NCBI GenBank assembly: GCA_001899315.1
Contig: MOYA01000001.1
Span: forward strand, 1,898,599 to 1,962,598
Length of the DNA: 64,000 bases
Direction of reading: 5' to 3'
Source: Candidatus Obscuribacter phosphatis
GTDB lineage: Bacteria; Cyanobacteriota; Vampirovibrionia; Obscuribacterales; Obscuribacteraceae
In this document: positions 1 to 64,000 of the stretch, one piece after another
Layout: each line of letters begins with the position of its first letter
Position numbering within the stretch: position 1 is the first letter of the stretch
The notes under the pieces: model-generated
Database searches by the model: none
What the model was told of the DNA's origin: nothing
Seen by the model: only the letters and a program-made list of their open reading frames with translations
Made by a program: the position numbers and the translations under genes

Positions 1-61
1 TGCTGCAGAGAGCGAAGACCTCGACGCCATCTTCTCTTCCGAAGATGAGATTCCGTTTTAA
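1..61 (+). CDS. ssb: Single-stranded DNA-binding protein, C-terminal end only (partial)
   Basis: Only the last 19 codons are in the window, read from base 2 to the TAA at 59-61. The peptide is acidic and ends in DEIPF, the hallmark acidic tip by which bacterial SSB recruits repair and replication partners. The gene immediately downstream is rpsR, and ssb-rpsR is a widely conserved order (rpsF-ssb-rpsR). The DNA-binding OB fold lies off the left edge. Identification rests on the tail and the neighbour. Confidence 0.8.
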   Translation, partial: AAESEDLDAIFSSEDEIPF

Positions 62-92
62 GTTTTAAATCTATTTTTCTGGAGAGTTAATA

Positions 93-335
93 ATGAGCAG
101 AATGAATTCTGATGCTGCACCGCCGCGCCGTCGTAAGACCTGTGGTTTCTGCGCCGACAAAGTTGAATTTATTGATTACAAAGACCCTAACCGTCTCAAA
201 AAGTTCGTCACCGAAAGAGGCAAAATTCTGCCCCGCAGAATCAGTGGTAACTGTGCCAAGCACCAACGCTCACTAACAGTGGCCATCAAAAGAGCCCGCG
301 ACATAGCCCTTATGCCTTACATGGCTGAAGGCTAA
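93..335 (+). CDS. rpsR: 30S ribosomal protein bS18
   Basis: 80-aa basic protein of normal bS18 length. It has a short Pro/Arg N-terminus, the conserved block [21 protein letters not shown] and the [13 protein letters not shown] tail. bS18 sits on the small-subunit platform with bS6. The ATG at 93 follows GGAGAG at about 80-85, a good ribosome binding site. It lies 31 bases after the ssb stop, so the two are probably co-transcribed. Confidence 0.97.
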
Positions 336-359
336 CAAAGTTTGCATCTCTAAAAATTA

Positions 360-397
360 GCAAGTAATCTTAGATCCCCTGGTGTAAAATTACTTGC
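360..397 (+). other. Inverted repeat between rpsR and tRNA-Leu
   Basis: A 9-bp perfect inverted repeat (GCAAGTAAT at 360-368, ATTACTTGC at 389-397) encloses a 20-nt loop just upstream of the tRNA. There is no clear T-run after it, so it is not a textbook terminator. It could be an attenuator, a processing site, or part of the tRNA promoter region (TAAAAT at 385-390 is a possible -10). Function unknown. Confidence 0.35.
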
Positions 398-403
398 TTA
401 GCC

Positions 404-486
404 GCCGAAGTGGTGAAATGGCAGACACGCTACGTTCAGGGCGTAGTGAGCGCAAGCTCATGTGGGTTCAAGTCCCACCTTCGGCA
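404..486 (+). tRNA. tRNA-Leu (anticodon CAG)
   Basis: The cloverleaf can be folded by eye. The acceptor stem is GCCGAAG (404-410) with CTTCGGC (479-485), followed by A486 as discriminator. The anticodon stem CTACG/CGTAG encloses the loop TTCAGGG, giving anticodon CAG. A long variable arm (TGAGC-GCAA-GCTCA) marks a class II tRNA. The T arm is GTGGG-TTCAAGT-CCCAC. The 3' CCA is not encoded. A T-run at 489-494 may end the transcript. Confidence 0.96.
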
Positions 487-545
487 AGTTTTTTCTAAAA
501 AATGATATAGAATAAAAATGTCCCCTGTTTTAAACGAGGTATCGC

Positions 546-1100
546 TTGAGCATTAACGACCCGCGCCGGCCAGAACCCAGAAGAGACTTACCGCCATTGA
601 ATGAGCGAATACGAGACCGAGAAGTCAGACTCATCGACGAAGAAGGTAACCAGTTGGGTATTGTTCCGACCAGGGAGGCTCTTGCCAACGCCCGGGAAAA
701 GGGACTCGACCTTTTGTTGGTACAACCGGACGCGAACCCACCCGTAGCCAAGATTCTTGACTATGGCAGACATAAGTTTGAACAAGAGAAGAAAGCACGT
801 GAAAGCAAGAAGAAGCAACATGTGCAAGATGTCAAAGAAATCAAGATGCGCTACAAGATCGAGGAACATGATTTCCAGGTCAAGCTCAAGCATGCCCAGA
901 AGTTTCTCACCGATGGCGACAAGATCAAGGTTCTCATAGTTCTGCGCGGCCGAGAAATGCAACACGCCGACATGGCCATCGATTTGATGAATCGTTTCGC
1001 TGAAGATCTAAAAGACCTGGGCGCTATGGATAGAGAGCCCAAGCTGGAAGGCAAGAGCGTCATCATGATTTTGAATCCACTGCCCCAGCGCGGTAAATAA
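546..1100 (+). CDS. infC: Translation initiation factor IF-3
   Basis: 184-aa two-domain IF-3. The N-domain contains LNERIRDREVRLIDEEGNQLG, followed by a Lys-rich linker (residues about 80-100) and a C-domain with VKEIKMRYKIEEHD and the FLTDGDKIKV block. IF-3 prevents premature subunit joining and checks the start codon. The ORF opens with TTG at 546 behind an ACGAGGT ribosome binding site; in many bacteria infC uses a rare AUU start for autoregulation, so TTG may play the same role. It is followed by rpmI and rplT, the classical infC-rpmI-rplT cluster. Confidence 0.97.
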   Translation: MSINDPRRPEPRRDLPPLNERIRDREVRLIDEEGNQLGIVPTREALANAREKGLDLLLVQPDANPPVAKILDYGRHKFEQEKKARESKKKQHVQDVKEIKMRYKIEEHDFQVKLKHAQKFLTDGDKIKVLIVLRGREMQHADMAIDLMNRFAEDLKDLGAMDREPKLEGKSVIMILNPLPQRGK

Positions 1101-1183
1101 ACCAGTACTAAGCTGAATTAGCCAATTTTTGTTTCCAAAATATTGCGCAATCATTGCGGTCTTTCTGGTCTAGCCCCGATGAA

Positions 1184-1192
1184 TGGTAGAAT
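1184..1192 (+). promoter_or_regulatory. Extended -10 promoter candidate upstream of rpmI-rplT
   Basis: TGGTAGAAT matches the extended -10 pattern TGnTAnAAT. No good -35 box is visible 17 bases upstream, as is usual for extended -10 promoters. Transcription would begin near 1199 and give a leader of about 70 nt before rpmI, containing the hairpin at 1222-1244. Confidence 0.45.
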
Positions 1193-1221
1193 TACTTCCC
1201 TGTGCTCTCTTCGAGGGCCGG

Positions 1222-1244
1222 CTGCCTTTTCGATGAAGAGGCAG
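1222..1244 (+). promoter_or_regulatory. Leader hairpin before rpmI (possible L20 autoregulatory element)
   Basis: CTGCCTTTTC (1222-1231) pairs with GAAGAGGCAG (1235-1244) over 10 bp including one G-U, closed by a GAT triloop. It lies 28 nt before the rpmI start codon. In other bacteria L20 represses rpmI-rplT by binding leader RNA that mimics its 23S site. The position fits such a control, but this stem has not been compared with the known L20 leader families. Confidence 0.4.
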
Positions 1245-1272
1245 GGAATAGTTCGCTTTAGTGGAATTGAAT

Positions 1273-1482
1273 ATGCCAAAAATGAAAACCAATAAAGCTG
1301 CTGCTCGCCGTTTCAAGATCACCGGAACCGGAAAGATTTTGCGCAGGCAAGCCGGCAAGCGCCACTTGAACGAATGGATGAAAGCAAACAAGAAGCGCTC
1401 ACTACGCGGCTACGCTGCTGTCCATCCCGATGTGGAACAGCACGTTCTTGAAATGTTCCCTTATCGCAAATACGTGCGCTAA
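1273..1482 (+). CDS. rpmI: 50S ribosomal protein bL35
   Basis: 69-aa highly basic protein starting [14 protein letters not shown], the standard bL35 N-terminus, with the KRHLNEWM and LRGYAAVH segments downstream. The reading frame extends upstream to a GTG at 1261, but the family start is the ATG at 1273, so that one is chosen. The leader hairpin and promoter candidate lie upstream and rplT follows 122 bases downstream. Confidence 0.97.
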
Positions 1483-1604
1483 GACATCCATTTTTACAGT
1501 ACAAACACCTGACCTAAGGAAACAACGTAGTTGACTCCTCTCCGCCGGTCGGTACAAGCAGACAAATAGTCTTATAGAGACAAAAGTCAAAGAAGGAGAA
1601 TTAG

Positions 1605-1961
1605 ATGGCTCGAGTTAAGAGAGGCAATGTCCTCCAAAAACGCCACAAGAAAATCCTCAAATTTGCCAAGGGTTTTCGTGGTTCTAAATCAAGGCTTTTC
1701 ATAGCTGCCAATCAGGCTTTGATGCAAGCCTGGAAAAATGCTTACAGAGATCGTAAGAAGCGTAAGCGCGACTTCCGCAGCCTCTGGATCACCAGAATTA
1801 ATGCTGCATGCCGTATGAACGGTCTAAGCTACAGCCGCATGATCAACGGTCTGAACAAAGCCAATATCAAAGTCAATCGCAAGATGTTGGCCGACCTCGC
1901 CGTGCGCGATCAAGCAGCCTTTGCAGCCCTTGCCAAACAGGCCTTGGCTCAAATCAAGTGA
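1605..1961 (+). CDS. rplT: 50S ribosomal protein bL20
   Basis: 118-aa basic protein of standard bL20 length, with ARVKRGNV at the N-terminus, the long basic helix around residues 10-70 ([29 protein letters not shown]) and the C-terminal globular part (RINAACR, LADLAV). AAGGAGAA lies 6-8 bases before the ATG. L20 is essential for early 50S assembly and often represses its own operon. The stop overlaps the start of the next gene by 4 bases (GTGA), indicating translational coupling. Confidence 0.97.
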
Positions 1962-2785
1962 AGTATTCTCCCAAAAAGATTACTTCCGGGAATAATCCAC
2001 TTCTAAAGAAAATCAGGTCGCTGAAAGAGCGCCAGGCCCGGCAAAAAACCGGGCTTTTTCTTATAGAAGGGGTGACTCTAATTTTGGAAGCCCTTGAAAA
2101 GGGACTAAAATTGGAGCATCTTCTCGTCACCGAGGAATATTTTGCCGACGGTCTAGAGGCTAAGCTCATGGAGGCTATCGAAGGCGATGAGTACCTGGCG
2201 GCCGAGCTAGCCACGGTGCCTCTTTCCATCTTCAAAGAACTAGTCACCACTCAAACACCTTCTCCAGCATTGGCCGCAGCCATGATGCCCATTTATACGG
2301 TGGAGCAGATAAGCAAACTAGCACCAGACACAGTCTTGCTCTGCGAGAACCTGCAAGATCCGGGCAATCTCGGCACCATAATCAGATCGGCACTTGCATT
2401 TGGTGCCGGAGCCCTGATTTTGAGTCATGGCTCAGTTGACGCCTATAACACCAAAGTGGTTCGCAGCGCCATGGGGGCTCTCTTTGCCTTGCCAATACTG
2501 AGCATCGACTTGGTCGCGGCCGCCCAAGTATTGAAAGATGCCGGCTATATATTTCTGGCTTTCTCGCCCGAGGCTCCTCTTTCGGTAAGCGAGTATCACT
2601 TCGAGGAAGACAAAGTGGTCATAATGGTGGGCAATGAAGCCGCCGGTCTCAGCCTGGAAGCGGAAGATTTAGCCGATATCAGCCTCAGTATTCCTCAGAC
2701 CAATAAAATTGAATCTTTAAACGTTGCAGTGGCTACCTCGATCGCCCTCTATGAAAGATCCCAGGTAAAATACCTGAGGCAATGA
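1958..2785 (+). CDS. SpoU-family RNA 2'-O-ribose methyltransferase (TrmH/RlmB type)
   Basis: 275 aa if translation begins at the GTG at 1958, which overlaps the rplT stop; the open frame upstream of it only shadows rplT. The N-terminal part (residues about 15-100, [17 protein letters not shown]) is the substrate-binding domain of the RlmB/TsnR subgroup. The C-terminal trefoil-knot domain has the SpoU motifs: [21 protein letters not shown] and [16 protein letters not shown]. It should methylate a 2'-hydroxyl in rRNA or tRNA with SAM. The nucleotide target cannot be told from sequence. Its place in a ribosomal operon favours rRNA. Confidence 0.88.
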
Positions 2786-3684
2786 ATTTAGAACAAAGCG
2801 AAATTAAAGAAGAGCACGAACCCACTCTCAGGCAAATAGCCGAAGAGGAAGAGAATCGTTTGCATTTCGATGAAGAGGAAAGCGGCTTCAGTTCGCTTTC
2901 GGTTGATCCTGAAGCTTATACAGAAAGTGATATAGAACGCCAAAATCAAGAACAAGCTAAAGAAGACGACGACACTGAAGAAGCAGACGATAAGTCAATG
3001 ACTATCGTCGAACACCTAGACGAACTGCGCTGGAGAATTATTCGTAGTCTGTCCTATGTCTTCATCGCCTTCATTGCAGCGCTTTTCTACACTAAACGCA
3101 TTCTGCAATTTCTGGAAAAACCCGCCGGCAATATCACCTTCCAGGCTCTATCTATAGAAGAGCCGCTCTTGGTCTTCTTCAAAGTAGCCTTTTATACCGC
3201 TCTCATAACGGCTTCACCATTTATTCTCAACGAAGTGGCTCGCTTCGTCGCACCGGGTCTTACCCGCAAGGAAAGACGCATATTGACACCGGTGATCGTG
3301 GGCGGTCCCATCCTCTTTCTCAGCGGCGCCGCTTTTGCTTATTTCTGTCTCTTGCCTCCCATGCTGCATTTCTTTGGCTCCTTCGGACAAGGTGTCAGTC
3401 CAATCAACCAGAGACTAGACTTTTACATTTCGCTGGTCAGCTCGATCATGCTTTATATGGGTTTAGCTTTTCAAATTCCCATTGTAATCTTTGCCATGTC
3501 TATGGCCGGACTGGTCACTTCCAACCAACTGATCAAGGTATGGCGCTATGCCGTCTTTGGAGCCACCGTCTTGGCGGCGATTATTACCCCCGATCCCACG
3601 GCGTTTTCAATGCTCTTGGTGATGGCGGCTTTATGCGGTCTTTACTTCCTATCAGTGCTACTGCTCAAGGTATTCGGCAAGTAA
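2782..3684 (+). CDS. tatC: Sec-independent protein translocase TatC with long acidic N-terminal extension
   Basis: 300 aa. Residues 1 to about 72 are very acidic (many Glu/Asp) and lie ahead of the usual TatC start, MTIVEHLDELRWRI. The six-helix core follows, with the signal-peptide binding face HLDELRWR, the conserved FILNEVARFVAPGLTRKERR cytoplasmic loop and ITPDPT near the last helix. TatC recognises twin-arginine signal peptides and forms the export channel with TatA/TatB, neither of which is in the window. Start and previous stop overlap (ATGA), so it is coupled to the methyltransferase. The extension is unusual: the internal ATG at about 2998 would give a normal-length TatC, but the ATGA junction and continuous coding favour the long form. 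Confidence 0.93.
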   Translation: MNLEQSEIKEEHEPTLRQIAEEEENRLHFDEEESGFSSLSVDPEAYTESDIERQNQEQAKEDDDTEEADDKSMTIVEHLDELRWRIIRSLSYVFIAFIAALFYTKRILQFLEKPAGNITFQALSIEEPLLVFFKVAFYTALITASPFILNEVARFVAPGLTRKERRILTPVIVGGPILFLSGAAFAYFCLLPPMLHFFGSFGQGVSPINQRLDFYISLVSSIMLYMGLAFQIPIVIFAMSMAGLVTSNQLIKVWRYAVFGATVLAAIITPDPTAFSMLLVMAALCGLYFLSVLLLKVFGK

Positions 3685-4881
3685 ATGGATCTCACTGGTC
3701 TCAGGTTGAATCTCATTAGTAATACCATTCTCGGTATCATATTTCTCCCCTTTTCGCTCTATGTTCTCAAAGGACTGATTCAGAATCGCAAAGCCCTTTT
3801 CGACGATGATCTAACCGCCGCCGATCGCCGTCAACTCAAGCAAATAGCTATATTTGTCTTGCTTCCCATAATTGTTCTTTTGCATGAGCTCGGTCATGTA
3901 ATCGCCTGCTTGCATTATGGCGTGCACATCACCGGCTTCAACTGGTCCTTATTCTGGGGAGAAGTTTCCTGGAAGGGACCTTACCCGGAAGGCGCCCCGG
4001 CGGTTATTGCCTTAGCCGGAACGGTATTTCAGCTCATTGCCGGCACTATTGCCTTAGTGATTGCATTTCTCAGTAGATCACCATCTATAGTGGCATTATC
4101 GACCTATACTTATTTACTGAGCGGTCTATCAAGTTTGATCTTTTATCCGGTAATTTCACTGGTTAGCTGGAGCGAAGATTTTCCAGAGATATACGGTTCA
4201 GGCGATCCTAAACTTGTCTGGCTCACTGCTATAGTGCATCTTATCCTCGCCTGGGGCTTCGTTTATTCTTATTTTTCCAATCGCACTCGCCTCTTGTTTG
4301 TAAAGAAAACTCGGCCAATTTGGGCAAGAGAATACGAAAAGAACAAAGCTGCAGCCGAGAAAGAAGGCAATGCCATGGCTTATTTAGCCCTGGCCTGGCA
4401 ATACTATTATGTTGGGCTCGATAATCTTTCTGAAAAGACCATACAGAAAGCCGAAGCAATCGACGAAAGCAATCTTGATGTCTGGCTCTTGCGAGGCTAT
4501 ATCATGCAAAGCCAGAATAAATTTGATACAGCCGATATATGCTTTTCGCGTATAACCGACGGCAATGCCGATACAACTCTAAAAGCAAGAGCCTTTATGG
4601 CACGCGGTCACTGCTATTTCGAGAAGGAAAGTGAGAAGAAATCTAAAGACTTGCAAAGGGCATTAGATAGTTATAAACAAGCAGCGCTGTCAGCCAAAGA
4701 CCTGGCAGATCCGCACTATTACCTGGCTGTTGTCCATAAAGAGGCCGGTAGACCGGAAGAAGCGGCCGATGAACTTAGAATATGTCTAAATGCTCAAAAG
4801 CAAGGCTTGAACTGGCTTGATCCAGTACTGGCCAATCTTGCCAGAGAAGCTTTCCAAGAATTCAAGAAAACTGCGAAATAG
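3685..4881 (+). CDS. M50-like membrane metalloprotease with C-terminal TPR repeats
   Basis: 398 aa, with its ATG directly abutting the tatC stop. The N-terminal half has about five hydrophobic segments; HELGH at residues 67-71 within a membrane segment is the zinc-binding signature of site-2-type (M50) intramembrane proteases. An acidic SWSEDFPEI at about 157-165 could supply the third zinc ligand, although the classical NPDG/LDG motif is absent. The C-terminal half (about 225-395) is cytoplasmic and built of TPR-like helices (LALAWQYYYVGLDNLSEK, DPHYYLAVVHKEAGRPEEAA). Such proteases cleave transmembrane substrates, often anti-sigma factors. The gene behind it encodes a paralogue without the zinc motif. 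Substrate unknown. Confidence 0.72.
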   Translation: MDLTGLRLNLISNTILGIIFLPFSLYVLKGLIQNRKALFDDDLTAADRRQLKQIAIFVLLPIIVLLHELGHVIACLHYGVHITGFNWSLFWGEVSWKGPYPEGAPAVIALAGTVFQLIAGTIALVIAFLSRSPSIVALSTYTYLLSGLSSLIFYPVISLVSWSEDFPEIYGSGDPKLVWLTAIVHLILAWGFVYSYFSNRTRLLFVKKTRPIWAREYEKNKAAAEKEGNAMAYLALAWQYYYVGLDNLSEKTIQKAEAIDESNLDVWLLRGYIMQSQNKFDTADICFSRITDGNADTTLKARAFMARGHCYFEKESEKKSKDLQRALDSYKQAALSAKDLADPHYYLAVVHKEAGRPEEAADELRICLNAQKQGLNWLDPVLANLAREAFQEFKKTAK

Positions 4882-4958
4882 AAGCAATAAATTTATCTCA
4901 GGCTTGTCAGGAGAGAGTCTCCTACAATTGTGCTCTGAACTGGAAAGGAAACCCTATC

Positions 4959-6242
4959 TTGAATTTCTTATCCTGGGGCATAAGTTTCGGCTGCGCCATC
5001 CTGGCACTGGATACGGTGCGGCGCATGTGGACGGAAAGGCATCGCTTCGGCAAAGAAGTCTTGTCGGAACAAGACCGCGCTTTTGCTTGGAAGATTGTCC
5101 TATTTCTAGTATTTCCGCTGATGACCTTGGCAGACTTGCGTGCCACCGAGGTAGCTGCCAGTTATTTCGGCGCCTACATAAATAGACCGGTCTGGGGTCT
5201 GGTCTGGTACGAAGGTCAACTGGGCGGGCTCAATCATATTCAAGATCTCAATGCCCTGTTTTTGGTGGTCTTCGCCGGCGCCTTGGTGCAAATTGCCTTT
5301 GCTCTCTTGCTCGCCACCACACTATTTCTCAGACCACATCCCTTTTTAGCCACTCTGATTGGCTACACAACCGCCTTCACACTAGGGGTCAATCTGGTTT
5401 TTGAACCCATACTTTCCCTCTCGGGCATGGGCTCTTGGGGTATTGCACCGCGGGTGGAAGTACTGATCAAGTCGGGCACCGAATTTGGTGTGTGGTGGCC
5501 GCTTCTCTCTCAGATTGGCGGAGCCTGTCTCTATTTGACAGCACTGGTCAGCCCTTTTGTCAGGTCTTGGTTTGCCTCTTTGACCAGACCACTGGCCCAC
5601 GAAGAATTAGCCCATTGCCTGAAAGAATGGCAAGGGCACAAAGAAGACCAAGAGCTTACCTGTCAGCTCGGTCTGGCTTATGTCAAGTCCGGTTTACTCT
5701 TCAAGGCTCGCAGCCTCTATCAGGCTATGAAGAAAGACTACCCCGGCTCTCCCTATACCGAACTTCTTGGCGGCGTACTCTCATTCCAGCGCCGTAAATA
5801 TAAAGAAGCCCGTCTGTGTTTCGAGCGGCTGGCCAACCACCCGGCCATCGGCGCTGAGTTTCTAGCCCAGATTTTTGCCGCTGCTGCATGCAGTGCTTTC
5901 GCCGAACAGTCTTCAGTGCAAGCTCTCAATCTAGCTGAAAGAGCCCTTGAATTTGATGATGCTTGCCTCACTGCCAGGATGGTGAAAGTAGATGTATACC
6001 TGGCGGAGGGCAAGAAAGATGCCGCCGCCCAGGAAATTTTCGTAGCCATGCACCTAGGTCTGGACTTTGATCTCAAGGACAAAATCCCGATAGATAGTGA
6101 AAAAGCTCTCATAAGACTGAAAGCTGCAATCGAGAGCCAAGCCCCTGGAACAGCTGAGAACCCAGCCCAGAACTCAGATAGAGAGCTAGTTTCGACCGCA
6201 GGTGAGGGAGTAAAAACAGAGCAAGATGAGAGCAATCTATAG
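4959..6242 (+). CDS. Membrane-TPR protein, apparently inactive paralogue of the M50-like protease
   Basis: 427 aa, TTG start at 4959 behind GGAAAGGAAA. It has the same layout as the gene before it: several hydrophobic segments in residues about 1-195, then TPR-like repeats (LGLAYVKSGLLFKARSLY, KYKEARLCFERLANHPA) and a charged tail. The two align without gaps around the active site: PLMTLADLRATEVAASYFG here against PIIVLLHELGHVIACLHYG there, so HELGH is replaced by DLRAT (residues 59-63). The acidic SWSED region is lost too (LSGMGSWG). It is therefore probably a non-catalytic partner or regulator, or a substrate-binding subunit of its neighbour. Confidence 0.65.
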   Translation: MNFLSWGISFGCAILALDTVRRMWTERHRFGKEVLSEQDRAFAWKIVLFLVFPLMTLADLRATEVAASYFGAYINRPVWGLVWYEGQLGGLNHIQDLNALFLVVFAGALVQIAFALLLATTLFLRPHPFLATLIGYTTAFTLGVNLVFEPILSLSGMGSWGIAPRVEVLIKSGTEFGVWWPLLSQIGGACLYLTALVSPFVRSWFASLTRPLAHEELAHCLKEWQGHKEDQELTCQLGLAYVKSGLLFKARSLYQAMKKDYPGSPYTELLGGVLSFQRRKYKEARLCFERLANHPAIGAEFLAQIFAAAACSAFAEQSSVQALNLAERALEFDDACLTARMVKVDVYLAEGKKDAAAQEIFVAMHLGLDFDLKDKIPIDSEKALIRLKAAIESQAPGTAENPAQNSDRELVSTAGEGVKTEQDESNL

Positions 6243-6273
6243 CAAAATGGCTGCGGCTCTTACGAAATTCCTC

Positions 6274-6301
6274 TTTTCAACCGGCGCTATTTCCATATAA
6301 T
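6274..6301 (+). promoter_or_regulatory. Promoter candidate for the diguanylate cyclase gene
   Basis: A perfect TATAAT (6296-6301) is preceded by TTTTCA (6274-6279) at 16-bp spacing. It would start transcription near 6308, about 48 bases before the GTG start at 6356. The gap also holds the short GC-rich palindrome CCCCGGGG around 6336-6343. Confidence 0.45.
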
Positions 6302-6355
6302 CAAGGATGGTATCTCCAACTATCGCTATTCAAACCCCGGGGTACCCGCGAGCAC

Positions 6356-9256
6356 GTGAGCATTAAGGCACTTAAACCAGGCATGAAGATAAGGACGAGA
6401 ATGTTCTTACTCTGTCTCGGCGTGGCAATGCCGCTCCTTGCCATAGGTAGTTTCTCGCTCTTCAAAGAATACCGAACTCTACGTCTAGAAGCCGAAAGAG
6501 CTACGACTCTGCAGGCCGCTACCGGCGTCAAGACTTTGTCAAACTGGATGCTCGGTCAGAAATCAGCCCTTGAAAGTCTGGCTAAACTGGTCGCTAGTCA
6601 AAAGGCGAGCAGCTTAGATTCTCTTGCTGAAATCAACAAGACTCTCGCCATTGCCTCTGCCTCTCAACCGCACTGGTCAAAACTATTATTGCTAGAAAAG
6701 GGCAAACTGATATGCGAAGTGGACGGCGGACAAAACGCCAACACCGCCCTGAGCGGAAAGCTCAGCCAAGCTGATCTTGCTGCACTGAAAAACAGGTTGG
6801 CAGAGGCCGGCTCGAAGATTTCCGATACATTCACTCTAGGCGGTAAGACCTATGTACTCGGACAGACACCAGTCTCTAAAGACTGCACACTGCTCGCCCT
6901 CATCGAGCCTTCTGCCGTACTTGGCTTATTTAGCGGGTTTACAGGCTCACACGATAAGAGCGCCGCAGTCATAGCAGTGGTCGACCACTCTAAAAAGGTT
7001 GTCGCCCGGACAATTGATAATAGCGACTGGGTGGGCAAAGATTTTAGCCAAGCACGCAGTGTCAGAGCAGCAGAAGGTAAGCTGCGCGGCACTTTCGAAG
7101 CGGTAGGTATAGCCGACCCAACTCCACGGGCCTACGCCTTCGACCATGAACCAGCTAGCGGTTGGTTGGTGGTAGTCGGTCTGCCCACCAAACTCATCTA
7201 TGGCACCGCCCATGACTGGCTAATTTTGATGATCTGCCTGGCGGCTTGCGCAGTCAGTATTTCAATCATGCTGGCCTATTCATCGACATCTTATTTCACC
7301 AGGGCTATCAACAGCCTGGTCAGAGAAGCACTTTCACTTGGTCGCGGCGACTTTTCAAAGCGAGTCGAGGTCAAGACTTCAGATGAGCTGGGGCTGCTAG
7401 CCAGAGCCTTTAATGAAATGGCGACCATGCTGGAAGTGGACCGTGACCACAAGAACATGGTGCAGCGCATTTCCGAATCAATTAGACAATCGCTCGACTT
7501 GAATGAAATTCTCAACACCACAGTCAAAGAACTTGGTGAGAACTTGCAAGCCAGCCGCTGCTGCCTGGCTCTCATCGATACTCATGAAACCGCCGACTTG
7601 GATGATGATGAACTGAGCTTCGATTATATTTGGTGCAACGAGAAGCAGAACGTTAGCGCTCTCCAGAAGAAGAAAATCTTGATAGGCGTGGATACGGCCA
7701 TGCGCAAGATTATCAACCAGGATTCAATCATATGGTTAGACCTTCTCAGCGGGGAAGGCGGCTCGCTCGATAGCTCGAACAATCTCTTCGAAGGTCACGA
7801 AGACAGTGATTGGCGCTCAATCAAGTCGATGATGGCCTGTCCGATCACCACCGGCAAAGGCACAATCGGGCTGATTCTTATTCATCAATGCGATCGTCTG
7901 CGAGTCTGGTCGCAAGCTGAGCTGGAATTAGTCAATGCCGTAGCCAGCCAAGTGGCTTTGGCTATCGAACATGGTCAACTCTATAATCAAGCCCGCACCA
8001 TGGCTGAACAAGAGCAACTGATCAACAAAATAGTGAAATCGGTGCGCAGCTCACTCGAACTTGACACCATACTCGATACCGTCACCCGTGAATTGATGTT
8101 GGCTATGGGAGCGGATCGCGTCCAGATAGCCCAGCCCAGAGCGGAAGGTCCGCTCGTGGTCACCCACGAATATCACTTAGATGGACTGCAATCCACTAAA
8201 GGTCTTTGTCTATACGGTAGTTCAATCGACTTCCATCCCAACGCTAGGAGCCCGCAGCTCCAGACCGATACCGGCAATTTCGTGCTCGGCATAGACCTAT
8301 CAATTATAAGAAAGAATCGCAGTCGAGAAGAGAGCCTCACCGGCGAACTACTTCCCCAGCTGGACGATTCGGCCAGCGACTTCTCAGTCAATCTATCTTG
8401 CACAAGTCTTGTTTCAGTAGTGAGCCAGACCGAAACCGACGAGCGCTGCCTGGTCTTCCGCGAGTACATCGAACAGGTGGGCGGTAAGTCACTAATTGCG
8501 GCGCCTTTGATAGAAGGTGCCCAATTATCTGGTGTTCTGATCGTACATCAGTGCAGCGAAGCCAGACTCTGGAGAGAGAACGAAGCCCGCCTCGTTGGCG
8601 CTGTCGCCGACCAGCTATCGGTGGCACTGGCTCACGCGCAGCTCTTCGCCCAAGTGAGACATCAAGCAATCACCGATGGCTTGACCGGTCTATACAATCA
8701 CGTCTATTTCAAAAACAGACTATCTGAAGAATTGAGACTGGCAGAAAGAAAGGGTACACCGGTGTCGCTCATCATGATCGACCTCGATAAGCTCAAGGTG
8801 ATAAACGATACTTATGGACACCCAGTCGGCGATGCGGCCATCAGACAAATTGCAGCCATTCTCAAAACCCTGTTGAGAAGCGGTGACACAGCCGCCCGCT
8901 ATGGTGGAGAAGAATTCGGCATCATCTTGCCGGAGACTTCGCTTTTGGAAGCTGCCTTAATCGCCGATCGTCTATGCAGTCAAATAAGGGCAAGTCATGT
9001 GCCCGTACTCGGCAAAATAACAGCTTCATTAGGTACAGCCAGCTATCCTAAACAAGCGAGAAGCGCCTCCGAGCTAATAGAGCGTGCCGATAAAGCGCTA
9101 TACGTAGCCAAAAATAGTGGTAGAGACCAGGTCAGAGTCTACGAAGAGGACATGAGCGCGCCGTCCAAACCTATTTTCACAAATGTCACCAGAGAATTGG
9201 AAAAACCCCGCCTCCAAGGTCAGCAAGGTCAGCAAGGTCAACAGGGTGGTGAGTGA
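6356..9256 (+). CDS. Membrane-anchored diguanylate cyclase: sensor domain, HAMP, two GAF, GGDEF
   Basis: 966 aa; GTG start at 6356 (an in-frame ATG lies at 6383). Order: TM helix (about 12-32), extracytoplasmic sensor region of Cache type (about 35-285), TM helix (about 286-310), HAMP linker (about 315-365, DELGLLARAFNEMA), GAF-like domains (about 380-545 and 560-765), then GGDEF (about 780-935). The GGDEF core has GGEEF, the metal site in DLDKLKVINDTYGH, and an RSGD inhibitory I-site five residues upstream of GGEEF. It should make cyclic di-GMP and be product-inhibited. A 9-bp repeat at 9215-9241 encodes a GQQ-rich tail. The stop overlaps the next start (TGATG). Confidence 0.9.
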   Translation: MSIKALKPGMKIRTRMFLLCLGVAMPLLAIGSFSLFKEYRTLRLEAERATTLQAATGVKTLSNWMLGQKSALESLAKLVASQKASSLDSLAEINKTLAIASASQPHWSKLLLLEKGKLICEVDGGQNANTALSGKLSQADLAALKNRLAEAGSKISDTFTLGGKTYVLGQTPVSKDCTLLALIEPSAVLGLFSGFTGSHDKSAAVIAVVDHSKKVVARTIDNSDWVGKDFSQARSVRAAEGKLRGTFEAVGIADPTPRAYAFDHEPASGWLVVVGLPTKLIYGTAHDWLILMICLAACAVSISIMLAYSSTSYFTRAINSLVREALSLGRGDFSKRVEVKTSDELGLLARAFNEMATMLEVDRDHKNMVQRISESIRQSLDLNEILNTTVKELGENLQASRCCLALIDTHETADLDDDELSFDYIWCNEKQNVSALQKKKILIGVDTAMRKIINQDSIIWLDLLSGEGGSLDSSNNLFEGHEDSDWRSIKSMMACPITTGKGTIGLILIHQCDRLRVWSQAELELVNAVASQVALAIEHGQLYNQARTMAEQEQLINKIVKSVRSSLELDTILDTVTRELMLAMGADRVQIAQPRAEGPLVVTHEYHLDGLQSTKGLCLYGSSIDFHPNARSPQLQTDTGNFVLGIDLSIIRKNRSREESLTGELLPQLDDSASDFSVNLSCTSLVSVVSQTETDERCLVFREYIEQVGGKSLIAAPLIEGAQLSGVLIVHQCSEARLWRENEARLVGAVADQLSVALAHAQLFAQVRHQAITDGLTGLYNHVYFKNRLSEELRLAERKGTPVSLIMIDLDKLKVINDTYGHPVGDAAIRQIAAILKTLLRSGDTAARYGGEEFGIILPETSLLEAALIADRLCSQIRASHVPVLGKITASLGTASYPKQARSASELIERADKALYVAKNSGRDQVRVYEEDMSAPSKPIFTNVTRELEKPRLQGQQGQQGQQGGE

Positions 9257-9951
9257 TGCCGGTTAAGCGACTGGTATTGTTTGACATAGATGAGACAATG
9301 ATTTCTTCCGATGGAGCGGGGCGACGCTCCTTAGCACGGGCTCTTTTCCAAACCCATAGACTGGACGAAAGCGCGGCCGCCATACCAATGTCGGGGAAAA
9401 CAGATCCACAGATAATCAAGGAAATCTTGACTGCAAGCGGCTATAGCGCCTTAGAGGCAGAAGCGCGCTTGCACGAAATCTTATCGCTCTATCTGCAATT
9501 TCTCGATGAAGAAATCGCCAAATCTACTTACTATATAAAGCATCCCGGCATTGACTCTCTGCTTGAAAGCTTGGATGAGCATGAGCAGGCCTATTTAGGC
9601 TTGCTGACAGGCAATGTCGAATCTGGCGCAGCCAAGAAACTAAATTACTTCCAGCTGATGCAGTACTTTCCTATTGGAGCCTACGGCTCAGATTCGGCAT
9701 GCAGACTCGATTTGCCTGCTATAGCCGTGGAGAGAGCTAAGAAACATTTCGCTCTCGATTTTGCCCCCAGGGAAGTAGTGATCATAGGCGACAGTGTCAA
9801 TGATATCGCCTGCGCCAAGCACTTTGGTGCCTGTGTGGTGGCAGTCAATACAGGAAGAACCAGTTACGAAGAATTGGAGAGCCACAAGCCCGATTTTCTC
9901 TTTCGCAATCTTGAGAATACAAGCCAAGTTCTCGAAGCAATATTCGCTTAA
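9256..9951 (+). CDS. HAD-superfamily hydrolase (phosphoglycolate-phosphatase-like)
   Basis: 231 aa from ATG 9256, which overlaps the previous stop by one base; a GTG three bases upstream is equally possible. Motif I is FDIDET near the N-terminus, with the nucleophile and acid/base aspartates. Motif II is LLTGN in the middle, a Lys lies around VERAKKHF, and motif IV is IIGDSVNDIACAK. The helical cap lies between motifs I and II. It should remove phosphate from a small metabolite. The substrate cannot be decided: phosphoglycolate, nucleotides and sugar phosphates are all possible. Confidence 0.82.
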   Translation: MPVKRLVLFDIDETMISSDGAGRRSLARALFQTHRLDESAAAIPMSGKTDPQIIKEILTASGYSALEAEARLHEILSLYLQFLDEEIAKSTYYIKHPGIDSLLESLDEHEQAYLGLLTGNVESGAAKKLNYFQLMQYFPIGAYGSDSACRLDLPAIAVERAKKHFALDFAPREVVIIGDSVNDIACAKHFGACVVAVNTGRTSYEELESHKPDFLFRNLENTSQVLEAIFA

Positions 9952-9952
9952 T

Positions 9953-10924
9953 TTACCAGCTCTGAGCCTTCTTGTTGCCGTAGATAATCAGCTTACTTCC
10001 CGGCTTATTGGCCATCTCTTCCAACTGGCGGCTCTCCTCTGGACTCAGCTCTTCGCCTCGGTACACCTTGGCCAATGGGCCTTTGCCCTCTAATAAGCTT
10101 GGACCAAGAAGGCGATCGCGCCAATTGCTCCCAGTCGAATCAGTTGTTCCTTTCTTTTCGCCATCCTTGTCGTATATATCTACCGCGCCCAGAGCGGTTC
10201 TGACGCCAAGCTCTGATGTAAGCCCCTTACCATTAACCAACATGTCGCGGGGCACACCCATTTTGCTTTCGGTGAGCAAAATTCTGGCACCATTATTGGT
10301 GACGAACATCAAGTCTCTATTGCCGTCTGGTCCTGCGGTCTCACTTATGGCAACTTTGGCGCCGTTCTTTTGAATCAAGTCGTCTTTGACAACAGCCATG
10401 AGGCGCACTTTCTCATCGCGCCCAAGACCATTCAACTCTTCTGAAACATTGCGACCCGAAAGTATTGCCTCCCTGACCTTGGTGGCTTTCTCCCTCAGTT
10501 CCGGGCTGGCCATATCACGAGAAGACTTAGTGTACGGGTCATCAATGCCGGGAGTCGAACTCTCCTGAGGGGCTTCAGCCCTAGAGTTTGGTCTGACGGC
10601 CGGTTTATCGCTGCGCTCTTGCCTGGAACCGGCTTTAGCCACGGGCTCAGCCGGGGCAGCCGAACCATCCGAAATGCTGCTTATGGTTCTTTTCACCGAA
10701 TCACCAGTGATAGTTACACCGTCTAGCATTTTGGCAATCTGAGTGCCATGTACTTGTTGCGGCGAGTCTTTAGCGGCAGATAGCTGACTAAATACAGCAC
10801 GTCTATCATCAAGAGAACATTCCTGATTGAAACGTGCGGCGGTATTGGCATCACCAGCATTCTGCTTGAGACCCTCAACCGAACAAACATCGTTATTTCC
10901 ACGCTCGGCGCTATTTTTACCCAT
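9953..10924 (-). CDS. Uncharacterised hydrophilic protein, largely disordered
   Basis: 323 aa from ATG 10924, chosen over the ATG 21 bases upstream because GAGG sits 5 bases before it. There is no signal peptide or membrane segment. The first 140 residues are rich in Ser, Ala, Asn and charged residues (disordered). The C-terminal half looks folded, with a strand-rich stretch (AKVAISETAGPDGNRDLMFVTNNGARILL, quoted only by its ends: AKVAIS to ARILL) and the ending PGSKLIIYGNKK. The family is not recognised. It is convergent with the HAD gene with one base between stops. Function unknown. Confidence 0.7.
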   Translation of the reverse strand: MGKNSAERGNNDVCSVEGLKQNAGDANTAARFNQECSLDDRRAVFSQLSAAKDSPQQVHGTQIAKMLDGVTITGDSVKRTISSISDGSAAPAEPVAKAGSRQERSDKPAVRPNSRAEAPQESSTPGIDDPYTKSSRDMASPELREKATKVREAILSGRNVSEELNGLGRDEKVRLMAVVKDDLIQKNGAKVAISETAGPDGNRDLMFVTNNGARILLTESKMGVPRDMLVNGKGLTSELGVRTALGAVDIYDKDGEKKGTTDSTGSNWRDRLLGPSLLEGKGPLAKVYRGEELSPEESRQLEEMANKPGSKLIIYGNKKAQSW

Positions 10925-10979
10925 AACGACCTCAAGAAAATACATTAGTAAATATACCCAGACCAGGCGGTATTCAAGC

Positions 10980-12338
10980 CTATCTTCGATAGGTTCCGCT
11001 CAGGCTTTTGAGGAATTCAACGAGCTCTTCAGTTTCTTTTTCCGAAAGCTTCTCACCAAGTTGGTATTCGGACATTACATTTACTGCTTCATCCAGGTCT
11101 TTCACGGAGCCGTCATGAAAATATGGCGCAGTTAGAGCTACATTCCTCAAACTAGGGACCTTAAATTTACCTCTATCGGACGGCACTTTCGTGACATTAA
11201 AGCGCCCGGCATCGGCATCGGTCTCAGGTATTTGGTGTTTCTCAAGTCGATAAGCGAAATAATCGGATTTCAGACCAATCTTCTCAAAAGACATACCGCC
11301 CAGATTGACGCCCGAGTGGCAGGAAACACAGCCTTTCTCTTGAAAAAGGCGCCAACCGGCAATCGCCTTGGCTGAAAGAACCTTTTCGCCCTTGAGATAG
11401 CGGTCGAAATTGCAGCTTGGTGTATTGAGACTGCCAACGTATGCGGCAAGTGCATCAACCACGACTTCCTTGTCAAAAGTCTTGTTAGGATAAGGCTGAT
11501 TGGGATAAGCCTGGCTGGCTAGCTCGATATAAACTGGGTCGCTCCCAAGCTTGGCAATCACCGCATCAGAAGACTGAAGAGCGGAATTCTCAAGATGATT
11601 GGCTAGAAGCTCCTTCAAGTCTTTAGCTCTACCGTCCCAATATTGGCGAAAGTTATGGCGTGAGTTAAATACGCTGGGGGTATTAAATCTATTATTCTTG
11701 GCTACTTCCACCAAGGGAAACGGCGAACCGTCAGCGCCTCCTTTTTCAAGGATATGGCATGAGGCACAAGAGATGGTGGCGTTAGAGGACAACCTCTTGT
11801 CAACATACAGATTTGCACCAAGCTTGAGCTTTTGAGGGTTCTCTGTAGACCCCTCAACCGATATCGGTTTAACCTGGAACTGAACGCTCTTAGACTTCAC
11901 ATAATTCAGGATCGCAAGCTTGTCATGAGGTCCAATACCGCTGCCAACACTCCAATGCAGGGCTCGGTAATTTGCCGGAGGCATTGAACCGTCATTAACG
12001 GTTCTGGCAATAGCCATCAAATCAGACATGGCGATTGGTTCAGCACCGCTAAGCTGATCTCGATTTAGGCAAAGTGCAGCCTTTGCAATTTCTATATCGC
12101 GGTCGATAACTGATCTTGCTATTGGCAGCTGGTAGTAGAGAGGATAGGCAGTCAAATTAGTGCTATGGCAATCCACACAACTGTTTTGCAACACCCTGGA
12201 AAAATTCTGAAACTGCAAATCACTTATGCCAGTTTCGACTCGCTTTCTCTGCAAAAGGAAATTAGAAAGAGGCAGAGCTAAAGCCAGCAAGAGCAGCGAG
12301 GGAATCGAAATAAAAGCCAATCTCTTTAACAATGCCAT
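10980..12338 (-). CDS. Triheme cytochrome c peroxidase / MauG-like protein
   Basis: 452 aa from ATG 12338, where an N-terminal membrane anchor or signal begins (LLLLALALPLSNFLL); the frame is open 50 codons further upstream, but that segment looks non-coding. It has three c-type heme motifs: CVDCH at about residue 54, CASCH at about 189 and CVSCH at about 335. The first sits in a small domain resembling the heme-binding PF14376 family (LTAYPLYYQLP). The other two belong to the di-heme peroxidase fold (LSSNATISCASCH, GWRLFQEKGCVSCH, FKVPSLRNVALTAPYFHDG). It should act in the periplasm in peroxide reduction or protein oxidation. No clear ribosome binding site is seen. Confidence 0.85.
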   Translation of the reverse strand: MALLKRLAFISIPSLLLLALALPLSNFLLQRKRVETGISDLQFQNFSRVLQNSCVDCHSTNLTAYPLYYQLPIARSVIDRDIEIAKAALCLNRDQLSGAEPIAMSDLMAIARTVNDGSMPPANYRALHWSVGSGIGPHDKLAILNYVKSKSVQFQVKPISVEGSTENPQKLKLGANLYVDKRLSSNATISCASCHILEKGGADGSPFPLVEVAKNNRFNTPSVFNSRHNFRQYWDGRAKDLKELLANHLENSALQSSDAVIAKLGSDPVYIELASQAYPNQPYPNKTFDKEVVVDALAAYVGSLNTPSCNFDRYLKGEKVLSAKAIAGWRLFQEKGCVSCHSGVNLGGMSFEKIGLKSDYFAYRLEKHQIPETDADAGRFNVTKVPSDRGKFKVPSLRNVALTAPYFHDGSVKDLDEAVNVMSEYQLGEKLSEKETEELVEFLKSLSGTYRR

Positions 12339-12606
12339 GACCGCAAAGGAGTTTTTTACATAGTCTAAATATAGAATACCTAAACAAAATCCAGTTGGAA
12401 ACTCGAAATGCTCTAGCTCACCTATAAAATTGAATGTCAAAAGCCGATACACTGCTAAGATCTGATTGCACTCATTGGACACGTGCAACCGCTTGCAAAA
12501 TAAGACTCAACAAGCACAGAATTACAGAGAAAAGAATGCCTGAGAAGCTGACACAAGCACTCAGTAACTAAGAACAAAAGCAATTGCTACTCAAAGGGAA
12601 TCCGAA

Positions 12607-13185
12607 TTGGCGGCTGAAGACAAAGAGCAGAAGACTGGAAGCGGTGAAAGACGGCTAAGAGGCAATAAACGTCGAGTAAAGGCGTATATCGGAATTGGCT
12701 CAAATGAAGGCGATCGAGTCGGATACGTGCAACAAGCATTGCAGCTCTTGAAAGACATCAAGCAAATCAAAATTATTGATACCAGCAGCCTTTACGAGAC
12801 CGAACCATTAGGCGAACTCTATTCCAATTGGTTTGTCAACGCTGTAATCCTTCTCGAGACTGAACTTGGACCATTTGAACTACTAGATGTCTTGAAAGAT
12901 ATTGAGCAGAGACTGCTTGAATTGCATAAGAAGGACGTGGGCAAAGTAAAAGAACGCGTCATGGACCTGGACATTTTGTTTTATGGCGAAGAAGTGCTCG
13001 ATAGCCCCGATCTCAAGATTCCGCATCCAAGACTCTTGCAAAGAGCATTTGCTTTAGTACCGTTGTTGGAAATAGCACCGGAGATTCGCTACCCCGGATT
13101 GAGAAAATCGGTTGCCGAGATTCATGAAGAGCTTGAAGAACCAGAGCAAGTCTTCCTTTTTGGCACCAGAGAAGCAGAGTCTTAG
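12607..13185 (+). CDS. folK: 2-amino-4-hydroxy-6-hydroxymethyldihydropteridine pyrophosphokinase (HPPK)
   Basis: 192 aa, TTG start at 12607 behind AAAGGGAA. A basic stretch of about 24 residues precedes the HPPK domain. The signature elements are YIGIGSNEGDR, SSLYETEPLG, NWFVNAV, the metal-binding DLDILFYG, and IPHPRLLQRAFALVPLLEIAP. It transfers pyrophosphate from ATP to the pterin precursor of folate. No other fol gene is nearby. It overlaps or abuts acpS (TAGTGATG), so the two are co-transcribed. Confidence 0.95.
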   Translation: MAAEDKEQKTGSGERRLRGNKRRVKAYIGIGSNEGDRVGYVQQALQLLKDIKQIKIIDTSSLYETEPLGELYSNWFVNAVILLETELGPFELLDVLKDIEQRLLELHKKDVGKVKERVMDLDILFYGEEVLDSPDLKIPHPRLLQRAFALVPLLEIAPEIRYPGLRKSVAEIHEELEEPEQVFLFGTREAES

Positions 13186-13187
13186 TG

Positions 13188-13613
13188 ATGAATAAATTCA
13201 AAATCGGTTCTGACATTTGCTCTATTGAAAGAGTCAATTCAGTCTGGACCAAGTACGGCGAACGCTTTCTAGATAAAGTCTTGACCGCAGGCGAAAAGAA
13301 ATACGTATTGTCAGTCAAGCCGGAAGACGCAGCCAGCAAAATCGCAGCACGCTTTGCCGCCAAAGAAGCGACTGTAAAGGCTTTAGGCACAGGCTTTAGA
13401 GGTGTCTCCTTCCAAGAAATAGAAGTGGTAAGAAAACCAAGTGGAGAACCATCGCTCAAATTGAGTGGAAGAGCGGCTGAACTACAAAGACAGCTGAACC
13501 TGCAAGCCTTCGAATTGACAATCTCCCATGAACGAGAGTATGCCATCGCCTTTGTATTAGGCTATGGAATGACTGAAAGCATCGTAAAACAGACTCATAA
13601 AACTGACCAATGA
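13188..13613 (+). CDS. acpS: Holo-[acyl-carrier-protein] synthase
   Basis: 141 aa from ATG 13188; a GTG at 13185 shares a base with the folK stop and is an alternative. Small AcpS-type phosphopantetheinyl transferase: the GSDICSIERV motif carries the magnesium-binding Asp, RFAAKEATVKAL carries the conserved Glu and Lys, and the end has LTISHEREYAIAFV. It moves phosphopantetheine from CoA to apo-ACP for fatty acid synthesis. The stop codon lies inside a 13-bp direct repeat (13600-13633). Confidence 0.95.
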   Translation: MNKFKIGSDICSIERVNSVWTKYGERFLDKVLTAGEKKYVLSVKPEDAASKIAARFAAKEATVKALGTGFRGVSFQEIEVVRKPSGEPSLKLSGRAAELQRQLNLQAFELTISHEREYAIAFVLGYGMTESIVKQTHKTDQ

Positions 13614-13633
13614 AACTGACCAATGAAACTGAC
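13600..13633. repeat. Short tandem repeat, 13-bp unit, at the acpS stop
   Basis: Two perfect copies of AAACTGACCAATG (13600-13612 and 13613-13625) and a third partial copy (AAACTGAC). The repeat spans the acpS stop codon: a change in copy number by one unit would shift where translation ends. It belongs to the set of short-period repeats scattered between genes in this window. Confidence 0.85.
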
Positions 13634-13668
13634 TCAAGGCAGTAATTCCCCCCTTCCGATGAGAGACA

Positions 13669-14472
13669 ATGATGAAAACCTATGGACCGCTAATTACTTT
13701 CACATCTGACTTTGGCACCAATGATGGTTACACAGGCTCGGTCAAGGGCGTCATTCATAATATTTTTCCGCAAGCGCAAATAGTCGATATCTGTCATCAA
13801 ATCGAACCATGGAATGTCGCATCTGGAGCCTGGATCATTGCAAGCGCCTACAAGTATTTTCCCAAGGGAACAATTCATATTGTTGTAGTAGATCCGCAAG
13901 TGGGCTCAAGTCAGAAGCGAATCCTTGTTCAAGGTGAGTCGGAGCTATTCATCGCACCGGATAACGGTATTCTTTCGTTGGTAATGAAAGAGCAGGCCAG
14001 CTGGAAAGCCTATGAACTCAATAAGAAAGAGTACTGGCTCCCTTATGTCTCAAATACATTTCACACCAGAGATATTTTTGCGCCCGTGGCAGCGCATATT
14101 GCTGCCGGAGCCAGTCCCAGTGAAGTAGGAACAGAGATAGCAGTGCAAAGTTTGCACTACTTAGAGAATCAAGAAGTATGCACTACCGGTGGTATCATTA
14201 GCGGCAGAGTTGTTCACGTAGATCGTTTTGGCAATTTAATTACAAACATTCCAAACGACAAGGTAAAGCCAAAGTCTGCTTGCTTTTTGGATGATTTGAA
14301 GGTTGGCAGTGTAAACAACACCTATTCTTCGGTGACTGAAGGTATGGCCGTAGCTTTTCCTGCCAGCCATGGCTACTTGGAAATTGCCATCCATCAGGGA
14401 AGAGCCAATGAAATATTAAAAGCAAAAGTGGGTTCACAGGTCGCCCTGGAACCACCTCAGAAAGATCAATAG
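13669..14472 (+). CDS. SAM hydrolase (adenosine-forming; DUF62 / SAM hydroxide adenosyltransferase family)
   Basis: 267 aa. The N-terminus TFTSDFGTNDGYTGSVKG matches the family's DFG-x(3)-Y-x-G-x-K substrate loop. The middle has VVDPQVGSSQKRIL and FIAPDNGILS. The C-terminal domain has the HVDRFGNLITNI strand. The family, related to fluorinases and chlorinases, uses water or hydroxide to split S-adenosylmethionine into adenosine and methionine; the conserved Asp-Arg-His set fits VDPxVG and nearby residues. No halide-binding inference is made. A strong palindromic terminator follows. Confidence 0.88.
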   Translation: MMKTYGPLITFTSDFGTNDGYTGSVKGVIHNIFPQAQIVDICHQIEPWNVASGAWIIASAYKYFPKGTIHIVVVDPQVGSSQKRILVQGESELFIAPDNGILSLVMKEQASWKAYELNKKEYWLPYVSNTFHTRDIFAPVAAHIAAGASPSEVGTEIAVQSLHYLENQEVCTTGGIISGRVVHVDRFGNLITNIPNDKVKPKSACFLDDLKVGSVNNTYSSVTEGMAVAFPASHGYLEIAIHQGRANEILKAKVGSQVALEPPQKDQ

Positions 14473-14512
14473 GCCACTTTTTTCATATTTTCAATAAGAA
14501 AACGGAAGACTG

Positions 14513-14546
14513 AAAAAGACTAAACCGATATCGGTTTAGTCTTTTT
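14513..14546. terminator. Perfectly palindromic bidirectional terminator
   Basis: A 34-bp perfect palindrome: AAAAAGACTAAACCGA, a TA at the centre, then TCGGTTTAGTCTTTTT. It lies exactly between the convergent SAM hydrolase (stop 14472) and mazF-like gene (stop 14551). Each strand gives a GC-cored stem followed by five T, so it can end transcription in both directions. Confidence 0.88.
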
Positions 14547-14550
14547 GGAA

Positions 14551-14961
14551 TCATGTCGGCGGAGTCCCACCAACGGGTCTACCGATCGCCATAGCAATCA
14601 TCAAGCATTGATCGACCTTCTCCATTACTTCTTGGGGGAAGGCCCCTATTTTCGACACAAGCAATGTTTTTGGAATAGTGGCGATTACAGTGCAATCGAT
14701 TACGCTGTCTAGACGCAAGCCACCCGACTGTCCTTCTGGCGAATTCATTGGAACCTCGACCTGCGTAGGTTCTCGAGCGGCGCGTGAAGTATTGCTGGTT
14801 AAAGGAACAAGAAGCACGTCATCAAGGCGGGCATTATTGTAATCATTAGAAATGAGTACGGCAGGTCGTCTCTTTGTTTGTGTCTGACCATCATCTGTGG
14901 TGTAAGGGAAAGACACTAAGACGACATCACCCTTCCTGTACTGGGTCGGCTTATTTGTCAT
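14551..14961 (-). CDS. MazF/PemK-family endoribonuclease toxin without adjacent antitoxin
   Basis: 136 aa. Typical MazF/PemK blocks: KGDVVLVSFPYTTDDGQTQTKRRPAVLIS at the N-terminus (key pieces GDVVLVSFP and RRPAVLIS), DDVLLVPLTSN, and SGGLRLDSVIDCTVIATIPKTLL, which holds the conserved Ser/Thr region. It should cut mRNA at a short sequence and stop growth. Normally a small antitoxin gene lies immediately upstream. Here 275 bases upstream hold no ORF with antitoxin character, only a promoter candidate and the terminator of the next gene. The antitoxin may be elsewhere, or the protein may be regulated differently. Confidence 0.85.
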   Translation of the reverse strand: MTNKPTQYRKGDVVLVSFPYTTDDGQTQTKRRPAVLISNDYNNARLDDVLLVPLTSNTSRAAREPTQVEVPMNSPEGQSGGLRLDSVIDCTVIATIPKTLLVSKIGAFPQEVMEKVDQCLMIAMAIGRPVGGTPPT

Positions 14962-15006
14962 TGGTAAATTGTGAAGTGCACTAAGAGAGCAAATGTCTCA
15001 ATGCAA

Positions 15007-15015
15007 ATTGTACCA
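15007..15015 (-). promoter_or_regulatory. Extended -10 promoter candidate for the MazF-like gene
   Basis: On the minus strand TGGTACAAT matches TGnTAnAAT. It overlaps an imperfect inverted repeat (AACCTT / AAGGTT around 15016-15033), which could be an operator. The start point would be near 15000, giving a leader of about 40 nt. Confidence 0.4.
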
Positions 15016-15188
15016 ACCTTCGGTTGCAAAGGTTAATTGAGCAGGGTGTAAATACTTGAAAATACAGACTGAAAGAGAGCTATGAGTAAGTGAGCTGAGA
15101 ATGCTGAGAGAATGGCAAAGAAGCGAGAGAGCTCTATCTTGCCGAACCACCTGACTACGAGCACGGATAGTTCAAAAAAGCAAAATAA

Positions 15189-15208
15189 AAGGGTCCGCTG
15201 GGACCCTT
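15189..15208 (-). terminator. Rho-independent terminator of the small gene at 15237-15464
   Basis: On the minus strand AAGGGTCC and GGACCCTT form an 8-bp perfect stem around a 4-nt loop, followed by TTATTTTG. It lies 29 bases after the stop of the 75-aa ORF, supporting that ORF as a real expressed gene. Confidence 0.8.
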
Positions 15209-15236
15209 CGAAAACTTTATTGAATTGTCCAGTTGG

Positions 15237-15464
15237 CTAGACGTTATAGACATCATCCTCGTTGCCGCCAACAAAGCGGTTAAGAGAAGCGGTGGCGAAT
15301 GCAGCCACGGTCTTATCGCGGCGCATAACCTGAGCTAGGCTGTCAGACATGTCTTCGGCAGTTGTTTTAATCACGGGCTTGAAAAGCTCGAACCAAAAGC
15401 GAAGGTCCTGAGGAGTCTCGGGCTCTGGCTGGTTATTTTCAACTCTGTCATCAAATATCGACAC
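15237..15464 (-). CDS. Small uncharacterised protein (75 aa)
   Basis: 75 aa, GTG start at 15464. Acidic N-terminus (DDRVENNQPEPETPQ), then an amphipathic helical stretch (FWFELFKPVIKTTAEDMSDSL). There are no Cys pairs, signal peptide or membrane segment. A good terminator directly downstream supports expression. It is not recognised. It is not a convincing MazF antitoxin: it ends 275 bases upstream of the toxin and its own terminator separates them. Confidence 0.6.
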   Translation of the reverse strand: MSIFDDRVENNQPEPETPQDLRFWFELFKPVIKTTAEDMSDSLAQVMRRDKTVAAFATASLNRFVGGNEDDVYNV

Positions 15465-16020
15465 TTACTCGTACCCCATCTACGATGAGCGAACTATACG
15501 AAGTATAGCAGGCTTTCAAGAGATATGTCCAGAAGATTTAATCTTCCTATTGACAATTAATGTCTTCTAGGGCTGATTCAACTTTTGGGACCTTTTCAGC
15601 GAGGTCGGTTAACTCGCGGGCAGTTAACTTATGTCAGCTAACTTTCGATTAGTTTCCTTGCTCACCTTTTTCTGTATACCCAGGTCGTCGGAGGTAATAG
15701 ACGTTTGCCGGATAATTTTAATGTAATCGATCCAGTCGGCGTTTGACCATGGGGAACTTACGATGTCAAGCCAATTTCCTTTCTAATCTTGCTCAATAGC
15801 TCGATCTAGCTTTAGCGGCAACTGAAGTCGCTAGTGACTCTAATAGACAGAGCTTCCAAAAGTCCGAGCTACCAAAAGACAGCGCTATCAAAAGACAAAG
15901 CTTCCAAAAGACAAAGCTACCAAAAGACAAAGCTTCCAAAAGTCCGAGCTACTCACGGTAAGTCAATAATAGTCCCGAGTTACCAGCATAAGCAGCCAAC
16001 TTACCTATATAAGTCTTTAG
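15465..16020. other. 556-bp intergenic region with short repeats
   Basis: No convincing gene was seen on either strand. It holds three imperfect GTTAACT-type repeats (15608-15650) and the 16-bp tandem array at 15850-15945. The open frame covering the array (15834-16073, plus) is simply the repeat translated (Ser-Lys-Gln rich) and runs into the antisense of the next gene. Confidence 0.7.
15850..15945. repeat. Tandem repeat, 16-bp unit, six copies
   Basis: Six contiguous 16-bp copies with consensus RAGCTWCCAAAAGACA; the first and last end in GTCC and a seventh is partial. There are no spacers between copies, so it is not CRISPR. It lies in the intergenic region between the 75-aa ORF and the B12-binding gene. 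Confidence 0.92.
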
Positions 16021-16425
16021 TTACTGACGCCCAGGGAACCGCTCTCTCAAGAACTCGATTGTGCGCTGGGTAGCACCTCCAGGCACGAATACTTCAGAAA
16101 TACCTTTGCTGAGCAGTTCGTCGCGGTCTTCATCTGGCATGACCCCGCCGCCGAACACAATTATGTCCTCGGCACCTTGCTGCTTCAGAAGGTCCACCAC
16201 TTTAGGCAAGAGAGTCAAGTGAGCGCCGGAAAGAATAGAAAGACCAATGGCGTCAACGTCTTCTTGAATAGCAGTCTCGACAATCTCTTCAGGAGAGCGG
16301 TGCAGTCCGGTATAGACCACCTCCATGCCGGCATCACGCAGTGCTCTGGCTACTACTTTAGCCCCGCGGTCATGGCCATCTAGACCAGGTTTGCCAATTA
16401 ATACGCGAATTTTGCCTTTACTCAT
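16021..16425 (-). CDS. Cobalamin-binding domain protein, methylmalonyl-CoA mutase small/C-terminal type
   Basis: 134 aa, the size of a lone B12-binding domain. KIRVLIGKPGLDGHDRGAKVVARALRD carries the DxHxxG signature whose His ligates cobalt. GLSILSGAHL and VFGGGVMPDEDRDEL are the later Rossmann-fold elements that hold the nucleotide tail. In two-subunit methylmalonyl-CoA (or related acyl-CoA) mutases this domain pairs with a separate catalytic subunit, which is not in the window. A propionyl-CoA-carboxylase-type subunit is encoded at 30925-32490, consistent with a propionyl-CoA / methylmalonyl-CoA route. Confidence 0.88.
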   Translation of the reverse strand: MSKGKIRVLIGKPGLDGHDRGAKVVARALRDAGMEVVYTGLHRSPEEIVETAIQEDVDAIGLSILSGAHLTLLPKVVDLLKQQGAEDIIVFGGGVMPDEDRDELLSKGISEVFVPGGATQRTIEFLRERFPGRQ

Positions 16426-16514
16426 AACTCAAAAATTGCTCTCAGACGGCGTTAGATTCTACTGGTCACTTATAGTAAACCTTCTTTTGGCTGATCAAAA
16501 TACAGAGTCGAATA

Positions 16515-16964
16515 TCAAGAAGGCAGTCGGGCTCTAAACACTGCGTCAAAATCGGCAAAGCGATCTATGTCGCGCTTGTTAATCAAATAAAAACATCTTG
16601 GGGTTGAGACGATAGCCCAGATCATATGAGGATGCACCTGATAACCACGAATTTCTTCGAACTTAAGGCGCCGCTTCCAAAGCAGAGCCTTGAGTTCAAT
16701 AGAACCTTTATATAGGGTGACTGAATCAACCTCAAATATGATCGGCGGCACCATATAGATATCAATAATTGCCACCATCAAAAAATGGAATAGTTCGGCA
16801 CCCAGTTCTACATGACCATGCGAAATCAGACGTCCGAGCAGCGAAACAATACTGCCGCCATTCAAGAGAAGTAAGATTATAAAGAAGAAGAACTTGATGT
16901 AATGGCGTTTTCGCTGCCTACTGCTGGCAAAAATTGCTTCTTCGTTCTGCATTTCATTCGCCAT
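16515..16964 (-). CDS. Small membrane protein with possible PH-like domain
   Basis: 149 aa. Two hydrophobic helices (about residues 23-45 and 53-72) lie near the N-terminus, followed by a strand-rich soluble part (VTLYKGSIELKALLWKRR, RGYQVHPHMIWAIVS, CFYLINKRDIDRF) resembling bacterial PH-domain proteins. No enzymatic motif is seen. Function unknown; a membrane sensor or scaffold is a guess. Confidence 0.6.
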   Translation of the reverse strand: MANEMQNEEAIFASSRQRKRHYIKFFFFIILLLLNGGSIVSLLGRLISHGHVELGAELFHFLMVAIIDIYMVPPIIFEVDSVTLYKGSIELKALLWKRRLKFEEIRGYQVHPHMIWAIVSTPRCFYLINKRDIDRFADFDAVFRARLPS

Positions 16965-17028
16965 CTAAGCCGCAGCGCCACCTTCGTTAATTACAGCAAC
17001 TAACTTATCGAGCGTCCCATTTAGATTA

Positions 17029-17058
17029 GGCCCAATAAGCCCCAATAAGTCCCGACAA
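17029..17058. repeat. Short direct repeat, 10-bp unit, three copies
   Basis: GGCCCAATAA, GCCCCAATAA and GTCCCGACAA are contiguous in the intergenic region upstream of the decarboxylase gene. Another member of the window's short-period repeats. Confidence 0.6.
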
Positions 17059-17235
17059 GACAAGCTGTTCTCTGCATCTTTCAAGTGAGGCTGGTTGAGA
17101 GCGGGTTTGGTCAAGAACTGTTTGGTTCACCTTGGATATTATACTTCTCCAAGCTAAGCCTATTGACTGAAGCATTATTCGCTCAGGGAAGCTAACCTTT
17201 TTAACTTAGCTTAGCGTGAGCGCTGGAGATTGAGC

Positions 17236-18882
17236 ATGTCTAAAAAGAAACTGGCCGACTACATTTTCGAACGAATCGAAGAGACCGGAGTGAAACATAC
17301 CTTTGGTATACCTGGTGATTTCATTCTGCCCTTCTATGCCGCCCAGATGAAGTCTGGTTTGGAAACCGTCGTGATGACCCATGAACCCTCGGTGGGTTAC
17401 GCCGCCGATGCCTATGCCCGTCTGAAAGGTCTGGGTGTAGCTCTTGTCACCTATGGCGCCGGTGGTCTCAATATGGTCAATCCGGTCGGGCTTGCCTATG
17501 CCGAGGAGTCTCCACTACTTACAATCAGCGGTGGACCGGAAACTCGATTCAGAACTCAGAAACCACACCTGCACCATTGCGTAAAGAATTTCAGAACCCA
17601 GCATGATGTCTATGCGCAAGTGTGCCAATCGACCACAATTCTTGACCACCCAGCCATGGCCAAGCAAGAAGTGGACCGCGTTTTCGACGATACCCTCAAG
17701 CATTCTCGTCCAGGCTATATTGAACTGCCCCGCGACATGGTTTCATTCGAGATAAATGACGAAGGTAAACATGACAAGGTCCAGATAGAAGACGAGAAAG
17801 CTAGACATGAAGCTGTTCTCGACATAGTGGAAAGATTGAAAAAATGCAGCCGTCCGGTCTTGATGGTGGGTGTGCAAGTACGCCGCTTCGGTCTCATGGA
17901 TTCGGCAGTAGCCCTGGCGCAGGCGCTCAACCTTCCTGTTGTCACCTCGATTTTAGGTAAAGCTACTTTCCCCGAGACCCATCCGAATTTCATAGGTAAC
18001 TACTTTGGTCAGTTCGGCAATCCCAAAGTAAAAGAGTATGTTGAAGAAGCCGACTGTATTATCGCTCTGGGAGCAGTGCTGACCGAAATGGAAACAGCCG
18101 GCTACACTGCCAAGCTGCCCCCCGAAAATCTCATTCAAATCAATACAGCCGAAGTGACGGTTGGCTACCACCGCTATGACGGTTTGCATTTCCAAACTGT
18201 CATTCACGAATTGGTCGAAGCCGTCTCCAGCAAGTTAGCTCCCACCATGCGCTTTTCAGTACCCGTGATTGAAAGAGAATCTTTAGCCGGTGTCAAAAAC
18301 CGCAAAGAACTGACCGTGGCTTCAATGATCGAGAGTCTGAACGACCTTTTGGAAGGCAATGACGACTACTCAGTGGTCACCGACACCGGAGACTGCATGT
18401 ATGCCGGCATGAGCTTGAAAACCGACATCTTCCTCTCGCCCGGCTATTACGTGTCCATGGGCTTCGGAGTTCCGGCAGCAATAGGCGCCCAGCTGGCGAT
18501 GCCCGAACGCAGACCGATTGTATTGGTGGGCGACGGCGCCTTCCAGATGACTGGTCTAGAGATAAGCACTGCTGTGAAGCACGGCTTGAATCCTATAGTG
18601 ATTGTCTTCAACAACGCCAGCTATGCCATGCTGCGCTTCATTGACCAAAAGAGAGATTACTTTAATCTTCCTCGCTGGGATTATGTAAAGCTTGCCCAGT
18701 CGGTCGGAGCCTCAGGCATGAAGGCTGACACACCGGAAAGCTTCAAAGAAGCCTTGAAAACCGCCGGCTCTTCTGACAAACTCTTCCTTATCGATGCTGT
18801 CATTGACAGTGAAGATATCTCTCCGACCCTGCGCCGCCTTACCGACCATTTCAGCAAGAAGGTGAAAGCGGCCATTAGTTGA
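17236..18882 (+). CDS. Thiamine-diphosphate-dependent 2-oxoacid decarboxylase (indolepyruvate/phenylpyruvate type)
   Basis: 548 aa. ATG 17236 is preferred because GGAGA lies 7 bases upstream; a TTG at 17230 is in frame. Domain order is N-terminal pyrimidine-binding (GIPGDFILPFYAA, the catalytic Glu in THEPSVGYAADAYAR), middle Rossmann domain (about 195-335), and C-terminal PP-binding (GDGAFQMTG followed by NNASYAMLR). The pattern GDG...NN is the thiamine diphosphate motif. The length and HEPSVGYAADAYAR-type N-terminus fit pyruvate/indolepyruvate decarboxylases rather than acetolactate synthase. The substrate is undecided; it would give an aldehyde and CO2. Confidence 0.85.
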   Translation: MSKKKLADYIFERIEETGVKHTFGIPGDFILPFYAAQMKSGLETVVMTHEPSVGYAADAYARLKGLGVALVTYGAGGLNMVNPVGLAYAEESPLLTISGGPETRFRTQKPHLHHCVKNFRTQHDVYAQVCQSTTILDHPAMAKQEVDRVFDDTLKHSRPGYIELPRDMVSFEINDEGKHDKVQIEDEKARHEAVLDIVERLKKCSRPVLMVGVQVRRFGLMDSAVALAQALNLPVVTSILGKATFPETHPNFIGNYFGQFGNPKVKEYVEEADCIIALGAVLTEMETAGYTAKLPPENLIQINTAEVTVGYHRYDGLHFQTVIHELVEAVSSKLAPTMRFSVPVIERESLAGVKNRKELTVASMIESLNDLLEGNDDYSVVTDTGDCMYAGMSLKTDIFLSPGYYVSMGFGVPAAIGAQLAMPERRPIVLVGDGAFQMTGLEISTAVKHGLNPIVIVFNNASYAMLRFIDQKRDYFNLPRWDYVKLAQSVGASGMKADTPESFKEALKTAGSSDKLFLIDAVIDSEDISPTLRRLTDHFSKKVKAAIS

Positions 18883-18889
18883 GGCAGCT

Positions 18890-19495
18890 TTGCTAAGACC
18901 ACATCAGTCTCAACAAGCTAGACAGGCTCAGTCAGTGACAGCAGCCTGTCTAGCTTTCAGTGCCTTTTGGCTGAGCGCCCCGGTCTTTGCCCAAAATGAC
19001 ATAGCAAACGAAGAAAGGCAGTCACTCAGAGTCGACTACAAGCCTCTCAGTGCCGATGAAGAAAAACAACGCCAGAAGAATGAAAGCTTCCGTAAAAGAA
19101 GACTAGCCTCCAATACTATCGAAGGTGAGGTCAGCAAAGACTTTGAAGAGCAGAATAGCCCTGACAAGCAAGCAAATAAACAAGACGGTAAACAAGACAG
19201 TAAGCAAGACGGCAACAAGGCGGCTGCAGACATCAAGTCTATCGGTAGCGGCGCCATCAAAGCCACTAAGAGAATAGGCAAGATTCCATTTAATATCGCC
19301 CGCGATATCAAGTCTGAAACAAGCCGGATGCAGGAACAATGGCAGGAAGATCTTTCTGCTGGAGAAAAACCCGACCTTTACGCGAAGTCGGTCAGTACTG
19401 CCGCCGCCCTCATATACGGCATACCCACCGGTGTTATTTTAGGGGTGGTGCGCGGCGATAAGGGCAAGGCAGATTTGAAACAACAGGCTAAATGA
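18890..19495 (+). CDS. Exported protein with Lys/Gln/Asp-rich repeat, unknown function
   Basis: 201 aa, TTG start at 18890 with GAGG upstream, only 8 bases after the decarboxylase stop. Signal peptide with a hydrophobic core (VTAACLAFSAFWL) and a likely cleavage after APVFA. A low-complexity run (KQDGKQDSKQDGNK) occurs near residues 97-112. It has a C-terminal moderately hydrophobic segment (SVSTAAALIYGIPTGVILGVV). Envelope-located; no recognisable domain. Confidence 0.65.
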   Translation: MLRPHQSQQARQAQSVTAACLAFSAFWLSAPVFAQNDIANEERQSLRVDYKPLSADEEKQRQKNESFRKRRLASNTIEGEVSKDFEEQNSPDKQANKQDGKQDSKQDGNKAAADIKSIGSGAIKATKRIGKIPFNIARDIKSETSRMQEQWQEDLSAGEKPDLYAKSVSTAAALIYGIPTGVILGVVRGDKGKADLKQQAK

Positions 19496-19511
19496 TCAAG
19501 ACTAGATTGGG

Positions 19512-19596
19512 CCAGTCCTAAACTAAACTGAGTCCTCAACTTAACTGAGTCCTAAACTTAGCTGAGTCATCAACTAAACTTAGTCCCCAAATTAGC
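19512..19596. repeat. Tandem repeat, 17-bp unit, five copies
   Basis: Five contiguous imperfect copies of TGAGTCCTAAACTTAAC-like units between the exported protein and the MATE gene. Related fragments (AGTCCTAAAC) recur to about 19650. No spacers are present. Confidence 0.88.
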
Positions 19597-19654
19597 CCCG
19601 CTCTTAAACTTACTAAGTTTTGCCTAAGTCCTAAACAAAATACAGTCCTAGTAA

Positions 19655-21019
19655 ATGGCATCTGACAATACACTGACAAAAGGTAATCTCTGGCATGCCA
19701 TCTGGCTGATGAGCTGGCCTCTGGTTCTCACTACAGTAGCCAATTCGCTGGTCGGCCTAGTGGATGTACAAGTGGCAGGCAGTCTAGATGCTTCAGCCCA
19801 GGCGGCTGTAGGTCTGGCTGAGCATGTGCTTTTCTTGTTTATGCTGACGATTATGTCAATTGGTGTGGGCACGACTGCTTTGGTTTCTAGAGCTTACGGC
19901 ACAGGCAATCAAGATGAATATATCAAGGCAGCCGGCCAATCGTTTTTGTTGTCCATTATGCTTGGTCTGGTGATGGCCTTCACCGCCAGCCTGACCGCCC
20001 AATTTGCCATTTCGCTCTTTACCAAAAATCAAGCTGTAGTCGAGGCCGGTCGTGACTATCTCACTGCTTACAGCTTTGTTCTTATTCCCTATAGCTTGAC
20101 CATAATTGCCAACGCCGCCTTCCGTGCAATCGGCGATAGCAAAACGCCACTATATATAGTTGCCTGTATGACTGCTATAAATATAGCTGGCGACTACCTG
20201 ACCGTTTACTACAACTTTCCAGTGGCTTCGCTGGGCATCAAGCTTGGCATCAGGGGTCTAGCCTATGCCGGTCTAGCCGGCAGCATTGTCGGTGCGATTC
20301 TAGCTTTCTATTTTCTCAAGAAATCAAAGCTGGCCCCCTCTCTGAAGGCTCTCTTACCGGCTGATCCTGAGATGCTAAAGAAGATTTGCAAAATCGGCAT
20401 TCCTTCGGCAATGCAAAGGCTGTTTTGGGCACTCTCGGTCTTTGTCATTTTTGCCGTACTAACCCTCTGTCCCAATTCAGTGCAAGCTTTGGCCTCTTGG
20501 GCTGTAGGCATGCGCGTTGAAGCCCTAGTGTTTATGCCGCTTGTCGCCCTCAGTCTAGCGGTATCTTCTATTGTCGGACAAAATTTAGGGGCGAGGGAAT
20601 TCGACCGCGCCTATGCGGCAGGCTGGCGCGTCACCGGCATTGGTATCGCCATGATGTTTGCCGCCGCCCTGGTACTTTACATGGGGGCAGATCTAATCGC
20701 TTCAGCCATGACCAGCGAACCGGTGGCAAAGACTTATACTGTGGCATACCTCAAGATAAACGCATTGGCCGAGCCCTTTTTAGCCTTGGCGATGGTCTTA
20801 GGCGGAGCCTTACAAGGGGCCGGTGAAACGCGCACGCCCATGCTCCTCACTCTCTTGACCAACTGGTTGATTCGCATTCCACTAAGCTATGTTTTAGCTA
20901 TATCTTTTCATATGGGTGTAGACGGCGTATGGTGGTCGATGGCAATTTCAATCTTGATACACGGTTTATTGATGGCACTGCGCTACCAATCTAAAGAATG
21001 GCTGAAAGAGAAAATATGA
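19655..21019 (+). CDS. MATE-family multidrug/sodium efflux transporter
   Basis: 454 aa with about 12 hydrophobic segments in two similar six-helix halves. Typical MATE features are WPLVLTTVANSLVGLVDVQVAG in the first helix, GTTALVSRAYGTG, and in the second half QNLGAREFDRAY and GGALQGAGETRTPM. It probably exports drugs or metabolites in exchange for Na+ or H+. No strong ribosome binding site is seen before the ATG. Its end overlaps the start of the next gene. Confidence 0.9.
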   Translation: MASDNTLTKGNLWHAIWLMSWPLVLTTVANSLVGLVDVQVAGSLDASAQAAVGLAEHVLFLFMLTIMSIGVGTTALVSRAYGTGNQDEYIKAAGQSFLLSIMLGLVMAFTASLTAQFAISLFTKNQAVVEAGRDYLTAYSFVLIPYSLTIIANAAFRAIGDSKTPLYIVACMTAINIAGDYLTVYYNFPVASLGIKLGIRGLAYAGLAGSIVGAILAFYFLKKSKLAPSLKALLPADPEMLKKICKIGIPSAMQRLFWALSVFVIFAVLTLCPNSVQALASWAVGMRVEALVFMPLVALSLAVSSIVGQNLGAREFDRAYAAGWRVTGIGIAMMFAAALVLYMGADLIASAMTSEPVAKTYTVAYLKINALAEPFLALAMVLGGALQGAGETRTPMLLTLLTNWLIRIPLSYVLAISFHMGVDGVWWSMAISILIHGLLMALRYQSKEWLKEKI

Positions 21020-24000
21020 CCGGCAACAATAAAGAAAAAACCGACAAAACCATATTGCTTGTCTTGCTCTTTCTTGGCATTTTTGGACTAGCTAGCTATT
21101 TCAAATTACAAGAAGCAGTCTTTCCAAGCGCCTCCATCAACTTTTCCAAAAGCAAAGACGAAATCAGAAAAATAGCCGACCAATGGATAAAAGATCTACA
21201 GAGTCCTGGCAACTATCCTATCGTCTCCACCATTTTCAACGTCGACAGCAGCGCTAAAAACTTCTTCGATTTTAAGCTTGGCACCCGCGAAGCAAACCGC
21301 GTCATGAAGGAAGAAGCACCGGTATTTTATTGGGATCTGCGCTATTGCGAGCCAAAGAATATTGAAAACATTCGCATGCAGATTTCACCCGACGGCTCTT
21401 TGGTCGCCTATCAGTTTAATGCCGATCAAGACCGCAAGTTACCTAGTATCAGCCATGAAGAAGCAAAAGAGAGAGCCACCGCTTTTCTCTGCCGAACAAC
21501 CGGGCTCAAAGAAGACAGTTTTGATCTGCAAAGCGACAAAATAGAGCAGCGAAGAGGAAGAACTGATCATAGCTTCACTTTTGAACGAAAAGACAAGATC
21601 TATCAAGGCGCCAGATTGCGCACTGATGTCAAAATCGCCGGCAATCTCATTTCGGAATACAACAGTATGGTGCACCTGCCGGATAGCTGGCAGCAGGAAT
21701 ATAAGACTATACGCACCAATAATGAACTTTTGCAGTCGGTAGCTCAGATCTTCTATATCCTGCTCTTTCCTCTCTCGATTGTGGTTGCCGTGGTGCACTG
21801 GCGCCGTGGCAATATCAGAGGGCGTTTCGTCTTCACCACGGCGGCAATCTTGACGGCCATCAATTTAGCCGACAGTTACAATGAGTTTCCCTATAAACTC
21901 TTCGGCTACGACAGCGATACTTCTTATGAGAGCTTCTTGCTCCAGACTTTGCTCAGTCCCTGGCTCGGCGCCATCTTTGTCTTTATCATCAGCTGCCTAC
22001 TTGCTTCAGCCGGCGAAATTATCTATCGCAAACTCTTCCCAGAAAAAATGGCTCTAGAAGAGTTCTTCACCCTCAGAGGTTTGCGCAGCCAAGAAGGCCG
22101 CACCGGTATCTTGCTTGGCATACTTTGGTGTGCAGTTTCTCTTGGCTATCAAATTTACTACTACTATATCGGTCGAAAAGCAGGATTCTGGTGCCCAATT
22201 CAAGTCGACGACTATCAAATCTATGCCAGTTTCTTGCCCTGGATAGGAGCCATCAGCCTGGCTGTATTCGCCTCTAGTTCAGAAGAAATTCTCTATCGCG
22301 TCTTATTCATAGGCTTTGCCCGCAAAGCCGGTCTAAAGAACTTTTTCCTGATCAACTTTCTGCAGGCCACCGCTTGGGGCTTTATGCATTCAAGCTATGA
22401 GCAACAGCCATGTTATGCCAGAGGGCTTGAGATTAGTATAGAAGGCATGCTGGACGGCTTCATTTTACAGCGCTTCGGTCTTTTGCCCTGCCTGCTCTCG
22501 CACTATATGTTCGATGCCTTCTGTTGCGTCACGCCCCTGTTTAAAGCCCCGCCGTCCTTGGCTATTTCGGCTGCGGTGCCCTTTTTGCCGGTGCTCATCA
22601 TCTTGTTTTTGAGCAGGAAGAAAACAGAAGAAAAACCGCTTTTGAACAAAGATCTGCTCTTGAAAGAGAACCAAGAAGCCAGCGTCGATGAGAAACTACC
22701 GGTTATCGAATATAACCCAATTAAATGGAGACTACGCTGGCGCATTATCGCCTTTATTGTGGCCGCTTTAGGTCTTGTCTATCTGCTTGATCATAAGACC
22801 GAGCTTTATGGCGAGAAAGTTAAGGTCTTAAAAATTGACCGTCCAAAGGCTATCGAAGCAGCAAGAATGGCTTTGGTAGAAAGAAAGATAGATCTGAGCG
22901 GTTATGAAGCCTATACCGGACTAAACAACAGCTATCCAGACCACATTGAAGAATTTCAATATATTTTCGAAAAGTCGGGGCTGAAAAGAACTATCGAGAT
23001 AGCGGACAAAATCGAACGCTCAGCACTGATCTCGGTGCAATTCGTCAAGCCTTTGACCCAAGAGACCTATGGTGTCATTCTGGATGAAGAAGGCAAAGTA
23101 CTCAACATCAGGGTCAATATTCCGGAGCACGACAGGGGGGCAAAACTAGACAAAAGCCAAGCTATAGCGCGGGCCAGAAGCTTTTTGCAAAACAATCGCC
23201 CGGTCTATAGTCCACTTGAAGAAGACCAATACAAAGTAGAAAAACAAGAGAATCGAATCGACCATGAAGTGACCTTCAAGGTTCCCCCTTATCATGTGGC
23301 GGAAGCGCCCCTAAAAGTGACGACTTCGGTGAAAGGCGATCTAGCCTGCAATATCGGTCACTACTGGGATCTGCCCACAGAGTGGACAAAGAAAAGAGAA
23401 ATCAAAAAACTGAAAGACGAAGTTGCCGACTTTCTCAAACAGGCAAATGTTTACGTCATGCTTATTGCTGTTTGCTGCGCCTGCTATGTCACCATTCGGC
23501 GCGCCAATTTGAGATGGAAATTGGCTTTGAGCCTGGCTCTACTCTGGGGACTTTTGAATATAGCCGAACTGCCACTGACTCTCCACAATCTCTATGCCTA
23601 TTATAAAGTGGAAGAACCACTGCAGAGCTTTTATATCAGGCTCTTGATTGATAAAGGACTAAGCTTGTTCTTACAATTCATTGGCGCTACCTTTGCACTA
23701 ACTATGGTGCTTTCCATCATGCCTGAGAACGTCAAAGGCAATCTCAACACACTGCTGACCATGCTCATACCGTCCCGGGAAAAAGAACTTTCTAAAACCC
23801 ACAGAGACTATTGGCTCGATGGCATAATCTTAGGTCTGGCAGCCTGTTTGACTCATCTGCTTTTTGAGCGCAGCGGTGAGCTGGCTACTATCTTTTTTGC
23901 CCACGAACTGCCCCGTTCATACGCAGAGACTGACACCTTGAGTGGTGCTTTCAACAGCATCGGACCTCTCTACAGTTTGCTCGACAGCCTGCGAGAAATA

Positions 24001-24417
24001 ATCAGCCAACCATGCAACTATCTCTGTGTCGGCGCCTTGCTTTATGTTCTTAAGATTAGAAGGTTCTATCAAGCCTTTCTAATCTGTCTCTTACTCAATG
24101 TGCCGGGTCTTCTCTTGCAAAGAACAGTACCTGATATGGTGCTCTTCCTCATTCCAGCCCTGCTGAGGTTTTCCTTCTTATATCTAGTCACAGCTTGGTC
24201 GGTTAGACATAATTTGCTGGCGCTGTTTATGTTCGCTCTCTTCAGCCAGTTACTTTTGAGATTCAACTTATTCATCGAGGCAGGCAAAAGAGTCTTTATC
24301 TGGGACCTGCTGGCTCTCTTGATGCTGGCTCTGGTTCCACTAATTTATTTGACCTTCAATCAGCGCCTGCACAAATTGAGCAAAGCTCTGACAAGCAAGA
24401 AATTCTCAAAGACTTAG
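20998..24417 (+). CDS. Large membrane protein: CPBP (CAAX-type) protease half plus a second, catalytically empty half
   Basis: 1139 aa from ATG 20998; ATG 21016, overlapping the MATE stop, would give 1133 aa. Half one: TM, PepSY-like extracytoplasmic region (about 40-235), then a multi-TM domain with the CPBP motifs EEILYR (E429, E430, R434), FMHS (H464) and HYMFD (H502, D506). Half two (about 605-1139) repeats the same layout: a soluble region with RIDHEVTF against RTDHSFTF in half one, then TM helices. At the CPBP motifs it reads REIISQ, VPGLLL and LFMFAL, so Glu, His and Asp are lost. CPBP proteins are intramembrane metalloproteases. The fusion looks like an internal duplication with one dead copy. 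Substrate unknown. Confidence 0.72.
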   Translation: MAERENMTGNNKEKTDKTILLVLLFLGIFGLASYFKLQEAVFPSASINFSKSKDEIRKIADQWIKDLQSPGNYPIVSTIFNVDSSAKNFFDFKLGTREANRVMKEEAPVFYWDLRYCEPKNIENIRMQISPDGSLVAYQFNADQDRKLPSISHEEAKERATAFLCRTTGLKEDSFDLQSDKIEQRRGRTDHSFTFERKDKIYQGARLRTDVKIAGNLISEYNSMVHLPDSWQQEYKTIRTNNELLQSVAQIFYILLFPLSIVVAVVHWRRGNIRGRFVFTTAAILTAINLADSYNEFPYKLFGYDSDTSYESFLLQTLLSPWLGAIFVFIISCLLASAGEIIYRKLFPEKMALEEFFTLRGLRSQEGRTGILLGILWCAVSLGYQIYYYYIGRKAGFWCPIQVDDYQIYASFLPWIGAISLAVFASSSEEILYRVLFIGFARKAGLKNFFLINFLQATAWGFMHSSYEQQPCYARGLEISIEGMLDGFILQRFGLLPCLLSHYMFDAFCCVTPLFKAPPSLAISAAVPFLPVLIILFLSRKKTEEKPLLNKDLLLKENQEASVDEKLPVIEYNPIKWRLRWRIIAFIVAALGLVYLLDHKTELYGEKVKVLKIDRPKAIEAARMALVERKIDLSGYEAYTGLNNSYPDHIEEFQYIFEKSGLKRTIEIADKIERSALISVQFVKPLTQETYGVILDEEGKVLNIRVNIPEHDRGAKLDKSQAIARARSFLQNNRPVYSPLEEDQYKVEKQENRIDHEVTFKVPPYHVAEAPLKVTTSVKGDLACNIGHYWDLPTEWTKKREIKKLKDEVADFLKQANVYVMLIAVCCACYVTIRRANLRWKLALSLALLWGLLNIAELPLTLHNLYAYYKVEEPLQSFYIRLLIDKGLSLFLQFIGATFALTMVLSIMPENVKGNLNTLLTMLIPSREKELSKTHRDYWLDGIILGLAACLTHLLFERSGELATIFFAHELPRSYAETDTLSGAFNSIGPLYSLLDSLREIISQPCNYLCVGALLYVLKIRRFYQAFLICLLLNVPGLLLQRTVPDMVLFLIPALLRFSFLYLVTAWSVRHNLLALFMFALFSQLLLRFNLFIEAGKRVFIWDLLALLMLALVPLIYLTFNQRLHKLSKALTSKKFSKT

Positions 24418-24494
24418 TCGAAACTTAATTGAGACTTACTTGAGACTAAATCAAGACTTACTTGAGACTTAATCAAGACTTAGTTGAGCTTTAG
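24418..24494. repeat. Tandem repeat, 11-bp unit, seven copies
   Basis: Seven 11-bp units, consensus TYRAGACTTAV, filling the gap between two convergent genes. The period equals about one helical turn of DNA, so the repeat places AT steps on one face and could be curved. The last unit overlaps the stop codon of the O-antigen-ligase-like gene. Confidence 0.9.
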
Positions 24495-25669
24495 TCCTTC
24501 TTTGCCGCGCCCTTATAGAAAGCCAGACAAAACCACTGATTTAAGCGCACTACACCAGAGCCAAAGTTGTATTCAAATAAACCGGCAGCGAAAAGAGAGA
24601 TGAGTGCGGCATATAGACCAAGGGCAAGAGCGCTTTCAAGCTCGTCTTCAGAGGCACCGATGGCAGCACTTCTGTACAAACCCAAAAGAGGAAGGAGCAC
24701 AAGAAAAAGATAGGCGCTCAGACCAAGAAGCCCTGTGGTGGCGGCTAAATGCATAATATTGCTGTGCCCATGATTAAGGTCTTCCGACTGCCCTTTCACA
24801 ACTGCTTCATTTAGCTCTATGCGAGGGAAATTGCGGGGACCGACTCCAGACAAAGGTTTCTTTTGGAAAGTTTTGACAGCGACTTCCCAAACAGTCAAGC
24901 GGGCTGTGACGCTGACATCTTGCCGCCAATTAGAAAGAGCCGAGAGCCGAGTCTTCACCACCGGCACAAATTGAAAAGCCAGTATTGCGCCGCAAAGCAC
25001 AGTGAAAAGACCGGCAAGGAAGGCTTTTTTTGATATGCGCATAGTAAAGGCAAAGATAGCCACGGTCATACCAAGCCAGGCGCTGCGCTCTGCCGCAAAG
25101 AGCAGGCCAAGGAAATTGCATAAACAAATAGTCCAAGTTTGGGCGCGTCCACCAAAAATACTTGGGTAGCGAAAAGCTAGTGCTAAAGAAAGGAAAGCGC
25201 CGATCTGCATCACCCCGGCATAAGACATGGGGCTAGAGAGAAAACCAGTGGCTTGCAAATAGGGATATTTGGTGAAACGTCCGACATTGAAGAGTTGCTG
25301 GCAGGCACCAAGCAGACCGGAAATAGCGGTGACCAATAAGAATGTCTTGAGAGCGCCTTGCTTATGTCCGCCCAAGTGAAAAGCCAAATATGCTACCGGA
25401 TAAATGGCAAAGCCGCGCACTGTGGAAAAACTAGCGAGACATTCGCCTGGCCCGGCTGCCAGCAAACCTGATAATAGCGAGACAAGCGAGAAGAGCAGAA
25501 CCGGCTTGATGAAGGGCGCCTGCTTCAGTTCGAGCAGGCAAGTCTTAAGCCCTTTGGAAAAGACAAGCAGGGCAAACAAAAGACCAAGCAAGATCCAAGA
25601 TAGAGTGAGACTGATTGGCAAAACTAAAGCCAATGCCAGAGTTAGGAAAAGGGACAGGCGCTCCAGCAT
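24491..25669 (-). CDS. O-antigen ligase / polymerase-like membrane protein (Wzy_C type)
   Basis: 392 aa with about 10-12 hydrophobic segments and the large-loop signature of the family: SGVGPRNFP and NHGHSNIMHLAATTGLLGL (His-containing). These enzymes join O-antigen or other glycans to a carrier. No other glycan biosynthesis genes are adjacent, so the substrate is unclear. The 3' end is covered by the 11-bp repeat. No strong ribosome binding site is seen. Confidence 0.75.
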   Translation of the reverse strand: MLERLSLFLTLALALVLPISLTLSWILLGLLFALLVFSKGLKTCLLELKQAPFIKPVLLFSLVSLLSGLLAAGPGECLASFSTVRGFAIYPVAYLAFHLGGHKQGALKTFLLVTAISGLLGACQQLFNVGRFTKYPYLQATGFLSSPMSYAGVMQIGAFLSLALAFRYPSIFGGRAQTWTICLCNFLGLLFAAERSAWLGMTVAIFAFTMRISKKAFLAGLFTVLCGAILAFQFVPVVKTRLSALSNWRQDVSVTARLTVWEVAVKTFQKKPLSGVGPRNFPRIELNEAVVKGQSEDLNHGHSNIMHLAATTGLLGLSAYLFLVLLPLLGLYRSAAIGASEDELESALALGLYAALISLFAAGLFEYNFGSGVVRLNQWFCLAFYKGAAKKD

Positions 25670-25713
25670 AATCAGACAACCTGTCTAAGCGAAATGACTT
25701 CGCAACCAGTTGA

Positions 25714-26730
25714 TCACCAATTGATCATCCCCATGATTTCACGTACATCATGCAAAGTTTGCGATGCCACTTTGCGTGCCTTCAAATTGCCATGCTCGAT
25801 TATTTTTCTTACCTGATCGGGGTCTGCGGCCAAGGCTTTTCTCTTTTCGCGCATCGGTCTGAAATATTCATTGATCAGACCGGCTAGTTGTACTTTACAG
25901 TCAACACAGCCGATTGCAGCCGATTCGCAGTCGACCTTCACTTTTTCGAGCAAAGCTTTGTCCGATGCAAAAATTTGGTAGAGAGGCCAGGGCACTTCGC
26001 AAAGATTGGTATGTCCAGGATCAGACTTGGCAATACGAGTGCGGTCGGTAATCGCTTTCTTGACTTTGGCGATGGTATCTTCCTCGGTATCAGCGATCTT
26101 TATATCGTTGTTGAAAGACTTGCCCATTTTCTGACCATCCACCCCTTTGAGCAGAGGTGTAGTGGTAAATTCAGGCTTGGGCTCGGGAAAGAAATCGACA
26201 TTATAGAAATTGTTGAATCGTCTGGCCACATCGCGGGCAAACTCAAGATGCGACTCTTGATCTTTACCGACCGGAACCAGCTCACCTTTGAAAGTAAGAA
26301 TGTCCGAAGCCATGAGAACGGGATAACCGAGCAGACCATAGGTGACTTTCTCTTTAGCGGCTGACTCGTCGCTGTCGAGCATCTTGACCATATCTTTCAA
26401 GGTAGGCTCTCGTTCCACCCAGTTATGAGGGGTGAACATAGACAAAAGCAAATGCAGCTCGGCTATCTCGGGCACCGCCGACTGCACATAGACAGTGGCT
26501 ACTTCGGGATCAATGCCTACGCACAGCCAATCGAGAGCTATTTCCCAGATATTGGGTTCTACTTCTCGGGTGTTTTGAAACTTGGTGGTGAGAGCGTGCC
26601 AATCAACTATAGAGAAAAACGACTGGTACTGTCCCTGGAACTTAATCCAATTGGAAAGTGCTCCAAAATAATGGCCAAGATGCAAACGGCCGGTCGGGCG
26701 CATACCCGACATAATGCGCTTACTGGACAT
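25714..26730 (-). CDS. trpS: Tryptophanyl-tRNA synthetase
   Basis: 338 aa, class I synthetase. The HIGH-like HLGHYFG is near the N-terminus in RPTGRLHLGHY; KMGKSFNN serves as the KMSKS loop; GYPVLMASDIL is in the catalytic domain. Normal length for bacterial TrpRS. AAAGGATAAA lies just before the ATG. It charges tRNA-Trp. Confidence 0.96.
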   Translation of the reverse strand: MSSKRIMSGMRPTGRLHLGHYFGALSNWIKFQGQYQSFFSIVDWHALTTKFQNTREVEPNIWEIALDWLCVGIDPEVATVYVQSAVPEIAELHLLLSMFTPHNWVEREPTLKDMVKMLDSDESAAKEKVTYGLLGYPVLMASDILTFKGELVPVGKDQESHLEFARDVARRFNNFYNVDFFPEPKPEFTTTPLLKGVDGQKMGKSFNNDIKIADTEEDTIAKVKKAITDRTRIAKSDPGHTNLCEVPWPLYQIFASDKALLEKVKVDCESAAIGCVDCKVQLAGLINEYFRPMREKRKALAADPDQVRKIIEHGNLKARKVASQTLHDVREIMGMINW

Positions 26731-26769
26731 TTTATCCTTTCAAGAATGAGGCGAGTCTGTGATTAAAGA

Positions 26770-26874
26770 CTACTTGGCAGCCTTGGCGATTGCTTCTCTT
26801 ACTTTCGCTTTTTTACGGTCGCTTTTGGCTAGACGACGCTTTTTCTTGATGCGAGCATTATATTTTGCTGTCAT
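26770..26874 (-). CDS. 34-aa strongly basic peptide
   Basis: Short frame from ATG 26874 to TAG 26770 with an excellent ribosome binding site (AAGGGGAAA, 5 bases before the start). The peptide begins MTAKYNARIKKKRRLAKSD and ends AIAKAAK; nearly half the residues are Lys or Arg. The strong start and basic composition resemble tiny ribosome-associated proteins, but no family is recognised. It sits in the same direction as trpS, 39 bases upstream, and probably belongs to its transcript. Confidence 0.65.
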   Translation of the reverse strand: MTAKYNARIKKKRRLAKSDRKKAKVREAIAKAAK

Positions 26875-26952
26875 TTCGGTTTCCCCTTAAAACAACTAGT
26901 TATCTATAGAGCACTGATTTTACCCCGAGCACTGCAACAGCTCTTTAAATTT

Positions 26953-28296
26953 TTAGCGGGGGGCGAATCGCTCTCTCTCGGCATTTAGTCTATCGAGGTC
27001 AGACTGGGTAATTATGCCTGTCTGTACAAACAGCTCTATAAGCCGCACTCCCTTCTGCCGAGACATCTCGTTTAGTTCTCGTAATTCTTCCCCAGTCATT
27101 CTTCGCCTTTGTAACAGATATTGATCAAGCTCCACCCTGCCAAGCAGTAAATCGATGGTAAGACTGACCACAGCGTCGGGCGGCTCAAGATAGCCGCGCT
27201 CTAGTGAAAACTTACAAGTGTAGAGAACCTGCCCTGGATAACGCCCCTTTGCCGTAGCCACTTCGATCAAGCTCTTCTTCTCTCGAAAGTCGCTAAGAAT
27301 AGATTTGAGATCATTGTCCAGGGCATCATTATTGAGAGCGATCTGACCAAAAGGGGCAAGGGGCAGCGAAACTTGAAAGAGTCTTTCTATATCTATGGCG
27401 ACAAGGGGCAGCGGATCTGTCCGTCTAATATCGAAAGCTCCGGCTGGTTTCGGCTCCACAGCCACAGCAGCCTTCTTTTTATGAGCCTCCACATCTTGGG
27501 CAGTCAAGGCCGGTAGACTTTCAAAAGTCTGCGCAGCGGAGCCTTCCGGATTGGCAGACAAGATTTTGTTTTCCAGTTCTTGCTTGATCTTGGCTTCTTT
27601 TGCCGATTTTTCACTTTGCTTAAGAGCCTTTTCTTGCTCTATATCACCTTCCATATTGTCGGAAGAAGCCTCGTTCAGCAAAGGCAATTCCTCACTGGTC
27701 TGGGCACCAAGCGCGGTGCCCAAGCCCAAACTTTCGGCAAACTTCTGGCAAGGTTCGACCGAACCGGTCAAAACCAGTCTATATAAAGAAGCGGTAGCGC
27801 GCACAGCATCAAATTGAAACTCGCGCATAGCCTCACGCATCGAGCGCCCTTCTTTTGCCCAACCCAATACAACAAAGTCGTCCTTGGTAAGCGGCTGTTT
27901 GGCCAAAACAGCTTGCCATTCAGCCGTACCGAACCGAGAAGAGGTAACTATTTCGGTATTGAGACCCATGCCTTGTTCGGTGAGAAAAGCCATCTGGTCG
28001 GCAAATGAGTTTGTTAATCTCATCGGCAGTTTCATATTAGGAGTGATCGTTTCTCTAAACCGACTGGAAAGTTTGTCAACAATAAAGCCGCCTTCACGCC
28101 AGGCAAGTAGCTCTATAAGAGCATCATCGCCCTCGAGAATGCCGAAAGCAGCATAAATAAGTTCGCCTTCCGAGAGAAAGAGCTCACCACGATTATTGCC
28201 GTTCAATAACCTGACTTTGTAGCTCTTGCCAGCTTCGGTGGCTAAAAACTGCAATAGTCCAGGTAAGCCTACGTCGACAAGACTGCCCTCAATCAT
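26953..28296 (-). CDS. PATAN/DUF4388-domain regulator
   Basis: 447 aa. The N-terminus, from IEGSLVDVGLPGLLQFLA to about residue 100, is a DUF4388 (PATAN) domain with the typical GELFLSEGELIYA and LLAWREGGF. A helical segment (100-180) and a disordered acidic/Lys-rich linker (about 190-285) follow. The C-terminal part (about 300-447) has LLLGRVELDQYLLQRRRMTGEELRELNEMSRQKG, like the N-domain of GspE/MshE-type proteins. PATAN domains, first seen in cyanobacterial PatA, act in signal transduction. Two further PATAN proteins are in the window. It is transcribed divergently from sigA. Confidence 0.8.
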   Translation of the reverse strand: MIEGSLVDVGLPGLLQFLATEAGKSYKVRLLNGNNRGELFLSEGELIYAAFGILEGDDALIELLAWREGGFIVDKLSSRFRETITPNMKLPMRLTNSFADQMAFLTEQGMGLNTEIVTSSRFGTAEWQAVLAKQPLTKDDFVVLGWAKEGRSMREAMREFQFDAVRATASLYRLVLTGSVEPCQKFAESLGLGTALGAQTSEELPLLNEASSDNMEGDIEQEKALKQSEKSAKEAKIKQELENKILSANPEGSAAQTFESLPALTAQDVEAHKKKAAVAVEPKPAGAFDIRRTDPLPLVAIDIERLFQVSLPLAPFGQIALNNDALDNDLKSILSDFREKKSLIEVATAKGRYPGQVLYTCKFSLERGYLEPPDAVVSLTIDLLLGRVELDQYLLQRRRMTGEELRELNEMSRQKGVRLIELFVQTGIITQSDLDRLNAERERFAPR

Positions 28297-28483
28297 TAAT
28301 AGAGGTTTCCTTTATAGAGTTCGCTTAACCACGAATATTTATATGCCCCATAGTGGTAAGTTGCCCCAGAGGGAAAACTTTCTAATAGCACTCCACATTT
28401 ACAAAAGTTAATCCGCCCCTTGACTGCTTAGAGTTTTTTTCAATCTGGGTAAATATCAGGAAGAGTCTCAATAAAAGGGAGTT

Positions 28484-29434
28484 ATGCCGAAATTGGCTTC
28501 TAGAGTTACGGACGATCTTTCAGACGACTGGTCAGAGGTTTTCGAAGAGGAAACTCTGCAGCAAGAAGACAGCGAAGAACCTGTCGAGGTGCAAGCAGAG
28601 GGCTTTACAGAAGACTCGGTCAGACTCTACTTGAGAGAAATCGGTCGGGTCAAAATGATCAAACCCGATGAAGAAATTGAACTGGCAAGACTAATTGCCA
28701 AAGGAGATCAGGACGCCAAGAAGAAGCTTATACAAGCCAATCTTCGTCTGGTCATCTCTATTGCTAAAAAGTATCTGAACCGCGGTCTACCCTTTCAAGA
28801 TCTCATTCAAGAAGGCAATCTCGGTCTGATCAGGGCAGCTGAAAAGTTCGACCATACCAAAGGTTTCAAGTTTTCCACCTATGCCACTTGGTGGATAAGG
28901 CAGGCCATAAGCCGAGGTCTAGCCGATAAATCGCGCACTATCAGAGTGCCGGTGCACATGGTCGAATCAATAAACAAGCTAAAAAAGACCAGCGCCCGCC
29001 TAGCCCAAGAACTGGGAAGAAAGCCAAACGAACAGGAACTCTCCAGCGCCCTCGATATACCTGTAACTAAAGTGCAGGAAATCATGCAGGCTGACAGAGA
29101 GCCGGTTTCAATGGAAATGCCTTTGAGCAGAGACGATGAGACCTATATCGGCGACCTCATTGAAGACAACGAAAGCACTCGTCCGGACGCCACAACGGCC
29201 GACGAATTGATGAGGCAAGACCTTAGTCGGATGCTCAGCCAGCTTACCCCCAGAGAGCGCGATATTATGCATCTGCGCTATGGCCTTGAAGATGGACGGC
29301 AAAGAACCTTGGAAGAAGTAGGCCGACTCTTCAATATAACCAGAGAAAGAGTTAGACAAATTGAGCACAAAGCCTTTAGAAAGCTGAGACAGCCCAATTG
29401 GTCATCTAAACTGGCAGGCTATTTGGAAGACTGA
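28484..29434 (+). CDS. Sigma-70 family RNA polymerase sigma factor (SigA/RpoD-like)
   Basis: 316 aa; acidic N-terminus of about 40 aa, no region 1.1. Region 1.2: [27 protein letters not shown]. Region 2: [38 protein letters not shown] and the -10-reading [29 protein letters not shown]. Region 3 is about 165-235. Region 4.2 has the helix-turn-helix [28 protein letters not shown]. All hallmarks of a primary or group 2 sigma are present; the short size and lack of region 1.1 fit either. Ribosome binding site AAAAGGGAG is close to the ATG. Confidence 0.93.
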
Positions 29435-29528
29435 TCCAAAGAAGTGATAAAGAATTAGACGAAAGCTCTTCTTGACTGACCAGAACCTTGCTAGGGTTAT
29501 CTTGGCGGTTATTCTTTGAGCATTCGTT

Positions 29529-30911
29529 TTGATCGAGAAGCAACTACTGAGGCCGGAAGAACTCTGCCAGCTGGTGGACTCATCCCAGCGTCAGAAACTA
29601 CGGCTAATACTCAATGACCAGCATTCGGCCGACCTTGCCGAATGCTTCGAAGAGCTGCCGCCCGAATATCGCATTTCTTGTTTTCGCGTTCTCGACCTCG
29701 ATAATGCCTCGGCCCTTCTAGCCGAACTGGAACCGGACAAGCAAAGCGAGTTACTGAGAGACTTGGGCAATAACTCAATTGCCGCCCTGGTTGTGAACAT
29801 GTCGCCGGATGACGCCGTCGACCTGCTTTCCGAACTGCCCGAAACCAAGGCACGTGAAATCATCGACCAGGTCGACGATAGTGAAGTCAAAGAAGACCTC
29901 ACCCAGCTCATGACTTTCAAAGAAGATACGGCGGGCGGCATCATGTCCACCGATTATCTTGCCCTAAGAAGCGACATGTCTGTAGCAGAAGCCTTGGTCT
30001 ATCTGCGCGAAGAGTATGAAGACTTAGAAGAAGAAATCTACGACGTTTATGTAGTTTCGAGCAAAGAAGAACTAGTCGGCGTGGTCACCTTGAAAGAGTT
30101 ACTAACGGCTGCGCCGGAAGTACCGGTGCAGTCGATTATGGACAAAGACCTGGTTTATGTTGAAGCCGATGTCGACCAAGAGCATGCCGCTGAAAAGCTA
30201 TCGAGATATGACCTTCTCACCCTGCCGGTCGTGAACGAGCACAAGCAGCTGCTTGGCATCATCACCTCTGATGACGTTATCGATGTATTGAAAGAAGAAG
30301 CCACCGAAGATATTTATCAGTCATCTGGTATTTCGGCAGGTGGCTCGGAAGCGCAAGAAACCTTGGGCTACAACGTCAGGCGCGCCTTCAGCGCCCGCTT
30401 GCCCTGGCTGCTTGTCACCTTGATGATTGAAACCGGGTCGGCTTCGGTGATCACTCATTTCGATTCGGTAATCCAACAAACAGTGCAAGCAGCAGCTTTT
30501 ATGCCGCTTTTGTCAGGTGTGACCGGGTCGGTGGCCACCCAGTCGACTTGCATTGTCATAAGAGGAACAGGTAAAACCACTAACTTTGGTCTCAAGTCGG
30601 CCCTGCGCAATATCTGGCACGAGGCTAAAGTAGGCGTCTTGCTTGGACTCTTCTGCGGTATTGCCTGTTATCTGGTCAGCACTTTTATGCACCAGGGAAG
30701 TCAGGCTCTTGGTATCGTCGTTGCCTGTTCCCTCTTTGTCACGATGACGGTGGGAGTACTGATAGGCACAATGATGCCCATTCTCTTCCATAAATTGGGG
30801 GTCGAACCAGCCCATGCCAGCGGCCCTTTCATAACGAGCATCCTCGATGTCTGTACAATGTCCATTTACCTGACTATCGTCCATTTGTTCTTGAGTACCC
30901 TGACTAGATAG
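29529..30911 (+). CDS. mgtE: Magnesium transporter MgtE
   Basis: 460 aa, TTG start. Cytoplasmic helical N-domain (about 1-130, superhelical LxxL repeats such as LLSELPETKAREIIDQVDD), two CBS domains (about 135-265), then about five TM helices (about 285-455). The membrane part has TGSVATQSTCIVIRG and EPAHASGPFITSILDVC, which carries the pore Asp. It imports Mg2+ under control of cytosolic Mg2+. Followed 14 bases later by the carboxylase gene. Confidence 0.93.
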   Translation: MIEKQLLRPEELCQLVDSSQRQKLRLILNDQHSADLAECFEELPPEYRISCFRVLDLDNASALLAELEPDKQSELLRDLGNNSIAALVVNMSPDDAVDLLSELPETKAREIIDQVDDSEVKEDLTQLMTFKEDTAGGIMSTDYLALRSDMSVAEALVYLREEYEDLEEEIYDVYVVSSKEELVGVVTLKELLTAAPEVPVQSIMDKDLVYVEADVDQEHAAEKLSRYDLLTLPVVNEHKQLLGIITSDDVIDVLKEEATEDIYQSSGISAGGSEAQETLGYNVRRAFSARLPWLLVTLMIETGSASVITHFDSVIQQTVQAAAFMPLLSGVTGSVATQSTCIVIRGTGKTTNFGLKSALRNIWHEAKVGVLLGLFCGIACYLVSTFMHQGSQALGIVVACSLFVTMTVGVLIGTMMPILFHKLGVEPAHASGPFITSILDVCTMSIYLTIVHLFLSTLTR

Positions 30912-30924
30912 AAAAGCCGTAGCA

Positions 30925-32490
30925 ATGGAAAAAACCATGGAAAAACAAAGCCTCAGTCCGCTTGAAGAAATGCTGACCAGAAGAGCCAAGACTGAAGAAG
31001 TAAATGTCAAAGCAGTGGAAAGCCGCCACCAGAAAGGCATATTGACTGCTAGAGAAAGAGTGGAAGCCTTGGTTGACCCAGGCTCTTTCATGGAAATCGA
31101 CCGCTATGCCCTGCACAAATGTCAGGAATTTGGCATGGCCGACAAGAAGCATTATGGCGATGGTGTGATCACAGGCCAAGCAACTATCGACGGCAAGGCA
31201 GTTTATCTTTTTGCCCACGATGCCACCTTTGTCGGAGGGGCGCTAGGTGAAGTTTTTGCCCGCAAAGTCTGTAAAGTTATGGACCTGGCCTATCAGGCCG
31301 GCTGCCCGGTAATTGGCCTAAATGAGAGTGGTGGTGCTCGTATTCAAGAAGGAGTCCGCAGCCTCGCCGGCTATGCCGATATTTTTTACCGCAATGTCAA
31401 AAGCTCGGGTGTGATTCCTCAAATTTCGGTCATTTATGGGGCCTGCGCCGGTGGTGCTGTCTACAGTCCGGCTGTCACTGATTTCACAATCATGGTCAAA
31501 GACAAGAGCTTTATGTTCGTCACCGGCCCAGAAATAGTGCGCACCGTCACTGGTGAAGACGTTACTCTGGAAGAGTTAGGCGGAGCCATGACCCACAATA
31601 GAAAGTCTGGCGTAGCTCAACTTTTGGCGGAAGATGAGGCCGATTCCTTCCACCTTACAAAACGCCTACTTTCCTTTCTGCCAAGTAACAACCTAGACCC
31701 CGTGCCATTGAACGAAGATTTCAACCCGCCATCAGAAGAAGAATGCGCCGAGTTGGATGCCATCGTGCCGGTGGAAGCAACTCGTCCCTATGACATGCAT
31801 CACGTAATTGAGCGTATCTTTGATGATGGAGACTTCTTTGAAATCTCGCCTCATTTTGCCGGCAATATTCTCACCGGTTTTGCCAGACTGGGCGGGCATT
31901 CGGTCGGTATTGTCGCCAACCAACCGCGCATTCTAGCCGGCTGCCTAGACATCAACGCTTCGGTTAAAGCAGCTCGTTTTGTGCGCTTTTTGGATGCTTT
32001 CAATATACCGGTCATAACTTTTGTCGATGTGCCCGGCTATCTGCCCGGCACCCATCAAGAGTATTCAGGCATTATCAGACACGGCGCCAAACTGCTCTAT
32101 GCCTATTGCGAAGCCACTGTACCCAAACTGACTGTGATCACGCGCAAGGCATACGGCGGTGCCTTTGATGTTATGGGCTCAAAAAATGTCGGCGGTGATT
32201 TCAACTTTGCCTGGCCCACAGCTGAAATAGCGGTTGTAGGAGCAGAAGCGGCAGTCAATTTGCTCTACCGCAAAGAATTGAAAGAGGACCAGAGCGGTGA
32301 ACGCTTCAAATCAATGGTGAGCGAGTTCAAAAATCAATTCGCCAATCCTTACATCGCTAGCCAAGAAGGCTATATAGACGATGTCATCAAGCCAAGCGAA
32401 ACAAGAGAAAAACTATTGCTGGCACTGAACGTGCAAAAGAATAAGCGGGTTGAGAGACCCAGACGCAAGCACGGCAATATTCCCTTATAA
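30925..32490 (+). CDS. Acyl-CoA carboxylase carboxyltransferase (beta) subunit, propionyl-CoA carboxylase type
   Basis: 521 aa, the normal length for PccB/AccD5-type proteins. The two crotonase-like halves are visible: N-half with DGVITGQATIDGKAV, GGALGEVFARKVCKVMD and NESGGARIQEGVRSLAGYADIF; C-half with FEISPHFAGNILTGFARLGG and FVDVPGYLPGTHQEYSGIIRHGAKLLYAY. These subunits move CO2 from biotin to acyl-CoA, most often propionyl-CoA to make methylmalonyl-CoA. The biotin carboxylase/carrier subunit is not in the window. The B12-binding mutase domain at 16021 would use the product. Confidence 0.92.
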   Translation: MEKTMEKQSLSPLEEMLTRRAKTEEVNVKAVESRHQKGILTARERVEALVDPGSFMEIDRYALHKCQEFGMADKKHYGDGVITGQATIDGKAVYLFAHDATFVGGALGEVFARKVCKVMDLAYQAGCPVIGLNESGGARIQEGVRSLAGYADIFYRNVKSSGVIPQISVIYGACAGGAVYSPAVTDFTIMVKDKSFMFVTGPEIVRTVTGEDVTLEELGGAMTHNRKSGVAQLLAEDEADSFHLTKRLLSFLPSNNLDPVPLNEDFNPPSEEECAELDAIVPVEATRPYDMHHVIERIFDDGDFFEISPHFAGNILTGFARLGGHSVGIVANQPRILAGCLDINASVKAARFVRFLDAFNIPVITFVDVPGYLPGTHQEYSGIIRHGAKLLYAYCEATVPKLTVITRKAYGGAFDVMGSKNVGGDFNFAWPTAEIAVVGAEAAVNLLYRKELKEDQSGERFKSMVSEFKNQFANPYIASQEGYIDDVIKPSETREKLLLALNVQKNKRVERPRRKHGNIPL

Positions 32491-32502
32491 AGGAAAAAAG
32501 CT

Positions 32503-32521
32503 ATAAGGCAAGAGACCTTAT
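32503..32521 (-). terminator. Possible terminator of the minus-strand gene at 32518
   Basis: On the minus strand ATAAGG and CCTTAT form a 6-bp stem with a 7-nt loop, followed by AGC and six T. The stem overlaps the stop codon at 32518-32520. It also faces the end of the carboxylase gene. Confidence 0.5.
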
Positions 32522-33270
32522 TTCAGCGCTGTTTTCTTCAAGTATGGATAGACCAGGTTAAACTCAGCTTTCTCTTCAGAAGATTGCGGATCTTGCTTGC
32601 AGTGATAATTGATCAGATTGACATGACCAAAATACGGCGCAGGCAATAGGCACTCGTACATAGCGACCGATTTAACTTCTGAATCACCGCCGGTTAGCTT
32701 GATTAAATGACTGAGGCAAGAATTAGGCGCCGGTGCGCTGTAACTGCTCTCTATAGGCGAGGCAATAAAATAACCTCTCAAGACGCCTATACCTTGTCGA
32801 TTCTGCAATTTGGCAGATTCGGAAAGAAAGCGCTGCACTATGGACATCTCGGCATTGCCGATATCACTAAGCAAGACCAGCCCTCTAGCCAAGATAGCCC
32901 TACCTGCTTTGAAATTTAGTTCCAAAGCAGGAAGCAAACTACGGGAGAACAAGCCTTTCTCCATTTGCTTTACTTCTACTGTATCGATACGAGCCAAAGC
33001 CTCAAAAAGAGTTATCTGCCTGTTGAAGAGCCCGGTCTGGTGCATAGTGAGAAAATAGCCATGCAAGATAAAGGCGATGAAATCACTTGCCAATTGCATG
33101 TATTCGGCATTTTCGCAACCCTTGCCGCTCGCTACCGAGAGACTCAAATTAGAGCATGCCGCCTCAACATCGAGGGTTGTCACTGAGCGCGGATTCTGCA
33201 CCACCGAGCCGAGATGAAAACGCTCAGGATCGGCAACTTTTATCAGAACCGCCGAGATATCAGATGGCAT
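32518..33270 (-). CDS. Uncharacterised soluble protein
   Basis: 250 aa, no signal peptide or membrane segment. The sequence is mixed alpha/beta with patches like YMQLASDFIAFILHGYFLTMHQTGLFNRQITLFEALAR (quoted as two ends: YMQLASDF and LFEALAR) and C-terminal YHCKQDPQSSEEKAEF. No catalytic motif is recognised. Flanked by the carboxylase (convergent) and the sigma-like gene (divergent). Function unknown. Confidence 0.6.
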   Translation of the reverse strand: MPSDISAVLIKVADPERFHLGSVVQNPRSVTTLDVEAACSNLSLSVASGKGCENAEYMQLASDFIAFILHGYFLTMHQTGLFNRQITLFEALARIDTVEVKQMEKGLFSRSLLPALELNFKAGRAILARGLVLLSDIGNAEMSIVQRFLSESAKLQNRQGIGVLRGYFIASPIESSYSAPAPNSCLSHLIKLTGGDSEVKSVAMYECLLPAPYFGHVNLINYHCKQDPQSSEEKAEFNLVYPYLKKTALK

Positions 33271-33636
33271 CGTGCTTGTAAATTCCCCAAAAGTGGTACA
33301 TCAAGGTTATGGTCAATGGCGCTCGCAATGTAAGTCTAGCAATAGACTTCTAATTTGGGGGGAAATTGCAGGAAAAGTCGGTCCGGCTCTACCTCAGATG
33401 GAATATATCAGGTAAACTGGTAACAGGCGACCTGCTTGTGCATTCATGCTCATGCAGGAAGTCGACCAGCCTTCTTCGCCAGTACTTACTTGCCAGAGGC
33501 TCGGTCATCAGTACTCAACCGGTTTCCTATCTATCGGACATCTTCAAACGCGTTGTCTACTTATCAAGTAAATCGTTCGGTTCGCCCAAGGCATTAATTG
33601 ACTTTGGGTTGCTTTAATTTGTGAAAAGAAAAATCT
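33271..33636. other. 366-bp intergenic region
   Basis: It lies between two divergent genes and presumably holds both promoters. An open frame at 33366-33617 (83 aa, TTG start) has no good ribosome binding site and a Ser/Leu/Arg-rich composition, and is not called a gene. An imperfect stem (CGACCTGC 33428-33435 with GCAGGAAGTCG 33454-33464) is visible. Confidence 0.6.
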
Positions 33637-34215
33637 ATGGCTCTTTTACCCCCAAAAAACAGTACTCAGGAGTTTGACCAATCGGCCCAAACAGTTCTTG
33701 GCGAGCTGAGAAAAGGCAGTGCGGAAAAGCGTAATGAGTTTGTCTGGGTGCAGCAAGAGAGAGTTTTTGCGGTGGCCCTGCTCGGCACCGGTAGCCAAGA
33801 GAGCGCAGCCCAAGTGACCATCTCGGCTTTCAACAATGCCTTCGCCTCGCTCAATCAAGGCTTGCCAAAAAATGGTGAAATGACTGTTTGGGAGTGGCTC
33901 TCCAAGTTCGTGGTGGAATCTATGTCTGAATACCACAACGAGTTCAGCGGCGCGCCCGAAGAAGATGATGGCGATCCATCACAGGATGGTTCCGCCAACA
34001 TGGATTGGGAGACGACCGTACTACTGGGAGTGCAGCGAGTGAAACGCTGCATCAATCAGTTACCCAATGAACAGAAGCGAGTTTTTCTTCTCAGACACTC
34101 TCTTGACCTTAACTATGACCAGATTGCAGTGGTGACAAACCTTAGAGTTGAAAAGTGCATGGAACTTCTTTATCGAGCCAGAGTGCAGGTTGTTAAATGC
34201 CTCGGGCGGGGTTGA
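33637..34215 (+). CDS. ECF-sigma-like transcription factor
   Basis: 192 aa. Region 2-like part (about 40-105, ESAAQVTISAFNNAFASLNQ and TVWEWLSKFVVESMSEYHNEF) keeps the spacing of ECF region 2 but has lost most usual polymerase-contact residues. An acidic linker (EEDDGDPSQDG) follows, then a good region 4 (about 130-190: QLPNEQKRVFLLRHSLDLNYDQIAVVTNLRVEKC..., a helix-turn-helix). It lies 31 bases upstream of a gene whose N-terminus resembles an anti-sigma domain; sigma/anti-sigma pairs are usually adjacent. It may be a functional divergent ECF sigma or a DNA-binding adaptor. Confidence 0.65.
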   Translation: MALLPPKNSTQEFDQSAQTVLGELRKGSAEKRNEFVWVQQERVFAVALLGTGSQESAAQVTISAFNNAFASLNQGLPKNGEMTVWEWLSKFVVESMSEYHNEFSGAPEEDDGDPSQDGSANMDWETTVLLGVQRVKRCINQLPNEQKRVFLLRHSLDLNYDQIAVVTNLRVEKCMELLYRARVQVVKCLGRG

Positions 34216-34246
34216 TAAGCCAAATAAGAAAAGGATTTAATTCAGA

Positions 34247-37200
34247 ATGTCTGACGCACAATTTCGATTATTGATTCAGCGGTCGTTTGATGAAGAACTC
34301 AGCAAACAAGAAAACCGTGCCCTCCTAGACCACTTGGACAGTTCGGAATCGGGTCAGAAATTCCACCATCAACTCGACCAAATGATTCAAGCGGCTCAGG
34401 ATATGCCTCTGCCTGATGAATTAAAGCCCCAGAACCCCGAAGCTCTCGCGAGAATGATCATGGAACAATTACCGCAGAAAAAAGGCAATATATTCGGTTT
34501 CTTGACCGGATTATTCGGAGGAGGGGGCGGCGGCAAGCCTAAGCAAAAAGCCGAGCCGAAAAACGGCAAAAATCAAAAGGATGCCGCCGGTGATGGTGGC
34601 AGACGCGATGGCGGCAAAAAAGACAATGCCAAAGTAGCCAGAGGCAAAGGTGGCTTCAACAAAGGCAAGTCGCAAGATTTTGAAGACGATCAAGATAATG
34701 AAGAACCAGCCGGCAAGATGCCTGGTATCAAGTTCCCTCGCAAAGCAAAAGAACTAGACCAAGAAGAAATTGAGACCCAGGCTGGCGGATTTTCCCGACT
34801 CAAGTCTATGGGCAATCGCTCTCAGGACCAAGACAACCGAGAAGCGCAATCGACCACACGTTCGCTCGGCGAGAAATTCTCAATGCCTTGGGCGGCTCAA
34901 AGCGGCGCTGACGACGGTCCCCTTACCCTAGCCGAATCAATCAAGCGCAAAGTAACCGAATCTCAAAAGCTCTCTCCTATAGATGAGAACGAACTTTCCG
35001 GCAGTCACAGCGATTCTTACCTGAGCGGAGCTTCGGCTGGCAGCCAGGGCGGATTCGCCCCACCATCCCAACAGAATGCTTTTGGTCGCACCGATGCAGG
35101 TTTCGCCCCTTCTTTCGCCCAACCAGGTGCTCAGTCTTCGCAAAGTTCACAGAGTTCACAAATGGGTATGGACCAGCCCACATCGTCTTCAGACGGCTGG
35201 AGCGCACCGGTAGCCATGCCCAACAAACAACCTGTGAAACTGGACATGGGTGGCGGATTCAGCCCCAGCACCGGCGGCGGTGGCGGCAGTGCCATAGGTC
35301 TTAGTCAACCGGCAGCGACTCCTGCGCCTTCAGCTAATGATTGGGGCGGTGCTGCAGGCTGGCAAGGTCAAGCCCAAGCTCCGGCTCAAGCGAAAGAAGA
35401 ACCTAAGACTGATTGGGGCTCCGGTTGGAATGCCCCGACCGACCAAAAACAACCACTTAAGTCATCCGACTCATGGGCCATGCCCGGAGCCGAGGGCGGA
35501 CAATCATGGGAAGCAGCAAGAAGCAGCGCCAGTCACAACGCTCTGCCGGCCCAAGGTCAGGCGAGTGCAGCGCCCAGTGCTGATCCCTGGGGATCTCCAG
35601 GGGGAAGTCCGGGGGGAACTCCGGGGGGCGCTCAGGGAGGCTCAGATAATGCAGCCAACTCTGCAGGCTCAGGCTGGAACAGCCAGCAACCAGCTGCTTC
35701 ACCTCCAGCTTGGAACGCCGCTCCCGCAGCCACTCCAGTATCTAGTTCGATAGGTGCCAACCCGACAAGTTCTGCTTCAGGCTGGGAAACAGCCGCTCCG
35801 GCACCATCTCCGGTCCCAAGTCAGCCGCAAGGACAAGTCGGTCTCGGCAGCTCAGCCGGGTGGGACAGCACTCCCACTCCAGCAGCCGGTGGCTGGGATG
35901 CTCCGTCCACAGCGGCTTCTTCCACAGCGGCTTCGTCACCAGCCTCACCCACTTCGACTAACTCAGGCTGGGATGCTGTACCAGCAGCTCAACCAGCAGC
36001 AAGCACTAATGCTGGCTGGGATGCCTCGCCCGCAGTTTCTGCACCAGCAGCTCAAAACAGCGGCTGGGATGCCAGTCCGGCCCCCGCTGCCAGCGCCAAC
36101 TCCGGTCAAGCCGGCTGGGGTCAAGCCGGTGCCACGCCATCAGGTTGGGGCCAGACTGACAGCTGGACTGCAGCACAACCGGCTTCGGCACCGCAGGCGG
36201 TGCAACCAGTGCCGGCGGCTCCGGCACCGGCTGCCGATCCATGGGCACAGGCCGCACCGGCTCCAGCTCCTGCCCCTGCTAACTCTTGGGCGCAAGCAGC
36301 TCCAGCCAACCCGGCACCGATGGAGCATCAAGCAGCGGCGCCAGCCAACGACCCTTGGGCTGTGTCACCACAGGCGGTGGCGGCTCCAGCTCCACAGACA
36401 GCCCAACCGGCTGGCGGAGGCTGGGCTCAGCAGCCGGCTGAAGCCAAGCAAGCTTCCAAGCGCGCTTGGGCCACTGCCGAACCAGATCTAATTGAGACGG
36501 GTACTTTCCGGGCCTTCACCCCGAGCATGGACAACAGCTTGGGCGCCAAAGCGCCACCTCGTCCCCAGACAGGACAGCAAGCCAATCCCTTTGCCAACAC
36601 TCAAGTAGGCGGCGCACCCTTAAGTAATGCACAAGCTCCTGCGCCGGCTGCTCCCATAGATAACCGCTTTGACGTACCTATATCTGAGCGCATAAAGCAA
36701 CAGGCACCGATACAGCAAGAAGCCCAACAAGCTGCACCTGACAATCGTTTCGATATTCCGATATCGGAACGGATGAAGATGCAACAAGACGGCAGCCAAA
36801 TAAAATCAGTACAGGAAAACAAACCGATAGCCCCTGTACAAAATCAGTCCAATATTCCAGTCAATCAAATTGTAGATAAAATGGGCGAAGTGCTCGCCGG
36901 AGGTCAGGCTCAAGCCAGTCAAGATGCTCGCTGGGAACTGCCGATTGCTGACCGAATGAAGATGCAGCAATCTGGTGCAGACATTGGCGTGCCCGAGCAG
37001 CCGGCTCAACCAGCACAGACAGGCTGGCAAAGTAACGCCCCAGTGGCATCAGGTTGGAATCAACAACCACAAGCCCAGGCGGAAGTGCAGTCAGGATGGG
37101 GCGTCTCGGCCCCCCAAGCCCAGCCTCAAGCCCAGCCAGTCGCAGAAGCTCAATCTCCTTGGGGCAATACCCAAGCTCAATCAGTTGAATCTTCTCCTTG

Positions 37201-38653
37201 GGGCAACACCCAGGCTCCGGCTGCCGTGCAGCCAGTAGCTCAAGCAGCAGAATCATCTCCCTGGGGCAACACCCAGGCTCAGGCGGTCTCGGCTCCTCAA
37301 CCTGTGGCTCCAGCAGTCGAAGCTTCCCCTTGGGGTAACGCTCAGGCTCAGTCAGCGCCATCAGCCTGGAACCAGCCGTCGCCGGCGGCACCACCCGCGA
37401 TGCCGACCGTGGCAGCGCCTGCCGCAGCGGCGCCGAGCGAAATTACAGACAAAGGTAAGGCCGGCGGTCTCTTCAACCTAGACAACAATGCTATAGACAA
37501 AATCTTTGATGGCATAGGTGTCACCGAATCAGTCAGTCAGACTGTGGTGAACTCCGGTGGTCCGAACGAACAGCCTCAAGCCTCGGGATGGGGAAATCAA
37601 AATAATGCACCAGCGGCACCGGCTGCATTTGCCCCGCCCGCAAGTCAGCCGGCAGCGGCATCACCCTGGGCGACGGCAGCACCCGCACCGGCACCGACAC
37701 CAGCTGCCAACATACAGGCACCAGCACCGGTGGCAGCGGCACAAGCGAACCAGTCCAAAGGTCTGTTCCAGCTGGATGATCAGGCAGTTGATCAAATCTT
37801 CGGCAATATAGGCGTAGAAGAGAAATCAGTGCCAATTTCTAAATCACAGGAAATGTCCGCCCCAGTTGGCGGGTTTGCCCAGGCTCCTGCGCAGACAATG
37901 CAACCAGCTCAATCAGGTTGGAATCAGCCAGCTGTGCCAGCAGCCCCCGCTCAAGCCATGCAGGCACAGCCCGCCCAGGGTGGCTGGCCGCAAGCTCAGG
38001 CAACGCCGGGAGGCTGGGCGCAGCCGCCCGCCCAAGGCATGTTCCAAGCCGATGCCAATGTCATGAATAAAGTATTTCCCGAAGCACAGCCTCAGGCACC
38101 GGCTCAGCCTGTGATCCATGAAATCAGACCGGCTCCAAAAATTGAGGGTATCGGTAGATTAGATGCAAGTGCAGACAATTCGCAAGATACTGGTTCGGGA
38201 AGAATCGCTGCCATCGGCAAGTTCTTGCTTGACCAGAAAGACCTGGACAAAATAGGCAAACTAGCCCAGTCGGATATGGCTGAAGGTAAACTGCGGGTGC
38301 TGACAATGGAAGCCTCACAGGACCTGCAGGAATTGCTTGGTCAAATCGGCAAGCAGCAAGGCGTAATCGGCTCTGTGATTGTCGGACACGACGGTCTTCT
38401 CATCGCCAATACAATGCCTTCCGACATGGATGCAGAATCTGTAGGGGTCTGGGCTCTTGGTGTCTACATGAACACCGAGCATGTCACCAAAAAGATGGGA
38501 CATGACCGGGTTCACCAAGTGGTCTCACGCACACCGCGGGGCTATGTGGTCATCGCCGATTTCGGCGGCGGTCTGCTCGTCACCGTCACAGACGGCAACG
38601 AAACAGATCAGTTGATACCGCTCATGCGCACCATCACCCTCTTGGTGAACTAG
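34247..38653 (+). CDS. 1468-aa protein: degenerate anti-sigma-like N-terminus, long disordered middle, Roadblock/LC7 C-terminus
   Basis: Residues 1-75 resemble the helical zinc-finger anti-sigma (ZAS) fold, but the HxxxCxxC end reads DHLDSSESG, so the zinc cysteines are replaced. About 85-1320 is Pro/Ala/Gln/Ser/Gly-rich and disordered, with repeated SGWDA and SPWGNTQAQ units. It contains three copies of a charged motif (NRFDVPISER at 806, NRFDIPISER at 833, ARWELPIADR at 894, each followed by a Met/Ile-Lys) and four of a GLFxLDxxxxDxIFxxIG-type motif (near 1074, 1172, 1265, 1325). Residues about 1344-1468 form a Roadblock/LC7 domain (SVIVGHDGLLIANTMP, RGYVVIADFGGGLLVTVTD), the fold of MglB-type GTPase regulators. 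Probably a signalling scaffold. Confidence 0.75.
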   Translation: MSDAQFRLLIQRSFDEELSKQENRALLDHLDSSESGQKFHHQLDQMIQAAQDMPLPDELKPQNPEALARMIMEQLPQKKGNIFGFLTGLFGGGGGGKPKQKAEPKNGKNQKDAAGDGGRRDGGKKDNAKVARGKGGFNKGKSQDFEDDQDNEEPAGKMPGIKFPRKAKELDQEEIETQAGGFSRLKSMGNRSQDQDNREAQSTTRSLGEKFSMPWAAQSGADDGPLTLAESIKRKVTESQKLSPIDENELSGSHSDSYLSGASAGSQGGFAPPSQQNAFGRTDAGFAPSFAQPGAQSSQSSQSSQMGMDQPTSSSDGWSAPVAMPNKQPVKLDMGGGFSPSTGGGGGSAIGLSQPAATPAPSANDWGGAAGWQGQAQAPAQAKEEPKTDWGSGWNAPTDQKQPLKSSDSWAMPGAEGGQSWEAARSSASHNALPAQGQASAAPSADPWGSPGGSPGGTPGGAQGGSDNAANSAGSGWNSQQPAASPPAWNAAPAATPVSSSIGANPTSSASGWETAAPAPSPVPSQPQGQVGLGSSAGWDSTPTPAAGGWDAPSTAASSTAASSPASPTSTNSGWDAVPAAQPAASTNAGWDASPAVSAPAAQNSGWDASPAPAASANSGQAGWGQAGATPSGWGQTDSWTAAQPASAPQAVQPVPAAPAPAADPWAQAAPAPAPAPANSWAQAAPANPAPMEHQAAAPANDPWAVSPQAVAAPAPQTAQPAGGGWAQQPAEAKQASKRAWATAEPDLIETGTFRAFTPSMDNSLGAKAPPRPQTGQQANPFANTQVGGAPLSNAQAPAPAAPIDNRFDVPISERIKQQAPIQQEAQQAAPDNRFDIPISERMKMQQDGSQIKSVQENKPIAPVQNQSNIPVNQIVDKMGEVLAGGQAQASQDARWELPIADRMKMQQSGADIGVPEQPAQPAQTGWQSNAPVASGWNQQPQAQAEVQSGWGVSAPQAQPQAQPVAEAQSPWGNTQAQSVESSPWGNTQAPAAVQPVAQAAESSPWGNTQAQAVSAPQPVAPAVEASPWGNAQAQSAPSAWNQPSPAAPPAMPTVAAPAAAAPSEITDKGKAGGLFNLDNNAIDKIFDGIGVTESVSQTVVNSGGPNEQPQASGWGNQNNAPAAPAAFAPPASQPAAASPWATAAPAPAPTPAANIQAPAPVAAAQANQSKGLFQLDDQAVDQIFGNIGVEEKSVPISKSQEMSAPVGGFAQAPAQTMQPAQSGWNQPAVPAAPAQAMQAQPAQGGWPQAQATPGGWAQPPAQGMFQADANVMNKVFPEAQPQAPAQPVIHEIRPAPKIEGIGRLDASADNSQDTGSGRIAAIGKFLLDQKDLDKIGKLAQSDMAEGKLRVLTMEASQDLQELLGQIGKQQGVIGSVIVGHDGLLIANTMPSDMDAESVGVWALGVYMNTEHVTKKMGHDRVHQVVSRTPRGYVVIADFGGGLLVTVTDGNETDQLIPLMRTITLLVN

Positions 38654-38674
38654 TCCGCTCAGGTAAGAGACAAA

Positions 38675-40210
38675 CTAGCTCTGTGAGAGAACATAAGACG
38701 ATAGAGTCCTGGCACCAAACCCGGTGCCACCTTTATTCCATTCGTCTTTCTCTCTTTCCAACCAAGAGACACCGGCGACATCAAGATGCGCCCAGGGCAG
38801 ATTCTCGGTAAACTCCTTAATGAACATACCAGCAGAGCTGGAACCAGCTTCACCGCGTGAGCCAGCGTTCTTAAGATCGGCTATGTCGCTGCGCAGACCT
38901 TCCTTATATTCATCAAAGAGCGGCAGTTGCCAAAACTTCTCGCCGCAACCTTTACCACTTTCAATCACAGCATCGACCAAAGATTGCGACCCCATAATAC
39001 CGGCAGCCACTCGTCCCAAAGCCGTTACCACGGCGCCGGTGAGAGTAGCAATGTCGATTAATTCGGTGACGCCTTCTTTGATTGCATAAGTGATGGCGTC
39101 AGCCAAAATCAAACGCCCCTCAGCGTCTGTATTGTTTACTTCGATTGTCTTACCATTCATAGACTTAAGCACATCACCCGGGTGCAGGGCATTATCGCCA
39201 GGCATATTCTCAGTGGCGGCAACAACCATCAAGACCGAAACCTTGGGCTTGAGTTCTCCGATAATTTGCATGGCAGCCAAGCAAGCAGCGGCTCCCGACA
39301 TGTCGTATTTCATATGCTCCATGCTCTGAGCCGGCTTGAGAGAAAGACCGCCGGAGTCAAAGGTAATGCCCTTACCAATCAAGCCAATGGTGCGTTTAGA
39401 GCGCGGCGCCGTATACTTGAGAGTAATTAGCCGAGCTTCTTCCTTTGCACCACGGGCGACACCAAGAAGAGCGCCCATGCCCAGCTTCTCTATCTGATTT
39501 GGAGTCATTATTTTCACTTCCAGGTCAGCCTTGGCAGCTATCTTTTTCGCTTCTTGCGCCAGCCTGGAAGGAGTCATCTCGGACGGCGGCTCGGCTACCA
39601 ATTCGCGGGCCAGATTGGTGGAAGTGCCCATAGAGACTGCTTTCTTGACTGCTTGATCTAGCTTGTGCTTGCTCAGGTTGCCACTGACGCTCAAGCCGAT
39701 TCTTTTATAGAAGGGCTCAAGATGCTTAGACTCATCTTTCTGGGTCTTATACCGACTAAAGCTAAAGCTGCCTAAAATCAGACCTTCCACTACCGCCTCG
39801 AGAGCAGCATCATGTCCAAGCTTAGTACCGCGCAAAATAAGATGCATCGAGAGCAGGTTCTTCTTGGCTGCGGGCTTAGCGGGAAGGGCTCCTAGTTTAC
39901 GAGCCAAATGAGCGCCGACTTTGCGATAGCAATTGGCACTCAGATCGCTCTCTTTCCCCATACCAAACAAACAGAGTTTTTTGAGACTTCCGCTCTCATA
40001 GCAGGGCAGCCACAGCTGTTGTCCAAACTTACCAGCAAACTCTTCAGCAACCATTGTCTTCATAGCCGCCAACATTGCTTTGCCTAGTTTCTTATCAAGC
40101 CCGGGCTCCTTGGTCAAAACCTTGACGGCATCCTCTTGAAAGAAGAGCGGTAAAACGATAACTTCTGCTTTTATCTCGGCTAAAGATCCGGTTTCAAGGC
40201 TGACTTTCAT
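38675..40210 (-). CDS. pepA: Leucyl aminopeptidase (M17, cytosol aminopeptidase)
   Basis: 511 aa. The N-terminal domain (to about 180) is variable. The catalytic C-domain has IGKGITFDSGGLSLKP, MKYDMSGAAACLAAM and the M17 signature NTDAEGRLILADA with metal ligands. Two-zinc/manganese exopeptidase removing N-terminal residues; PepA proteins also bind DNA in some bacteria. Start ATG with GGGGGAATC just upstream. The gene lies 11 bases downstream of the PATAN gene and is likely co-transcribed with it. Confidence 0.94.
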   Translation of the reverse strand: MKVSLETGSLAEIKAEVIVLPLFFQEDAVKVLTKEPGLDKKLGKAMLAAMKTMVAEEFAGKFGQQLWLPCYESGSLKKLCLFGMGKESDLSANCYRKVGAHLARKLGALPAKPAAKKNLLSMHLILRGTKLGHDAALEAVVEGLILGSFSFSRYKTQKDESKHLEPFYKRIGLSVSGNLSKHKLDQAVKKAVSMGTSTNLARELVAEPPSEMTPSRLAQEAKKIAAKADLEVKIMTPNQIEKLGMGALLGVARGAKEEARLITLKYTAPRSKRTIGLIGKGITFDSGGLSLKPAQSMEHMKYDMSGAAACLAAMQIIGELKPKVSVLMVVAATENMPGDNALHPGDVLKSMNGKTIEVNNTDAEGRLILADAITYAIKEGVTELIDIATLTGAVVTALGRVAAGIMGSQSLVDAVIESGKGCGEKFWQLPLFDEYKEGLRSDIADLKNAGSRGEAGSSSAGMFIKEFTENLPWAHLDVAGVSWLEREKDEWNKGGTGFGARTLSSYVLSQS

Positions 40211-40221
40211 GATTCCCCCAT

Positions 40222-42135
40222 TTAGTTTGTATGGTTGTTGATTACTTTGGTAACAATCTCGTCGACGATAGCGGCATCATAGCCGGCTAGTTGCCTACGA
40301 GAATAAGCAAGATAAGCTTCCATCCAGCGGCGCAGCTCAAGCAGCACGGCTGAGACCGGCACAGCCGCTCGCTTCATCTGGGCAAGGTTGACTGAGATTC
40401 GCCCTTCATGGTCAATGTGAAAGCGCCCTTTTGCCGGCGAGTCACCATGCACATAGTGCAAGCTGGAATTGAGCAAGACTTTATTATCTTCCGGTCCAAC
40501 TAGATTCTGAATCTCCTCTGAAATCTTTTGAAAAATAGTGAGCGGTCTAAAGAGACTGCCTTGCTGAATGTTTGCCAACTTCAGTTGCACAAGCAAATAA
40601 ATCGACTTCATAATCTTGTGAGTGCACCAAGTCTCATACGATTTCAAGACTTCGTCAAGAGTAGAGAGTCCGTCAATATAAGTTGCCAGCTCAGCTATAC
40701 GTTTGCGATCTTCAATTTGCACTGCACTCTCATCAATAAAGGTAAGAGGTGTAGTCTTCATCTGCAGCCAAAGGGCCTCAAAGTTCCAGACCCTCTCCAA
40801 AATTGAGTCACGCCCCTGTGGAAATATGCCAAGAATCTGGTTGATTTGATCTTGAAACAAAGCGGAGTCTAAGAGGAGTCTATCAAGGCTCTGGCTGAGA
40901 CGAGCACTATCATCCAGTTCTAGAGACTTGCCTTTATCTCGAAATACAAAAATTCCTTCGCTCCAAGTGGTGAGAAATTCCACCATGGCATCATAGCCTC
41001 TTAACTTACTGAGGCTGGCATGAGTTGGTTTACCGCCTTCGAAAGCTACAATCAAGGTCTTGTCGCGATTATCAACGGTCAAGAGTCCTGTTTTCTTGGC
41101 CGTAGCCAAAGACTGCAAGAGACCGGCAGTATCTATGGCGCCAAGACTTCCTATCATCGAATCCCGCATGGTCTCGATATTTGCACCGCGCGAGGTATTA
41201 GTATCATCCTCGGTGCGCTTATGATAGCCGCCATAGAGGTACTGATCATCAAGCAAAACTTCCAATTCTCTTGTATTGATAAAGCCGGCTTTAACACACA
41301 TGAGACCCAAGAAGCTACGCTGCGACTTGCCCCAACCTTCTTCTTGCTGTTTCTCTAATAGCTCACGCAACTGGGTCTCAGAAATAATGCCGCAGGCTAC
41401 AAGATAGCGACCAAGGCGAAAAGGCTTGCGATTGTGATAACAGTTAGAGAGAAACTGTATACGAGCAAAAACAGGATAAATCAGCCGAGCCGCTTCGAAT
41501 TCCTGCAAAATGCGCAATGCCTCGTCGGAAGGCAGGTGATAGCGATCTTCCACATTGCGCACTATCGATTCCACCGAAGCGTAGTCGTCAATCATCTGCA
41601 TCACCCAGTTCTGCGGAGCAGCAAGAGAATAATCATTCTTCACCGACTTACCGTAGTCGGAGAGCACGGGCACCGAGGTGGAAAGAATATGATTGGCGAG
41701 CGTGCTGCCGCCGCCGCGTAGGCGCCGCCTATCAATACCAGATACGGTGGCACAGGCATAATCGGCGAGCAATGGATAGCGGGTGAAAATTCCAAATGGG
41801 CTATCGTAAGAGTTAAATGTCAGACCACCGGTGGGCTCATCTCTAGTGAGCGTTATCGCGCCATCGCCTTTAACAAACAAAAGCACTCCTTGAGGCTTGA
41901 GCAGTTTCTTGGCATAGACGGCAAACTTGACCAAAGCATCAAGAGGCAGAGAGAAACCTGTCTGCATCAAATCGATAATCAGTCCGTCCAAGCTTTTGCC
42001 CGACTCTACAAGCTTATCCAGCTGTCCATAAAGATTCTCGCGGTATGAAAAGGTGAGGAAACTCAAAGATGAGTTCAATAGACCATCTTTACTGAATGAC
42101 TGATCTGATAAGGAGCCCCTCTCCCGTTCCGTCAA
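40222..42135 (-). CDS. PATAN/DUF4388 protein with GspE/MshE-like repeats
   Basis: 637 aa, TTG start at 42135. N-terminus (about 1-165) is an unrecognised alpha/beta part (LDGLIIDLMQTGFSLPLDAL). Residues about 175-225 are helical (winged-helix-like: EALRILQEFEAARLIYPV). About 245-305 has two copies of an LGxLLVxxGxIxxxxLxxLLxxQ pattern (FRLGRYLVACGIISETQLRELL and SFLGLMCVKAGFINTRELEVLL), resembling the c-di-GMP-binding N-domain of MshE. About 340-440 is DUF4388 (GSLGAIDTAGLLQSLATA, TGLLTVDNRDKTLIVAFEGGKPTHAS). The C-terminal 200 residues are helical. Probably a signalling protein; c-di-GMP binding is an inference. Confidence 0.75.
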   Translation of the reverse strand: MTERERGSLSDQSFSKDGLLNSSLSFLTFSYRENLYGQLDKLVESGKSLDGLIIDLMQTGFSLPLDALVKFAVYAKKLLKPQGVLLFVKGDGAITLTRDEPTGGLTFNSYDSPFGIFTRYPLLADYACATVSGIDRRRLRGGGSTLANHILSTSVPVLSDYGKSVKNDYSLAAPQNWVMQMIDDYASVESIVRNVEDRYHLPSDEALRILQEFEAARLIYPVFARIQFLSNCYHNRKPFRLGRYLVACGIISETQLRELLEKQQEEGWGKSQRSFLGLMCVKAGFINTRELEVLLDDQYLYGGYHKRTEDDTNTSRGANIETMRDSMIGSLGAIDTAGLLQSLATAKKTGLLTVDNRDKTLIVAFEGGKPTHASLSKLRGYDAMVEFLTTWSEGIFVFRDKGKSLELDDSARLSQSLDRLLLDSALFQDQINQILGIFPQGRDSILERVWNFEALWLQMKTTPLTFIDESAVQIEDRKRIAELATYIDGLSTLDEVLKSYETWCTHKIMKSIYLLVQLKLANIQQGSLFRPLTIFQKISEEIQNLVGPEDNKVLLNSSLHYVHGDSPAKGRFHIDHEGRISVNLAQMKRAAVPVSAVLLELRRWMEAYLAYSRRQLAGYDAAIVDEIVTKVINNHTN

Positions 42136-42152
42136 AGCCTCAACCTCTGACT

Positions 42153-43436
42153 TCAGGGCTTTCTGTTTGAGTTCGGACTGCCGAGAGCCGGCTTAGCCGG
42201 TGCAGCAGCACCGCTGGGTTTGGAGGCGGTAGGCGCCGCACCACCTGAGGCGCCTCCAGGCATGACCATGGTGCCCATGAGACTCTGGGCAAAGCTGTCG
42301 GGAGGGGCAACAAAGAGAGCCCGGATAGCCACCTGCCCCTTTAACTTGCCGGACAAGATACGACCGACTTCGATGATTAGGTCGTCTTTGCTGCCGGTAA
42401 CAAGTCGATAACGGGCGCCTCCCGATGCCGGACCACTCATAGAAACAAGGCGCATGGGTGGACTAACCCGGCCCATGATGCCGATGTATTTGGGTATTGA
42501 AACCAGCCTAGGATCAATCAACCAGGCTTTGGCCAGTTCAGGTTTATTGGAGGCCACAGCTTGGGCAAAATTGAGAGCCACCGACATAGGACCGTCATCG
42601 GGCAATTTGCCTGATATGGCATACTTGTTGCCCAAAAACTTGAGCATAACCTTGTAACCCACCGGCTGAGCTTTTGGTTTAGGCAAACTCTTATCTTCTT
42701 CAGCTTTGGCATCAGGGCTGACCGGCGGCAAGATAGTCAAAACAATGTCGTTAGCGGCAAAAGAAGCTCTGCCAGTGACATTCTGGGTAAAGAAGGGCGG
42801 CAGAGAGGAAAAGAGTTCGGGGGCTTCAAATAGAGTGCCGGCATTCATTTTGTAACCCTTAAACCAGAGTGTACTGTTCATACGGTCACCGCCGATGAAA
42901 GCCAGATAGTTGAGCGGTCCGGCCGTCTCTCCAGCCTTGCCCGAAGATTTAGCCGGTGCTTTGTCAGAGGGCTGAGCGCCGGAAAGCTGCTTCACCTCCC
43001 TCAGGGCGGTGAGCGGCGGCATCGGCACCAAGAATACCCGACCCTGCCTGGTCTGGAAAAGAACAGTATGGCTTTCTCTGATTTGAGGAAAACTAATCAC
43101 CCGACCGGCTGGCAGTTCGTTTACTTTCATTTTGAACTCAGCCAGGGAAGGATTAGATTGAATGAAAAGCTGCATGTCGGCATGCACCATGCCGGGGCTA
43201 GCCAGAGCATCTTTGAGCACGTTGAAATAGTTGTTCCAAGAAACATCGTCGCTGGAAGTCTTGTACTCGGCTGCCGAATTGGTTAATGCCGCTACAGTCA
43301 TACTGATCATGGTCTCAGGACGAGCCATGGTCTCAGGACGAGGAGAAAGGGTGGAACCTGCCTCTTCTAAGGCCAGAGCCGGCAAGGAACAGGACACCAA
43401 AAGAGCGCTTAACAACAACTCATTTTTCATTCTCAT
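42153..43436 (-). CDS. Exported protein of unknown function
   Basis: 427 aa with a signal peptide (LLLSALLVSCSLPALA, cleavage probably after ALA). A repeated RPETMA-type segment (residues about 32-43) is encoded by two 18-bp direct repeats at 43309-43343. The mid part is mixed alpha/beta; the C-terminus is Gly/Ala/Pro-rich. It lies directly upstream of the PATAN gene (17-base gap), so they form one operon with pepA. Domain not recognised; envelope-located. Confidence 0.65.
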   Translation of the reverse strand: MRMKNELLLSALLVSCSLPALALEEAGSTLSPRPETMARPETMISMTVAALTNSAAEYKTSSDDVSWNNYFNVLKDALASPGMVHADMQLFIQSNPSLAEFKMKVNELPAGRVISFPQIRESHTVLFQTRQGRVFLVPMPPLTALREVKQLSGAQPSDKAPAKSSGKAGETAGPLNYLAFIGGDRMNSTLWFKGYKMNAGTLFEAPELFSSLPPFFTQNVTGRASFAANDIVLTILPPVSPDAKAEEDKSLPKPKAQPVGYKVMLKFLGNKYAISGKLPDDGPMSVALNFAQAVASNKPELAKAWLIDPRLVSIPKYIGIMGRVSPPMRLVSMSGPASGGARYRLVTGSKDDLIIEVGRILSGKLKGQVAIRALFVAPPDSFAQSLMGTMVMPGGASGGAAPTASKPSGAAAPAKPALGSPNSNRKP

Positions 43437-43650
43437 CGAAGAGCTTCCTCTTGGACCGGATTAGACAGTGACGCCCCTCAATTCTAACCGCTTGAATTCA
43501 CGATTTTTGGCAGTTCCGGGCATTAGCTAGGACTAACTCAGGGCGAGTGAGAAAAAATCTTTCTCAAAACCGTGGGAATCCTCCCATGGTATGGATAGAC
43601 AGGCGGCTTCGCCGGATGTACATTGAATCTACGCCAGCAAGGAAAGCCCA

Positions 43651-45804
43651 ATGCCACCAATGGATTTTAACCAAGAATCATTCAGTAGGCCACTGTCCGC
43701 CAGTTCCCACGGCGCCGAGTCATTGGCACGCGAAGTGCAAAACCAGATGATGGGAACCCAGGCGGTATCGCTAGACAAGCTTGCCCTTCCTGCACCCGGA
43801 GCCGACGCTGCTCTGGGCATGGGCGCTCCGGTGGGTTCCGAGCAAGCCCTTTCTCCGCTTATGTCGATAATCTCCAAGATGCCTGGTCATATAGGCTTCT
43901 TCTCATCCTTCTTCGAAGGTTTGATGAGCTTTCTTTTCCCGCAAGACCTCATGAACATGCTCGACCCAAACAACCTGGGTCTCGACAGCCTCTTCTCTCC
44001 CGACCATATGAGCCTCGACCTCTCGCTTCTGCCGGATGACGCTCCTATTCTGAGCAACCTCGACAGCGGTCTAGGTCTTGGCCGAGCTGACATGCTCAGC
44101 GGCAAACTCAATATGGCTTTCGATCATGGCAGCCTTTCCAGAGAAGCGGTATCAAGCTTCAAGTCTCTCAACGTCTCAGGCAATGTCTTGGGCAAGTCGC
44201 AGTTTGAAGGCGGAGTGCTCAGCGGTCCCAACATGCAATCAGGTTTGAACGAAATGAGCGGAGGACACCTCTCCTCCAATACTCGCCTTTTCGCCGACAA
44301 TTCCGGCGAAGCCGCCAGTGGATTCTCCGGTTCGTTCAAAAATATGACTTCAACAGGCAACTCACTCAACTCTAATATGAATGTGAGCGGCTCCAACCTC
44401 AATGCCGGTCTTTCCGCCAACGGTCAGTCTCTTTCAATTTCAGGCAATGGCAATCTCAACGACCTGACTGTTTTTGAGCCTTCCTTTAAAGGTGCTTTGA
44501 AAGACAATCTTCTCGCTGCTAATCCCGGCGATCCTTTCAAATCGTCCTTTTCGTTCAAGCCTGAACAAGCTGCAGGGACTGATATAGGCAAAGATCTAGG
44601 CGGCATGAAAGCCAAGGCTCTTAGTTTTGACGGCAAGAACAATTTAGATTTAAACAAGGCCGAACTGGGTGACAAAAATGTCGGCTCCCTGAACAAAGAC
44701 CAGATTCATGACGGCGCCAACCACAGTCAGGTGAAAGACAGTCACGCCAAAGCTGACCATGCTAAAGCTGAAACTTCAAAAGCTGAAAAAATAAGCCATA
44801 AATCACCCTTCAAGCACAAGCACACTGCCACCGCTCAGCCCAAAGCAGCTGCTGCCACCCAAAGCAATACAAGCAGCCAAAATCAAATTGCCGAGAAACC
44901 GGCCGAACAAGCACAGGCTCCGCAGGCCCAAGACAATCAAACTTTGGGTGATCAAACCCAACAGAACCAAGCTCAGGCCGAAGCATCCAGCAGCACCTAT
45001 ACAATTAAAGCCGGCGACAATCTCTGGAATATTGCCAAAGATCAGCTCGGCAATGCTACAAAATGGAACGAAATCTACAAGCTCAACCAGGATCTTCTTG
45101 GTGCTAATCCCGACTTGATTCGTCCGGGCACAACCATTCAGCTGCCGGGCACAGAAGTTGCCGCCGGTGGTGACATCGCCCACTACACCGTCAAACCTGG
45201 AGACAATCTCTGGGATATCGCCAAAGAACAGCTGGGCGACGGCAGCAAATGGGGCGAGATCTACAAAAATAATGAAGGCATCATCGGCGACAATCCGAGC
45301 TTGATTCAGCCCGGTCAAGAACTTTCACTGGGCGCCTCCAACAATGCTTCGCTGCAAATGGCTGCTCAGCCGCAAGCCCAACCTCAGACTCTGGCTCAAA
45401 CTCCAGATCCGCAAGCGCTTGGTCAAACCGCCATGCAAACTCAGCCTGTGCAAAACTATGGCTTCGAACAAGGCATGGGCGGCAGTTCCTCGATGCAAAA
45501 CTTTGAAGCAGCACCAATGCAGATGCAGCCACAAATGCAACCACAGATGCAGCCACAAATGCCGGTGCAGCAACCAATCAACCATAGCGCCATTCCAGCA
45601 AGTGGTGTGCCTGTGGCTAAAGTTATTCCTCAAACTGCCGCACCCGACGCTTTCATACCGCCGGCCCATGCCGCCGATAAGAGCCTAAGCTTCAGCAACT
45701 TTGAAAACATCGACTGGAATACCTATACCGGCGGCACCAAGTCTTCAGTATCTTCCAGCATGGGTTCCGACCTGTACAACTTCCTGAAGAATAATCGTAA
45801 GTAA
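43651..45804 (+). CDS. Double-LysM protein lacking a recognisable signal peptide
   Basis: 717 aa. The first 320 residues are Gly/Ser/Asn/Leu-rich with many short SGxxLxxxLN-like stretches (a repetitive beta-like region). A His/Lys/Ala segment and a Gln-rich linker (about 360-445) follow, then two LysM domains (about 449-500 YTIKAGDNLWNIAKDQLGN and 512-565 YTVKPGDNLWDIAKEQLGD). A Gln/Met-rich tail with PQM repeats and a C-terminal YTGGTKSSVSS end complete it. LysM binds peptidoglycan or related glycans, so export is expected, yet the N-terminus (PPMDFNQESFSRP) shows no signal peptide. An unusual secretion route or a cytosolic role are possible. Confidence 0.78.
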   Translation: MPPMDFNQESFSRPLSASSHGAESLAREVQNQMMGTQAVSLDKLALPAPGADAALGMGAPVGSEQALSPLMSIISKMPGHIGFFSSFFEGLMSFLFPQDLMNMLDPNNLGLDSLFSPDHMSLDLSLLPDDAPILSNLDSGLGLGRADMLSGKLNMAFDHGSLSREAVSSFKSLNVSGNVLGKSQFEGGVLSGPNMQSGLNEMSGGHLSSNTRLFADNSGEAASGFSGSFKNMTSTGNSLNSNMNVSGSNLNAGLSANGQSLSISGNGNLNDLTVFEPSFKGALKDNLLAANPGDPFKSSFSFKPEQAAGTDIGKDLGGMKAKALSFDGKNNLDLNKAELGDKNVGSLNKDQIHDGANHSQVKDSHAKADHAKAETSKAEKISHKSPFKHKHTATAQPKAAAATQSNTSSQNQIAEKPAEQAQAPQAQDNQTLGDQTQQNQAQAEASSSTYTIKAGDNLWNIAKDQLGNATKWNEIYKLNQDLLGANPDLIRPGTTIQLPGTEVAAGGDIAHYTVKPGDNLWDIAKEQLGDGSKWGEIYKNNEGIIGDNPSLIQPGQELSLGASNNASLQMAAQPQAQPQTLAQTPDPQALGQTAMQTQPVQNYGFEQGMGGSSSMQNFEAAPMQMQPQMQPQMQPQMPVQQPINHSAIPASGVPVAKVIPQTAAPDAFIPPAHAADKSLSFSNFENIDWNTYTGGTKSSVSSSMGSDLYNFLKNNRK

Positions 45805-45828
45805 GAGTAAGCTGGCGCTCTCTCGCTT

Positions 45829-46950
45829 TCAATCATTTTTCAGTTCGCTAAAGACAAGGCCGGCAACCCTGCCGACATCGGCTAAACCAGCCGGTGCCTT
45901 CATTGCTTGGTTAGCAGTGGGGGCAAGTATATCTATGCCTAACGAGGCGGCAGTCAATTCTGTCACCGCCGGCATTGCTATGACCTTTTTGCCCTTGCTC
46001 TTGGCCAGGGCAATCAATCGACCAACCCCTTTGCCCGAAAGTGACTGGCTGTCAAGACAGCCTTCCGCCACAACGACCATGTCACAAAGATCGATCTTTT
46101 CAGCCAGAGAAAGTTTATCAAAAAGCCAATCAAAGCCCGAGATAATTGGCGCCTTAAGAAGCAGAGAAAGCCCATAGCCTGCGCCTCCGGCACTGCCGGC
46201 ACCAGGTCGCGTTCTTAGACTAGAATCAGTCCCTAAAGTTCTCTCCAAGATCGCGGCGAAATTGCTCAAAGCCCTGTCCAACACCGGCACATCCTGCGGA
46301 CTGAGACCCTTCTGCGGTCCAAAAACGGCAGCTGCACCAAACTCACCAGTTAAGGGATTTGTCACATCTGAAACCACATAAAACTGCACTCCGGCAATTG
46401 TTTTTTCGAGAGCAGTCAGATCTACCCGCACCAGATCGAGCAAAGATATGCCACCACAGCCGATATCATTATCATCTTGGTTCAAGAAGCGCGCACCCAA
46501 AACTCTAAGACATCCGGCGCCACCATCGGTAGAGGCACTACCGCCCAGGGTGACATAGATTTTCTTCAGACCTCTTTCTACGGCATCCTTGATCAACTCA
46601 CCCAAACCAATAGTCTGAGCCCGCAGCCCGTCTAACTCTTGCGGCGGCAAATGAGCTATGCCCGAGGCTGAAGCCAGTTCCACCACAGCTTCCTCACCGG
46701 CAACTAGATAAGAAGCCCTCACTACGGCTCCCAGTGGTCCGGTAACATCTTTCTGAATAATTTTGACATTTGGTGCTAGTGCGGCTTTCAGACAATTGAC
46801 CGTATCGTCTCCACCATCGGCAAAGGGGGCAGAAATGGTATCAAAACCGCAGCGCTCCGCTTCTTTAGCTATAACCTCAGCCAAGGCCGGGGCAGCGATA
46901 CTACCCTTATAAGAACAAGGTGCAATCAGCACTCTTCTATTGGACGACAA
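45829..46950 (-). CDS. Glycerate kinase
   Basis: 373 aa, TTG start at 46950 with AGGAGCG upstream. Glycerate kinase family (GlxK/GarK type, forming 2-phosphoglycerate): IAPCSYKGSIAAP, the ADGGDDTVNCL segment near the N-terminus, LGGSASTDGGAGCLRVLGARF, PGAGSAGGAGYGL and AEGCLDSQSLSGKGVG. It lies convergent to the LysM gene. Links glycerate to glycolysis. Confidence 0.92.
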   Translation of the reverse strand: MSSNRRVLIAPCSYKGSIAAPALAEVIAKEAERCGFDTISAPFADGGDDTVNCLKAALAPNVKIIQKDVTGPLGAVVRASYLVAGEEAVVELASASGIAHLPPQELDGLRAQTIGLGELIKDAVERGLKKIYVTLGGSASTDGGAGCLRVLGARFLNQDDNDIGCGGISLLDLVRVDLTALEKTIAGVQFYVVSDVTNPLTGEFGAAAVFGPQKGLSPQDVPVLDRALSNFAAILERTLGTDSSLRTRPGAGSAGGAGYGLSLLLKAPIISGFDWLFDKLSLAEKIDLCDMVVVAEGCLDSQSLSGKGVGRLIALAKSKGKKVIAMPAVTELTAASLGIDILAPTANQAMKAPAGLADVGRVAGLVFSELKND

Positions 46951-47059
46951 AGTTAATCGCTCCTGGTCGGTTTAATGTGCATTAACAAGTTTATCTGCCA
47001 CTGCAAGCGGGCAAGAAAAAGCAGATGGATTTTCTGCAAAAAATATCGAGGTTATTGCC

Positions 47060-47548
47060 ATGGGCAAAAAAGACGACGTCAACAAACTTCTCGGTAACCT
47101 CAAGTCTTCGGCCGAGACCGCCAATGCCCCTGCTATTTACACAAGAGAAGTGAATCTTTCTTACTATAAAGAAAATCATGCTTGGCCGGGACGCAATTAT
47201 ATATACATTGGCAATTCTTTCAACATCAAAAAGAAAATTCAATCACCAAACAGTCGTGAATCAAGAAAAAGAGCAGCATGTATTGCCATGATGCTGGCAA
47301 AAGGCAAAGGCAATCGAAGCTGTCTTTCTGTGGGCGAAGCCTTGCAGCATGAAGGATTCAAAGAATGCCTCAGCCGCTTTGAATATGATTGGCTGGTGAG
47401 AGAAGCACATGAAACCTTACTTGGACCGGCTTATAACGATAAGGGAGAACTCTTACCTCTAGCCTTCACAGTTTGGCGCAAAATGCCCACACCAGTTCAG
47501 CAAAATTCAAAACAAGGCAAAAAACTGGCGAAAGCAGGCAAAGCCTGA
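47060..47548 (+). CDS. Uncharacterised basic protein
   Basis: 162 aa, basic, without signal peptide or membrane segments. Features: YYKENHAWPGRNYIYIGN, RKRAACIAMMLAKGKGN, RFEYDWLVREAHETLLGP and a Lys-rich tail. No family recognised; a nucleic-acid-binding role is only a guess from charge. Convergent with rpiB. Confidence 0.6.
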   Translation: MGKKDDVNKLLGNLKSSAETANAPAIYTREVNLSYYKENHAWPGRNYIYIGNSFNIKKKIQSPNSRESRKRAACIAMMLAKGKGNRSCLSVGEALQHEGFKECLSRFEYDWLVREAHETLLGPAYNDKGELLPLAFTVWRKMPTPVQQNSKQGKKLAKAGKA

Positions 47549-47581
47549 TCGGCAGCCACAACTAAGAAGCAAATTCAGAGG

Positions 47582-48064
47582 TCAACCGAAGAGCCCCTGC
47601 TCAAAGGCTCTGCTCACTTCTATTTTCTTGACTCGACGCTCATGACGCCCACCTTCAAACTCGGTACTCAACCAAGTAGAAAGTATTCCGGCTAGGTCGG
47701 AGAGCTTGGTGGAGCGACCTGCAAGACAAAGCACGTTGGCATCATTATGTTGCCGACTGAGCATAGCTTGCTCTTTGTCGTGGACAAGAGCGGCGCGCAC
47801 CCGGCGCACTTTATTGGCGACAATGGAAACACCTATGCCTGAACCACAACAAATGACGCCCCTAAAAGACTCACCCTGGCTAACAGATTGAGCTACCTTT
47901 CTGGCATAGTCGGGATAGTCGCAAGAATCTTTTGAATTAGTGCCGAAATCAAGCACTGTATGTCCTTCTTTTTCAAGGAAGGCACGCACTGCCTCTTTCA
48001 GTTCAAAGCCAGCATGATCACTGCCTATGGCGATAACTTCGCCATGTTCTTCACTATTGTTCAT
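47582..48064 (-). CDS. rpiB: Ribose-5-phosphate isomerase B
   Basis: 160 aa from ATG 48064, chosen because CGGAG lies 6 bases upstream; the frame also opens with TTG at 48070. RpiB family: IAIGSDHAGFELK at the N-terminus, CCGSGIGVSIVANKVRRVRAALVHD with the catalytic Cys, and SRQHNDANVLCLAGR. It interconverts ribulose and ribose 5-phosphate. The WYL-regulator stop lies 12 bases upstream, so they are co-transcribed. Confidence 0.95.
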   Translation of the reverse strand: MNNSEEHGEVIAIGSDHAGFELKEAVRAFLEKEGHTVLDFGTNSKDSCDYPDYARKVAQSVSQGESFRGVICCGSGIGVSIVANKVRRVRAALVHDKEQAMLSRQHNDANVLCLAGRSTKLSDLAGILSTWLSTEFEGGRHERRVKKIEVSRAFEQGLFG

Positions 48065-48076
48065 AGACAACTCCGT

Positions 48077-48799
48077 TTATGAATAAACAGGTAGTCTACT
48101 ATAGCTCAATTGCGAGACATCAGCGGGTGCTTCGAAGGGCGTTTTTGTCTGAACTATCTCTTTAATTCTGTCCACTCTAAAGACCAGAATATCTCGTCTT
48201 TCATGACAGTAAGCCACCATGCGCCAGAGATTTTGCTCTTTCATTATGACGAGCGGATCAAGAGTTACAGGATCGACGGCTTCGCGCAAAATGCTGTAAT
48301 AGTAGGCTTTCACGCATTGATGATTAACTAGAGCTTTCTCAAGCACAGGCAAAGTGGAGTCGATGTTATACATCGGATAATCGAAGAGTTTCTCGGTCAG
48401 GCTGCCCATGCCCACTTCACCACTCGGCAAGAGAGAAGGAAGTTCGCGCGGCTCGATGCCATCAATAGTGACAAAATCATCATCGGCGAAAAGACCGTAG
48501 TCTTCTTCCATCTCGCCATCGCAAATCACCGATTCGACAATGGCATCGGCCAGTTCGAAAGCTACCTTGGCCACATCGGGCGGCAACATGCTATCGATCT
48601 TGGCAATGACATCCTTGATAAGCTGATCACGCTCTTCAGCATGGATGGTTACTCCAGCCACCAGTTTATCCAAAAGCCTGGCGCTCGTTAAAAGCAACAT
48701 GCCTTCTTCATTGGTCAAACGAAGCTCGAAGCTATCCTTCAGTTCGTCAGACTTCCGCCTCTCCATATCGCCCGGGTTTGCCCCGTTCTGTTCAGGCAT
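48077..48799 (-). CDS. WYL-domain protein (ligand-responsive regulator type)
   Basis: 240 aa from ATG 48799, where GAGGAG sits 6 bases upstream; the frame extends 14 codons further but without a site. The N-terminal half is helical and acidic and lacks a clear helix-turn-helix. The C-terminal part (about 155-235) is a WYL domain: VKAYYYSILREAVDPVTLDPLVIMKEQNLWRMVAYCHERRDILVFRVDRIKEI (key pieces LDPLVIMKEQNLWRMVAY and FRVDRIKEI). WYL domains sense nucleotides or other ligands, often with a DNA-binding domain. It lies directly upstream of rpiB. Confidence 0.75.
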   Translation of the reverse strand: MPEQNGANPGDMERRKSDELKDSFELRLTNEEGMLLLTSARLLDKLVAGVTIHAEERDQLIKDVIAKIDSMLPPDVAKVAFELADAIVESVICDGEMEEDYGLFADDDFVTIDGIEPRELPSLLPSGEVGMGSLTEKLFDYPMYNIDSTLPVLEKALVNHQCVKAYYYSILREAVDPVTLDPLVIMKEQNLWRMVAYCHERRDILVFRVDRIKEIVQTKTPFEAPADVSQLSYSRLPVYS

Positions 48800-48944
48800 A
48801 GGAATCTCCTCGACAGAATCTACAGATTGAAAAAAGCGCACATATAACTAGACTAGCACCGCTTGCCAAGTACTGAAAAGTGCAGAGCAAAATGAGCCCT
48901 CAAAAGCTGCGCCGATAACTGGCTCTTATGTAAGCAGGAATGCC

Positions 48945-50717
48945 CTACATTCTTTCAGGAGCCGATACACCTATTATGCCCAGAGCATTGGAAAGTACCT
49001 GCTTGGTAGCTAAAATTAGCCCCAGTCTGGCTTTGGTGACCGATAACTGATCTGTAATCACCCGAGAAACCTCGTAGAACTTTTGCAGTTCGTTTGCCAG
49101 CTCAAAAGCGTAGCGAGCCAGCCGCCCAGGTTGCCTGGTTTCAACCGCCTCCAAGACTTCCTGCGGAAAAGATTCTAAACGGGTGACGAGGGCTTTCTGA
49201 TGGGCGAGAACCTCGCTGTCGCTGTCGTACAGAGCCTGGAATACTGCAGGATTGCTCTTATATTCAGCCATAAAGCCATCTAGGTCAGAGGCGGTGAAGG
49301 GTGCCGGTTTATCGCCGTCGGTGCCTTGCATGGGTTCAAGAGCGCGGCGCAAAATGGCGCAGCAGCGGGCATGAGCATATTGAATGTAAAAGGCAGGATT
49401 CTCACGACTGGTCTTTTTAGCCAGCTCGAGATCAAAATTAATGGAGTTTTGTGGAGATGATTCAGCTAAGTAATAGCGAACTGCGTCAACCCCAACTTCA
49501 TCTAAGACCTCGCCGAGCATAACGACTGTGCCCATACGCTTACTCATGCGGACAATCTGACCATCTCTGCTCAAATTGACAATTTGGGTAAGCACTACTT
49601 CCAGCTTGGTTTCATCAACACCAAGAGCCTTCATCGCCCCCTTCAAACCAGGCACCTGGCCATGGTGGTCGGCACCCCAAATATTGATCATCAAGTCATA
49701 ACCGCGTCTGTATTTATCGAGGTGATAAGCCGAGTCGTTAGCCAAATAAGTTGTCGAGCCCGATGATTTACGCAAGACACGGTCGCGCTCATCGCCAAGT
49801 TCCTTAGTTTTGAGCCAGAGCGCGCCTTCGCTCTCATAACTCATGCCGTGTTTCTGAAACTCAGACAAAACATCAGCCACTTTATCGGCTGCGTGCAGGT
49901 CTCTTTCCGAATACCAACGGTCAAACTTGATATGCAGCTTCTCCAGCAATACTCTTTGATGTTCGATAATCACTTTCATGGTCAGGTCGCCCAACTTTAC
50001 GGCGCCTTCTTCTTCTGAAAGTTCGAGATACTGTTTACCTACTTGGGCGACGACTTGCTCCAGAAACTCCTTCAGATACTCCTGGGGATAGCCTTCGGTG
50101 GGGTAAGGCACATCTCGGTCAAGCAAGATGCGATAAAGAGCAAAAGCACAGCGCCCCAGCTGAGCAATCTGCTCACCGGCATCATTTATATAGAATTCTT
50201 CTTCGACCTCATAGCCGGCAAACTTGAGCAAATTGGCCAAACAGCTACCAAAAACAGCATTGCGACCGTGTCCAATATGCAGATCACCGGTGGGATTAGC
50301 TGAAACATATTCGATCAAGACCTTTTTTCCAGCGCCCAGAGCCGGTTTACCATAGGAAGCCCCCTGGCAGAGAACATCACTGATAGTTTCATTGAGCCAA
50401 CCGGTGCCAAGCTTAAAATTAATAAAGCCTGGATTTGCCACAGTGACAGATTCTAGATAAGTTCCCTGCGTTTCATCTTCGCGGCCAATTTGATCGGCAA
50501 TGGCCTGGGCAATCTTGATAGGCGCTATCTTTGCTTGTCCAGCCAGCTTCAAGGCCACCCCGCAAGCCAAATCGCCGTGCTCAGGCAAGCGCGGCTTCTC
50601 TATTTGAATGGGGGCTGGGCATTCGTCTGTCTCAACTGGAATTGCGCCCAGGAGTCCCTGCCGACAGGCTGAGGCAAAAGCCCGCGAGACAATAGCAGCC
50701 AGCTTTTCTTTGATCAT
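48945..50717 (-). CDS. argS: Arginyl-tRNA synthetase
   Basis: 590 aa, normal for ArgRS. The additional N-terminal domain (1-110) recognises the tRNA D-loop. The catalytic domain has the HIGH motif in SANPTGDLHIGHGRNA. The KMSKS-like loop is MSKRMGTV around residue 370, and the DALR anticodon domain has the FYIQYAHARCCAIL start. It charges tRNA-Arg. Confidence 0.96.
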   Translation of the reverse strand: MIKEKLAAIVSRAFASACRQGLLGAIPVETDECPAPIQIEKPRLPEHGDLACGVALKLAGQAKIAPIKIAQAIADQIGREDETQGTYLESVTVANPGFINFKLGTGWLNETISDVLCQGASYGKPALGAGKKVLIEYVSANPTGDLHIGHGRNAVFGSCLANLLKFAGYEVEEEFYINDAGEQIAQLGRCAFALYRILLDRDVPYPTEGYPQEYLKEFLEQVVAQVGKQYLELSEEEGAVKLGDLTMKVIIEHQRVLLEKLHIKFDRWYSERDLHAADKVADVLSEFQKHGMSYESEGALWLKTKELGDERDRVLRKSSGSTTYLANDSAYHLDKYRRGYDLMINIWGADHHGQVPGLKGAMKALGVDETKLEVVLTQIVNLSRDGQIVRMSKRMGTVVMLGEVLDEVGVDAVRYYLAESSPQNSINFDLELAKKTSRENPAFYIQYAHARCCAILRRALEPMQGTDGDKPAPFTASDLDGFMAEYKSNPAVFQALYDSDSEVLAHQKALVTRLESFPQEVLEAVETRQPGRLARYAFELANELQKFYEVSRVITDQLSVTKARLGLILATKQVLSNALGIIGVSAPERM

Positions 50718-50826
50718 TGAATACCCTACTTAGAGACGCTCTGTACAAACAGGACAAGAAATGATATTACATTCGCCTCTTGCTGATGGCATATCTTGAA
50801 GCAAGCTTACTGAGAGGAAGACTAAT

Positions 50827-51372
50827 TTGAAGAATCTAATATCGTTTGCCGCAAGTCTGGCAATCTTCTCTGGGGTCGGATTCTCTACCCTAGCCTATGC
50901 CGATAATATGGCCTATGCCACCGACCCGGTCGGCAAGATGAGCGAACTGACCAAGCTACTGGCTAAGCACGCCAAAGAACTGGAAGCAGTAGCCAACGAA
51001 CTTGATAAAGTTTCAGAAGACCTCGATAAAGTAGAAAAACTTCCTCCCAAATCAGTCAGCCCAGAGCGCTTCAAAGAACTGGAAGGACGCTTTACGGCTG
51101 CGGTCAAACGCAGCGAAGATGTAGAGCGTAAGATAGGGACTGAGCTTGATCAAGATCTAGTCGAGATCAAGAAAGTAAAGAAGACTCTGGAAACAATTGC
51201 TAAAAGCAGAAAGAGCAAGAATAAGAGTACGGCCCAAAAGACTGATTCTAAGCTGAGCGATGCCGAATTGGCAGAATGCCTGAAAGACATTGCCGAGCTT
51301 GAGAAGTCGGCGCTCGACCTTAAGAGAGTGGTTAGCGAAGATAGTGAGCCAGGCCAAGGCAAAGAGAAATAA
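50827..51372 (+). CDS. Exported coiled-coil protein
   Basis: 181 aa, TTG start at 50827 behind GAGAGGAAG. Signal peptide (ISFAASLAIFSGVGFSTLAYA). The mature part is almost entirely charged coiled coil, with heptads such as LAKHAKELEAVANELDKVSEDLDKVE and VERKIGTELDQDLVEIKKVKKTLETIAK. Periplasmic or envelope scaffold likely. No enzymatic motif is seen. A promoter-like TGTACA-17-TATTAC with TGA before it (50742-50770) lies upstream. Confidence 0.7.
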   Translation: MKNLISFAASLAIFSGVGFSTLAYADNMAYATDPVGKMSELTKLLAKHAKELEAVANELDKVSEDLDKVEKLPPKSVSPERFKELEGRFTAAVKRSEDVERKIGTELDQDLVEIKKVKKTLETIAKSRKSKNKSTAQKTDSKLSDAELAECLKDIAELEKSALDLKRVVSEDSEPGQGKEK

Positions 51373-51453
51373 TTCAGGCGAAAAACGCAAAGCAACTAGT
51401 TATCGCCCAAAATAAGACCGCCGGCTCAAAGACCGACGGTCACAGGAGTATCG

Positions 51454-51470
51454 GCGGAGGGGCACTCCGC
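51454..51470 (+). terminator. Hairpin terminator after the exported coiled-coil gene
   Basis: GCGGAG and CTCCGC form a 6-bp stem with a GGGCA loop, followed by TGGATATATTTTTA, a weak T-rich tail. An imperfect stem (GACCGCCGGC / GACCGACGGTC at about 51417-51442) lies just before it. Confidence 0.55.
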
Positions 51471-51499
51471 TGGATATATTTTTATAGACCTAAGATATA

Positions 51500-51522
51500 A
51501 GCTTAAGAGAAACTCTTAAGCT
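51500..51522 (-). terminator. Hairpin at the 3' end of the 51523 gene
   Basis: AGCTTAAGAG and CTCTTAAGCT pair perfectly over 10 bp with a 3-nt loop, directly after the minus-strand stop at 51523-51525. The following sequence is AT-rich but has no clean T-run. Confidence 0.55.
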
Positions 51523-52065
51523 CTAGCTATTGACGCCTTCCACTTCAGAAAGCAAGCTGAAAACCTCACTGAGAGCCAGATCGTAGTCTAAGCCCTCAAG
51601 AGCGTAACCCGACTGACCGTTTGCCGAAATGACATCAAAACGAGCTTGATGTTCACCTTCTCTTATGGTCAGAACGGCTCTAGCACCGCCTTTCAAAAGA
51701 CAAGCAATTTCGGTCAACTCGGGCAGATAACGGGTACCAAATTCTTCTCTGCGGCTAAGTCTGCGCACAAACAGACTTTTATTGCGCCAATATGATTCTT
51801 GGCAGAGACCGTCGGCATGACAGCCCTCTTCAGCCGAAGTCAGTATCTGCCAACGTTCCAGACGCAGGGCCAGGTCACGAACTTTCAAGGCAGACAAACG
51901 AGCCTTATAGGTAACGGCGATATTGATCAATTTTCGCAATTTGCCTTGATCTATGGGCAAGGCTAAACCGCCGCTCAGAACACCGAAATTACGAGAATGC
52001 TTAGGCAAAGCCGAGGCTGTCTCAGGCGTCGAATCACCATACTCTTTCAAGACTGTCAGTGTCAT
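51523..52065 (-). CDS. Uncharacterised protein
   Basis: 180 aa, ATG at 52065 with GAGG about 12 bases upstream. No membrane or signal sequence. Helical N-terminal half (KLRKLINIAVTYKARLSALKVRDLALRLERW) and a small Cys/His-bearing patch (EEGCHADGLCQ). The C-terminal half is strand-rich (GARAVLTIREGEHQARFDVIS). Not recognised. Confidence 0.55.
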   Translation of the reverse strand: MTLTVLKEYGDSTPETASALPKHSRNFGVLSGGLALPIDQGKLRKLINIAVTYKARLSALKVRDLALRLERWQILTSAEEGCHADGLCQESYWRNKSLFVRRLSRREEFGTRYLPELTEIACLLKGGARAVLTIREGEHQARFDVISANGQSGYALEGLDYDLALSEVFSLLSEVEGVNS

Positions 52066-52398
52066 TTTATATTGAACCTCAATAAGGCAAATTGGGCAGA
52101 AAAATTTGAACAGGTCGAACAGACACTCTTCGAAGTAAATCCGCGCCTTTCAGCGCCGGCTTCCACCGAGCGATATATCTTTGTATTCAGGACCGCTTTC
52201 AGCTCATGTCCTATTAACAGGGAATCATTATACGAGATTAGTACGAAGTTGATCATTTAGACCGATCACTTTTAATCAACGCCACCAAAGGTGGTGATGC
52301 ATTTAAAAGCGCTACAGATCTCGTATATACCCGATCGCCCACTGCAGGCATAAAGCATACAGTTTGCATGCACAATCGCGCAATCCAGGAGGGCAGCC

Positions 52399-52521
52399 AT
52401 GTCTGAAAGATCTTCACAAACAGAAGCTTTACACATTGATCGGATATACAAAAATAGTAGTCAATTGCAAATAGAGATCAATTCTCCGAAACCCGCAGAG
52501 ACACTTGAATTCCAGGCTTGA
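52399..52521 (+). CDS. Candidate 40-aa small protein with strong ribosome binding site
   Basis: ATG at 52399 preceded by AGGAGGG, a near-perfect Shine-Dalgarno with about 6-base spacing; TGA at 52519-52521. The peptide begins MSERSSQTEALHIDRIYKN and ends AETLEFQA. It is hydrophilic with no signal or membrane segment. It is called mainly for its start site in an otherwise empty region. No family known; it may be a leader peptide, RiPP-type or regulatory peptide, or chance. Confidence 0.45.
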   Translation: MSERSSQTEALHIDRIYKNSSQLQIEINSPKPAETLEFQA

Positions 52522-52739
52522 TTAGAGGCAGGAAACCTTAGTCGCACTTCATTAAGCAGAGAATATAAATAGAATGTGATTACTTAATTGCAAGTAATCT
52601 CATGATTAGAAGACGCTTCACTGAGCCAATCTCAGAGCTTGCACTGCTAGTAGTGGCATAGACATCTGATATCACCAATGGTGTATAGCCAATCGTTCAT
52701 ACTCAATGGTTCATAGCAAAATAATGCCAACGGCACCGA

Positions 52740-52778
52740 AGAAATTCAGACGAGAAATTCAGACTAGGAATACAGACT
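52740..52778. repeat. Short tandem repeat, 13-bp unit, three copies
   Basis: Three contiguous units (AGAAATTCAGACG, AGAAATTCAGACT, AGGAATACAGACT), the third with two mismatches. It lies just beyond the terminator of the Spy-like gene. Confidence 0.8.
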
Positions 52779-52786
52779 ATATATCT

Positions 52787-52818
52787 AAAAAAGAGAGCAG
52801 CACTTTCTGCCACTCTCT
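52787..52818 (-). terminator. Terminator of the sigma/anti-sigma/Spy operon
   Basis: On the minus strand AGAGAG and CTCTCT plus CAG/CTG form a stem with a 3-nt bulge and a 6-nt loop, followed by six T. It is the only clear terminator after the Spy-like gene, 28 bases past its stop. Confidence 0.75.
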
Positions 52819-52845
52819 ATCTATAGATAACCTTAGCTGCTTAGA

Positions 52846-53400
52846 TTAGGGTCCGCTCTTCTCGAGGGGAAAGATGCTCTTCACCTTCTGCATAAGCTGC
52901 TGAATCTTGTCGGGCATGACTTCGGTCTGAGAACCTGGATACTGGGCCATGCGACGCTTGGCAATATTCTGTTGAATCATCTGCTCGAACTGCATATTTT
53001 GCTTATCGTTGAGAATCTTCTTTTTAGAGAGGTAGTTCTGCATAGCGGCCAAGTTGAGCTGCTCTTTGCGACGGGCTATAGACTGCTGCAGAGCGACAAT
53101 TTGCAAAGAGTCTGGATTATGCTCACCGATAAGCTTCTGCAACTTAAGCTGCTCTTCTCTAATGACGGGCAATATTTCGCCCGACTCTTTGTACCACTGC
53201 TGCTCCAATTGCTGTATCTGACTATTCTGCTGTGGTGTCAGCTCAAGCTTATTCCAGTCAATGCAGCCCGAGCCGCCCTCGGAGGGCTGAGCTAGACAAG
53301 CCTGAGCAAAGGTCAACTCGGTCAAGCCGGAGACCAGAAGGGAACAGGATGCCATAGAAAGGGCTAGCGATTTAAATGAACTGTTATTTGAAGGACTCAC
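52846..53400 (-). CDS. Spy/CpxP-like periplasmic protein (LTxxQ family)
   Basis: 184 aa, GTG start at 53400 behind GGAGAT. Signal sequence (ALSMASCSLLVSGLTELTFAQA). The mature part is helical with one LTPQQNSQIQQLEQQW motif of the LTxxQ family, a Gln/Lys-rich amphipathic middle (about 85-130) and MQFEQMIQQNIAKRRM. Spy and CpxP are stress-induced chaperones that bind unfolded proteins. It is the last gene of the sigma/anti-sigma operon, a typical stress-response target placement. The single LTxxQ copy and divergent sequence make this a moderate call. Confidence 0.65.
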   Translation of the reverse strand: MSPSNNSSFKSLALSMASCSLLVSGLTELTFAQACLAQPSEGGSGCIDWNKLELTPQQNSQIQQLEQQWYKESGEILPVIREEQLKLQKLIGEHNPDSLQIVALQQSIARRKEQLNLAAMQNYLSKKKILNDKQNMQFEQMIQQNIAKRRMAQYPGSQTEVMPDKIQQLMQKVKSIFPLEKSGP

Positions 53401-53414
53401 TTGATTGCTATCTC

Positions 53415-54404
53415 CTACTCTTCATATATAACGTTTTCCGCCTTATCGGCAGGTTCAAGTAATATCGATTCGATCATATATTCTTCCGAACTGACCCGCC
53501 TCAAACCACCGTCGGCAGGACCGGTCAGCCACAGGGCGCCCATACCAAATAGGGCGACAAAGCCGGCAGCACAAGCCACGCCGATATAGACTCGACGGTC
53601 AATACCGAAGCCGCGGCTCTTCTCTTTGGTCTGATTCTTGGGAGTAAACTGCACTACTGTCAGTTTGCTTTTAATCCCAGGCCAGAGGTCTAGATTTTCA
53701 GGGATCTCCGGCTTATAACTCTCTCTAATCAGCTCGCCAATAGATGAGATTCGACCGAACTCTTCCCGACAGCTGGGACAATCGGTCAAATGTTTGGTTA
53801 TCTCGCGATGGCGCAGGGTGACCACTTCTTGGTCTAAATAAGCAGAAAGCTCGTTGTCAATAAGAGCACAATCTGCGTTCAGTCTTGATTTAACACCGCT
53901 CCAAATGTCCACCTTAGCGGAAGCCGGCAGTTCCAACCCTTTGGCTAACAATCTATTGGTGGCATTCAATTCGGTAAACTGAGAAAGACAGGTCTCACAT
54001 TCCTTAAGATGCTTATTGACCCCTTCTTGGGCCGGAACTGTCAGTTCGCCGTCCAAATAAGCCGAGAGGTCTTCCTGAATGACATCGCAAACCGAAGGAA
54101 CTTGCCCGGCCATCTTCTGCCATATATCAGGTACGTTTGCACCTATATTAGACTCGGAGTCGGAGGCAGAATCGGCAAATTGACTGGAAAAAGCTTTAGA
54201 AAGGAAACTCTGGAGCTGTTTCAGTCCCTCCAGCTCGGTTTGACAACCGGAGCAGTTCTCCAGATGCCCCTCAACCCGGCTCTTCAAGCTTCCGGTCAGC
54301 TGCCCGTCCAGATGAGCCGAAAGCTCGTCCCGGATACTTCGGCACTCTTCCGGTAGAGGAGGAGGAGAACTTACTTCGCTCTCATTTTTTTCTTCGTCAG
54401 CCAT
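53415..54404 (-). CDS. Anti-sigma factor with three zinc-finger ZAS domains and one membrane helix
   Basis: 329 aa from ATG 54404, which overlaps the sigma stop by 8 bases; a TTG 21 bases upstream is possible. It has three tandem zf-HC2 units, each with a leading Cys and HLxxCxxC: HLENCSGC, HLKECETC and HLTDCPSC, each with DELSAHLDG-, EDLSAYLDG- or NELSAYLDQ-type helices. Near the C-terminus there is one TM helix (VYIGVACAAGFVALFGMGALWL), then a short extracytoplasmic tail. It should sequester the ECF sigma at the membrane. Three ZAS copies are unusual; one is usual. Confidence 0.88.
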   Translation of the reverse strand: MADEEKNESEVSSPPPLPEECRSIRDELSAHLDGQLTGSLKSRVEGHLENCSGCQTELEGLKQLQSFLSKAFSSQFADSASDSESNIGANVPDIWQKMAGQVPSVCDVIQEDLSAYLDGELTVPAQEGVNKHLKECETCLSQFTELNATNRLLAKGLELPASAKVDIWSGVKSRLNADCALIDNELSAYLDQEVVTLRHREITKHLTDCPSCREEFGRISSIGELIRESYKPEIPENLDLWPGIKSKLTVVQFTPKNQTKEKSRGFGIDRRVYIGVACAAGFVALFGMGALWLTGPADGGLRRVSSEEYMIESILLEPADKAENVIYEE

Positions 54405-55032
54405 TTGAGGGAACCTCAGGATCAATCTTTTCGCTCTTGTCGTTGAGGTAGGGCTTGAGAATTTCCTGCAGTTTGGTCCTGGCCCGAGCTATTCTGGACT
54501 TTACGGTCCCCATCTCGGTCTGGGTAATCACTGCAATCTCTTCGTAACTTAACCCTTCCACTTCACGCAAGACGATGGCCGTCCGAAACTGTTCCGGCAA
54601 TCTCAACATTGCTTGACGAATTACTTCTGAAATTTCTTTATTTAATGCTTTTTCTTCAGGAATTGCCGAACTGTCGGGAATATCCCGGGTGAGACCGTCT
54701 GACTCTTCGTCATCAAGGCCTTCATCCATTGAAACAGTCGGTAACTTACGCGGTCGCTTACGCAGCTCGTCATAAAACAGATTGGTGACAATCTGGGTGA
54801 GCCAGGAGCGGAACGAAGCCGGATTCCTCAAATTGTTAATATTGCGCCAGACTCTTATGAAAACTTCCTGGGCAAGGTCGGAAGTATCTTCCCAATCTGG
54901 AGCCAGTTGATAAAGCAAACCATAAACTGTGCGCTGGTGACGCTTGACCAATTCTTCAAAGGCTTGCGGTTCACGATGCTGGCAGGCCAGTACTAAGTCG
55001 CGGTCACTCTTCTGAGAATAAACAGTTGCCAT
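54397..55032 (-). CDS. ECF-family RNA polymerase sigma factor
   Basis: 211 aa from ATG 55032 (a TTG at 55044 is in frame). Region 2 (about 25-90): AFEELVKRHQRTVYGLLYQLAPD, DLAQEVFIRVWRNI and SFRSWLTQIVTNLFYDELRKRPRK. An acidic linker follows, then region 4 (about 130-190): LPEQFRTAIVLREVEGLSYEEIAVITQTEMGTVKSRIARARTKL (key pieces LSYEEIAVITQTEMGTVKS). It directs polymerase to promoters of the stress operon, probably including its own. Overlaps the anti-sigma gene. No ribosome binding site is clear. Confidence 0.9.
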   Translation of the reverse strand: MATVYSQKSDRDLVLACQHREPQAFEELVKRHQRTVYGLLYQLAPDWEDTSDLAQEVFIRVWRNINNLRNPASFRSWLTQIVTNLFYDELRKRPRKLPTVSMDEGLDDEESDGLTRDIPDSSAIPEEKALNKEISEVIRQAMLRLPEQFRTAIVLREVEGLSYEEIAVITQTEMGTVKSRIARARTKLQEILKPYLNDKSEKIDPEVPSNG

Positions 55033-55202
55033 CCAAAAACCCAATCATCGGCCTGATACAGCTCCACCACTAGAGCAGAGCCCCTATATGTTAGCACTGT
55101 AAAGACCAACTCTGCCCTCTCTTAAAGCAAGAGAAGCGGGAGATATCAAGTTCCTATTCATTAATAGATAAGATGTAAGTATTCAAAAAGTGGTAGCATA
55201 TC

Positions 55203-55270
55203 CCCTCAGGCTGCTCGGAGGCAGCTATACGCCTTTCTTGCGGCGAGAGCATCTGCTCTAGTTTTTATTT
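55203..55270 (+). promoter_or_regulatory. Structured metK leader with consecutive hairpins
   Basis: GCTGC/GCAGC (55210-55225, or alternative CCTC/GAGG 55203-55221), CGCC/GGCG (55230-55245) and AGAGC/GCTCT (55246-55259), the last followed by AGTTTTTATTT. The final stem plus T-run looks like an attenuator ahead of the GGGAGAG ribosome binding site. It does not match the SAM-I consensus by eye. A SAM-sensing or other riboswitch is possible but unproven. Confidence 0.4.
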
Positions 55271-55285
55271 AAGGGAGAGAGCATC

Positions 55286-56545
55286 TTGGCTAAAACTTAT
55301 TTGTTCACCTCTGAGTCGGTGACCGAAGGACACCCTGACAAAGTTTGCGATCAGATATCTGACGCAATTCTCGACAAGATTCTTTCTCAAGATCCCAAAG
55401 GACGCGTCGCCGCCGAATGCGCCGTGTCGACCGGTCTAGTTCTTGTTACCGGTGAGATCACCACCACGGCTAACCTTGATATACAAGAGTTGGTGCGTTC
55501 TGTCATTACCGAGATTGGCTATGCAGGCGAAAAGGGCGGCGGCTTCGACGCCAATTCTTGCGCCGTGCTCACTGCCATCAATAAACAATCACCTGATATC
55601 GCCGGCGGCGTTGGCAAAGCTCTAGAACAAAGAGAAGAAGGCTCATCAGCCAAAGAAGACGAAACTGGTGCCGGAGACCAAGGCATGATGTTCGGCTTTG
55701 CCTGCAATGAGACCCCCGAATTAATGCCAATGCCTATCTCTTTGGCTCACCGCATTGCCCGCAGACTGACCGAAGTAAGAAAGAACGGCACTCTCAAATA
55801 TCTTAGACCAGACGGCAAAACCCAAGTCACAATAGAGTACGAAGGCAATAAGCCGGTTAGAGTGGAAGCCATCGTCATCTCGACCCAGCACGATCCTGAA
55901 ATCGACGGCATCGAAGACAACGATAAATTGCAGGCTCGCATTGCCCAAGATCTCAAAGCTTATGTAATCATGCCGGTCTTCCAAGATCTAAGCATCAAGC
56001 CTGATGAAAACACCCGTTATCTAATCAACCCCAGTGGTCGTTTCGTTGTCGGTGGACCACAAGGCGATGCCGGTCTAACCGGTCGCAAAATAATCGTAGA
56101 CACCTACGGCGGCTATTCCCGCCACGGCGGCGGAGCTTTCTCGGGCAAGGACCCGACCAAAGTTGATAGATCGGCAGCCTATGCCGCTCGTTATGTAGCC
56201 AAAAATATAGTGGCAGCCGAACTGGCTGAAAGAGCTGAAGTTCAGATTGCTTACGCCATCGGCGTTGCCAGACCGGTTTCGGTGCATGTCACCACCTTTG
56301 GTACTGGCAAAGTGGAAGATGCCGAAATCACCGAAATGGTCAAACAGGTTTTCGACCTTAGACCAGCGGCAATAATCAAGACTTTCGAACTAAACGAGCA
56401 GCCGCGCAAGAACGGCGGTCGCTTCTTCCGCAATGTGGCAGCCTATGGACATTTTGGTCGCAACGACCTAAATCTTCCCTGGGAAGCTACCGACAAAGTA
56501 GAAGAATTGAAAAAATGCAGCCGCTCAATCTGCAAGGTGGAGTAA
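55286..56545 (+). CDS. metK: S-adenosylmethionine synthetase
   Basis: 419 aa, TTG start at 55286 behind GGGAGAG. MetK signatures: [21 protein letters not shown] (ATP/K+ binding; read [13 protein letters not shown]), [12 protein letters not shown] and [19 protein letters not shown]. It makes SAM from methionine and ATP. Slightly longer than the typical 380-400 aa. The SAM hydrolase at 13669 consumes the product. Followed by the FHA-cyclase 6 bases downstream. Confidence 0.97.
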
Positions 56546-56551
56546 TCGTAG

Positions 56552-57535
56552 ATGCGGGAACAAACGTCGGGCACCATCACGGTTAACCCCGACACACCGG
56601 AAGCTTATACAGTGCAGCTCATGGAAGGCGAAGTCATGCAGGTCGGTCGCAAACCGGCTTCAGGCGGCGTCAAGAAGTTGGTCCTACCTTTTCCTGAAGT
56701 CTCGGGTCAGCATGCTGAAGTGAGATGCAAACCTGATGGCTGGACCGTAGTCGACAGCGGCAGCACCAATGGCACCACTCTAAACGGCTCCCGCCTCACG
56801 CCAGGGCGTGAATATCATGTGCGCCGAGGCGACCGAATCAAAATAGCGCAGTACGAACTTCTTATCTATCCACCCGACATCCAAGGAGTGGTGGAAGAAG
56901 AAATGGAAGATGCGCAAGATCGCACACAGTTCCGTATTCAAATGATGAATGCCACCATCTTGGTGGGAGACATCAAGGGCTTCACCACATTGATGGAGCG
57001 TCACGCCGATAAGCCAACCCTGGTTATGCAAGCGGCCCAGAAAGTATTTGACCACTTGAACGAAGAAATCAACCGCAACTTTGGTCAGTTGGAGAAAATC
57101 GCCGGTGACGCCATCATGGCTTACTGGCAAGGACAAGGCGCCGACCCCAAATCGGCCGGTTCGGTCTCAGCCTGCCAGGCTTGTTTTACAGCCCTTAAAC
57201 TGCGTACCTTGACCATGCGCATGGGTCAAGATCAAAGTTGCTGGCCCTTTCCTTACCATCCCTTGATGCTCGATATGGCTCTGGCCACCGGTCCGGTAGC
57301 GGCTGGCAACCTTGGACATGCGGTGTCCAATCCGGCTTTGCTTGGCGATACAGCCAATCTTGTCTTTCGCCTGGAAAAACTTATAGGTGACGATCGCCCA
57401 GGCGATATCATCGTAGAAGGCGCCACCTACGAACTGGCCAAGAACAATTTCAAATTCGATTTTCTTGGACAAACCAATGTCAAAGGACGCCGCACTGCCG
57501 TAGACGTTTATAGACTAATTGAGCCTGTGGGCTAA
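56552..57535 (+). CDS. FHA-domain class III adenylate/guanylate cyclase
   Basis: 327 aa. Residues about 25-105 are an FHA (phosphothreonine-binding) domain: VGRKPASGG, VSGQHAEVR and VVDSGSTNGTTLNG. About 130-320 is a class III cyclase catalytic domain. The first metal Asp is in VGDIKGFTTLMER, the second in EKIAGDAIMAYW, and GDTANLVFRLEKL carries the catalytic Asn and Arg. All required residues seem present, so it may make cAMP. No signal or membrane segment. GGTGGAG lies before the ATG. It is probably co-transcribed with metK and the hexosaminidase (overlap TAATG). Confidence 0.88.
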   Translation: MREQTSGTITVNPDTPEAYTVQLMEGEVMQVGRKPASGGVKKLVLPFPEVSGQHAEVRCKPDGWTVVDSGSTNGTTLNGSRLTPGREYHVRRGDRIKIAQYELLIYPPDIQGVVEEEMEDAQDRTQFRIQMMNATILVGDIKGFTTLMERHADKPTLVMQAAQKVFDHLNEEINRNFGQLEKIAGDAIMAYWQGQGADPKSAGSVSACQACFTALKLRTLTMRMGQDQSCWPFPYHPLMLDMALATGPVAAGNLGHAVSNPALLGDTANLVFRLEKLIGDDRPGDIIVEGATYELAKNNFKFDFLGQTNVKGRRTAVDVYRLIEPVG

Positions 57536-59109
57536 TGCTGACCCTAGAACAAGCCTGCGGCAAGCTACTTGTGGCGAGGCTGCCGGGGCTCAGCTTAGCT
57601 GAGCCCGACGATAGACTTTCAGTCATGCTCAAGCAAGGCACTGCCGGCGGTGCTTGTCTCTTCAAAGAGAATTGTCGCGATCTCGAACAACTAAACAAGC
57701 TCTGCACCGACATAATTCAAGCTTCCTTTCATACCCCGGTCTTGACCGTCGACCAAGAGGGCGGCGCCGTGCAGCGTTTCGAAGACGCCCTCAGCCCCTT
57801 CCCCTCGCCCATGGCACTCTGGGCCCTGGGCGAAACGGCCATTAGACAGGCCCAAGAAGTAGCCGCCGGGCAGTTGTACAAACTTGGTTTCAATCTACTG
57901 CTTGCCCCCACCCTCGACTTACAAACAAATAGGCTGAATCCGATTATTGCCACAAGAGCCTTTTCAGATCAGGTTGAGGCTGTCACCCGGGCCGGCAGAG
58001 CGGCCTTGCAAGCCATAGAAGCGCAGGGTCTACGCGCCTGCGGCAAACATTTTCCCGGCCATGGCTCCACCAGTGAAGATTCTCATCTCACCTTGCCCTC
58101 AGTCGACAAAGACAAAGAGACTCTCTTCCAAACTGACTTTGCCCCTTTTATCAATTTAAAGGACGAATTGAGCTGCATCTTGGTCGGGCATATTTGGTTT
58201 CCTCATTATGACCAAGAAATGAAGCCTTCATCTTTGTCAAAAAAATTAGTCAGCCAAGTCTTGCAAGAGGAAATTGGCTACAAAGGGCTCTTGGTCTCTG
58301 ATGACATGCTCATGAAAGGGCTGACTGTAAATCTCGGCTTGAGCGAAGCTTGCCTGCAAGCCGTCGAAGCGGGTCTGGACCTTTTGTTGGTTCTAGGCAC
58401 AGCCGAACAATTTGCCGATGCCCACAAAGAACTTGTCCAAGCCGTAAAATCAGGACGCATTTCTGAAAGCCGCATTCATGCTTCAGTCAGCAAAATAGAC
58501 AAGTTGTTCAAAAGGGGCCGCCCCCTACCTAAGCAAGAAATGGAAAGCTTTAAAAGAGAAATCAGCCAAGACACCGAAAAAATGCTGGAATTAAGCAGTA
58601 GAGCCATTGTCCATTACAAAGGTGAGCCGGTTTCGCGAAATAATCTTATCGATGCGGTGATCATAGCCCCGGCCCACAAACGCTACAAACTAGATTTAGT
58701 AGGTGAACTAGAAAGAGAACTGGGACTGAGGCTAACCGAATTTCGTTATGAACTGAGCAGTGAATTAGAATCTGCAGGTTTCGCCGAACTCTTGGAAGAT
58801 CTAACCAAAAGCAGAAGTCCGGTAATTTTTCTTAGCTATAGAAGCTTTATCAAAGCCCACAGCAAGCAAATTGAAATGTTGGAGAGGCTAAAGGCAGCCA
58901 ATCTGCCCCTTATTCATATTGCCCTCGATAGCCCCTACGACCTAGTCTTGACCAGAGATAGCGCCACAACCAGCTCTTACGCCCTCATGGATCCTTCTGA
59001 CCTGGCCATAAAGGCCCTAGCTAGGATTTTGAGCAGAAGGCAAGACAAAATCTCACAACAAGAAAATATTGCACCGCAAGGTAAACTGCCTCTATCTATA
59101 GAAGGGTAA
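57535..59109 (+). CDS. Glycoside hydrolase family 3 beta-N-acetylhexosaminidase
   Basis: 524 aa; ATG at 57535 overlaps the previous stop. GH3 barrel (about 1-340): LTVDQEGGAVQRF, the KHFPGHGSTSEDSHLTLP loop and the nucleophile region LVSDDMLMKGL. NagZ-type enzymes cut GlcNAc from anhydro-muropeptides in peptidoglycan recycling. The KHFPGHG loop with Asp/His fits NagZ. The extra C-terminal domain (about 345-524) is as in larger GH3 members. No signal peptide, so cytoplasmic recycling is likely. Confidence 0.9.
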   Translation: MLTLEQACGKLLVARLPGLSLAEPDDRLSVMLKQGTAGGACLFKENCRDLEQLNKLCTDIIQASFHTPVLTVDQEGGAVQRFEDALSPFPSPMALWALGETAIRQAQEVAAGQLYKLGFNLLLAPTLDLQTNRLNPIIATRAFSDQVEAVTRAGRAALQAIEAQGLRACGKHFPGHGSTSEDSHLTLPSVDKDKETLFQTDFAPFINLKDELSCILVGHIWFPHYDQEMKPSSLSKKLVSQVLQEEIGYKGLLVSDDMLMKGLTVNLGLSEACLQAVEAGLDLLLVLGTAEQFADAHKELVQAVKSGRISESRIHASVSKIDKLFKRGRPLPKQEMESFKREISQDTEKMLELSSRAIVHYKGEPVSRNNLIDAVIIAPAHKRYKLDLVGELERELGLRLTEFRYELSSELESAGFAELLEDLTKSRSPVIFLSYRSFIKAHSKQIEMLERLKAANLPLIHIALDSPYDLVLTRDSATTSSYALMDPSDLAIKALARILSRRQDKISQQENIAPQGKLPLSIEG

Positions 59110-59175
59110 GCGCACCGCTTTTGCGTGACAGCCAGTTATTGCGTGTATGCTATAGATAGTGCAGGCGGAGGAGAA

Positions 59176-59487
59176 ATGAGCAACAGTGATAATTTAGGGG
59201 AAGCAGACGAGAAACTGCCAGCCGCTGAAGCTAAAGACGAGGCGCAGCCGCAAAGCCAAGCTGGTGCTGGTGCTGGTGCTGGTGCTGGTGCCAATACTAA
59301 TTTGAGTATGCAGGAAGAAAACGATCTGCTCACCGTCGGTAAGAGCCTGCTCGATAATCCCAAAGTAAAGACCTATATAGGTCGCATGTCAAAAGTAATG
59401 CTGCTTTTCGCCATACTCGGCTGCGGACTGATGATCGCAGCTGTCACTGCCATATCAACAGTATTCAGCATGTTCTTGCCCAAATAG
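59176..59487 (+). CDS. Small membrane-anchored protein with Ala-Gly repeat
   Basis: 103 aa from ATG 59176, chosen for GGAGGAG just upstream (the frame is open to 59125). N-terminal acidic, with an AGAGAGAGAGA run from a (GCTGGT)5 repeat (59260-59289). One C-terminal membrane helix (VMLLFAILGCGLMIAAVTAIS). Tail-anchor-like topology. Function unknown. Confidence 0.65.
   Translation: MSNSDNLGEADEKLPAAEAKDEAQPQSQAGAGAGAGAGANTNLSMQEENDLLTVGKSLLDNPKVKTYIGRMSKVMLLFAILGCGLMIAAVTAISTVFSMFLPK
59260..59289 (+). repeat. Hexanucleotide repeat (GCTGGT)5
   Basis: Five perfect copies of GCTGGT inside the 103-aa ORF. Length changes keep the frame, adding or removing Ala-Gly pairs. Confidence 0.9.
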
Positions 59488-59503
59488 GGCAAACTCAAGT
59501 TCG

Positions 59504-61117
59504 CTAGCCGCCCTTAAGGTCGCGATAGAGCGCAATAGGGGTTGCGGCACGCAAAGCTTGCGCCTTAGCGGCTTCGGCTGCCGCCAGCAAAACGCCAAGG
59601 TCCAGACAGTCATCTGGTATGCAGGCCACACCAAAGGCCAGCGATAAATTTGCACTGTCTACACCATAGGCAAGCGGCGAACTCCAGATGGCACGCGCCA
59701 CACGCTGGGCAAAAATATTGGCGCCGGAGGTCTTTGTATTTGGCAAGAGCATGGCATAGTCGTATTGCTCATAATGGGCCAACAAATCAATGTGCCGCTT
59801 CAATCTAGAAATGCGGCGCACCACTTCGGCTACTGCCGGCACATCGAGGGGCTCGCGGGAGAGATTAGGCGGACCCGAGACCACTCGCATCTCCATAATC
59901 ATTACCGAAAGCGGACTGCCTGAGCGGTAACCACGGAAATATTCTTGTTCGAGAAAATAGAGAAAAGCCGGATAAGTAAACATACCGGTCTCTGGTCTTC
60001 TCAGACTCATCATTACCGAATGAATCTTTGACTTATCGATAGACTTTGGCGCTATGGCTGGTTTCTCTTCACGGCTGGCAACAAAGTCATTGGTGAAGGA
60101 AATCAAGTCTGAGCCCAAAAGTCCAGCCACAAGCGGCACCCATTGACTGCGGGTGAGGCGCTGATTTTCCACCAGAGTCTTGATTGCAGTCTTGTCATCG
60201 ATGGCTTGATAGAAACGTTTGAGCAAGCCGGCATCCATACTGGTATCATGAGCAGCCAAATTATCCAGCTCGGTACTTGATATAGCCTGGTGTTTCTTAA
60301 GCAAGACACTATCGGGCAATAGACCGACGTTGCGAATAAAATTGACCTTGTCGACCAACTGCACCCCTTGAATAACAAGGGTTTCAACTTTTTGACCGAC
60401 GTTTCTTTCAGTCACCCTGACGCGAGGTTCAAACTTATACTTACCTTCACGCCAAGTTAGCAATTCTAGTATGCCTTCATCACCGGCAATACCACCGACA
60501 TCGGCAAGCTGGGGCTCGCCATCGACAAAGAAAACTTTGGCATGCAAACTGGTCTGGTCAATATCAAGACGCCCAGTCATACGAGCCAGCAAAATAGACT
60601 GCAACAGTCTAGAAATCTCAACCAGCGAAAGATCGCCGGTGGGCGGTAAAGTACTGCGGCTCCAGGCATTATCTTGGGTGCCGATTCTATTTACTGAGCT
60701 TGGGTCAGACTCTTCCACCGGCGCAGCGGTGTTCATATAGTATGTATCACGTCTCTTAGACGAATCTCTATAGGCTTCCGAAACCGAAAGGGCGCCGTCT
60801 GCCTGAATGCTCTGGTGCACTTCACCGCAAGAAGAAATAATCAGGTTGTAGACCAAAAGTACGTCGCAGCTTTTATAGTCCCAGACAAGACGCATATTCT
60901 TGCCTACGAAAAGCTTCCATTCGGTATCGCCGCCGCGCCAAGGGCAATGAATATTGAGTGTAAAGTCAACTAATCTATCAGGAGTGGTCCACGATATCTC
61001 CACCTGCTTACCCCGGTGCTCCATAGCCGCCTGTAGGTAGTGGTGTATCTCTGAAAGACCCGGAGCCGCCGGGAGCTTTTGCAAAGATTTGGGGATAGGG
61101 CCAGTTCTCCTGAGCAT
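59504..61117 (-). CDS. PATAN/DUF4388 protein with degenerate GGDEF domain
   Basis: 537 aa. N-terminus (about 1-150) unrecognised, strand-rich. About 165-275 is DUF4388 (GDLSLVEISRLLQSILLA, FFVDGEPQLADVGGIAGDEGILELLTWREGKYKFEP). Helical segment to about 370. About 380-537 follows the GGDEF fold (GMFTYPAFLYFLEQEYFRGYRSGSPLSVMIMEMR, YDYAMLLPNTKTSGANIFAQRVARAIW), but the GGDEF site reads YEQYD and the metal Asp is missing. It cannot make c-di-GMP and may instead bind nucleotide or partners. Third PATAN protein in the window. Confidence 0.75.
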   Translation of the reverse strand: MLRRTGPIPKSLQKLPAAPGLSEIHHYLQAAMEHRGKQVEISWTTPDRLVDFTLNIHCPWRGGDTEWKLFVGKNMRLVWDYKSCDVLLVYNLIISSCGEVHQSIQADGALSVSEAYRDSSKRRDTYYMNTAAPVEESDPSSVNRIGTQDNAWSRSTLPPTGDLSLVEISRLLQSILLARMTGRLDIDQTSLHAKVFFVDGEPQLADVGGIAGDEGILELLTWREGKYKFEPRVRVTERNVGQKVETLVIQGVQLVDKVNFIRNVGLLPDSVLLKKHQAISSTELDNLAAHDTSMDAGLLKRFYQAIDDKTAIKTLVENQRLTRSQWVPLVAGLLGSDLISFTNDFVASREEKPAIAPKSIDKSKIHSVMMSLRRPETGMFTYPAFLYFLEQEYFRGYRSGSPLSVMIMEMRVVSGPPNLSREPLDVPAVAEVVRRISRLKRHIDLLAHYEQYDYAMLLPNTKTSGANIFAQRVARAIWSSPLAYGVDSANLSLAFGVACIPDDCLDLGVLLAAAEAAKAQALRAATPIALYRDLKGG

Positions 61118-61315
61118 AAATACCGTCCTTTGTGCCCGTATCTACAGCAATAGGAAAGGGCACTTGCCCACCCTAACTCGACACGGCTTGTCTTACTCGA
61201 CCTTTATGCCCTGAAAATCGTCAGGATAACCCCTAGACCCCAATGCCAAGAGATTATTCAATTATCAGACAAAAACCAAGTGCTTAAAGCTCTGAAACTT
61301 TAAGACGGCAAAATT

Positions 61316-62467
61316 TCAAACCGGTCTGACAAAACGATAGTGCGAAACATTCCACTCTTCACCGCCCTTGAAGCCCCAGAGTTCTTCGCAAGCAATATAA
61401 AACAAACGCCAGAACACCCACCAACGGACTTGATGCTTGGCACCATAGGTAGAGGCAAGCAAGGGCATGATTTCCTTCTTGTTCTTATCCATATTCTCAA
61501 GCCAATGCCTGGCTGTCTTTTGATAATGGCGCCCGTTTACTTCAAACTGAGCTTCCAATTTCATATGATCTTGAAACCTGGTCAGAAGCTGGCAGGAAGG
61601 CATAATGCCGCCTTCGAAAAAGTTTCTAGTGAGCCAGTCGCTACCGTCTTTATCTTGATAGTGATAACAAAAGCGCTTATGACTGAAAACATGCACAAAG
61701 AGTTTGCCGCCAGGCTTCAGCCAGCCATAAACGCGCTTCATAAGCTCTTTGTAGTTTTTCATATGCTCAAACATTTCAACTGACACCACTCTATCTGCTT
61801 GACCTTCATAATGAAAATCATTCATATCGCAAGTGAGCACTCTCACATTGTTCAAGCCAAGCGCCTTGACGCGGCTCTCTATATGCGCCCTCTGGGTGGA
61901 AGAATTAGAAACTGCTGTAATGCGAGCGCCGGGGAAACGCTCAGCCATATATAGTGTAAGCGAACCCCAGCCACAGCCGAGTTCCAAAATCTCCATGCCA
62001 TCTTCAATTTCAGCGCGGGCGCAAGTAAGAGACAGCATTGCTTCCTCTGCCTCGGCTAGGGTCATATCTTCGCGCTCATAATAAGCACAGCTATATTTCA
62101 AGCGCGGTCCAAGACAATACTGAAAGAAACTTGTCGGCACCATATAATGCTGTTCGTTAGCACTTTCAGTGGCAATAGCCACAGGCATGCGCCCGAGTTC
62201 TTCCACCATCTTATCGAGGCGCTTAGCAAGCTCAGCATCCGGGGCGCTTTCTTCTTTAATCTTGGTGGCAAGCATATTGCGGACACCAAGGCGAATCAAC
62301 CAGTCAGGCAAAATATTGAGAGCAAGCAGTTCATATATCCAGCTCTCTGAGCCAGGCTCACTCAATTTTTCGAAATCGGGCTTAAAATCGCCGCCTTGAG
62401 AACCATTCGCTTTGCCCACAGACTTAGCCTTAGCCACTTGCTCTATGCTCACTTGATTGCTACTCAT
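61316..62467 (-). CDS. Cyclopropane-fatty-acyl-phospholipid synthase-family methyltransferase
   Basis: 383 aa. The SAM-binding motif LELGCGWGSLTLYMAERFP, the substrate-side SVEMFEHMKNY and the C-terminal RHWLENMD are CFA-family features. ANEQHYMVP and FFQYCLGPRLKYSCAYY precede it. The sequence is shorter and closer to the plant/bacterial CFA-like group than to E. coli Cfa, so the product could be a methylated or cyclopropanated lipid. It lies 3 bases after the DUF1295 gene. Confidence 0.85.
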   Translation of the reverse strand: MSSNQVSIEQVAKAKSVGKANGSQGGDFKPDFEKLSEPGSESWIYELLALNILPDWLIRLGVRNMLATKIKEESAPDAELAKRLDKMVEELGRMPVAIATESANEQHYMVPTSFFQYCLGPRLKYSCAYYEREDMTLAEAEEAMLSLTCARAEIEDGMEILELGCGWGSLTLYMAERFPGARITAVSNSSTQRAHIESRVKALGLNNVRVLTCDMNDFHYEGQADRVVSVEMFEHMKNYKELMKRVYGWLKPGGKLFVHVFSHKRFCYHYQDKDGSDWLTRNFFEGGIMPSCQLLTRFQDHMKLEAQFEVNGRHYQKTARHWLENMDKNKKEIMPLLASTYGAKHQVRWWVFWRLFYIACEELWGFKGGEEWNVSHYRFVRPV

Positions 62468-62470
62468 TTT

Positions 62471-63286
62471 TTATTTGCTCGCTCGCTTGAACCAGGGAAA
62501 GAAGGCACTAGTGGACTCTTGATAGGCTCGGTAGAGTTCGCCCTTCGATAATAAAGACTGTTCTTCTGTGGCCTTGATGCCGGTTACCCGGGTAAGGAAA
62601 AAATACATTATCAACGGGCAATAAATTGTGAACAATCCACCCGGCGATGCCAGGGCAAAAAGCCAAAAGGATAGCCAAACCAACCATTCAAAAAAATAGT
62701 TTGGATGCCGACTATAGTTCCACAAACCAGACTGACAGACTTTGCCCTTATTGGCTGGGTTCTTGCGAAAATCTTCCAGTTGCTTATCAGCGATACTTTC
62801 ACCAATTAACGACATAAAGAAAAGAACCACGGCAGAAAGCTCTAGCGCCGAAAGGCTGCCAGTACTGGTATTAACCATGGGAACGGCAAAGGCAAGCCCC
62901 AAACTCGACAAGAGCACAGCTTGCAAAAGAAAGGCTAGAAACATTCCCAGCCGCGCCCTCTCCCCCCAAGCCTCGCGAAAAGCACGATAACGCGGATCTT
63001 CCTCGGGATAAAGACGCAAAAATCGAAGCAACAAATAAAAGGTGAGACGCAGACTCCAAAGTAAAACCATGCCGATTAGCAATTGTCCACGCAAGCCGAT
63101 GGCAAATCCAGCCCCGTGGCTAGAGACATAGGCATAATAAAGAACCATGACGCTAAAGCCAAAGCCCCAGAACACATCAACTATACCGCCATTCTTGCTG
63201 ACTTCGGCATAAACGAGCACCGCCATAAACATCGCAATAATGATGGGAAAGCCTGAGAACCATAGATTAAGCGCAGCTTCGGGCAT
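62471..63286 (-). CDS. DUF1295 family membrane protein (steroid 5-alpha-reductase-like)
   Basis: 271 aa with about seven hydrophobic segments. C-terminal signature GLWNYSRHPNYFFEWLVWLSFWLFALASPGG (read YSRHPNYFFEWLVW), typical of the DUF1295 / 3-oxo-5-alpha-steroid dehydrogenase superfamily, and RVTGIKATEEQ. Together with cfa these genes often occur in lipid modification clusters. Probably a lipid-reductase. It lies between tsaC and cfa on the minus strand. Confidence 0.82.
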   Translation of the reverse strand: MPEAALNLWFSGFPIIIAMFMAVLVYAEVSKNGGIVDVFWGFGFSVMVLYYAYVSSHGAGFAIGLRGQLLIGMVLLWSLRLTFYLLLRFLRLYPEEDPRYRAFREAWGERARLGMFLAFLLQAVLLSSLGLAFAVPMVNTSTGSLSALELSAVVLFFMSLIGESIADKQLEDFRKNPANKGKVCQSGLWNYSRHPNYFFEWLVWLSFWLFALASPGGLFTIYCPLIMYFFLTRVTGIKATEEQSLLSKGELYRAYQESTSAFFPWFKRASK

Positions 63287-63323
63287 AAAACCTCTCGGGC
63301 AAAAAAGTCAAACAGAAAGAAAG

Positions 63324-64000
63324 TCAAACAGACAAGAAAAGCGATTGCAAACTACTGCCATGACCGGCTCTTTTTAGGCGGTCCCGCACACCATGCCAGG
63401 CACTGTCACCCGGCGGTTCTTCGACAACGATACAAGAAGCAGCGCCCGTTTCGTCCAAGTGCCGCAAATTGCCATAAAGACCTCTTGCATAATCTTTAGC
63501 TTGGCCCTCGACAAAGAGACTACGGTCGATAGAGACCTTATCCGCTAAATCTTGAGCGACACTATCAATCAAGCTTTGGCTATCGGCAAAAGCAAGCAAA
63601 TTACAAGTCAATCCTTTGTGCCCAAGCTCAAGCAGAACCTCACCAAGCTTGCCGCGTTCCACCAAGAGCAAAGGTCTTTGCGGGGCATAGTGACTATCCA
63701 GCGTGCCTGGCGCCTTCACGACCGGCTCAGACTCCCCCTCAGCCTCGCTCTTGAGATAAGCAAGCTTCAGCTCTAGTCCACAGACAGCGGCAATATCTTC
63801 AGGCAAGAGCATACCTGGTCTCAAGATGGAGGGTTCACCCACCAGCGAAACAATGGTCGACTCGATACCGATATCAGGGGTGATACCATCGAGCACCATG
63901 GACACTTCCTCGCCCAAGCCCTCTTTCACAGCCGCCGCCGTGGTTGGGCTTAACTTACCAAATTTATTGGCCGAAGGCGCAGCCACCCCCGAACCAAAGG
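63324..64000 (-). CDS. L-threonylcarbamoyladenylate synthase (Sua5/TsaC), 5' end truncated at the window edge
   Basis: About 225 C-terminal residues are present; translation continues to base 64000. GSGVAAPSANKFGKLSPTTA and DGITPDIGIESTIVSLVG with ILRPGM are the YrdC-domain signatures, and the Sua5-type C-terminal extension follows (LDSHYAPQRPLLLVERGK). It makes threonylcarbamoyl-AMP for tRNA t6A modification. The N-terminal part lies off the right edge. Confidence 0.92.
   Translation of the reverse strand, partial: FGSGVAAPSANKFGKLSPTTAAAVKEGLGEEVSMVLDGITPDIGIESTIVSLVGEPSILRPGMLLPEDIAAVCGLELKLAYLKSEAEGESEPVVKAPGTLDSHYAPQRPLLLVERGKLGEVLLELGHKGLTCNLLAFADSQSLIDSVAQDLADKVSIDRSLFVEGQAKDYARGLYGNLRHLDETGAASCIVVEEPPGDSAWHGVRDRLKRAGHGSSLQSLFLSV

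Follow-up and report, generated by a model that had tools for sequence, protein, structure and literature searches.

A sigma-like gene and its anti-sigma/Roadblock partner in Obscuribacterales: a candidate link between the polarity GTPase MglA and sigma-type gene control

The window analysed here, a 64,000-nucleotide stretch of a Candidatus Obscuribacterales genome assembled to 5.49 Mb in 8 contigs, with Candidatus Obscuribacterales / Melainabacteria MAGs as its nearest named relatives, carries a sigma-like gene (P0001) followed after a gap of 31 nt by a gene for a 1468-aa protein (P0002) that joins an anti-sigma domain, a long disordered linker and a Roadblock domain. Our preferred reading, to which we give a probability of roughly 0.5, is that the two products are cognate, an ECF-type sigma/anti-sigma pair whose soluble anti-sigma member responds to the MglA polarity GTPase and not to a membrane sensor. 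The folds, the conservation, the co-occurrence with MglA and a repeated linker motif are its direct parts, read from sequences and structural models. From these we infer that the Roadblock domain and the motifs may bind MglA and that this may have an effect on transcription. The combined evidence suggests a physical connection, of a kind not described so far, between cell polarity and gene control. The features referred to below are as follows.

33407-33419 (+): conserved element ATCAGGTAAACTG 5' of the sigma gene, candidate operator or promoter of the pair (family consensus aATYAkGTAAACTGg)
33637-34215 (+): sigma-like gene P0001, 192 aa, with sigma2 fold, acidic linker and sigma4 fold
34247-38653 (+): P0002, anti-sigma/disordered/Roadblock protein, 1468-aa open reading frame with orthologues downstream of the sigma orthologues
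34247-34486 (+): anti-sigma (ZAS-type) domain, residues 1-80, called from zf-HC2 matches in the family, an RsiW match and the alignment
34487-34534 (+): hydrophobic patch NIFGFLTGLFGGGGGG after the anti-sigma domain, FxxFxxxF-like, at the same place in most orthologues
34535-38266 (+): disordered linker, from composition, hydropathy and low pLDDT in the modelled part
37469-37507 (+): motif 1 LFNLDNNAIDKIF, MglB-Ct-helix-like, residues 1075-1087, found by regular expression and by profiles A4 and A6
37763-37801 (+): motif 2 LFQLDDQAVDQIF, MglB-Ct-helix-like, residues 1173-1185, found in the same ways
38039-38077 (+): motif 3 MFQADANVMNKVF, MglB-Ct-helix-like, residues 1265-1277, a weaker copy
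38303-38650 (+): Roadblock/LC7 domain, residues 1353-1468, from Pfam, an AlphaFold model and fold matches

Conservation of the gene pair

Both open reading frames of the original prediction were present at their coordinates. Orthologues of P0001 with strong scores were found in 50 of the 53 genomes of the order Obscuribacterales, non-photosynthetic relatives of the cyanobacteria, and a family-profile search of the class beyond the order, 329 genomes, detected none. Profile A2, applied to 386 genomes of the phylum, matched outside the order only frames of 222 and 226 aa and, weakly, an internal part of a 1322-aa frame. Wherever the contig was long enough, the P0001 orthologue was followed on its own strand by a gene whose product starts with the same anti-sigma domain. 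These partners, directly downstream of the sigma orthologues, are 744 to 1845 aa long, and all complete ones end in a Roadblock region, except for a single frame of 300 aa close to the end of its contig. The pair is thus conserved beyond this genome and far more widely than chance would give, with the partner adjacent wherever the contig continues. Because the genes flanking the pair are also syntenic across the order, adjacency alone is not special; what the sequences single out is a protein of 744-1845 aa that keeps its architecture while its linker changes fast. An annotation artefact, in which two unrelated neighbours received chance domain matches, could draw on the low-complexity linker and the weak region-2 score. 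It is ruled out for practical purposes by the fact that about 50 genomes keep both the adjacency and the architecture.

The surroundings of the pair were also recorded. A divergent 250-aa gene beside the sigma gene (32518-33270, -) is syntenic in the order but evolves fast, with 23-42% identity once the closest strain is set aside, and has no Pfam match. Synteny is also conserved, at 78-100% identity, for a sigma70-like gene (28484-29434, +; 316 aa, assigned by eye) situated 4.2 kb upstream. DUF4388 proteins stand on both sides of the pair (26953-28296, -, and 40222-42135, -), likewise in conserved synteny, and the host genome has 19 DUF4388 matches. In two relatives, additional Roadblock matches occur in separate frames directly 3' of the anti-sigma gene (G032:C14:89740-90372 and G004:C11:232480-232737).

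The sigma-like protein, its anti-sigma partner and the upstream element

ECF sigma factors direct RNA polymerase to promoters, and an adjacent cognate anti-sigma gene is common among them, though not universal; P0001 has such a neighbour. Its ECF (group IV) layout, sigma2 and sigma4 without sigma3, was seen by model, fold search and profile alike, and the family profile aligned across both domains with AlgU at 3e-11 and with E. coli sigmaE at 2.8e-9. The original prediction had described a good region 4 and a weak region 2. The first was upheld by a Sigma70_r4_2 match at 40.1 bits. The second stood at the profile level, where the Pfam scan matched P0001 to no region-2 model, but not at the level of fold, which is that of a genuine sigma2.

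The association of the two products was modelled on a read-through fusion from a relative in which the two genes are in frame (L088), using 62 sequences. The fusion formed one body with a pTM of 0.84 and a pLDDT of 85.5, the spacer falling below 50. Matches of the modelled sigma part in Foldseek and VIA were mostly sigma factors, several of them taken out of anti-sigma complexes. The closest folds were sigmaE, AlgU and SigW, with Z 10.8 over 93 residues against sigmaE region 2 and Z 10.3 over 152 residues against SigW in SigW-RsiW; PhyR chains were among the matches at Z 6.5-6.8. The model agrees with the interface that had been proposed, as support and not as proof, because a single fused chain favours contact and there was no control fusion. 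On this model we infer that the anti-sigma domain may hold P0001.

It had also been claimed that the N-terminus of P0002 is a ZAS fold with replaced zinc cysteines. Alone, P0002 matched zf-HC2 at E 0.009, below the Pfam cut-off. Among orthologous N-termini, 24/24 matched zf-HC2 (best 2.8e-7) and 21/24 the NCBIfam anti-sigma model, and the best solved relative of the domain profile was an RsiW chain (5wuq_C, E 6.8e-7). In the alignment the zinc motif region reads MSDAQFRLLIQRSFD...HLDSSESG in the window versus MNCSRFRFLIQQRFD...HLESCESC in other genera. The window's HLDSSESG thus aligns with HLExCESC and lacks the HxxxCxxC that is intact in most other genera. The degenerate-ZAS call was right, because orthologous N-termini match zf-HC2 with this motif intact. 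Three alignment members are without any zinc cysteines (the window, L085 and L088), which places the ligand loss in the genus of the window and in two sister genera; because most other genera keep the motif, the loss appears to be derived.

Some ZAS proteins release their sigma factor in response to zinc or redox state. A conventional ECF/ZAS switch of this kind, with the long C-terminal tail incidental, would fit the zinc ligands that are intact in most genera. It is disfavoured for the window, where we consider it very improbable: the pair persists in the three genera that have lost the ligands, and zinc or redox release therefore cannot be the core mechanism. The tail, moreover, is under selection, because across the order the Roadblock region keeps 49-77% identity to that of the window strain while linker length varies among the 744- to 1845-aa proteins.

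The residues with which an ECF sigma factor reads promoters are a different matter. In 15/15 P0001-family sequences the region 2.3/2.4 segment has a net charge of -1 to -5, versus +4/+5 in E. coli sigmaE and AlgU. In place of the R-S-R of the sigmaE recognition helix, whose arginines we take to be those that contact DNA, the 46 orthologues mostly have M-A-W or something similar; nearly all have lost its basic residues, the exception being a single Lys. The family therefore lacks the basic promoter-reading residues of ECF factors in both places, and because of the acidic region 2.3/2.4 and the altered recognition helix P0001 is probably not an ordinary promoter-melting sigma factor. P0001 may still bind DNA, because sigma4 of the family is net basic (mean +5.9, versus -2 and -3 in sigmaE and AlgU) and two later arginines of the recognition segment are kept in 46/46 orthologues. 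It may bind a single site, perhaps the GTAAACT element in front of the sigma gene itself, or serve as a docking partner instead.

This 15-bp element was found 5' of the sigma gene in 40/46 regions (26 after removal of near-duplicates), with core columns mostly at 1.5-2.0 bits versus about 0.1-0.3 in the flanks. Its distance to the gene varied from 34 to 372 nt at the loci listed. The sequence ATYAKGTAMACTG occurred once each in G000, G036 and G039, three of the five genomes searched, and always near the sigma gene. Upstream of the sigma gene no second element at a fixed spacing from GTAAACT was found, and an enumeration of -35/-10 dyads gave a marginal excess over shuffles. The element could be a promoter, or an operator for P0001 or another factor.

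These observations bear on the strongest rival to our reading. In PhyR a sigma-like body binds an anti-sigma protein. If P0001 were a sigma mimic of this sort, its sigma body would only bind the anti-sigma domain, and the pair would be an MglA docking module without promoter recognition. We regard this as a serious possibility, short of even odds. The acidic region 2.3/2.4, the lost basic residues of the recognition helix and the PhyR chains in the fold lists all argue for it; the basic sigma4 with its two invariant arginines, the lack of a receiver domain in P0001 and the unique conserved upstream element argue against it.

The Roadblock domain, MglA and the linker motifs

A C-terminal Roadblock/LC7 domain had been predicted, and the analysis bore this out. 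The sole Pfam match of P0002 was Robl_LC7 (residues 1361-1447, 34.2 bits), and the AlphaFold model of the domain, with a pLDDT of about 90, has a Roadblock fold, with Z 17.9 against an Asgard Roadblock and Z 15.6 against M. xanthus MglB. The suggestion that MglA-like GTPases would be found elsewhere in the genome also proved correct: there are two true MglAs, L143, which matched the T. thermophilus MglA structure at E 2.5e-70, and L144, which is 74% identical to L143. Both keep R53, F56, F57, F59, L64, Q82, K181 and K185, and position 67 is I in L143 and V in L144. The conserved MglA residues are MglB contacts or catalytic (PMC6785124). MglA was present in 50/53 genomes of the order versus 6/329 others in the class. 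The mglA genes lie on other contigs and not beside the pair. Directly upstream of one of them is a DUF4388 (PATAN-type) protein (L143:10-1878, +; genome C3:699 kb) with a GGDEF-like end by eye. In two relatives, mglA copies contain one in-frame stop, TAG and TGA (G019:C173:5434-6015 and G007:C56:178490-179071).

The long disordered region of the original prediction is likewise there: about 1,200 residues, of which 68% are P/A/G/Q/S/N. It has no transmembrane-like stretch by hydropathy and contains about 33 short Trp motifs (GW, PWG, GWD). Within it the motif FxxhxDxxhDxhF precedes the Roadblock domain in 1-3 copies in every complete orthologue. The motif was first spotted by eye and the regular expression was written after examples had been seen; its 80 copies in 33 linkers, versus 0.12 in shuffled linkers, therefore measure conservation and are not an independent prediction. 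Two profiles were used: A4, which includes rows of the window and of a second Roadblock protein, and the clean profile A6, built without either. Motif 3 scored 9.3e-8 with A4, of which it is itself a part, and was not among the matches listed for A6. Across ten genomes A6 gave E<1e-4 only in P0002 orthologues, and among the next matches those in G000 (C1:350 kb), G016, G014 and G023 lay in frames also bearing a Roadblock match.

Searched against 177,635 PDB sequences, A6 placed MglB chains first and second, exactly at the Ct-helix, at E 2.1. MglB was absent from the 45 PDB matches of the looser A4, which were unrelated proteins, and phmmer with the motif 23-mer found no match in the PDB. When the MglB tail was shuffled 20,000 times, no shuffle scored as high with the motif profile. 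In a gapless alignment the motif shares the pattern of the MglB Ct-helix FAEISDDDIDNLF (the MglB sequence was confirmed from the PDB), and two of its four invariant residues correspond to MglB Asp154 and Phe157, which contact K185 and K181 of MglA (PMC6785124). Because of the E value of 2.1 and the absence of MglB from the A4 matches, the resemblance of the motif to the MglB Ct-helix is suggestive only.

In the second long Roadblock protein of the genome (L003:1363-3189, -; C1:350 kb; open frame of 989 aa), the disordered part bears EPLFAGGVDEDIDNIFTTL-like repeats, four in all, that closely resemble the MglB Ct-helix. An IGKxLLD extension before the Roadblock domain is common to this protein and P0002.

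Roadblock domains dimerise, and roles without a GTPase exist. An ordinary sigma/anti-sigma switch unrelated to MglA, in which the Roadblock domain only dimerises and the motifs bind another partner, would be in keeping with this general knowledge and with a motif-MglB similarity that is short and, taken alone, statistically weak. We consider it unlikely, given that the motif is concentrated in the Roadblock proteins of these genomes, that the fold matches MglB well (Z 15.6) and that MglA co-occurs with the pair.

Proposed mechanism and comparison with known systems

In the preferred, MglA-coupled reading, the anti-sigma domain of P0002 would hold P0001, the Roadblock dimer would dock on MglA and the linker helices would fill the allosteric Ct-helix pocket of the GTPase. 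The sigma/anti-sigma body would then be tethered to MglA at the pole, or its release would be switched by the GTP/GDP state. The original prediction had proposed a transcription-polarity or GTPase-linked sensor coupling the sigma-like factor to a small GTPase; this is partly supported, and the linker motifs and the co-occurrence of MglA with the pair go further than it did. A more specific version, in which a sigma-like protein that has given up the usual way of reading promoters, the anti-sigma domain and the multivalent MglB-like tail make up one MglA-controlled assembly, possibly a polar regulator, is offered tentatively and is somewhat doubtful. If true, this version would be the first case in which a bacterial Ras-like polarity GTPase is physically coupled to sigma/anti-sigma machinery. 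If MglA binds P0002, polarity and gene expression would be joined in one assembly of which we found no description, MglB-type allosteric helices would be portable, repeatable motifs, and there would be a first handle on signalling in Obscuribacterales, represented here almost only by metagenome-assembled genomes.

Every part of the system comes from a known family, and the combination is without a description in the literature searched. That literature was partial, so absence is not proven; in it we found nothing that links Roadblock, MglA or a small GTPase to sigma/anti-sigma proteins, and nothing on MglA in Obscuribacter that describes a link of this kind. The pair resembles SigW-RsiW, sigmaE-RseA and AlgU-MucA in its adjacent genes, a protein of sigma2 and sigma4, and an RsiW-related N-terminal anti-sigma domain, and the sigma component of the model is SigW-like. 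Unlike these ECF/ZAS pairs, P0002 has no transmembrane segment, and a disordered linker of about 1,200 residues and a Roadblock domain replace the membrane sensor; the zinc ligands are lost in the window's clade and the DNA-reading helices of P0001 have lost basic residues.

With MglA-MglB of Myxococcus xanthus and Thermus thermophilus the system shares the Roadblock fold, an MglA with conserved interface residues and the Ct-helix-like motif. MglB has GAP/GEF activity on MglA, which it binds through a Ct-helix placed after the Roadblock domain, whereas in P0002 the motif, in 1-3 copies, precedes that domain by up to several hundred residues. P0002 further differs from MglB in being fused to an anti-sigma domain, in being far longer and in not lying beside mglA.

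A Roadblock protein together with a Ras-like GTPase is also found in the Streptomyces conservons CvnA-D, which affect development or metabolism (PMC8510531). A conservon consists of four genes, for histidine-kinase-like, Roadblock, DUF742 and GTPase proteins, with no sigma/anti-sigma pair (PMC8510531). The syntenic neighbours of P0002, some of them family-scanned, include no CvnA/CvnC-like set, and the GTPases are on other contigs. With PhyR-NepR-EcfG, finally, the pair shares a sigma-like protein whose action may not depend on promoter reading. PhyR has a C-terminal receiver domain, which P0001 lacks (only sigma4 reaches the Pfam cut-off in its 192 aa), and the anti-sigma domain of P0002, unlike NepR, is RsiW-like.

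Follow-up and report, generated by a model that had tools for sequence, protein, structure and literature searches.

Short motifs repeated in the disordered linker of an anti-sigma-like Roadblock scaffold from Obscuribacterales are candidate docking sites, possibly coupling gene control to a network of Ras-like GTPases

A 64,000-nucleotide stretch of contig MOYA01000001.1 from the nonphotosynthetic cyanobacterium Candidatus Obscuribacter phosphatis (Obscuribacterales), referred to here in its full length as the window, encodes a 1468-aa protein in which two families of short motifs recur within a long, low-complexity linker. The question raised by this locus is whether these motifs are genuine conserved islands in a disordered chain and, if so, what might dock on them. 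The gene and its main parts are arranged as follows.

33637..34215, + strand: ECF-type sigma factor gene, 192 aa, with sigma-70 region 4, directly upstream of the scaffold gene (Pfam Sigma70_r4_2, E = 2.8e-10; NCBIfam sigma models)
34247..38653, + strand: scaffold gene, 1468 aa, with an anti-sigma-like N terminus, a long A/P/Q/S/G/W-rich linker and a C-terminal Roadblock domain
34247..34486, + strand: zinc-type (HxxxCxxC) anti-sigma-like domain, residues 1-80, with the zinc cysteines lost in the window's genus (HLDSSESG)
38300..38650, + strand: Roadblock/LC7 fold, residues 1352-1468 (Pfam Robl_LC7, E = 2.2e-8, above the cutoff; fold match to 9jue_B, Z = 15.9)

A sigma factor homologue adjoins the scaffold gene in 33/33 orthologous loci, as it does in the window. 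Since HxxxCxxC is present at the N terminus of 25 of the 32 scaffold family members but absent from the window protein, the family is of the zinc anti-sigma (ZAS) type, with a window member that does not bind zinc. The N-terminal HxxxCxxC and a gene position immediately downstream of an ECF sigma gene are shared with ZAS factors, among them RsrA, ChrR and RslA (PMC2877774); those factors, however, are short proteins, whereas the scaffold has a long linker and a Roadblock domain and, in the window's genus, no cysteines. The N-terminal domain is predicted to be an anti-sigma factor for the upstream ECF sigma factor, whose activity it would affect. Robl_LC7 was the sole Pfam match on the protein, which has no N-terminal receiver domain, and a literature search for fusions of Roadblock and anti-sigma domains found nothing relevant. 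In a structure comparison that spanned model residues 285-401 only, the Roadblock fold also matched 6hjm_J (MglB; Z = 13.6) and 3l9k_A (Z = 10.9), and the domain, modelled here as a single chain, would very likely dimerize.

Motif A has the consensus R[WF][DE]xPI[QS]ER and motif B the consensus GLFxLDDxAIDxIFxxxG. Their copies lie in the linker as listed below, together with a separate element that precedes the Roadblock domain.

36659..36700, + strand: motif A copy 1, DNRFDVPISERIKQ, residues 805-818
36740..36781, + strand: motif A copy 2, DNRFDIPISERMKM, residues 832-845
36923..36964, + strand: motif A copy 3, DARWELPIADRMKM, residues 893-906
37466..37522, + strand: motif B copy 1 (B1), GLFNLDNNAIDKIFDGIGV, residues 1074-1092, predicted helix
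37760..37816, + strand: motif B copy 2 (B2), GLFQLDDQAVDQIFGNIGV, residues 1172-1190, predicted helix
38036..38092, + strand: motif B copy 3 (B3), GMFQADANVMNKVFPEAQP, residues 1264-1282, degenerate here, with a canonical copy at the corresponding position of most relatives
38159..38272, + strand: pre-Roadblock element of the SADNSQDTGSGRIAAIGKFLLDQKDLDKIGKLAQS type, residues ~1305-1342, a separate element (the fourth motif B of the preliminary description), kept in 20/20 orthologues

When scored with position matrices against shuffled controls, the three copies of motif A that the preliminary description had proposed were recovered (RFDVPISERIK, RFDIPISERMK and RWELPIADRMK) at residues 807, 834 and 895, each one residue further on than first given (806, 833 and 894). 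They reached 33 to 44 bits, whereas none of 620 shuffled linkers scored above 13. The four copies proposed for motif B fared unevenly: those at 1074 (GLFNLDNNAIDKIF) and 1172 (GLFQLDDQAVDQIF) stood, the one at 1264 (GMFQADANVMNKVF) was degenerate, and the one at 1325 (GKFLLDQKDLDKI) did not hold. B1 and B2 scored 45 to 53 bits against a maximum of 5.5 in shuffled linkers, and 45 to 49 bits on a matrix built from B1-B3 alone. On this matrix the 1325 element reached about -0.3 bits (-17.5 to 4.7 in orthologues), which is only weakly B-like; the 99.99% quantile for unrelated open reading frames (ORFs; 228,549 residues) was -1.6. An iterated matrix that absorbs the element is circular. The 1325 element was therefore rejected as an unproven fourth motif B; it is treated here as an element in its own right that runs up to the Roadblock domain, and it coincides with the start of a predicted helix (model residues 263-301). 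A scan without a prior motif recognized B1 and B2 in 19 to 20 of 20 distant orthologues. Among 31 complete orthologues, three B copies were found in 24 and two in 7. Conserved islands in the scaffold were not limited to these two families and also included PKIEGIGRLD (residues 1294-1306) and the following.

34832..34885, + strand: conserved island DNREAQSTTRSLGEKFSM (= REAQSTTRSLGEKF), residues 196-213, in 13-14/20 orthologues
34901..34975, + strand: conserved island PLTLAESIKRKV (PLTLAESIKRK), residues 219-243, in 20/20 orthologues
36488..36526, + strand: conserved island ETGTFRAF, residues 748-760, in 10-14/20 orthologues

The preliminary description had called for a comparison of evolutionary rates between motif columns and linker, and in 4/4 close pairs the motif columns were the slower. 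Between the window and L034, changes affected 2/99 motif residues but 141/913 linker residues (P = 2e-5), and gaps affected 0 motif columns compared to 13% of linker residues. The same direction was seen for L056/L057 (P = 2e-5) and L045/L051 (P = 5e-9) and, more weakly, for the window and L035 (34/99 motif residues versus 408/844 linker residues; P = 0.005). Because the motif columns changed more slowly than the linker, the conserved islands within the unstructured chain are real, as had been claimed. It is highly improbable that the copies are functionless recent repeat expansions or artefacts of composition, a reading to which the repetitive linker and a relative with six near-identical A-like units (L063) would lend themselves. 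A1 and A2 use the same codon at only 2/11 identical residues, and B1 and B2 at 4/12, with unrelated flanks in both cases; these differences contradict a recent tandem duplication and point to ancient repeats maintained by selection, as do their slow change and their retention across the order. For A1, A2, B1 and B2, the rate comparison and the codons already contradict the functionless reading.

A second reading without a specific folded partner was also weighed, namely, that the motifs are self-association stickers of a condensate-forming linker. The composition would suit this, since the low-complexity linker holds 39 tryptophans in a 1158-residue stretch, 34 of them in the context [GPSA]W[GANDSQE], and several orthologues are similar. 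Stickers, however, do not need an exact sequence, whereas B retains position-specific residues across the whole order, and orthologue L054 keeps B with just 7 tryptophans. We therefore regard this reading as very unlikely.

The preliminary description had named the GTPase, the sigma factor and the Roadblock domain as candidate partners. The sigma factor is unsupported as a partner of motif A: five orthologues (L043, L052, L054, L058 and L061, of which L058 is cut off C-terminally) have no clear A copies but keep the sigma gene. For motif B, the evidence points instead to the Roadblock domain or an MglA GTPase. Indeed, motif B is repeated in a separate membrane-anchored Roadblock protein, where it scored up to 34 bits on a matrix made from the anti-sigma-type scaffold only; 602 unrelated ORFs scored at most 4.8 bits on that matrix. 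Across 21 genomes, every match to either form of B at E < 0.01 fell in a Roadblock-terminal reading frame. That motif B recurs in no protein but this other Roadblock protein at the membrane suggests a docking role, although, if the two scaffolds share ancestry that includes the linker, its presence in both would be inheritance and would not name the partner.

Our leading reading, which we hold tentatively and at somewhat less than an even chance, is that the protein is a multivalent scaffold in which an anti-sigma-like domain at one end and a Roadblock domain at the other are joined by a linker presenting short docking motifs. The B copies would be acidic peptides that form helices and dock on dimers of Roadblock domains, whether the scaffold's own or those of the cell's membrane-anchored and stand-alone Roadblock proteins. 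Such docking would join several Roadblock proteins in one assembly and place the anti-sigma domain under MglA/Roadblock control, and motif A would be a second docking peptide special to the anti-sigma-type scaffold. The motif scores, the slow motif columns and the confinement of B to Roadblock-terminal frames are consistent with this. The B copies were predicted as short helices amid an otherwise low-confidence chain, and the B2 block rose from a pLDDT of 72 without the Roadblock domain to 83 with it, a hint only, because the two runs used different alignments and their outputs carried no coordinates or error matrix. Against Roadblock docking, B1 and B3 showed no rise, the amphipathicity of B2 and B3 was not significantly above that of their own shuffles, and the Roadblock domain is slightly acidic (net -5), which does not favor an acidic ligand. 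A search of solved structures with motif B (22-residue profile) gave no match, as expected at such a length.

Comparable arrangements are known. RomR, a polarity scaffold of Myxococcus xanthus with the Roadblock protein MglC as a binding partner, likewise has a folded N terminus and a long disordered region; behind these, RomR carries a helix that docks on a Roadblock dimer, at the MglC dimer interface (PMC12719032). RomR, however, has a receiver domain and a single helix at the C terminus and lacks a Roadblock domain, whereas the scaffold has several short predicted helices in its linker and its own terminal Roadblock domain. Similarly, a peptide of the disordered dynein intermediate chain becomes ordered when bound by a Roadblock dimer (PMC10886578), and the match to 3l9k_A gives the fold likeness to dynein Roadblock/LC7; in this eukaryotic motor subunit there is one site per chain, and scaffold and Roadblock are separate proteins.

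The main rival to Roadblock docking of B is docking on the MglA-type GTPases of the genome. By analogy with the reported contact of an MglB C-terminal helix with MglA, the Roadblock domain would touch the GTPase and the linker peptides would add further sites. The genome encodes two MglA-type GTPases, one of which matches MglA structures (E = 2.5e-70 over 194 residues), and MglA, found in 37/39 genomes of the order and 0/21 others of the class, has the same distribution as Roadblock and the scaffolds. This common distribution represents one evolutionary event, however, and so cannot separate MglA from Roadblock as the partner. Moreover, both mglA genes lie on contigs other than that of the scaffold, and the B2 confidence went up with the Roadblock domain alone. 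MglB, whose fold the scaffold's Roadblock domain shares, is small and often encoded within 4 genes of mglA (PMC4316618), whereas the scaffold is a 1468-aa, multipart protein with Roadblock only at its end. Docking of B on MglA is considered unlikely.

It is also rather unlikely that the motifs dock outside the Roadblock system, for instance on a protein of the cytoskeleton, the cell pole or the envelope to which both scaffolds are anchored, with different partners for A and B. Short peptides of scaffolds often bind third parties. Motif A is confined to the anti-sigma-type scaffold and absent from the membrane-anchored one, so that A, at least, need not belong with Roadblock; the restriction of B to Roadblock-terminal proteins in the 21 genomes argues against an outside partner.

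Motility and polarity are the settings in which bacterial Roadblock/MglA systems have mostly been described. If the motifs described here are docking sites, they may connect gene control with Ras-like GTPase signaling. The fullest version of this picture, which we consider unlikely as a whole, would make B a new repeated docking peptide joining the membrane-anchored and anti-sigma Roadblock scaffolds under MglA control, with a Ras-like GTPase setting ECF sigma activity and this input replacing zinc in the genera without cysteines. Because the motifs are short and defined, binding is directly testable with peptides. If the docking reading is true, this conserved family of giant scaffolds joining anti-sigma to Roadblock domains via repeated motifs would link small-GTPase signaling to transcription. 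It would also provide a clear bacterial example of docking through short motifs along an extended disordered linker, which is more familiar from eukaryotes.

The genome holding the window comprises 5.5 Mb, and among named organisms it is closest to Candidatus Obscuribacterales / Melainabacteria, which are non-photosynthetic Cyanobacteriota. All of the motif copies listed in the preliminary description lie within a single gene, that of the sigma-linked scaffold. This gene, a neighbor, and the gene for a second Roadblock-terminal protein are as follows:

34247-38653, + strand, scaffold gene, 1468 amino acids, holding all listed motif copies
40222-42135, - strand, PATAN (DUF4388) gene near the scaffold gene
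G000:C1, about 349900-352900, membrane scaffold L072, a second giant Roadblock protein, anchored in the membrane (orthologues L174-L176 and L192-L204)

The sole Pfam domain in the scaffold is the C-terminal Roadblock/LC7 domain, whose predicted model agrees with Roadblock structures already known (9jue_B, 111 residues superposed at an rmsd of 1.3; Z, 15.9). Directly 5' of the scaffold gene lies a gene for an ECF-type sigma factor, and a homologue of this gene adjoins the scaffold in 33/33 orthologous loci fetched. The first ~80 residues were kept in 37 of 60 relatives, every one within the order, and the HxxxCxxC motif that marks zinc anti-sigma factors (PMC2877774) was present in the N-terminus of 25 of the 32 family members examined, family-wide counts drawing partly on truncated contigs. 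A zinc-bearing relative matched the zf-HC2 profile over its full length, with a score just under the profile cut-off. In the anti-sigma-like N-terminus of the window protein (34247-34486) the zinc cysteines are gone, HLDSSESG standing instead of HxxxCxxC; this loss spans the window's genus and its nearest relatives (L036-L038), with partial loss in L050. The linker is also rich in tryptophan (window 34976-37441), with about 39 Trp residues, 34 of them in a [GPSA]W[GANDSQE] context at a median spacing of 21 residues, a pattern seen again in several orthologues.

Seven motif copies had been listed in the preliminary description, of which one was unsupported, one was degenerate, and the remainder were real. 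The three copies of motif A, refined consensus (D/Q)(N/S)R[WF][DE]xPI[QS]ER(M)K, were confirmed at residues 807, 834, and 895 (A1 to A3), scoring 33 to 44 bits with orthologue-built matrices versus a maximum of 13 in 620 shuffled linkers. For motif B, G[LI]Fx[LVI]DDxx[IMV]D[KRQ][IL]Fxx(N)LG, four copies had been proposed; those at 1074 and 1172 (B1 and B2) were clear, scoring 45 to 53 bits versus a maximum of 5.5 in the same number of shuffled linkers, and that at 1264 (B3) was degenerate. The fourth, at 1325, was unconvincing: on a matrix built from B1 to B3 only it scored about -0.3 bits, a value within the tail of the scores for unrelated ORFs (99.99% quantile, -1.6), and its counterparts in orthologues spanned -17.5 to 4.7. 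This site is part of a separate conserved element, GRIAAIGKFLLDQKDLDKIGKL, which precedes the Roadblock domain and is predicted to be the start of a helix continuing into it. Because the codons of A1 and A2 differ (2/11 common at identical residues) and their flanks are unrelated, the motif copies within the window are old. In L063, a relative in the second family, six near-identical units of 18 to 19 residues with an A-like motif (PNRFEEPIQAQKQ; residues ~1120-1230) are a local tandem expansion.

The preliminary description had proposed that motif columns should evolve more slowly than the flanking linker, and this was observed in four close pairs of orthologues (P = 5e-9 to 0.005). Codon by codon, dN for A, B, and linker was 0.022, 0.000, and 0.099 between the window protein and L034; 0.067, 0.050, and 0.205 between L056 and L057; and 0.048, 0.007, and 0.208 between L045 and L051. 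Residue changes in motifs versus linker numbered 2/99 versus 141/913 (P = 2e-5), 14/125 versus 300/1100 (P = 2e-5), and 3/86 versus 276/959 (P = 5e-9), respectively, with a weaker contrast for window/L035 (34/99 versus 408/844; P = 0.005). Between the window protein and L034, gaps fell in zero motif columns versus 13% of linker residues. Synonymous sites had diverged inside the motifs too, and therefore selection acts on the protein. A motif-blind scan of 20 distant orthologues recovered islands at B1 and B2 in 19 to 20 and at A1 to A3 in 11 to 14, against a linker baseline with a mean of 0.3 and a maximum of 4. It also recovered islands missing from the preliminary description: SLGEKF (196-213), TGTFRAF (748-760), PKIEGIGRLD, and TLAESIKRK (219-243), the last in 20/20.

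The genome encodes three Roadblock proteins, namely, the scaffold, a stand-alone protein of 132 amino acids, and the membrane scaffold of 989 amino acids, which has N-terminal hydrophobic segments and ends in a Roadblock domain behind an acidic linker. Motifs resembling B recur in the membrane scaffold (PLFAGGVDEDIDNIFTTLAP and three others). Most of its orthologues have 1 to 6, some exactly of the sigma-linked scaffold type (TLFQLGDSDVDDIFAGLAG), and a few distant ones show degenerate forms only. A matrix from the sigma-linked scaffold only scored the membrane scaffold at up to 34 bits versus ≤4.8 in 602 unrelated ORFs, and in profile searches of 21 genomes all matches to either motif B form at E < 0.01 fell in one of the two Roadblock-terminal proteins. 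Motif A was found in the sigma-linked scaffold only. If one ancestral protein, linker included, gave rise to the two scaffolds, their common motif B would be a retention; such retention would be good evidence of function and would say nothing on partner identity.

Several genomes hold two Roadblock domains in one membrane-scaffold reading frame (e.g., L205-L209). Shorter paralogues of 442 to 925 amino acids (L067-L071) end in a Roadblock domain and have an N-terminus that has diverged; the canonical motifs were absent from them except for one B-like copy in L071 (LFHFDDNAMEEIF), and their loci gave no match to the sigma gene homologue. Two disordered frames of L177 (657 and 906 amino acids), ending in a LysM-like domain, contain a helix like the B core (LTDQHMDQIFDRL and ITDERIDQIFEKM) at a chance-level score (E, 0.58). 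Genome G010 (98% complete, same family) is without the sigma-linked scaffold and retains the membrane scaffold with one B-like copy, a stand-alone Roadblock protein, and MglA.

The best-supported picture is that of a multivalent scaffold with putative docking peptides in its linker. One end would hold an anti-sigma-like domain and the opposite end a Roadblock dimer. Helical linker peptides would be candidate docking sites engaging Roadblock dimers, whether those of the scaffold itself or of its membrane counterpart. There are two precedents: a RomR helix that follows a disordered region docks on MglC at the interface of its Roadblock dimer (PMC12719032), and Roadblock orders a disordered segment of the dynein intermediate chain (PMC10886578). 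In a prediction of residues 1068-1468, all three B copies were short helices, and pLDDT was 83 for the B2 block and 36 to 50 for most of the linker. Without the Roadblock part, the B2 block was at 72 and B1 and B3 did not drop, in runs that differ in alignment. As read from the confidence values, this pattern is a hint compatible with one B copy resting on the single Roadblock domain.

The main rival is that motif B docks on the Ras-like GTPase MglA instead. The genome has two genes for MglA-type GTPases at other loci, one of them lying directly behind a PATAN/DUF4388 gene (L212; 19 DUF4388 matches in the genome), a neighbor described for other MglA genes (PMC4316618). MglA, Roadblock, and the scaffolds are moreover co-distributed: they occur in the order, and 21 genomes from other parts of the class lack them. 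This co-distribution is one event and favors neither MglA nor Roadblock as the partner. Docking is a plausible role for the motifs, and for motif B a specific candidate partner can now be put to the test.
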